Source of the DNA: an uncultured Clostridia bacterium
Lineage (GTDB): Bacteria > Bacillota > Clostridia > Christensenellales > CAG-917
NCBI GenBank assembly: GCA_947628255.1
Contig: CANQZE010000004.1
Coordinates: 1 to 32,923, forward strand
Reading direction: 5' to 3'
DNA: 32,923 nt
Position 1 is the stretch's first letter, and each line of letters starts with the position of its first letter. This document shows, one piece after another, positions 1 through 32,923 of the stretch. The notes beneath the pieces were generated by a model. That model was not told the origin of the DNA and searched no databases. It saw only the letters and a program-made list of their open reading frames with translations. A program made the translations under genes and the position numbers.

Positions 1-1749
1 GACGATGTTGCCCTTTCTCTTGCTCATCTTGTTGCCGTCCGGCCCGAGGATCGTCCCTTGATGCACGAGCGAGAGGAAAGGTTCGTCAAAATTCAGATAT
101 CCGAGATCTCTTAGGACCTTCGTGAAGAAACGCGCGTACAAAAGATGCATACAGGCGTGTTCCGCTCCGCCGATATACTTGTCCACGGGCAACATCTTGT
201 TGATCCACTCGCTGTCGAACGGAGCGGAGGCGTTTTTGTTGTCGGGATAGCGCAGATAATACCAGCTCGAGCAGACGAAAGTGTCAAGCGTATCCGCGTC
301 TCTGAGCGCGGGTCTGCCGCAAACGGGACACACGGTGTGCATAAACTCCTCGCTCTTTTTGAGAGGAGATTCGCCGTCGGGCGTAAAATTGACGTTTTTG
401 GGCAGCAACACGGGCAGGTCCTTCTCGGGGACGGGCACCGCGCCGCAATGTTCGCAGTGTATGACGGGGATGGGCGCGCCCCAATATCTCTGACGGCTCA
501 CCAGCCAATCGCGCAGGCGGTAGTTTGTCTTGAGACAGCCCTTGCCCTCGCGCTCGAGCTTTTTGAGTATGGCGATCTTGGCGTCCTCGGACTTGAGTCC
601 GTCAAACTCGCCGCTGTTCACAAGCGTGCCGTACTGAGTAAAGGGAAGCGCGTCGTCCTGTCCTTCTTCGCCTTTGATGACTCTCTCGACGGGCAATCCG
701 AGCTTCTTTGCGAAAACATAGTCGCGCTCGTCGTGCGCCGCGACGCCCATAACCGCGCCCGTGCCGTAGCTTGCGATGACATAATCCGCGACGAGGATGG
801 GGACTTCCCTGCCGTTTACGGGATTGATCGCGTACGCGCCCGTAGGAACGCCGGTCTTTTCCCGCGTGGAACTCAATCTGTCGATCTCCGTCGCCGCCGC
901 CGCTTTTGCCTTGTACGCTTCGACTTCCGCCTTATGCTCGGGAGTCGTGAGTTTGTCAACAAGAGGGCTTTCGGGAGCAAGCACGACGTAGGTCACGCCA
1001 AACACGGTGTCCGCGCGCGTCGTGAACACGCGGATCTTCTCCTCGCTGTCCTTGACATCAAAGACGATCTCTCCGCCATAGCTGCGCCCTATCCAATTTT
1101 TCTGCATCAGCTTTGTTTTTTCGGGCCAATCCAGCTTGTCCAATCCGTCGAGAAGCTCGTCCGCATAGGCGGTTATCTTGAAAAACCACTGCGTGAGGTT
1201 TTTGTGCGTGACCTGAGATCCGCACCTCTCGCATACGCCGCCCTGCGCCTGCTCGTTGGCAAGCACCGTATTGCAGGAGGGACACCAATTGACGGGCGCC
1301 TCCTTTTGATAGGCAAGCCCGTGTTTGAAGAGTTGCAAAAACATCCACTGCGTCCACTTGTAATACTCGGGGAGGCAGGTTTTGATCTCATAATCCCAAT
1401 CGTATGTCGCGCCTATGCGCTTGAGTTGCCCTTCCATCGTGGCGATGTTTTTGAGAGTGCTGTCCTCGGGATGTATGCCCGTCTTGATGGCGTAATTTTC
1501 GGCGGGAAGCCCAAAAGCGTCAAAACCCATCGGCTGAAAAACTTCATATCCCTGCATACGCTTGAAGCGCGCGAAAGTGTCCGCGGGTCCGTAGTTGTAC
1601 CAATGCCCCGCGTGAAGGCGCGCGCCGGAGGGATAGGAGAACATCTCGAGACAGTAATACTTTTTGTTCACTCTCTCGCGGTCGAATTTGTAGAGCCCCG
1701 TCTCTTCCCACTTTTTTTGCCACTTTTCTTCGATGCGTTTGAAATCCAT
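1..1749 (-). CDS. leuS: Leucyl-tRNA synthetase, 3' part beyond window edge
   Basis: Minus-strand translation starts [63 protein letters not shown] and reaches [12 protein letters not shown] (KMSKS-type motif) at the window edge. SD-like GGTGG precedes the ATG. It is absent from the ORF track because it runs off the window; the listed + ORF 145..1779 is its antisense. Confidence 0.95.
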
Positions 1750-1764
1750 AAGCGTCCACCGATA

Positions 1765-1800
1765 TTGTCTTTGTTATAATAGATTTGTTATAATAGACAA
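1765..1800 (-). promoter_or_regulatory. leuS upstream region with tandem 14-bp repeats carrying -10-like TATAAC/TATAAT
   Basis: TTTGTTATAATAGA occurs twice in tandem (1770-1783, 1784-1797), bounded by TTGTCT...AGACAA. Confidence 0.5.
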
Positions 1801-1913
1801 GTTTAATACAAAAGTTTGTGGCAAGTCAAGAAAAACCTGCTTGTACATATCCATTTTTGCTGTTATAATATCCGCGAGAGGCAAAACGAGCGCGTTTCCC
1901 TCTCGGAGGAGCT

Positions 1914-3263
1914 ATGAAAAAACGCATTTTTATCATTCTTGCCGTCGTCCTTCTTCTTTCGACGCTGACAATAGGGCTGTTCGGGTGCGGCCCCGAAAAG
2001 GCAAGCGACAAAATCGAGCGCGGAGGCATATTGCGCGCGGACGGGAAAAATTTTGTGAACTCAAATGGCGATCTCGTCTCGCTGGCGGGGACGAATCTCG
2101 GCGGTTGGCTGGTGCAGGAAAGCTATCTTGTCCCCACCGACGTCAAAGAGGAATTCGGCCAGATCGATATGCTGCTCGAACTTGCGAACCGCCCCGACTT
2201 CGGCAAGGAAAAAGCGTATCAACTTGTGGACGTCTATGAGGACAATTGGGTGACGGAAGCGGATTTCAAATTTATCGCCGATCTCGGAATGACCTGCGTG
2301 CGCCTGCCCTTCTCATATCTGAACTTATACGATCCCATCTCCTTTGACGAGGCGACGGGGAAATATGTGCGTACGCCCTACTCGGAGCTGGCTCTCAGAC
2401 AAAACGCCTTCGAGAGGCTGGATTGGGCGATCGCAATGGGCAAAAAATACGGACTGTACGTCATTTTGGATATGCACGGCGCGGTCGGCTCCCAAAACGG
2501 CAACGATCACTCCGGAGACATCTCCCTCCACAACGAGGGCGGCTGTCTGTGGGAGCAGAGCGAGCGCGGCGAGATCTGCCGCGAAAAGACGAAAGAGTTG
2601 TGGGTGGAGATCGCAAAACGCTATAAAAGCGAACCCGCCGTCGCTTTTTACGACTTGCTCAACGAACCCGGCGTCAAGGACCAAAACGGCAACCAAAAGA
2701 CGACAAAACAAGTCTGGGACTATTTCGACGAGTTGTTGAAGGCGATCCGCGCGGTGGATCCCGATCACGTCATTTGTATGGAATCCTGCTGGGAAGCGGG
2801 CGATCTGCCCGCCGCCGACGAGTACGGGTGGACAAACGTCGCCTATCAATATCACCACTACAATTGGACGGATTCCCGCGTTTTGAACAAAACCTATTAC
2901 GGCCTCAAACAACTCGGTCTCGACTCGCTCGACGTGCCTGTGTTCATAGGCGAATTCAACGTTTGGGGAGACGCGGGCAGAACTTCAACAAGCACGCAGA
3001 CGGACGAGGACGCGTGGAAATACGTGATACAACTGTATTGCTCCGAAGGTTGGCATTTCACGACGTGGAACTTCAAGTGCGCCTCAACAAATTCAAGTTG
3101 GGGGCTTCTCAACCTCAAGGAAGATATCCGTCAAGCCAACTTCAAAACGGATTCGTTCAAGCAGATCGCCGAAGCGTGGCGCGCGGGCAACTCCTCCAAT
3201 TATAAGGAGAACGAATGGCTCGTCGCGTGCGTCAAACCCTATCTCACCTTCAACGAGGAGTGA
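1914..3263 (+). CDS. Glycoside hydrolase family 5 lipoprotein (cellulase / exo-1,3-beta-glucanase-like)
   Basis: Lipoprotein signal (LLLSTLTIGLFGCG), NLGGWLVQE, VRLPFSYLNLYD, LDMHGAVGSQNG, YDLLNEP and FIGEFNVWG motifs. SD GGAGGAG. Promoter TTGTAC-17-TATAAT upstream. Confidence 0.88.
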   Translation: MKKRIFIILAVVLLLSTLTIGLFGCGPEKASDKIERGGILRADGKNFVNSNGDLVSLAGTNLGGWLVQESYLVPTDVKEEFGQIDMLLELANRPDFGKEKAYQLVDVYEDNWVTEADFKFIADLGMTCVRLPFSYLNLYDPISFDEATGKYVRTPYSELALRQNAFERLDWAIAMGKKYGLYVILDMHGAVGSQNGNDHSGDISLHNEGGCLWEQSERGEICREKTKELWVEIAKRYKSEPAVAFYDLLNEPGVKDQNGNQKTTKQVWDYFDELLKAIRAVDPDHVICMESCWEAGDLPAADEYGWTNVAYQYHHYNWTDSRVLNKTYYGLKQLGLDSLDVPVFIGEFNVWGDAGRTSTSTQTDEDAWKYVIQLYCSEGWHFTTWNFKCASTNSSWGLLNLKEDIRQANFKTDSFKQIAEAWRAGNSSNYKENEWLVACVKPYLTFNEE

Positions 3264-3354
3264 GCCTAAAATCCCCTCTTTGCCCAATCATATGGGCGAC
3301 ATTCGCTTGTGATATGCGAATTTTTGTGATAAACTGACTCTATAGGAGTACGCT

Positions 3355-3963
3355 ATGTTCGTAACATTCGAAGGATCGGAAGGCGTGGGCAAATCCACGC
3401 AACTCCGCCTGCTCAAAGAATATCTCGAAAAGACGGGCCAAAGCGCCGTCTATATCCGCGAGCCGGGTAGCACCGACATCTCGGAACAGATCAGAGGCGT
3501 CATTCTTGACAAATCCAACCGCGCGATGACCTATCAGACGGAAGCTCTGCTCTACGCCGCGAGCCGCGCGCAACTCGTGCGCGAAGTGATAAAGCCCGCG
3601 CTCGCAAGAGGGGAGCTGATCATCTGCGACAGATATCTCGACAGTTCCGTCGCCTATCAGGGATACGGGCGCGAACTCGGCGCGGATTTTGTGAAGGGGA
3701 TCAACGCGTACGCCATCGACGGATGTATGCCCGACGTGACCGTATTTCTCGATCTCCCGCCCAAAAGCAATTGGAGAGGAGACAGGCACGCCGATCGTAT
3801 CGAGGAACAACCCGACGACTTTTTCGAGCGCGTCTACAAGGGCTATCTTGCGGAAATCGCACTTTCACCGTCGCGTTTTGTGCGCATAAAACCCGATTTT
3901 GACAAAAATGTCACTTCAAGGCGCATCATCGAAGCGCTGAAAGAAAGAGGAGCGATCAAGTGA
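3355..3963 (+). CDS. tmk: Thymidylate kinase
   Basis: FVTFEGSEGVGKSTQ P-loop, DRYLDSSVAYQGYGR motif. SD AGGAG. Confidence 0.95.
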   Translation: MFVTFEGSEGVGKSTQLRLLKEYLEKTGQSAVYIREPGSTDISEQIRGVILDKSNRAMTYQTEALLYAASRAQLVREVIKPALARGELIICDRYLDSSVAYQGYGRELGADFVKGINAYAIDGCMPDVTVFLDLPPKSNWRGDRHADRIEEQPDDFFERVYKGYLAEIALSPSRFVRIKPDFDKNVTSRRIIEALKERGAIK

Positions 3964-4937
3964 GCGAACTGCAATTCGAAAAGAGCTTGAGAGGATCGCG
4001 CGCATATGAAATTATGCTCGCGGACATCCGCAAAGGTCTTGGCCACGCCTACCGCATCGTGAGCGCGGACGACGATCTTGCGGACAGCTTTTTTTCGCTT
4101 GTCGCCGCCACCGTGTTCTGCCAAAGCGGGGACGCGTGCCTGAATTGCGCGGAGTGTCGCAAGGTCCTTCATCTGAGCCATCCCGACGTCATCCACGTCA
4201 ACCGCGAGCGCGACGCCATCAAGCGCGAGACGATCGTCGACCTCATAGACTCCGTGGAGATCCGCGGGATGAGCGGCAAAAAACTGTATATCATCCATCG
4301 CGCCGATCTTATGAACCTGACGGCGCAAAACAAATTGCTCAAAACTCTCGAGGAGCCGCCCGAAGGCGTCACTTTCTTGCTCGGCACGGCAAACGAGATG
4401 AGCTTGCTCGAGACTGTGCGGTCGAGGACGCGCGCAGTGTATCTCGACAGCTTTGACGAGAGATCCATCTATGACGAGCTTATCGCCCTCGGCAAGGACG
4501 AGCGCCAAGCCGCCGTCGCCGCCGCCTGCTCGGACGGAATGCCCGGCAAGGCGTTGCTCATCGCGGATTCGGCTCAATACGTCGGCTATTTTGACGCCGC
4601 CACCGCCCTGCTCGCCCGTCTCAACAAAAGTTCGGACATAGTGGAGCTTTCTCCCGCGGTGCAGGCGGTCGATGACTTTGACGAGTTTTTGAACGTCCTG
4701 TCCATAATAATCAGAGATATGATGGTGTACAAGCACGACCCCTCTCTAGCGCCGTCTGGCGAACTTGCGGGCGACATCGCGTCGCTCGGCGCAAAATACA
4801 GCGACCGCGCGCTTGCAGAGATCGTGTTGCTCATCAATCTCGCGCGCAAAAAACGCAGCCTCAACGTCAATTTGCAGGCTACGGTAGACTCTCTTCTCTT
4901 TTCTATGTTGGAGGTAAAGCATAAATGGCAACAATAG
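3960..4937 (+). CDS. holB: DNA polymerase III subunit delta'
   Basis: GTG start overlapping the tmk stop. CLNCAECRKVLHLSHPDV zinc motif and KKLYIIHRADLMNLTAQNKLLKTLEEPPEGVTFLL, typical of delta'/DnaX-like clamp loader. Confidence 0.92.
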   Translation: MSELQFEKSLRGSRAYEIMLADIRKGLGHAYRIVSADDDLADSFFSLVAATVFCQSGDACLNCAECRKVLHLSHPDVIHVNRERDAIKRETIVDLIDSVEIRGMSGKKLYIIHRADLMNLTAQNKLLKTLEEPPEGVTFLLGTANEMSLLETVRSRTRAVYLDSFDERSIYDELIALGKDERQAAVAAACSDGMPGKALLIADSAQYVGYFDAATALLARLNKSSDIVELSPAVQAVDDFDEFLNVLSIIIRDMMVYKHDPSLAPSGELAGDIASLGAKYSDRALAEIVLLINLARKKRSLNVNLQATVDSLLFSMLEVKHKWQQ

Positions 4938-5779
4938 TCGGTATCAAATTCAGAAGTTCCGCCAAGGTCTATTATTTTGACCCCGCGGGCATAGATTTTT
5001 CCGCGGACGACGGCGTCATCGTCGAGACTCCGCGCGGGTTGGAGTACGCCTACGTCGTGCTTTCAAACAGGGAAGTCGATGACGGCGAGATCGTCCAACC
5101 TCTCAAGCCCGTCGTGCGCAAGGCGACCCCCGAGGACAACGCTCAGATGCAAAAGAACCTTTCGGACAAGGAAGGCGCCCTCAAAATTATGCGCGAGAAA
5201 GTCGCCGAGATGAACATTCCTATGAAACTTGTGGACGCGGAGTACACTTTTGACCGCTCCAAGCTCATCTTCTATTTCACCGCGGACGGCAGAGTGGATT
5301 TCCGCGAGCTTGTGCGCGTGCTTGCGTCCATATTCAAGACTCGCATCGACCTGAGGCAAATATACGAGCGCGACGACATCAAGATGCGCGGAGCGCTCGC
5401 GCCCTGCGGCCGTCCCTGCTGTTGCACCACACACCTTCCCGATTTTGAAAAGGTGTCCATCAAAATGGCAAAAATACAAGGGCTGTCCCTCAATCCTCAA
5501 AAGATCAACGGCGTGTGCGGCAGGCTGATGTGTTGCCTCAAATACGAAAACGATTATTATTCTCAAACCTTCAAACTTATGCCGAAAGTCGGCAGCAAGG
5601 TCCACACTCCCGACGGCGAAGGCGTCGTGGAATCCAACGATCTGCTCAAACAGACCGCCCGCGTCAAAGTTATGCTTCGGGACGGCTCGTTTGACATCAA
5701 AACCTATTCCATCGACGATATGCACATCGGCGAGCGGCAGTCCACGGCGGAGATCGACGCGATGCCCGACGAGGAATAA
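4925..5779 (+). CDS. ricT: PSP1-domain protein RicT/YaaT
   Basis: RPCCCTTHLPDFEKVSIKMAKIQGLSLNPQKINGVCGRLMCCLKYE Cys signature of the RicT/YaaT family. Gene order tmk-holB-ricT matches other Firmicutes. Confidence 0.93.
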   Translation: MATIVGIKFRSSAKVYYFDPAGIDFSADDGVIVETPRGLEYAYVVLSNREVDDGEIVQPLKPVVRKATPEDNAQMQKNLSDKEGALKIMREKVAEMNIPMKLVDAEYTFDRSKLIFYFTADGRVDFRELVRVLASIFKTRIDLRQIYERDDIKMRGALAPCGRPCCCTTHLPDFEKVSIKMAKIQGLSLNPQKINGVCGRLMCCLKYENDYYSQTFKLMPKVGSKVHTPDGEGVVESNDLLKQTARVKVMLRDGSFDIKTYSIDDMHIGERQSTAEIDAMPDEE

Positions 5780-5799
5780 TTTTCAAACGATCAAAAATT

Positions 5800-5837
5800 A
5801 CGGCGCGGCAAAATTGCCGCGCCGTTTGTCTTTTTTC
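5800..5837 (+). terminator. Rho-independent terminator after ricT
   Basis: ACGGCGCGGCAAAATTGCCGCGCCGT followed by TTGTCTTTTTTC. Confidence 0.85.
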
Positions 5838-5844
5838 GTACTCT

Positions 5845-6447
5845 TCATATTTCGCTATGTACTTCTTCCCTGCTCCAACATCGAAAACAGCCGTGCTTGC
5901 CGTATGTACCCAAAACGATTCCCGCAAGATTGCAACAGCCCACTTGCTCGAACCCCAGCTTCTCGTACATCCGCGCGTTTTTCAAGGACAGCGTCAAAAT
6001 TTTTGCGTCTATCTGTTTGAGGCATTTGCTCGCGCCGCCCACGACGCAACAACCCGCGAGCGAACACATCGCATAGCAAAACCACGCCTCGTCCGAGGGC
6101 TTGTAGCAGGCGAGATACACAAGTTCGCCGCCGTGATACAGCCCGACCGCCCTGTGCGAGTAAAATCCGCCGAGATACAGCAGCGAGATGAACTCCCCAA
6201 ACATATGATTGCGTTTGAGAAAATCCGCCGCCTCTCTCTTGTCGCAGACGTCCTTAAGCTCGCACTTCCTCGCGAATATCCTCTGTTCCGCCTCGTTTGA
6301 ATCGTACGCTCTCTTGCCGCGCGCGATCCTAACGTCCACCGCAAATTGCCTCGCGATGAGAAACATCCAAAGCGGCAAAGTCGCCGCGACGCACAGCGCG
6401 AAAACGGGATACAAAAAATATGTCCATCTGTTGTGTTTTGTCCGCAT
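5845..6447 (-). CDS. Membrane-anchored protein with a GNAT-like domain resembling phage/HNH-associated proteins
   Basis: N-terminal TM segment (WTYFLYPVFALCVAATLPLWMFLIA), then FLKRNHMFGEF...VGLYHGGELVYLACY...CVVGGASKCLKQ...LKNARMYEKLGFEQVG. Starts 7 bp after the upstream glycosyltransferase stop. Confidence 0.6.
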   Translation of the reverse strand: MRTKHNRWTYFLYPVFALCVAATLPLWMFLIARQFAVDVRIARGKRAYDSNEAEQRIFARKCELKDVCDKREAADFLKRNHMFGEFISLLYLGGFYSHRAVGLYHGGELVYLACYKPSDEAWFCYAMCSLAGCCVVGGASKCLKQIDAKILTLSLKNARMYEKLGFEQVGCCNLAGIVLGTYGKHGCFRCWSREEVHSEI

Positions 6448-6454
6448 TGCCCCT

Positions 6455-7591
6455 TTATGCCTTCGAATTGGCTATCTTAAGTATCATTTTGTCCATTTGC
6501 CGCATACATTCGTCCACATATCCGATGTTTTTGGCAAGCGTCTTTTGCACGATCTTTTCCCGAAGTTCTTTGTTGTCGAGAAGGTCGTCCAACTTTCTTG
6601 CAAGCTGTTCGCTGTCCTCGTTTTCAAAGAGGCAGGCGTCGTCGACGGCAAAGTCGTAGGTGGCGCTCAACGGGGAGTCGGACACCACGGTCGGCACGCC
6701 GCATTTCATCGCCTCGAGGCAAGCTATGCCCTCGAGTTCGATGCGCGCGGGATGGACGTATATGTCCGTGCAATTCAAAAGTTTTGCCATCTCCTCGCGG
6801 GTGAAAACCTTGAACACGGGCGGATTTGTCAACCCGCGGGAGATCTTTTTGTAGCGTTTTTCTCTCGCGCCCTGCCCCGCGAAAACCAGTTGTATCTCGC
6901 TCTCGTGCTTTGATTTGGAAACGGCTTTGATGAGGACCTCCTGCGCCTTTTCACGCGAATATCTGCCCGTGGAAGTTATGATATATTTCCCCTTCGCCGC
7001 TTCGGGGCGCTCGACGTCCGCCTTTGCGAAGATCTCGTTCGCGCCGTTTGAAATGACATAACCGGGCGTACTCTTGCCCACGCACAGCTCGAAGTGATAG
7101 CGGATGAAAGAGGTCGGATAGTGTATGCCGTCCACCTTGCTGTACAGCTTGTTGTAGAAATGCCTGTAGATGTGCGCGTTGAGCGCCCTGCACTTGTAAC
7201 CGCCGAGATACGCCGTGATGTTTTCCGCCATAACGTGAAATCCCGCCGAGATGGGAATGCCGTGCCGTTTGGCGTAATCCGCCGCATAGATCGCAAGTTT
7301 GAAAGGCGTTATGCAATGGATGTAGTCCACGCCTTCGAGCGCCTTGGCGAGCGTCGCGCGCGAACACTTGCTGAGAGTCACGCCGACTTTTTTGACATAT
7401 CTGTCTATCGCCGCGCCGAGATGAAGCTCCGGCAACACAAAATAATCGCTGTCGCCTATCTTGCGCTGATCGGGACAGATGACAAACGCTTCGTGCCCCT
7501 GCTTTTTGAGGTGTTTCAACAGATTGTAAGTGACGACAAACGTGCCGTTGCTGCCGCCGCCGAGCAAATCATTGATGATCGCGATCTTCAT
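6455..7591 (-). CDS. Glycosyltransferase family 4 (diacylglycerol glycosyltransferase-like)
   Basis: MKIAIINDLLGGGSNGTFVVTYNLLKHLKKQGHEA N-terminus, ISAGFHVMAENITAYLG, VHPARIELEGIACLEAMKCGVPTVVSDSPLSAT C-terminal GT-B signature. Confidence 0.85.
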   Translation of the reverse strand: MKIAIINDLLGGGSNGTFVVTYNLLKHLKKQGHEAFVICPDQRKIGDSDYFVLPELHLGAAIDRYVKKVGVTLSKCSRATLAKALEGVDYIHCITPFKLAIYAADYAKRHGIPISAGFHVMAENITAYLGGYKCRALNAHIYRHFYNKLYSKVDGIHYPTSFIRYHFELCVGKSTPGYVISNGANEIFAKADVERPEAAKGKYIITSTGRYSREKAQEVLIKAVSKSKHESEIQLVFAGQGAREKRYKKISRGLTNPPVFKVFTREEMAKLLNCTDIYVHPARIELEGIACLEAMKCGVPTVVSDSPLSATYDFAVDDACLFENEDSEQLARKLDDLLDNKELREKIVQKTLAKNIGYVDECMRQMDKMILKIANSKA

Positions 7592-8281
7592 TTAGATCTC
7601 TTCCTCCTCTGTTTGATCTCGGACGCCCGCGCCGTTCTGGGGCGCGTCGCCGCACGCCGAGAGGACGCCTCCCGCCTCTTCGACATTCAAAGTCGCTTTT
7701 TCTTCCCGCGTCGCAAGCGCCGCGTGTCTCGCCTTGAATTTGTACACGACGGACAACCTGTAGCGATTGTAGCGCTGTATCATACACGGCAAAATGTTGA
7801 TGAAAAAGTTGACCGCAAGCATAGGCGCGACAAAATACCAATCCGAAATCGGGTAAAGCGCCAAAAAACAAAACGCCAACAACGCGCCGCTCAGATGCAG
7901 AGCCTCGCCCTGACACGTCTCGCGCAAAAATCGCTCAAGATATTCAAGCTCCGTCGATTTCAAGTTCTTTTTTGAAAATCCCGCCGACGCGCCCAGATCG
8001 GGGACAGCCTTGTCCTTCCACTTTTTTATGCCGAGTTTTTCATAAAATTTTACTTCTTTTTTACTTACGAGAAGAGGCTTTTTGTCATAACGCCATACGT
8101 TTTGAGGCATAAGCCTTATCAAAATATCCAAGACGCCAAGCAACAGTCCGCAAAACACCGCCAAAAACAGCGGCGCGCATATCGCGTATGCCAATGAGAC
8201 GGATCCCACAACAAAATGCACCGTCAGCGTCGCGCCTTCGGCGAGCAAAATCGCAGTTCCGATCACTATCGCATACACCAT
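7592..8281 (-). CDS. Integral membrane protein, glycosyl-4,4'-diaponeurosporenoate acyltransferase (CrtO)-like
   Basis: Motifs KFYEKLGIKKWKDKAVPDLG and NILPCMIQRYNRYRL recalled as typical of CrtO-type acyltransferases. Stop TAA directly abuts the ATG of the GT4 gene. Confidence 0.6.
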   Translation of the reverse strand: MVYAIVIGTAILLAEGATLTVHFVVGSVSLAYAICAPLFLAVFCGLLLGVLDILIRLMPQNVWRYDKKPLLVSKKEVKFYEKLGIKKWKDKAVPDLGASAGFSKKNLKSTELEYLERFLRETCQGEALHLSGALLAFCFLALYPISDWYFVAPMLAVNFFINILPCMIQRYNRYRLSVVYKFKARHAALATREEKATLNVEEAGGVLSACGDAPQNGAGVRDQTEEEEI

Positions 8282-8297
8282 AACTCGCTACGTTTGA

Positions 8298-8426
8298 TCA
8301 ATTTGCCTGCGCTTTCTTGCCTATCATCCCAAAAACGGACAACAAAAACGCCGTGAACAGCCCCACAAAGGCGGCGCCGCCCACGATCAACGCCAAAACG
8401 CCGAAAACGATCTCAACAAACAACAT
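8298..8426 (-). CDS. Small single-pass membrane protein (42 aa)
   Basis: Reads MLFVEIVFGVLALIVGGAAFVGLFTAFLLSVFGMIGKKAQAN*. SD AGAGGTG 4 nt before the ATG. Ends 16 bp before the next minus-strand CDS. Below the ORF-track cut-off. Confidence 0.65.
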   Translation of the reverse strand: MLFVEIVFGVLALIVGGAAFVGLFTAFLLSVFGMIGKKAQAN

Positions 8427-8610
8427 ACGCACCTCTTTTGCGGCAAATTCGCCTTGGCTCGCGCCGCAGATCTACGCGCGGGAGCGCGTCTGCCGCTCGG
8501 CGCAAACAGACAAAAAATCGCATACAAATCGCCCTTTTGCCGCGCTTCACCGCCGTAAACGCTCTCCCATTTGACATTTTTCGCTAACATTCTAACTTGT
8601 TTGCGTTAAT

Positions 8611-8660
8611 TTGTCAATGTTTTTGCGTTATGTAAATAACGAAATTGCGTTATACAATAA
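8611..8660 (+). promoter_or_regulatory. Promoter/operator region of XRE regulator
   Basis: TTGTCA at 8611, perfect inverted repeat CGTTAT-GTAA-ATAACG (8626-8641) and recurring TTGCGTTA motifs. Confidence 0.45.
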
Positions 8661-8676
8661 AATTGTCGAGGCGCTT

Positions 8677-8973
8677 ATGAATATTATTGACAGAATAAAC
8701 GAATTAAGACTGAGCAGAGGTTGGTCAGTAAACAACCTCGCTATGGAAGCGGGAATCACGCAATCCACGCTGAATTCCGTGATGTCGCGCGGCACCGCTC
8801 CCAAAATAGACACTCTGCAGAGCGTCTGCAACGCGTTTGGCATTTCTCTGGCTCAATTTTTCCTCGAAGATGAAAATATGGAATTGCTCAACGACAGCGA
8901 GCGATTGCTGGTCAACTCTTTCCGCAAACTTCCCAAAGACAAACAGACAGCGCTTTTGGACCTTTTGGCTTGA
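8677..8973 (+). CDS. XRE-family HTH transcriptional regulator
   Basis: Translation from ATG 8677: MNIIDRINELRLSRGWSVNNLAMEAGITQSTLNSVMSRGTAPKIDTLQSVCNAFGISLAQFFLEDE. The ORF-track start at 8611 is a TTG inside the promoter; GAGG lies upstream of 8677. Confidence 0.85.
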   Translation: MNIIDRINELRLSRGWSVNNLAMEAGITQSTLNSVMSRGTAPKIDTLQSVCNAFGISLAQFFLEDENMELLNDSERLLVNSFRKLPKDKQTALLDLLA

Positions 8974-9055
8974 TTTTTTCCTGTAATACAAAATGTTTTC
9001 GCGGCGACTTAGATGACCGCTTTGAACAAAAAAACCGCGATATTTGGAAGAGAAA

Positions 9056-9113
9056 AGAAAAAAACCTCCCGCCGCGCGAGCGTACGGGTATGTGTGCTCA
9101 CGCTCGCGGGAGG
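9056..9113 (-). terminator. Rho-independent terminator of the GH13 gene
   Basis: Minus strand CCTCCCGCGAGCGT...ACGCTCGCGCGGCGGGAGG followed by TTTTTTTC. Confidence 0.85.
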
Positions 9114-9125
9114 ATTTTGACGATG

Positions 9126-10829
9126 TTATTCGCTCGTACGCGCGCTTGTGTAGAACACTTTGCCCTCGTACGGCTTTGTCACTGCCGCAAAAGACGCGTT
9201 GTCATACACGGAGAGGATCTCCTGCGCTCCGTCCGGAATGTATTTGGCAAATTTCTTGCAGGGGACGGCTTTGTCGCTGATGTTGAGAATGACGGTGAGC
9301 TTGGAGCCGTCGTCGGCGATCTTGTCATAGACGAAGAGTTGCGGATGCTTTTTGAGATGTATCTCAAATTTGCCGTACACGGCGGCGTCCTTGTACTGCT
9401 TGCGTAGCGCGATTATCTTGCGATAGAAATTGAGCAAGCTGTTCTCGTCCTTCTCTGCCGCCTCGACGTTGACCTCGGTGTAGTTGGGGTTGACGGCGTA
9501 CCAAGGCTCCGCCTCGCTGAAGCCTGCGTTTTTCTCGGCGGACCACTGCACGGGCGTTCTGGCGCAATCGCGAGCCGCGGTGTGCGCGACTTTGAGAATG
9601 TGTTTTTGACTGAATCCGAACTTGCGCATAAGATCGCGCACGCAGAATGTGGACACGTCTTTGAATTGCGCCCACGGGTCAGTGCCTTCGGGATACTTGT
9701 CGAAATAGGGGCAAGTCATACCGATCTCCTGCCCTTGGTAGATGAACTGCGTTCCGCTGAGGAAGGAATACATAATCGCAAGCGCTTTGCCGCTCTCAAC
9801 GCGGAATTTCTCGCTGCCGTAGCGGGAGATGACGCGGGGTTGGTCGTGATTTTCAAGATAGTTGGCGTTCCAGCCCTTTTGATACAGCGTAGTCTGCCAA
9901 TTGTCGTACACTTTTTTGAGCTTTTTGAGGGAGAACGGCGTTTTGATCCAACCTATCAAAATACAATCCGCTTCCATATGTTGAAAACCTATGCACATAT
10001 CAAGCTCTCTCTCGTCCCCGACGACGTAGCCGAGCGCCTTTTGCGGAGTGAGCATAGGCGCCTCGCCCACTTGGAAAGCGTCGTAATCCTTGAGAACTTG
10101 GCGATAATCGCTCAAATATTCGTGGATGTGCGGTCCGTGATTGTAGTGTTCCATACCACGCGAAGCGGGCATAAGCGGGAAGCCGTTGGGAAGCCCGTCC
10201 GCCTTGCTGATCTCGGTGATGACGTCCTCTCTGAAGCCGTCCACGCCCATATCCAACCAAAAACGCATAACTTTTTTGATGTATTCGCGCACGACGGGAT
10301 TGTCGTGATTGAGGTCGGGTTGCTCCTTCGCATACAGGTGCAGGTAGTATTGCCCTCTTTCGGGAACGTACTCCCACGCCGAACCGGGGAATGTGGACAT
10401 CCAATTGTTGGGAGCCTTTTTGCCGTTTTTGCCCTTGCCGTCACGCCAAATATAAAAATCCGTGAACGGCTCTATGCGCTGAACGCTCTTTTTGAACCAC
10501 TCGTGCTGATCCGACGTGTGATTGATGACAAGGTCCATAATCACTTTCAGCCCGCGCTCGTGCGCCGCCGCGAGAACTTCTTTGAACTCGTCCAGCGTGC
10601 CGTATTCGGGATTGATATCGCAATAATCCGCTATATCATAACCGTAATCCGCTTGCGGCGACACGTAAAGCGGCGAAAACCAAATTGCGTCCACGCCCAA
10701 ACTTTTGATGTAATCCAGCTTGCTCATCACACCCTTGAGATCGCCGATCCCGTCGCCGTTGCCGTCCTTGAACGAGCGAGGCCAGATCTGATACATCGAC
10801 ATTTCCTTGAACCACTTTCTCTCTTCCAT
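9126..10829 (-). CDS. GH13 alpha-glucosidase / oligo-1,6-glucosidase-like
   Basis: MYQIWPRSFKDGNGDGIGDLKGV, GVDGFREDVI (nucleophile), VGEAPMLTPQKALGYVVGDERELDMCIGFQHMEAD, NHDQPRVISRYG. Start at 10829 preferred (GGAG 7 nt upstream); track start 10850. Confidence 0.9.
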   Translation of the reverse strand: MEERKWFKEMSMYQIWPRSFKDGNGDGIGDLKGVMSKLDYIKSLGVDAIWFSPLYVSPQADYGYDIADYCDINPEYGTLDEFKEVLAAAHERGLKVIMDLVINHTSDQHEWFKKSVQRIEPFTDFYIWRDGKGKNGKKAPNNWMSTFPGSAWEYVPERGQYYLHLYAKEQPDLNHDNPVVREYIKKVMRFWLDMGVDGFREDVITEISKADGLPNGFPLMPASRGMEHYNHGPHIHEYLSDYRQVLKDYDAFQVGEAPMLTPQKALGYVVGDERELDMCIGFQHMEADCILIGWIKTPFSLKKLKKVYDNWQTTLYQKGWNANYLENHDQPRVISRYGSEKFRVESGKALAIMYSFLSGTQFIYQGQEIGMTCPYFDKYPEGTDPWAQFKDVSTFCVRDLMRKFGFSQKHILKVAHTAARDCARTPVQWSAEKNAGFSEAEPWYAVNPNYTEVNVEAAEKDENSLLNFYRKIIALRKQYKDAAVYGKFEIHLKKHPQLFVYDKIADDGSKLTVILNISDKAVPCKKFAKYIPDGAQEILSVYDNASFAAVTKPYEGKVFYTSARTSE

Positions 10830-10982
10830 AATTTTCTCCAAAAGCCCCATCGGGCGTATTTATATAAATATAATAACGCTTATCTAAATATATTTCAAGA
10901 GTCTGCTTGCATTTTGCTCCGCGCTTAGCGCCATTGCGAATGCAAAAGCGATCGCTCTTAACAAACGGCGTGTATATTTGCT

Positions 10983-11010
10983 GTCATTCTGAGCGTAGTC
11001 GAAGAATGAC
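10983..11010. repeat. Dispersed 27-bp repeat copy 1 forming a hairpin
   Basis: CTGTCATTCTGAGCGTAGTCGAAGAAT (10981-11007) recurs at 32873-32899. Here GTCATTCT...AGAATGAC is an inverted repeat. Confidence 0.7.
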
Positions 11011-11078
11011 AAGAAAAATAAAGGCTTGGACAATCCCCTCGGTCTGCCGATAATAGGCGGACATCTCCCCTTATAATC

Positions 11079-11119
11079 ACCCCACAAAATTTGACAAGCT
11101 CATTTTGCGGGGACCCCGT
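11079..11119. repeat. Hairpin repeat A, copy 1
   Basis: ACCCCACAAAAT...ATTTTGCGGGGACCCCGT. Confidence 0.75.
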
Positions 11120-11215
11120 GGGCGCCGCGATAGGTTTGTAAAACCGCGATATTTGTTCAAAGACAAGGAAAAGCGCGGTTGTAAACCGCTCAATTTGGAT
11201 GAAGAGCGCTCAGTT

Positions 11216-11254
11216 ACCCCACAAAATCACTACGTAATTTTGCGGGGACCCCGT
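11216..11254. repeat. Hairpin repeat A, copy 2
   Basis: Same arms ACCCCACAAAAT...ATTTTGCGGGGACCCCGT with a different loop. Confidence 0.75.
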
Positions 11255-11278
11255 ATAGCTTAGACTAGCTAGATTTAT

Positions 11279-11471
11279 GTAAAACCGCGATATTTGGATG
11301 CTAGGCGCGAAAGAGGCGCCCCGCCGAACCGCCCAATGTACACAGAAGTACATGACGGCGAGGCGGGACGCCTCTGACAAAGCATAGCGCCAAATGGTGG
11401 GTATCCATAGGCACCTGTGCTTTTACACGCCGACCAACACGGACAAAGCATAGCGCCAATAGCGCGGTTTT
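11279..11471. repeat. Near-palindromic intergenic element with nested hairpin and internal direct repeats
   Basis: Imperfect terminal inverted repeats AAAACCGCGATATTTGG ... CCAATAGCGCGGTTTT. Nested AGAGGCGCCCCGCC...GGCGGGACGCCTCT hairpin. GACAAAGCATAGCGCCAA twice (11376, 11442). Confidence 0.65.
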
Positions 11472-13359
11472 AATCGTAGGAGGTTTCCTTCTCAATCACC
11501 GCCCCGGTCGCGGCGTCCACTTCCGCCTCATATTTGAGGTTGCCGATGAAAAACTCGACTTCATAGACCAATCTGAAATCGTCGCGCTCGAGCTTTATCT
11601 TGCGCAGGCTGATCTCTTTTTCTCTGCCGATGAGTTGGAACTCCTTGATGGCAAAATCGAGCGCCTGCTCCTCGGAGATGATGTCAGTGCCGCCGCTGAC
11701 GAACTCGTTGTTTTTGGCAACGGCGCCCGTGGTCGCGTCCACATAATAGTCGTACTCTCTGCCGTCGACGACGACCTCTATTTCATAGACAAATTTGCCG
11801 TTTTCGTACTCGAATTCCACTTTATCGACAAACACGTTTGCCTGCGCGCCGAGATATTCCTTGAGTGCGGCGACGGCCTGTTCTTTTGTGAGCGTCGTTG
11901 TGCCTGTCGAGGGAGGAGCGACGTGATTTTCATCTCGATCTATATCTTGCTCGAGAACCGCTCCCGTGGTTGCGTCGATCTCCGCTTCGTATTCGATGTT
12001 TCCGACATACAGTTTGACGATGTAGCGAAGGACGCCGTCCTCAAACTCCAGCTTGACAATCTGCCTGTCCACGGCGTCTGACGCGAGTTGGAAGATCTGC
12101 AACGCCTTGCTCACGGCTTCCTCTTCGGAGATGACCGCCTCCGAGGGTGCGGCGGCGTTCAGTATTTCGCCCGAGAGTGCGTCCACTTTGTATTCGCGCT
12201 TGACTCCGTTCACTCTCGCCTCGATCTCATAAAAATATTTGCTTCCTTCCTTGTCTATCTCGACTTCGAGGATGTAGATGTCCTCTCCCGCGACCTTCTT
12301 CACCGCGGCGATCGCCTCTTCTCGGGTGATGAACTGCCTGTTCTCGGGCAGAGGCGCGCTCTGTTGCGACTTGACGCTGTCGATTTCGACGTCGAGGATG
12401 GCGCCGTCCTCTGCGGAGATCTCAAACTCGTATTCCGCGCCTTTTGCGAGCAGTTCCACTTCGTACACAAATTGCCCGTCCTCTCTGTCGAGCTTGACTT
12501 TGCGGAAGGTATATTCCGTCCTCGTCTCGCCGTCCTTGAACACGAACGCAAGCGCGATCTCTTTTGCGCTTTCCGCTGTTATATCCTCAAAAAACGCGGG
12601 CGCGTCCGCCTCGAGGGCGCTCTTGGAAAACTTGACGATGTCGCCGCTGACCGCGTCTACGCTGACGTCGTAACGATAGGAGCGGAAATCGAAGCTCGCT
12701 TTGAATATTTTTCTGCCGTCCTCAAACTCGCTTCTCACAACTTTGGTCGAGATGTCGCCCGCCGTCGCTCCCGCCGCCTTGAGCGCCAATGAAAGCGCCG
12801 TCTGCTCGTCGATGTAAGACCCCGTGGGCAGATCTGTCTCAAACTCGATCTCGCTGTCAAGAAGCGTGAAGTCCGCCGCGTCGAAAATATACTCGTATTT
12901 CGCGCCGATCTCCTCGATCTCAACTTTATAAACGTCCTTGCCCATATACTTTTCGCGGTCGAAATCGAATCCCGTCACGCTCTGCGGCGCGAGTCCCGAA
13001 AGCTCGAGCGCCTTTGCATACGCCGTCTCGAGCGGAGAAAGCTCTTCCGCCGTCGTCGCGCTATGCGCTTTGTCCAGAAGGTCCGTCGACTTTTCCACCT
13101 CGAAGTCCTTGCCGACGACATATTCCACGGCGGAATCCTCCGCTATCACCGTGACGACATATTTGTCGCTTGTCCTCTTTGCGGTCTGCGTGACGACGTT
13201 TCCGTCGGGTACAACCGCATTGAACGCCTTCACGACGTCCGTATTTCCTGAAATTGTCGAGGGATGATCTACGTTCGGATCGCACGCCGCGAGAACGCAG
13301 CACGCAAAAACAAGAACAACCGTCGAAAACAGGATCGCCATATGTTTTGTTCTTCTCAT
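11470..13359 (-). CDS. Lipoprotein with seven tandem PepSY-like domains
   Basis: Start MRRTKHMAILFSTVVLVFACCVLAACDPN (SD AGAGGTG). Repeating pattern (I/L)(S/T)xEEA...GxxFxYEVE...YxYxVDAxTGAV counted seven times. Confidence 0.85.
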   Translation of the reverse strand: MRRTKHMAILFSTVVLVFACCVLAACDPNVDHPSTISGNTDVVKAFNAVVPDGNVVTQTAKRTSDKYVVTVIAEDSAVEYVVGKDFEVEKSTDLLDKAHSATTAEELSPLETAYAKALELSGLAPQSVTGFDFDREKYMGKDVYKVEIEEIGAKYEYIFDAADFTLLDSEIEFETDLPTGSYIDEQTALSLALKAAGATAGDISTKVVRSEFEDGRKIFKASFDFRSYRYDVSVDAVSGDIVKFSKSALEADAPAFFEDITAESAKEIALAFVFKDGETRTEYTFRKVKLDREDGQFVYEVELLAKGAEYEFEISAEDGAILDVEIDSVKSQQSAPLPENRQFITREEAIAAVKKVAGEDIYILEVEIDKEGSKYFYEIEARVNGVKREYKVDALSGEILNAAAPSEAVISEEEAVSKALQIFQLASDAVDRQIVKLEFEDGVLRYIVKLYVGNIEYEAEIDATTGAVLEQDIDRDENHVAPPSTGTTTLTKEQAVAALKEYLGAQANVFVDKVEFEYENGKFVYEIEVVVDGREYDYYVDATTGAVAKNNEFVSGGTDIISEEQALDFAIKEFQLIGREKEISLRKIKLERDDFRLVYEVEFFIGNLKYEAEVDAATGAVIEKETSYD

Positions 13360-13693
13360 TTTTTCACCTCTTTTTGTCGGGGGTCGCCCTTTTTGCATAA
13401 TACACGCAAAGGCGCGGCTTTCGGTTACACTTCCCGACAATATTTTGTTCCCGCGGATCGCGCTCTAAAAAGCCTTTCCGCGCGGGAAATATGTACGATA
13501 TCATATGTCCTAACACTATTATACCTCTTTGCGCGCGAAACAGCGAAATTTTTTTATCCGTTTTTGAGCGTCCCCTCTGAAACTTGCGGCGCAAATGAGC
13601 GCGTTTTGCCGAGCGAGCGCGGAGATATGGAGGTTTTCGACATTTTTCGACAAATATAGACACTCCGTCGCGACGTGAAAAACGCAAAACGGG

Positions 13694-13721
13694 TTGACAA
13701 GTCAACTTTGGCAGATATAAG
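13694..13721 (+). promoter_or_regulatory. Promoter TTGACA-16-TATAAG with overlapping palindrome TTGACAAGTCAA
   Basis: TTGACA at 13694-13699, TATAAG at 13716-13721. The -35 lies in the inverted repeat TTGAC-AA-GTCAA. Confidence 0.6.
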
Positions 13722-13755
13722 CTATAAATGTATAAAAAAAGGAGAAATGTGCAAA

Positions 13756-13908
13756 ATGAAAGAATTGTTGGCTGTTTTAAAAAACTTAGTTTCTCAAAAC
13801 ATTGAAAGCGTCAAAGAAATAACCGACTTGGATGGCCTTGAAAATATGTTTGTTTTCGAGATGGAAAACGGCAAAAAATATGCACTTTCCCTTTTGGAAT
13901 TAGATTGA
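13756..13908 (+). CDS. Small orphan protein (50 aa)
   Basis: MKELLAVLKNLVSQNIESVKEITDLDGLENMFVFEMENGKKYALSLLELD. GGAG 11 nt upstream (alternative ATG at 13747) and a good promoter. The track ORF start 13675 lies upstream of the promoter. Confidence 0.6.
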   Translation: MKELLAVLKNLVSQNIESVKEITDLDGLENMFVFEMENGKKYALSLLELD

Positions 13909-14035
13909 CGTCTCGGTTTCTGTTTCGCGCTATCCGTTGTTTATCCGTCGCTTTTGACAATATTAAATTCCGTTTTTGCAAAAAATCGGAATTTTTGGCA
14001 TAAGCGCCGGTTTCCCCGTTTTTGCTTTTGAAAAC

Positions 14036-14068
14036 TCAAAAGCGGCAAGCCTGTGCTTGCCGCTTTTG
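14036..14068 (-). terminator. Terminator downstream of gyrA (bidirectional)
   Basis: CAAAAGCGGCAAGC-ctgt-GCTTGCCGCTTTTG. Confidence 0.85.
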
Positions 14069-14084
14069 TCGATTTTTTCGATCT

Positions 14085-16631
14085 TCACTCTTCGGATCCG
14101 CCCTCGGGTTGAGCGCCGCTTTCGGAAATTTCCTCGCCGCCTTCCTCGGGAGCCTCTTCTTGCTCCTCCTCGTGCGGAGTGAGCGCGATCGCCTTGACGG
14201 TCATCTTGTCGTCCTTGAGTTTCATCACGCGCACGCCCTGCGTGTTGCGCCCTATCTTGCTGATCTCTGCGCCGTTCACGCGGATGATGACGCCCGCGTC
14301 CGTAATCATCATCACGTCCGTATCCTGCGGAATGACCGCAAGCCCGACAAGCGCGCCCGTCCTCTCGTTGAACACGCCCGCGCGCACGCCCTTGCCCGCT
14401 CTGCCGTGCAGAGGATAGTCGGAGATGTCGCTGCGTTTGCCGAAGCCGTTCGCCGTGACGGTGAGGATATCGTCTCCCGCGTGGACCGCCGTGCAAGCGA
14501 CGAGCGTTGCGCCGTTTTTGAGGTTCATCGCCTTGACGCCCATAGCCGTCCTGCCCATCGGGCGGATCGCTTTCTCGTGGAAGTGGATCGCGAATCCCTC
14601 GCTGCTGGCGATGAGGATCTCGCTGTCGCCGTTTGTGATCATAGCGTCAAGCAACTCGTCCTCTTCGTTGAATTTGATGGCGATCTTGCCGTTTTTCTTG
14701 ATGGATTCGTACTCCTCGAGCGGCGTCTTTTTGATGAGGCCGCCGCGCGTCGCAAGCACAAGGAATTTGCCCGTCTTGTCCTCCGGCATACGGATGATCG
14801 TCTTGATCTTCTCGCCCTGCTCGAGTTGCAACAGATTGACCGCCGCCCTGCCGCGTGAGTTGCGCGTCGCCTCGGGGATCTCATAGCCCTTGAGCGTGAA
14901 CACTTTGCCGAGCGTCGTGAAGAACATCAGCCTCTCGTGCGTGTTGGACGTGAATATGTTCTCAACAAAGTCCTCGTCCTTCGCCTTGTGTCCCGTGACG
15001 CCCATTCCGCCGCGGTGCTGCGCCCTGTATTCGCTCACGGGGATGCGCTTGATATATCCGCTGTGCGTCATCGAGATGACGACGTCCTCCTGCTCGATGA
15101 GGTCCTCTATGTCGATATCGCCGTAGTCATAAGTCAGCGTGGACATTCTCGGAGTGCCGTATTGCGCCTTGATCTCGTTGATCTCGCGGATGATGATCGC
15201 CTTGACTTCCTCGTCGCTTGAAAGCACGAGGTTGAAATATTCGATCTGTTGGGCGAGGTCGCCGAGTTCCTGCTCTATCTTTTCGACTTCGAGGCCGGTG
15301 AGGCGTTGCAGGCGCATATCGAGGATCGCCGCCGCCTGCCTGTCGCTCAAGCCGTACGCCGCCATCAAGTTGTTCATAGCGTCTTGACGGTCGCGGGATT
15401 TTTTGAGCAGTTCCACGATCGCGTCGATGTTTTCAAGCGCGATGTGCAAGCCGAGCAGGATATGTTGTCTCTCCTGCGCCTTTTCGAGATCGAAACGCGT
15501 CCTGCGCACGATGACGTCCTTTTGGTGTGCGACATAGCACTCGAGTATCTCCTTGAGGTTGAGCACGCGAGGCACGCCGTCCACAAGCGCGAGCATAATC
15601 ATACTGAAGCTCGTCTGCATTGCCGTCTGCTTGTAGAGTTGATTGAGCAAAACTTGCGGATTGGCGTCCTTTTTGAGTTCGATGACGATGCGCATCCCGT
15701 GGCGGTCCGTCTCCTCGCGGAGATCGCTGATGCCCTCAAGGCGTTTGTCCTTGACTTGATCCGCGATGTTTTCGATGAGCTTCGCCTTGTTGACCTGATA
15801 GGGGATCTCCGTGACGACGATGCGGCTCTTGCCGTTTGCCATCTCTTCGATCTCCGCTCTCGCGCGCAGGATCGCGGCTCCGCGTCCCGTGCGATACGCC
15901 TGCTTTATGCCGCTCCTGCCCAAGATGAGCGCTCCCGTGGGGAAGTCGGGCGCGGGGATATATCCGATCAGCTCGTCGATCGTGATGTCGGGGTTGTTCA
16001 AAAGCGCCACAGTGGCGTCTATGACCTCGCCGAGGTTGTGCGGCGGGATAGACGTCGCCATACCCACCGCGATGCCGTCAGAGCCGTTTACGAGCAAATT
16101 CGGAAAACGGGACGGAAGCACCGTGGGCTGTTCGCGCGTGTCGTCGAAGTTGGGATAAAAATCGACGGTTTTCTTGTCGATATCGCGTATCATCTCGAGC
16201 GCGATCTTGCTCAGCCTCGACTCCGTATAACGATATGCCGCCGCGGGGTCGCCGTCCACGGAACCGAAGTTGCCGTGTCCGTCCACAAGCGGACAGCGGA
16301 TGGAGAAGTCCTGCGCGAGTCTGACGAGCGCGTCGTACACGGATCTGTCGCCATGGGGATGGTACTTGCCCAGCACCTCTCCGACGACCATAGCGCACTT
16401 TCTGTACGGCTTGTCGGGGGTGAGACCAAGCTCGCTCATTGCGTAAAGTATGCGCCTATGCACGGGCTTCAGACCGTCGCGCACGTCGGGTATGGCGCGC
16501 GACACGTTGACCGCCATCGCGTACGCGATAAATGACTTTTTCAGCTCGCCGTTGATCTCCACATCCTTGACGGTGGAGTCGGCGATATGCTTGATATATT
16601 CGTTGTTTTTGTCGTCTCTGATGTTTGCCAT
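14085..16631 (-). CDS. gyrA: DNA gyrase subunit A
   Basis: [62 protein letters not shown] and later blade motifs. SD AGAGGTG. Confidence 0.97.
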
Positions 16632-16641
16632 GGTTCACCTC

Positions 16642-18624
<1,983 letters not shown>

Positions 18625-18748
18625 TCAAATCGCGCGCGCGAATGCAACTGTTTGAACCAAAAATGTGGACATCTCGCCGTTCGAAAGGAAATATTGCGCC
18701 TATGCGCGGAAAATATTCGCGGTCTAGTGAGATTTTGCGCGCAAAAAC

Positions 18749-18843
18749 TGTGGATATCAGGTTTAATTTTGAACCTTTTTACAGATAATCGGCGCTTATT
18801 GGGTATTTCGGCAGGCATAAGCGCGTTTCGGATTCGTGGATAA
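18749..18843 (-). promoter_or_regulatory. Candidate DnaA-box-like motifs upstream of gyrB
   Basis: TGTGGATAT (18749-18757) and CGTGGATAA (18835-18843) are each one mismatch from TGTGGATAA. An AT-rich stretch lies at about 18570-18630. Confidence 0.35.
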
Positions 18844-18853
18844 GTGGACATTT

Positions 18854-18869
18854 TGTTTGACGTGAAACG
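18854..18869. promoter_or_regulatory. Degenerate parS-like site
   Basis: TGTTTGACGTGAAACG, two mismatches to TGTTTCACGTGAAACA. Confidence 0.4.
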
Positions 18870-19182
18870 CAAAATTTCGCGGTTTTCACGCCCAAAACCG
18901 AACAACGACGCGTTAACAACGCACTCAAAGCAACGTCATAAACCCCTCGCCGCAACCCGCGCCCGCAAAACAAAGTCCGCCTCGGTCGAGAAAACCGCCC
19001 TACAACGATCAATATCCGCACAACGGCAACGCTCGCCCGCGCGATCCGCCTTGGTATACCCGTATTAAGGACAAACAAAGCTCCATAAAGAAAATTTGAA
19101 TAATATTACCAAGCATTCGCGGCAATCAACTACGCCAACTATACCCACGAATGCCGTCGCAAGCCTATTTATGGCAAAAAGA

Positions 19183-19233
19183 AGCGCCTCTACGCCAGAA
19201 GTAGCGCCTCTACGCCAGAAGTAGCGCCTCTCC
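19183..19233 (+). repeat. 20-bp tandem repeat, about 2.5 copies
   Basis: AGCGCCTCTACGCCAGAAGT at 19183-19202 and 19203-19222, partial at 19223-19233. Confidence 0.85.
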
Positions 19234-19607
19234 GCATAAAAAACGATATACGACCTACATATCTACCCGTAAACAGGCGCAATGCAAGACCTAGGACTGT
19301 TTATTGTCACTTCTTGAGCAAATGTACCCATATAAACAGAGGCGCAATACAAGCGAAAATGCGGGTCTATATCATATATATCTCTCGACTGAGGTCCTTC
19401 TTTTGCCGCATTAAATTCTATAAAAATCAAAATCTGAAAAATATGTGAAACACGCAAGAAAATGTTGATTTTTTGAGAAACATATGATAGAATTTCAGCG
19501 GATGAAAAATTTGGGTGAAAGGCCTCTATAAAATTTGGGTCAAAGCCGCACATCGAGCATTCAGCCCCGCAAAAAGTCCACTGTTTAGTGGATTTATCTC
19601 GGTTCAG

Positions 19608-19623
19608 AGTTCCACGTGAAACT
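19608..19623. promoter_or_regulatory. parS: parS-like site
   Basis: AGTTCCACGTGAAACT, matching the core TTCCACGTGAAAC. Confidence 0.75.
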
Positions 19624-19639
19624 GACGGCCGATTCAAAT

Positions 19640-19655
19640 TGTTTCACGTGAAACA
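19640..19655. promoter_or_regulatory. parS: parS site, exact consensus
   Basis: TGTTTCACGTGAAACA, perfect 16-bp palindrome. Confidence 0.95.
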
Positions 19656-20248
19656 TAGATATACAGCCACATTTGAACATTTAATTTGCGAATTTGAAAA
19701 TCTGCAACGCACAGCGTGTTTTGACCACACTAAGGACGCATCATAGCCGTACGCAAGCACTTCGAAACAGCGATGGGCCGCTGTCACAGGTATAAACCGC
19801 AGGCCATCGCGATCCCCGATTAGTCTCGGTGGGTCTATGGGACAAAAAGGCAGCTACCTCTCATATCACCCGTTAGGAGCGCCATTCACCGTTATATCAA
19901 GGCAATGCCGCCTTAACCACCGTGTTCTATCAATGACACGCAACCCCAAAAGCCACACACCACAACCCACCCCGTCGCATCACAAGAAATCAATGGCCGA
20001 AAAAACATCGCGAATCAAAAACTGTCGCGATCGCGCAAGACAGGAGTGAAGGCGAGGAGCTGACGCATTGCGCCAAATATTATCGTCACATTGCTCAAGT
20101 TTCAATGTCACTCACGGCGTATGCGCCCATATGCAAGCAATTGCAAATAAAACGCAATACAAACCCGCACAAGCGTAACGACAATCGCCCCAATCAAACC
20201 TACAGCCCATAACATTCAAATTCCCGCGCACACGACAATCACAAGCTT

Positions 20249-20264
20249 TGTTTCACGTGAAACT
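20249..20264. promoter_or_regulatory. parS: parS site
   Basis: TGTTTCACGTGAAACT, one mismatch at the last base. Confidence 0.9.
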
Positions 20265-20394
20265 TCAAAATTTTTCTATAATAAATTTATAACCGCTCAT
20301 CTGACAATCTCCAGAAAAATCTGATAAGAATTTTGTTAGATCGTTTTTCAAAGTTCTACCGTCGAATCATAAATTTTGAAAATTCTATTGTTGA

Positions 20395-20410
20395 TGTTAC
20401 ACGTGGAACA
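20395..20410. promoter_or_regulatory. parS: parS-like site
   Basis: TGTTACACGTGGAACA. Confidence 0.75.
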
Positions 20411-20589
20411 TTTGTTCTTATAGAAAATTTTATCCAAAAAAATCAATTGTCCGCCTATTTTTTTTGTTATTCTCAATCTATTCACACAGCTGTTCCCGAA
20501 ATCTCTTTATCTGCAAATATAATTACAAAGATGACACAATGGCTTTTGCTTTTTCAAATTCTTTCTTCTTTCGCAGAATCTAATTCTAA

Positions 20590-20620
20590 AAAATTAACTC
20601 GGGATTTATTTCCCGAGCCG
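20590..20620 (-). terminator. Possible rho-independent terminator (minus)
   Basis: Minus strand CTCGGGA-aataaa-TCCCGAG followed by TTAATTTTTTAG. Confidence 0.65.
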
Positions 20621-21076
20621 CTTGAATACATTTATATTATTGCCTTCTTCTTGTTATGATCCGCTTTGCGATCTACCGATCCATTCTGTAGTGCTTTATT
20701 GCAACCCACTACTTGCCGCCTTTTGTGCGACTCCGCGTCGCCTCTCGCATATTTTCTCCGCGCGGACTCTCCGTTTTTCTCAGCATAGCTTCTTCCGCTT
20801 ACTTTTTCAGCTTTATACGCTTGTTTTTTCGCATAACCGCTCCCGTACCCTTCAAATCACTATTACAGTTTCCGCACGTTTTCTCCACATCGTTTTTCAA
20901 TTTTCTCCGCGTTTTGAAATTCTCTTCTTCGAATCCTATTATAAATTGGTTAAATTGTTAATTTGTTTTCGTCCCTCTCTTTTCCTATCCGACATTGCCA
21001 CCTCCCCTCCTCTTCATCCGACAGGGCAGGGCAACCTCTCGCTCAATTTACTAGCCATATTCATCGAACGCTCTTT

Positions 21077-21799
21077 TCAGATCTTGAGCAGAGGGAGAGG
21101 GGCGGCCTCGCCTGTGATCGCGGCGATGATGTCGGGCAACATCTCCTCGTATTTTGTCATCGCGCGCGCTACGACCTCGGGGAAGCTAACTGGAGAGCTT
21201 TCGTCCGCGCTGTCCGAGACGACTTTGACGCTGAGCAGGGGGATGTGATTGCGTTCGCACACAAGCGCGAGGGCGGCAAGTTCCATCTCGCAGATGTCGC
21301 AGCCGAACTCCTCTCTCAGGCGTTTTTTCATCCCAGCGTTTGCGACAAAAACGTCTCCGCTTGCGACGGTGACTTGCTTGAGCGACTTGCGCGTGGCGAG
21401 CAGGACTCTGTCGATGAGCGAGCCGTCCAGATAGAAATATCTGTCGTCCTTGCCGTCGTACTGCCCGGGGACGGTGCCGTCTATCGCCGAGCTGTCAAAT
21501 TGATAGTGGCAAACTCGTCTTGCAAGCAAAAGATCCCCCTGTTTGAGCGAGGGATCCAACGCTCCTACAAACCCGAAGTTGAGCGCTACGTCGATGTCAA
21601 AGAGGTCCTTCAACATCTGCATAGTCATTGCCGCGCGGATCTCGCCCACGCCGCCCGTCGCGAGATAGACGGTATGCGCGCCAAGCTGCGCTTTGCACAC
21701 GCTCACGCCCGATATGGCGCTTTGCGCGACGATATTTCCAAGCCTGTTCAAAATGGGGAGGGTCTCCTCCGCCATAGCCGTAACAATGCCTATTCTCAT
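21077..21799 (-). CDS. mtnN: 5'-methylthioadenosine/S-adenosylhomocysteine nucleosidase
   Basis: MRIGIVTAMAEETLPILNRL, ATGGVGEIRAAMTMQ, NFGFVGALDPSLKQGDLLLA, CDICEMELAALA, SVKVVSDSADE. GGAGG 8 nt upstream; promoter TTGAGA-17-TAAAAT. Confidence 0.9.
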   Translation of the reverse strand: MRIGIVTAMAEETLPILNRLGNIVAQSAISGVSVCKAQLGAHTVYLATGGVGEIRAAMTMQMLKDLFDIDVALNFGFVGALDPSLKQGDLLLARRVCHYQFDSSAIDGTVPGQYDGKDDRYFYLDGSLIDRVLLATRKSLKQVTVASGDVFVANAGMKKRLREEFGCDICEMELAALALVCERNHIPLLSVKVVSDSADESSPVSFPEVVARAMTKYEEMLPDIIAAITGEAAPLPLLKI

Positions 21800-21890
21800 A
21801 TCCATTGCCTCCGCGGATATTTTAGCACAACGGCGCGCGATTCTCAACGTTTTTTTGAAAATCCGTTTGCGCCGCGAAACAAAAAAACAA

Positions 21891-21919
21891 TTGATTTTGC
21901 CGCCGCAAAATGGTATGCT
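21891..21919 (+). promoter_or_regulatory. rsmG promoter, predicted leaderless
   Basis: TTGATT (21891-21896), 17 bp, TATGCT (21914-21919), 6 nt, ATG at 21926. Confidence 0.65.
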
Positions 21920-21925
21920 TATCAT

Positions 21926-22621
21926 ATGAACCAAGAAAATATGAAAATCCTATTGACGGGGCTGAAAAAGCTGGACGTCAAATTCGACATTGTCGAGCCG
22001 TGCGCCCTCATCGCATTTCACGATTACGTGCAGGCCGGCAACCGCGATATGAATCTGACCGCCATCACGGACGAGGAGGAGTTTGTCGTCAAACATCTCC
22101 TCGACAGCGCGAGCGCGATCCCGTACATCGGGCAAGGCGCGAAGGTGCTTGACATCGGCACGGGCGCGGGTTTTCCCGCGGTGCCTCTCGCCGTTTTGAG
22201 GAGCGACATCTCCGTGACGGCGCTGGACGCAACCGAAAAAAAGGTGGAGTTTGTCAAAAGCGCCATTGCCGCTTTGAGGCTTTCCAACATCGAGGCTGTG
22301 TGCGGCAGGGCGGAGGAGATGACCGAGCTTTTCGGCAAATTCGACGTCGTGACGGCGCGCGCTGTCGCGTCTCTCCCCGTGTTGCTCGAACTTGCGGCGC
22401 CTATGCTGAAGGTCGGCGGCGAATTCATCGCCTACAAGTCCGGCGAGAGCGAGCTTGACTCCGCAAAAAACGCGATGTCGGTTTTGAAAATGCAGCACGC
22501 CGCCACGCACGCGCTCGACATCGAAGGCAACTCGCGCGCGCTGATCGTGTTCAAAAAGACTGCCTCGACGCCCGCGGGATATCCTCGCCGCTACAGCGCC
22601 ATCAAAAATTCCCCTCTGTGA
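21926..22621 (+). CDS. rsmG: 16S rRNA (guanine-N7)-methyltransferase
   Basis: DMNLTAITDEEEFVVKHLLDSASAIPYIGQGAKVLDIGTGAGFPAVPLAVLRSDISVTALDATEKKVEFV. Track start 20963 is an over-extension; first credible ATG is 21926. Confidence 0.93.
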   Translation: MNQENMKILLTGLKKLDVKFDIVEPCALIAFHDYVQAGNRDMNLTAITDEEEFVVKHLLDSASAIPYIGQGAKVLDIGTGAGFPAVPLAVLRSDISVTALDATEKKVEFVKSAIAALRLSNIEAVCGRAEEMTELFGKFDVVTARAVASLPVLLELAAPMLKVGGEFIAYKSGESELDSAKNAMSVLKMQHAATHALDIEGNSRALIVFKKTASTPAGYPRRYSAIKNSPL

Positions 22622-22661
22622 TCGGAGCTTGTCGGGAAGGCAAATCCACTTGGCGATTTTT

Positions 22662-22683
22662 TTGTGAAACAAATTGTGAAACA
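22662..22683 (+). promoter_or_regulatory. Tandem half-parS-like repeats upstream of the parA -35
   Basis: TTGTGAAACA at 22662-22671 and 22674-22683, resembling the parS half-site CGTGAAACA. Confidence 0.5.
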
Positions 22684-22686
22684 TCG

Positions 22687-22715
22687 TTGAAAAATCGCGC
22701 GGTTTGTGTTACACT
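22687..22715 (+). promoter_or_regulatory. parAB promoter, predicted leaderless
   Basis: TTGAAA (22687-22692), 17 bp, TACACT (22710-22715), 6 nt, ATG at 22722. No SD. Confidence 0.65.
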
Positions 22716-22721
22716 CGATTT

Positions 22722-23507
22722 ATGGCAAAAATTATTTCTTTCTCAAACCAAAAGGGCGGCGTAGGCAAGACCACCACCTGCGTGGATCTTGCGGCGGCGC
22801 TTGCGGCAAGCGGCAAAAGAGTTTTGATCGTGGACTTCGACCCGCAGGGCAATGCGTCAAGCGCTCTCGGTATATTTGACAAAAAGACAAAAAACTCTGT
22901 CTACAACGTGCTTTGCGACGACGTTTCCGCGGAGCAAGCCGTGCGCGCGTCCGAGCTTGACGGGCTTTACATCATCCCCTCCTCGGACGATCTCGCGGGC
23001 GCGGAGTTGGAGCTGAGTCAGATCGTCATCGGCAGGGAGCGCGTTCTTGAGGAAAAGCTCGAGACTCTCAAGGACAAATTCGACTATGTTTTTATCGACT
23101 GTCCGCCCTCGCTCGGTCTGCTCACGGTCAACGCGCTGACGGCGTCAAACGGCGTGCTTATCCCCATACAGTGCGAGTTTTTCGCGCTCGAGGGGCTGAG
23201 CCAGATGATGAACACGATCAAATTGGTCAAAAAGCACCTCAACGCGACTTTGGACGTGACGGGCGTCGTCCTCACGATGTACGACGGGCGATCCAAGCTC
23301 TCTCGCGGCGTGCTTGAAGAGATATCGAAATATTTCGGGGACAAGGTTTTCGACGCGAAGATCCCTCGCAACATCCGCCTTGCGGAAGCGCCGAGCTATG
23401 GCAAACCGATCTTGCTTTACGACCGTCGGTGCGCGGGCGCGGCGGCGTACGACAAGCTCGCAAGCGAGTTCTTGGCGCGCGAAGAGAAACCCCTTGAGAT
23501 CAAATGA
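22722..23507 (+). CDS. parA: ParA/Soj chromosome partition ATPase
   Basis: MAKIISFSNQKGGVGKTTTCVDLAAALAASGKRVLIVDFDPQGNASSALG, deviant Walker A; VFIDCPPSLGLLTVNAL. Confidence 0.96.
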   Translation: MAKIISFSNQKGGVGKTTTCVDLAAALAASGKRVLIVDFDPQGNASSALGIFDKKTKNSVYNVLCDDVSAEQAVRASELDGLYIIPSSDDLAGAELELSQIVIGRERVLEEKLETLKDKFDYVFIDCPPSLGLLTVNALTASNGVLIPIQCEFFALEGLSQMMNTIKLVKKHLNATLDVTGVVLTMYDGRSKLSRGVLEEISKYFGDKVFDAKIPRNIRLAEAPSYGKPILLYDRRCAGAAAYDKLASEFLAREEKPLEIK

Positions 23508-23530
23508 AAATTTTGGAGGAATATATTATA

Positions 23531-24423
23531 TGGCAAGCATAAAAGGCGGACTGGGCGCAAAAGGCTTGAACGCTCTGTTCAGCGACAATCAAACCAACGT
23601 CTCGGTGCCGACTCCCGACGATATCCCGACGCAGGAGATCGACATCACTTTGATAGACCGCAACCCCAATCAACCGCGCAAAACTTTCAATGAGGACAGC
23701 CTCAGAGAGATGGCAAATTCCATCGCGACCTACGGCGTGTTGCAACCTTTGCTTCTCGTCAAATCCGAGGGAGGCAGATATCTCATCATCGCGGGCGAGC
23801 GCCGCTTCCGCGCGAGCCTGCTCGCAGGACTGAAAAAAGTCCCCGCGATCGTCAGAGAACTCACTCCTCAGCAGATTCAGGAGATCTCGCTCATCGAGAA
23901 CCTGCACCGAGAGGACCTCAACGCCATCGAGGCGGCGGAAGGAATGCGCGAATTGATGGAAAACCACGGTCTCACGCAGGAGGAAGTGGCTCAGCGCATA
24001 GGCAAATCCCGCCCGTACGTCACCAACACGTTGCGCCTGTTGCAACTTCCCAAAGAAGTCACCGATCTTGTCCGCTCGGGCGAACTCTCTCCGGGACACG
24101 CCCGCTCGCTCATCTCCATCGACGACAAGGCCGTGCTGATCGATATGGCAAAAAAGGCGGTCCAGCGCAAGATGTCCGTGCGCGAGTTGGAGCAGGAAGT
24201 GCGCCTCTATTTCACGCGCAAATCCAACGTCGGCGGCCCGCGCGACAAGATCCAGAGCCTCGAGATGCGCGAACTGCTCAACGATATGAAACGCGTGTTC
24301 GCGACAAAGGTCAAACTGCGCGGCAACGAATCCAAGGGAAGGATCACCATCGACTATTTCACCGCGGACGACCTCAACCGCATCTACGCGCTCGTCCAAC
24401 AACTCAAACAATTCAAGGACTGA
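23531..24423 (+). CDS. parB: ParB/Spo0J chromosome partition protein
   Basis: From ATG 23531 (SD GGAGG): GLGAKGLNALFSDN, IDRNPNQPRKTF, GERRFRAS, ENLHREDLNAIEAAEGMRELMENHGLTQEEVAQRIGKSRPYVTNTLRLL, GHARSL. Track start 23314 is an over-extension in another frame of parA. Confidence 0.96.
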
Positions 24424-24458
24424 GACATTTCAAAGCCAAAAAATTTTCAAGCGTATTC

Positions 24459-24496
24459 AAAAAACCGCCGCTCTCAAACGTCTGCGACGGTTTTTG
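24459..24496. terminator. Bidirectional terminator between parB and recF
   Basis: AAAAACCGcCGC...GCGaCGGTTTTTG. Confidence 0.6.
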
Positions 24497-24520
24497 ATTC
24501 GTATCCGTTTTTCCGATCTC

Positions 24521-25615
24521 TCAGTCCTTGGCGACGGTGCCGTCGCAAATCAAAAATTTGTCGGCGGGGACGGGCAAGTCATACTCGGTGCAGGTGAGAA
24601 TGGTCTGAAAGCCCTGCGTCATCTTAAGCAACAAGTTTTGTCTTGTCTCGTCAAGCTCGCTCAGCACGTCGTCGAGGAGCAAGACGGGCGGCTCGCCAAT
24701 GCCGTCTCTGAAAATGACCACCTCGCCCAACTTCATAGACAGGGCGACGGTGCGCTGTTGTCCTTGCGACGCAAACTTGCGGCTGTCCTTGCCGTCGAGT
24801 TCGATCTTGATGTCGTCGCGATGAGGCCCCACCGTGCAAAAGCCGAGTTCCTTGTCCTTCTCGCGCGCCGCCTTGATCGCCCGAAGCAAATATTGCTCGA
24901 GGTCGTCGCTCAATAGCGCCTCCTCGCTCATACCGTTTTCATAGGAGAGTTTCAGCTCCTCTTTTTGTCCGCTTATTATGTTGTGAAATTTTCCCGCTGC
25001 GGCGTTGAGCGTCGAGATGTATTGAAGCCTGCGCTTTATGATGAGCGCGCCCTCTTTTGCAAGCCCCATATCCCACACGTCGAGCATATCGTCTATGTTT
25101 GAGCTGTGACGATACTCTTTGAGCAGGTTATTTTTCTGTTTCAGGGTTTTACCGTAGCGTTGCAGGGAGATAAAATAGCTTTTTTGCTGTTGCGAGAGAC
25201 CGACGTCCAAAAATCTGCGCCTTTCGGACGGGGCCTCTTTAACAAGTTTCATCTCGTCGGGAGAGAAGAAAACGACGCCCAATGTCCCAAGCAATTCGCC
25301 CGCTCTAAGGATGGGGACGCCGTCCACGACGACCTTCTTTTTCCCCTGCGAATCTATGTGCAAAATGATGGTGTGCGATCTGAATTTGCGCGCCACTGTC
25401 AGCTTGACGGTCGCGCTGTCCTCACCCAATTTGACAAGCTCTTTGTCCTTTGAAGTGCGAGGGCTTTTGAAAATGGAACAGAGATAGACGCTCTCAAGCA
25501 AATTTGTCTTTCCGCTCGCGTTTTTCCCGTGCAAAACGTTCAGCCCGTCCCCGAATTTTACGGTCGCAGACCTGTAGTTGCGGAAGTTGTTCAATTCAAG
25601 CGATTCTATCCTCAT
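24521..25615 (-). CDS. recF: DNA replication/repair protein RecF
   Basis: MRIESLELNNFRNYRSATVKFGDGLNVLHGKNASGKTNLLESVYLCS, VVFFSPDEMKLVKEAPSERRRFLDVGLSQ, SQGQQRTVALSMKLGE, LLLDDVLSELD. Confidence 0.96.
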   Translation of the reverse strand: MRIESLELNNFRNYRSATVKFGDGLNVLHGKNASGKTNLLESVYLCSIFKSPRTSKDKELVKLGEDSATVKLTVARKFRSHTIILHIDSQGKKKVVVDGVPILRAGELLGTLGVVFFSPDEMKLVKEAPSERRRFLDVGLSQQQKSYFISLQRYGKTLKQKNNLLKEYRHSSNIDDMLDVWDMGLAKEGALIIKRRLQYISTLNAAAGKFHNIISGQKEELKLSYENGMSEEALLSDDLEQYLLRAIKAAREKDKELGFCTVGPHRDDIKIELDGKDSRKFASQGQQRTVALSMKLGEVVIFRDGIGEPPVLLLDDVLSELDETRQNLLLKMTQGFQTILTCTEYDLPVPADKFLICDGTVAKD

Positions 25616-25623
25616 ACACAACA

Positions 25624-25652
25624 AGTATATCTCAGCGGCGATTTTTTTTCAA
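25624..25652 (-). promoter_or_regulatory. recF promoter, predicted near-leaderless
   Basis: Minus strand TTGAAA-17-TATACT, then 8 nt TGTTGTGT before ATG. No SD. Confidence 0.6.
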
Positions 25653-25687
25653 CATATTGTGTTTAGATTTCTTTTTTTGTTTTTCGC

Positions 25688-25715
25688 TTGCTATTTTTTT
25701 TGGTTTTGATATAAT
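25688..25715 (+). promoter_or_regulatory. dnaA promoter, predicted leaderless
   Basis: TTGCTA (25688-25693), 16 bp, TATAAT (25710-25715), 7 nt to ATG at 25723. No SD. Confidence 0.6.
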
Positions 25716-25722
25716 CAATGGT

Positions 25723-27093
25723 ATGTTAGATCTCAACGCTTTTTGGGCGGACGCAAAAAATCAACTTTCTATTTCCATACAGGCAATAAGCTATGAGGTT
25801 TGGATAGAAAAACTCGAGCCGGTGTGCGTCGTTGGCGGCAAAACGCTGGTTCTTCTCACTATATCCGAAACGTCCAAACGCACGATCGACACTCGCTATC
25901 TCGACAAGATCCGCGAAGTGGTCTGCACCATCAACTCTTCCATCACCGACGTTGTCATCACCACTCCCGAAAAGAAGGACGAATTTCTCAAACATCAAAA
26001 CGTTTTCCTCGAGGACGAAGGTTTTGTCGCGACCTCCGCGCAACCCTCTCCCAAAAAGAAAAATCCTTTTCTTGCAAAGTACACTTTCGACACTTTCATC
26101 GAGGGTAAATCCAACGCCTATGCGCTTGCCGCAAGCAAGACCGTCGCGGAAGAGCCGGGCGAAAAATACAATCCTCTTTTCATCTATTCGGGCGTTGGGC
26201 TTGGCAAAACTCACTTGTTGCACGCAATAGGCAACTATCTGTACAAAAACAAGCCTGAAAAGACGGTGCTTTATGTCAGCGCCGACACTCTCATCACGGA
26301 GTTTTTGTCCATTATGCACCCGAAGTCCCGCGAGGACGCGACGAATATCCGCGAAAAGTACAACAGCGCGGACGTGCTTATGGTGGACGACATCCAATCC
26401 CTCATCAACAAAGAGGCGACGCAAGAGCTGTTTTTCAACGTTTTCAACGATCTCTATCACAGGAGCAAACAGATCATTCTCACCTCCGATCGCTCGCCGA
26501 AAGATCTGACGACGCTTGAGGATAGGTTGCGCACGCGCTTCAGTTGGGGTCTGACGGTCGACATCCAGATCCCCGATATGGAGACGAGGGTCGCCATTTT
26601 GAAAAATAAGGCCGCGCAGGCAAAATTTGCCCTCAGCGACGAGGTTGCGGAGTTTATAGCGGAAAGCTCCACCACAAACATCCGCGAGATGGAGGGGCTT
26701 CTCAACAAGATAGTGTTTTTCAGCTCGCTCGCAAACAGAGTCATAGACACAAAAGAGCTTGCTTATGAGGCGCTCAGCGACTTCATTGAGGACAAAAAGG
26801 AGACCATCGACGCAAGCGACATTGTGGACGCGGTCTGCAAATATTTCAACCTTTCCACGGCGGAAATTATGTCCTCAAAGCGTACAAAAAACATTGTGGA
26901 GCCGAGGATGATCGCGATCTATCTCATCACGGAATTGCTTCCTATGCCGCTCGCTCAGATAGGCGAGATGTTCGGGGGAAAAGATCATACGACAATCATT
27001 CACGCTCGCGACAAGATAGGCGAGGAGATCCGCACGAATCCCCGCATCAAAATCGCCGTTGCGGACCTCAAAAATATGTTGCTCAACAGATGA
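25723..27093 (+). CDS. dnaA: Chromosomal replication initiator DnaA
   Basis: YNPLFIYSGVGLGKTHLLHAIGN, VLMVDDIQSLINKEATQELFFNVFNDLYHRSKQIILTSDRSPKDL, FGGKDHTTIIHARDKI. Track start 25504 runs back into recF; ATG at 25723 gives MLDLNAFWADAKNQLSISIQAISYEVWI. Confidence 0.97.
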   Translation: MLDLNAFWADAKNQLSISIQAISYEVWIEKLEPVCVVGGKTLVLLTISETSKRTIDTRYLDKIREVVCTINSSITDVVITTPEKKDEFLKHQNVFLEDEGFVATSAQPSPKKKNPFLAKYTFDTFIEGKSNAYALAASKTVAEEPGEKYNPLFIYSGVGLGKTHLLHAIGNYLYKNKPEKTVLYVSADTLITEFLSIMHPKSREDATNIREKYNSADVLMVDDIQSLINKEATQELFFNVFNDLYHRSKQIILTSDRSPKDLTTLEDRLRTRFSWGLTVDIQIPDMETRVAILKNKAAQAKFALSDEVAEFIAESSTTNIREMEGLLNKIVFFSSLANRVIDTKELAYEALSDFIEDKKETIDASDIVDAVCKYFNLSTAEIMSSKRTKNIVEPRMIAIYLITELLPMPLAQIGEMFGGKDHTTIIHARDKIGEEIRTNPRIKIAVADLKNMLLNR

Positions 27094-27095
27094 CG

Positions 27096-27190
27096 GTTTT
27101 TTGATCTTCAAATCAAAAAACTGCTCGGGATATAAAAATATCCCAATATTGCTTCAAAAACGATCTCGCAGAGGTCGTTATTTTTGAAAA
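27096..27190 (+). terminator. Hairpin series after dnaA
   Basis: TTTTTTGAT-cttcaa-ATCAAAAAA; GGGATA-taaaaa-TATCCC; CTTCAAAAAcGA...TCgTTaTTTTTGAA. Confidence 0.6.
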
Positions 27191-27311
27191 GGCGCGGATA
27201 TATTTTTTCGTCTTTTTGTTTTCATTTTGCCTCCAAGCGCAAATTTTTCTTTGTACTATGGCGCATACTGTGTTATTATATGTATATTCTTTGAGATACA
27301 GCGAGGTATTT

Positions 27312-29696
27312 ATGAAAAAAATAAATATCACTCCTTTGATAATATTCATCATTGTCTCGGCGTTTATTCTTTTTTCGCTTGCGGGGACGCAAATTTCGGC
27401 TCTTTCAAGCGCGTTTGCTTGTTCTGATGAGGCTCATCTGTCGGAAGAACTTGAGATTTTAAGTTCCGTCATAGACGTCGACGCAAACAAAAATTACGAG
27501 TTGTTGCGCTCCGATGAGACTGCTTTCGGAAAAATTTTGAGATTTCAACAGATATATGACAACAAACCCGTCGAAGGCGCGCAGATCACGGTTTCCGTCG
27601 ACAAAAATTCAAAGGTTTTGTCGTCAAGCGGAAAATATATCGATATCCCGAAATCCGCATCTTTCAAACTCTCCCCCGAGAGGGCAAGCGCCGTCGCTTT
27701 TGAAAAAACGGCGCTTAAAGTTTTGACTTGCGAAGAGATATATTTCTACAACGGCAACGAGGTTTTGCCCGCGTACAATCTGTTGCTTGAGGATATGTCT
27801 GATCTCTGCATTGACGCCTCGACGGGCGAGATAATATCCTGCGAGCCGTCCCGAGCTGTCGTTGTGCAAAACAAGGACGCCTTTGATAAACTCGTCAATA
27901 TCGACGTGGAGTTTGACGGATCAAAATATCTGCTTCACGACGAAGGCAGACATATTTATATATTTGACTTCAAACAAAAGACAATCGATCGTGACAATGC
28001 CAATTTTCAACCGCAGATGCTCGACGATCTCTACACATCCGCGACAGGGACGGATTTTGATTCGATCGCCGTTTCCGTTATGGATACGCTTGAAAAAGCG
28101 TACGATTTTTATGCGGACTCAAACAACATCGGCGTCGCGAGATATGGCATCAACGGCAAAAACAACAACGGCGACGCGTCGGATGATTTCAATTTGTATG
28201 TGCTTTTGAATTACGATAAAAATTACAACGGCGCGGATTATAAAGCTCTTTATTCCAACAAAGAACTTATCGATTATTCCTATTTGTGCGTCGGCACCGG
28301 AACGCGCAAGGAGGGCGCGCTTTATCAACAAGGCAAGGCTGCGGACGTCATCGCTCACGAATATCAACACGGCGTCACGTCCTTTGTTGCGCAGCTCAAT
28401 TATCAAGAAGAGACCGGCGCGTTGGACGAAGCGTTTTCGGATATTTTCGGCGCTCTCGTTGAAGGCAACGACCCCTCGGATCTGACTTCGGATTTCTGGA
28501 AAATAGGCGAAAACGGCGTGTATTCGACGTCAGATGGCGCCTGTATAAGATCTTTGATCGGCGGCACAAGCGGACAAGCCTACAATATGCGCGACAAAAA
28601 TATTTATTACACTTGCAATCAACATAGATACGGTTATCACGACGCGTCCTGCGATAACGGCAGAGTTCACGCAAACAGCACCGTCATCTCGCGCGTTCAA
28701 TATGTGTTGAGTTCTCTCGCACCCGAATTTTTCACGCGAGAGAGAATAGGCGTCCTTTGGTACACAACGCTCCAAAAACTCACTCCCACCGCGCGATTTT
28801 CTGATTTCACAAACCAATTCATCAACTCGGCTATAGAACTCGGCTACAGCGAAGATATCCAAAATTACGTCATAATGGCGCTCTCGGACGTTGGGTTGAG
28901 CGAAGGATACAACACAATAAGTTTTATAGATTACTCCACAGACGAAGTTATCTTAAAACAGCTCGTCCAACACAACCAATATCTCGTCTATGACAATATA
29001 AAAGACAAGATCGAATGCGACAGGGAAACTCCGTCCTGCTTGCTCAAATTCAACGCTTTGCTGAATGAGGATGGCTCTTTTTTTGACGAATCTCAATTTG
29101 ATTTTGTGGATAGCGACATAGATGTGTATGTACAGTACAAAAAATTCTACACTGTGGATTTCAAAGATAAAAACGGAGACGTTCTCTTTTCTTCTATGAT
29201 CGAGGAAGGCGAGGGTGTAAAGCCTCCTTCATTTGAAGATATCGCGACGGAGCTTGACAACAAACAATATGTTTGCCTCGGATGGCAGACTGAGGGTATC
29301 GCGGAAGATAAGATCGTTGATTTTGAAAAATACAAAATCTATCGCAACACCGCTTTCACGCCTCTGTTGACTTTGAAAACCTACCGCGTCTCTTTCTATT
29401 TTGACGACGCTCTTTTGGCGTATGTTGACGCGGCTTACGGAACCAATGTTGATTTTCCCGACGTCAAGCGTGACGGCTATTCCGTCTCGGGTTGGTATTT
29501 CGACAAAAATTTAACTCAAGAGGCGACAGAAGTCGTCGTTTTGGGAGATACGGATATTTTTGTAAAGTGGATATCAGATGAAAAGTACGACCAAAAAGTC
29601 ACAGCTATCATCATAGGCGCTTCTCTCGCCGCGCTCTTTATCATAGGCATACCTATCATAATCATAGTCACAAAAAAGCGAAGAAAAAACGCGTGA
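27312..29696 (+). CDS. M4 (thermolysin-like) metallopeptidase with InlB/Listeria-Bacteroides-type repeats and C-terminal TM anchor
   Basis: ATG 27312 with GAGGT SD; signal peptide; VIAHEYQHGVTSFVAQLNYQEETGALDEAFSDIFGALVE (HExxH + ExxxD); FYTVDFKDKNGDVLFSSMIEEGEGVKPP and YRVSFYFDDALLAYVDAAYG repeats; AIIIGASLAALFIIGIPIIIIVTKKRRKNA. Confidence 0.92.
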   Translation: MKKINITPLIIFIIVSAFILFSLAGTQISALSSAFACSDEAHLSEELEILSSVIDVDANKNYELLRSDETAFGKILRFQQIYDNKPVEGAQITVSVDKNSKVLSSSGKYIDIPKSASFKLSPERASAVAFEKTALKVLTCEEIYFYNGNEVLPAYNLLLEDMSDLCIDASTGEIISCEPSRAVVVQNKDAFDKLVNIDVEFDGSKYLLHDEGRHIYIFDFKQKTIDRDNANFQPQMLDDLYTSATGTDFDSIAVSVMDTLEKAYDFYADSNNIGVARYGINGKNNNGDASDDFNLYVLLNYDKNYNGADYKALYSNKELIDYSYLCVGTGTRKEGALYQQGKAADVIAHEYQHGVTSFVAQLNYQEETGALDEAFSDIFGALVEGNDPSDLTSDFWKIGENGVYSTSDGACIRSLIGGTSGQAYNMRDKNIYYTCNQHRYGYHDASCDNGRVHANSTVISRVQYVLSSLAPEFFTRERIGVLWYTTLQKLTPTARFSDFTNQFINSAIELGYSEDIQNYVIMALSDVGLSEGYNTISFIDYSTDEVILKQLVQHNQYLVYDNIKDKIECDRETPSCLLKFNALLNEDGSFFDESQFDFVDSDIDVYVQYKKFYTVDFKDKNGDVLFSSMIEEGEGVKPPSFEDIATELDNKQYVCLGWQTEGIAEDKIVDFEKYKIYRNTAFTPLLTLKTYRVSFYFDDALLAYVDAAYGTNVDFPDVKRDGYSVSGWYFDKNLTQEATEVVVLGDTDIFVKWISDEKYDQKVTAIIIGASLAALFIIGIPIIIIVTKKRRKNA

Positions 29697-29850
29697 CGTC
29701 TGCAATCGCGGAGTAAAAAAACTTTGTCTGTCGTTGCGGATGTTTGCTAATAATAACAAATATATTTGATAGGTTTTGGATGGCATTAAAACACACGATC
29801 AAGTTGTTTTTGCTCCGTCAAAACAAAAAAATCATAACAAAAAAACCTTA

Positions 29851-29887
29851 TAAAAAAATGTTGAGATATTTTCTCAACACTTTTTTT
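29851..29887. terminator. Bidirectional terminator between M4 peptidase and dnaN
   Basis: AAAAAAA-TGTTGAGA-tattt-TCTCAACA-CTTTTTTT. Confidence 0.8.
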
Positions 29888-29905
29888 ATTTTCTTTTCTT
29901 TTTTC

Positions 29906-31006
29906 TCAACCTATGACGCGGAGAGGCAGGATAAGGTAGAGCCATTGATCCGACGAGCCTTTGATGATGCCGGGCGCCGTCGACGTCGTAAAGTTGAGAG
30001 TGATAAAAGGCTCTTCGATCGCGTGCATACAATCCGTGATATATTTCGCATTGAATCCGATCGTGAGGTCTTTCCCTTTGAGGCCGATCGAGAGTTTTTC
30101 ATTGATCTCGCCATCCTCGCTGTGCGCGCTGAGTTGCAGATTTTCCTCTTTGATCTCCATTTTGACATACGATCTCTTGTCGAGTCTGTTGATGAGGGAA
30201 ACGCGGTCTATCGAATTTTCAAACAATTTTTTGTCGACCGTGACTTCGGTTGTGAATGACACGGGAATGATCTTCTCATAGTTTATATACTCTTCGCCAA
30301 TGAGGCGCGACACGAGTTTTGTATGGAAGAGATCCACCATAATATAGCTCTTGTCAACATAGATTGTGATTGCTTCCTCTCCGTCGTCGATGAGGCGGGA
30401 AAGCTCGTTCATACTCTTTGACGGCACGACGATCTTGTCGATCACGCCGTTGTTTTTGACAAGGGCGCGCGTGAGCGCCAAACGATATCCGTCGGACGCG
30501 ACCGCTTCGATCTCGTTTTCCTTGATATTGAGGCAAACGCCGCGCAACGTCGGGCGCGCCTCGTCGATGGACACGTTGAAGATGACTTTGTTGATGATGG
30601 TCTTTAGGTCCTTTTTGAGGATGACAAAAGAATTTTCCGTGTTTACTTCCTTGAAAACGGGATATTCGTCACTCGGAAGAGTTTTGATTTGAAGTTCGCT
30701 GTCGAGATATTTGATGACGAGCTTATTGAGAGAAGTGCCGTCCAGCTCGACTTCTTCCTCTTCTATCTTTTTTGCATAATCCGCAAACAGCTTGCCGGGA
30801 ACGACGATCTCGCCGTCGATCAAAACAGAAGCGTTGATTTTTTTCTCTATCGCAAGCTCGAGATCGGTTGCGAAAATAGTGAGCGTTTCGCCCTCCGCCG
30901 TTATCTTAACGCCGTCGAGAATAGGGTTTGTCCTCTTTGAAGGCAAAGCCTTCACAACCTTTGCGAGAGCGTCGCTCAATTCGTTTCCTTGACACACAAC
31001 TTTCAT
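29906..31006 (-). CDS. dnaN: DNA polymerase III beta sliding clamp
   Basis: MKVVCQGNELSDALAKVVKALPSKRTNPILDGVKI, VPSKSMNELSRLI, C-terminal LILPLRVIG. SD GGGTGG; promoter TTGTCA-17-TATCAT. Confidence 0.95.
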   Translation of the reverse strand: MKVVCQGNELSDALAKVVKALPSKRTNPILDGVKITAEGETLTIFATDLELAIEKKINASVLIDGEIVVPGKLFADYAKKIEEEEVELDGTSLNKLVIKYLDSELQIKTLPSDEYPVFKEVNTENSFVILKKDLKTIINKVIFNVSIDEARPTLRGVCLNIKENEIEAVASDGYRLALTRALVKNNGVIDKIVVPSKSMNELSRLIDDGEEAITIYVDKSYIMVDLFHTKLVSRLIGEEYINYEKIIPVSFTTEVTVDKKLFENSIDRVSLINRLDKRSYVKMEIKEENLQLSAHSEDGEINEKLSIGLKGKDLTIGFNAKYITDCMHAIEEPFITLNFTTSTAPGIIKGSSDQWLYLILPLRVIG

Positions 31007-31082
31007 ATTCCACCCATAGATATCTATTATTTTTTATCTTTAATAATGATAACATAAATAAGCGATGTTGACAAGTGGATTT

Positions 31083-31167
31083 TTATCCATAACAACAATA
31101 CTTTGTTGAAGAAAATTAAAAACAATGCAATATATTGTGTTATCTGCAAAAAACGCTATGTGGATAA
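31083..31167. promoter_or_regulatory. DnaA-box-like sites upstream of dnaN
   Basis: TTATCCATA (31083-31091, one mismatch) and exact TGTGGATAA (31159-31167) in an AT-rich 200-bp gap. Confidence 0.5.
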
Positions 31168-31216
31168 AAACGTATTGTTTTTCACACTCCGTCTACATTT
31201 TCAAAACTTATAAACA

Positions 31217-32266
31217 TCAAATAGGAAGAGTGGAGAAGTTGAAGCAAAGAGAACTCAGATAAGCGACTATGACGCTGATGAAAAACATCAACAAAAACAC
31301 GCAAACGTTTTGTTTTATGCGCTTATCTTTGAAAAGATATACAAAGGCGACTCCCGCGTTCATACAAAGGCCGCCTAGCGCCGCGCCGAAACCTATTCCT
31401 TCCAAAATATAAAGCTCGCTCAATATCACGGAAGAGACGCAATTTGGGATAGCGCCGACTATCACCGCAAACAGAGGCGCGACATATTTGTTTGCAGATA
31501 GGAAGGAAATTATTTTATCCTCGCCGATATAATAGATCAACACGCCGAAAACAATATTAATAACAAAAACATAAAGGAAAATTTCAAGCGAGTGAAGAAG
31601 AGGCTTTATCAAAAACCTGTTCAGTTTTTCCTTCTTCGTGGCTTTTTTGTCCGCCTCTTTTTTATATTCAAACAAAATACCTTCGTTTTTTTGTTCGAAT
31701 CTGCAATGTTGAGGGGTACACTCCGCGTGAAGGTGAGGGCAGGAACTTTGCTTGCAAGATTCGCAATCGCAGGGAGATATCTCGCCGTGAGGACATCTGT
31801 CGACAAGTTTTGTACCCTCGTATTCCATAAGAGTGATTTGATATTCATCCTCGCAATGGTCCAGATGATGTTTGACGCTTTTCGCGCCTTTTTGATAGAT
31901 AAGATCGATCAGATATCCTAAAATCAGCCCAAGAAGAAATTTTGACAACAGCAAAGGCAATACGTGCAGAGCTTTGTCCGGATAGCTCAAAAAGACGGGA
32001 AGAGCCTCGTCTGACGTCGCGAGATATATGCCTATCAATGTGCCGAGAGTAAGATGTTTTTTGTGGTACAGATCGGTCGCCACAACGGAAAATCCGCACT
32101 GCGGCAACATAGCGACGCTCACGCCGATAAGCGTCGCAAACTTTCCGTTCAAGCGGATCTTGTCCGAGAGAAGAGGCTCGAGAAAAGAAATGAGATAGGT
32201 GAAAACAGCCACCACCAAAAGCAGCTTGAGACTGTCTATAAACGCGTCCAGAAAAACCTCTCCCAT
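31217..32266 (-). CDS. Putative 10-TM heavy-metal exporter / manganese transporter (ArsP_2-like) with Cys/His-rich central insert
   Basis: MGEVFLDAFIDSLKLLLVVAVFTYLISFLEPLL...ATLIGVSVAMLPQCGFSVVATDLYHKKHLTLGTLIGIYLATSDEALPV; second half AVIVGAIPNCVSSVILSELYI. Insert CPHGEISPCDCESCKQSSCPHLHAECTPQHC. Start at 32266 inferred; track start 32356. Confidence 0.8.
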   Translation of the reverse strand: MGEVFLDAFIDSLKLLLVVAVFTYLISFLEPLLSDKIRLNGKFATLIGVSVAMLPQCGFSVVATDLYHKKHLTLGTLIGIYLATSDEALPVFLSYPDKALHVLPLLLSKFLLGLILGYLIDLIYQKGAKSVKHHLDHCEDEYQITLMEYEGTKLVDRCPHGEISPCDCESCKQSSCPHLHAECTPQHCRFEQKNEGILFEYKKEADKKATKKEKLNRFLIKPLLHSLEIFLYVFVINIVFGVLIYYIGEDKIISFLSANKYVAPLFAVIVGAIPNCVSSVILSELYILEGIGFGAALGGLCMNAGVAFVYLFKDKRIKQNVCVFLLMFFISVIVAYLSSLCFNFSTLPI

Positions 32267-32475
32267 AACGCGCATATTATGAAACAAAAGCAAGAAAAAA
32301 TCAATTGAAAAATAAAAACATATCAAACAATATGAATATAATAATATAAATTCCAAAAAAAAGCCCGTCCGCTTGCCATCGTAAAGAAGGAAATAAAATA
32401 ATAATGATTTGAAATTTGAAAAATCCTTGACAAAAACCCAAAACAGGATATATTATATACAAGCATCAACCAGAT

Positions 32476-32551
32476 GCCTGTTTAGCTCAGTCGGTAGAGC
32501 ATTCGGCTGTTAACCGAAGTGTCGGGGGTTCGAGTCCCTCAACAGGCGCCA
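32476..32551 (+). tRNA. tRNA-Asn (anticodon GTT), CCA encoded
   Basis: GCCTGTT...AACAGGC acceptor, anticodon arm TTCGG-CTGTTAA-CCGAA, T-arm GGGGGTTCGAGTCCCTC, terminal GCCA. Confidence 0.96.
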
Positions 32552-32636
32552 TAAAAACATCACCGCTCTTTTTGAGAGGTGGTGTTTTTATAATTGCATA
32601 AACATTATAGATGGACTCGAACGGGCGGAAAAGCAA
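32531..32636 (+). repeat. Direct repeat copy 1: tRNA-Asn 3' end + terminator + flank
   Basis: CGAGTCCCTCAACAGGCGCCATAAAAACATCACC... matches 32757-32862 at a constant 226-bp offset, with a few substitutions near 32598-32613. Confidence 0.9.
32552..32592. terminator. Terminator after tRNA-Asn
   Basis: AAAAACATCACCgCTCtttttGAGaGGTGGTGTTTTTATAATT. Confidence 0.85.
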
Positions 32637-32756
32637 ACGATCCGGTGAATCGTTTGCCCGCCCAGGCGTGATAGCGTAGGCAACGAAAGGCTGTACGGGC
32701 GACCCCGAAGGGAATAGGTGTCGATGTGCGAGGCGCAATGTTTAAGCCAAGCGGAG

Positions 32757-32862
32757 CGAGTCCCTCAACAGGCGCCATAAAAACATCACCGCTCTTTTTG
32801 AGAGGTGGTGTTTTTATAATTGAATAAAAGTTATAAAGGGACTCGAACGGGCGGAAAAGCAA
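32757..32862 (+). repeat. Direct repeat copy 2: truncated tRNA 3' end + terminator + flank
   Basis: Same 106-bp segment, with only the tRNA 3' part (CGAGTCCCTCAACAGGCGCCA). Confidence 0.9.
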
Positions 32863-32872
32863 TGTTTATTTC

Positions 32873-32899
32873 CTGTCATTCTGAGCGTAGTCGAAGAAT
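32873..32899. repeat. Dispersed 27-bp repeat copy 2
   Basis: CTGTCATTCTGAGCGTAGTCGAAGAAT identical to 10981-11007. Confidence 0.75.
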
Positions 32900-32923
32900 C
32901 CCCGTGTAATAACATTGTCATCC

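Follow-up and report, generated by a model that had tools for sequence, protein, structure and literature searches.

Closely Placed Divergent Promoters Predict Leaderless or Near-Leaderless dnaA and recF mRNAs in an Uncultured Family of Clostridia

Results

The recF-dnaA Gap Carries Two Promoters Close to the Start Codons

The window analysed here, a stretch of 32,923 nucleotides, is contig C4 of a 1.41-Mb draft genome (G000) that is 86% complete. It carries recF and dnaA as a divergent pair, separated by an intergenic gap of 107 bp, with the following features:

24521..25615, minus strand: recF CDS, ATG start (complement 25613-25615), 364 aa; TIGR00611, 352.2 bits, above cut-off
25624..25629, minus strand: recF -10 box TATACT, 8 nt before the ATG
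25647..25652, minus strand: recF -35 box TTGAAA, 17-bp spacer to the -10 box; conserved in the window's genus
25688..25693, plus strand: dnaA -35 box TTGCTA, 16-bp spacer to the -10 box; family consensus GCTTGAAA (27-gap alignment)
25710..25715, plus strand: dnaA -10 box TATAAT, 7 nt before the ATG at 25723
25723..27093, plus strand: dnaA CDS, ATG start, 456 aa; TIGR00362, 475.7 bits, above cut-off

An earlier, sequence-only reading of this DNA had described dnaA as TTGCTA-16-TATAAT-7-ATG and recF as TTGAAA-17-TATACT-8-ATG, neither with a Shine-Dalgarno (SD) sequence, and both are as it described them; no 4-nt SD core was found between -22 and -4 of dnaA or recF. A misplaced dnaA start codon was ruled out, as 30 relatives align with the protein from its first residue onwards, and an earlier start was rejected, the in-frame starts upstream falling inside recF.

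The same architecture had been ascribed to rsmG and parA, and this holds, the -10 boxes of both genes lying 6 nt before the ATG:

21891-21896, plus strand: rsmG -35 box TTGATT
21914..21919, plus strand: rsmG -10 box TATGCT, 6 nt before the ATG at 21926; 17-bp spacer
22687-22692, plus strand: parA -35 box TTGAAA
22710..22715, plus strand: parA -10 box TACACT, 6 nt before the ATG at 22722; 17-bp spacer

The rsmG ortholog in G011, a genome of the window's genus, keeps its promoter at 6 nt, and so do the parA orthologs in G011 and in G026, a genome from another genus of the family (TTGAA..TACACT/TATAAT).

Elsewhere in the window, the called ATG of an arsenic efflux family gene (31217-32275, minus strand) directly follows CATAAT, and a second ATG lies 9 nt past the box; this may be another leaderless gene with its start called too early. 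Between gyrB and mtnN, about 2.2 kb (18910-21070) is without recognisable genes or RNA families; this interval is AT-rich, with a strong negative GC skew and a 20-bp tandem repeat at 19179-19235.

Genes without an SD Show a Position-Specific Promoter Peak

The genome-wide sample comprised 1.09 Mb of G000 with 698 genes (293 without an SD core and 405 SD genes), and a complete promoter was defined as a -35/-10 pair with a score of 8 or more. Because our home-made gene caller used coding content and start-codon type only, upstream signals were unable to bias the called starts; a few starts (e.g., those of rarA, rnhA and parA) were shifted by hand. Among the 293 non-SD genes, 22 complete promoters were found 6-7 nt before the start, against 2.3 expected (P ~8e-15), with 14 at 6 nt and 8 at 7 nt, compared to about 1.1 per position elsewhere. 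The exact TATAAT had 16 occurrences at 6-7 nt; at any other single position, the count ranged from 0 to 3. A complete promoter at 5-9 nt was found for 1 of the 405 SD genes, whose promoters sit further upstream. Whether this geometry is commoner across the genome than chance was the test proposed in the sequence-only reading, and its outcome favours that reading.

The high-scoring cases amount to 29 predicted leaderless genes (4.2% of the 698); all 29 start with ATG, and GTG or TTG is used by 72 of the 669 others. The same positional peak was present at 6-8 nt in both G011 and G026, and was absent from a small control, 200 kb of E. coli K-12 processed in the same way.

A further peak at 0 nt, with TATAAT directly before the called ATG or GTG, was discarded, being due partly to a general preference for T at -1 and partly to starts called too early. 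The starts of rarA and rnhA had been called two codons early, the next ATG lying at 6 nt. The -1 T preference is strong in the genes of G000, G011 and G026: in G000, T precedes 60% of start codons overall and about 66-69% of those of SD genes, compared to 22-34% in the E. coli control. It is possibly due to an extended pairing with the initiator tRNA.

The peak bears on a different account of the recF-dnaA gap, in which the -10 boxes match by chance in AT-rich DNA, transcription starts from true promoters further upstream, and the ribosome initiates on an ordinary leader independently of an SD. The gap is AT-rich, as this account would have it, and many non-SD genes of the genome have no nearby promoter; however, it has to contend with a genome-wide peak that is specific to position, as well as with the conservation described below.

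The Promoter Geometry Is Conserved across the Family

The divergent arrangement of recF and dnaA is found in 28 of 30 family loci, with a short gap in 27. In 27 of the 27 relatives with the divergent pair, the exact TATAAT lies 6-10 nt before the dnaA ATG (exactly 7 nt in 21) and dnaA has no SD (0/27); the box is still kept when dnaA identity among relatives falls to 60%. The alignment of the 27 gaps, whose members share ancestry and are not phylogenetically independent, shows that the dnaA -35 box is conserved at 16-18 bp and that the bases between the -10 box and the ATG vary. For recF, a close -10 box (TATACT, TATAAT or TATATT) lies at 6-9 nt in 21 of the 27 relatives, and the six that have lost it are all family members outside the window's genus.

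The geometry is also retained gene by gene. Among orthologs of the leaderless genes in G011 and G026, 12 of 15 keep a promoter at 5-9 nt; the corresponding figure is 4 of 149 for the orthologs of SD genes and 1 of 103 for those of other non-SD genes (Fisher P ~1e-12). We regard this retention as the strongest evidence for selection on the geometry. Chance matches in AT-rich DNA are difficult to reconcile with the orthologs, with an exact dnaA TATAAT in every relative or with a -35 box held at its spacing, and we consider this account of the gap very improbable.

The Predicted Leaderless Set Is Functionally Mixed

The sequence-only reading had also proposed that chromosome-maintenance genes form a leaderless regulon of their own, co-controlled via shared leaderless initiation. 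The leaderless set does include genes of replication, repair and segregation (dnaA, recF, parA, dnaX, uvrC, rarA and rnhA); however, dnaN, gyrA and gyrB lie outside it, and many unrelated genes lie within it. Among the latter are thiN (thiamine diphosphokinase), birA, ispE, nadD/yqeK, adk, pyrC (dihydroorotase), a glmM-like gene, lepB (signal peptidase I), an RF1-like gene, rqcH, rsmG, genes for an RlmL-like methyltransferase, a sensor kinase and an nrdG-type activase, and homologs of spoIIGA, yunB and ylmC/ymxH. The set is therefore a mixture of cofactor, nucleotide, RNA-modification, sporulation and repair genes. In a small functional test, with about 40 of about 45 leaderless candidates annotated and compared with 50 random other genes, replication and repair genes made up 7 of 45 leaderless and 2 of 50 random genes, which is not significant (P = 0.08); leaving out the three cases from the sequence-only reading itself, the counts were 4 of 42 and 2 of 50 (P = 0.41). 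Moreover, the figure legend of Zheng et al. 2011 names category L in eighth place, provided that its order is meant as a ranking (PMC3160421). Given the mixed set and the non-significant excess, a regulon of this kind is not supported, and we judge it unlikely.

A yunB-like gene and rarA (G000:C22 11661-13404, L031) likewise form a divergent pair, each with a close -10 box. There, rarA is apparently split between two reading frames, with the C-terminal part encoded by an ORF of its own (12802-13404).

DnaA Boxes and NrdR-Box-Like Sites

Autoregulation by DnaA is known for dnaA promoters of the E. coli and B. subtilis type. As in those systems, dnaA lies here near other replication genes; unlike them, it has a divergent recF, a gap with no convincing DnaA box, and boxes upstream of dnaN. 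The absence of a DnaA box from the gap, already remarked on in the sequence-only reading, was borne out: the best match to TTATCCACA in the gap has 2 mismatches, a level also reached in shuffles, and the looser TTWTNCACA has no exact match within the gap, with 1-mismatch matches to it present at and near the gap. Exact DnaA boxes are located upstream of dnaN, at 31159 and 31178.

The gap and the region upstream of dnaN also carry sites resembling the NrdR box:

25647..25662, no strand assigned: candidate NrdR-box-like palindrome TTTCAACATATTGTGT (reverse, recF strand: ACACAATATGTTGAAA), overlapping the recF -35 box
29906-31006, minus strand: dnaN, with an NrdR-box-like pair upstream
31093-31108, no strand assigned: weak partner of the dnaN NrdR-box-like site, 32 bp away
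31125..31140, no strand assigned: NrdR-box-like site ATGCAATATATTGTGT upstream of dnaN, rank 4 in 1.09 Mb

The sites were ranked in the 1.09 Mb with a PWM built from the nrdD upstream regions of the family, where, within the genus, most operators consist of two boxes spaced 32 bp apart and have the core ACAATATRTTGTGT. nrdD, which is related to the training set, ranked 2, a gyrB/parE-type gene 3, dnaN 4 and the recF-dnaA gap 17. The match at the gyrB/parE-type topoisomerase gene (15936-17906) is at G000:C7:17937 (L007), 31 bp upstream of the gene.

The gap palindrome, about 60 nt upstream of the dnaA start, raises the possibility that the gap is also NrdR-controlled, which would place recF, and perhaps also dnaA, under the same dNTP-sensing repressor as nrdD and, probably, dnaN. 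Such control is compatible with the leaderless-promoter explanation; nrdR is present in the genome, and the gap box and nrdD share the 11-nt core ACAATATGTTG. The palindrome occupies the same place in about 16 of the 27 gaps (shuffle p<=0.02) and is near-perfect in one relative (G023), with 1 mismatch to the 16-bp consensus ACACWATATATWGTGT. The stronger pair upstream of dnaN and the box near the gyrB/parE-type gene point the same way. In the window, however, the box has 4 mismatches to the consensus, about 11 of the 27 relatives have no convincing box, and the conservation of one half is explained equally by the recF -35 box.

Known NrdR operators of ribonucleotide reductase genes are 16-bp palindromes with a core close to that of the gap site (PMC12051234, PMC12176259), and tight NrdR binding needs pairs of boxes with 14-17 or 24-27 bp spacers (PMC12051234). 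Like these operators, the boxes of nrdD and those upstream of dnaN in G000 are paired (32 bp start-to-start), a second box with a 14-17 bp spacer being present at nrdD and, weakly, upstream of dnaN. The gap site, unlike them, is single, degenerate and sequence-predicted: no second box with a 14-17 bp spacer was found there, and the best partner, 31 bp away, has 7 mismatches. Since NrdR binds pairs with such spacers, NrdR control is a candidate for recF and dnaA and is more likely for dnaN; for the gap, we put it forward tentatively, as a possibility that is more doubtful than not.

Upstream of dnaN, the NrdR-box-like pair (31093-31140) adjoins the two exact DnaA boxes, and a pair with the same 32-bp spacing, again with DnaA boxes, is found in G011. 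dnaN is thus a candidate for control by both NrdR and DnaA, and its upstream region is possibly part of an origin.

Discussion

In the model that we propose, two back-to-back housekeeping (sigma-70/SigA type) promoters would drive dnaA and recF. Their -10 boxes lie 7 nt (dnaA) and 8 nt (recF) before the ATG, so that RNA polymerase would initiate at the A of this codon or no more than about 4 nt away from it. Because a polymerase starting at its usual distance would do so at or near this A, both mRNAs would be leaderless or nearly so; from normal -10-to-start distances, the 5′ leader of dnaA is predicted at 0-2 nt and that of recF at 0-4 nt, the exact start sites being estimates. The ribosome would then have to begin on the AUG itself, without SD pairing. 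An additional promoter upstream could give dnaA or recF a longer 5′ end, still without an SD.

Leaderless or near-leaderless expression of both genes, as suggested in the sequence-only reading, is supported by the genome-wide excess over chance and by the conservation in relatives. From the promoter geometry, the lack of an SD, the enrichment and the conservation observed in the sequence, we infer where transcription starts and that translation is leaderless. Hence, dnaA and recF are very probably transcribed from back-to-back promoters as leaderless or near-leaderless mRNAs and would belong to a minor class that makes up about 4% of genes and is conserved at the level of individual genes across the family.

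A broader scheme would place dnaA/recF, dnaN and the topoisomerase gene in an NrdR regulon, where dNTP status, and not DnaA, sets transcription, and where the translation of leaderless DnaA and RecF mRNAs hinges on ribosome and initiation-factor state. This we consider improbable.

The sequence-only reading had held that a leaderless regulon for chromosome maintenance would be unexpected in a Firmicute. That leaderless genes should be unexpected there is not supported: Zheng et al. 2011 (PMC3160421) reported them in 56 of 209 Firmicutes genomes, at a mean of 4.2% among those genomes, mostly in Lactobacillales and Mycoplasma. In three solventogenic Clostridia with mapped TSSs, 2-3% of transcripts were leaderless, with a 5′ UTR under 6 nt (PMC9045289). 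The roughly 4% in G000 equals the mean of the Firmicutes genomes having any, and the G000 set resembles that survey in its functional mix, information-processing categories being relatively richer in leaderless genes there (PMC3160421). It shares with the survey genes that have a TA-like signal a Pribnow-type box just upstream of the start and the lack of an SD. In the solventogenic Clostridia, as in G000, leaderless transcripts are a minor class, measured there and predicted here, and dnaA is not mentioned in that work (PMC9045289). Unlike the Firmicutes of Zheng et al. 2011, the present case concerns an uncultured gut Clostridia family, with dnaA and recF as conserved members, and a full-text literature search found no paper combining 'leaderless', 'dnaA' and 'recF'. 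What is new here is a clostridial family with dnaA itself as a conserved, predicted leaderless member.

The level and timing of DnaA control the initiation of replication. If leaderless dnaA expression is true family-wide, DnaA synthesis would not rely on SD pairing and would respond to whatever factors promote the translation of leaderless mRNAs, and a conserved leaderless class would be extended to an uncultured clostridial lineage. The positional promoter peak, together with the conservation in orthologs, suggests that leaderless genes can be reliably found from sequence alone.
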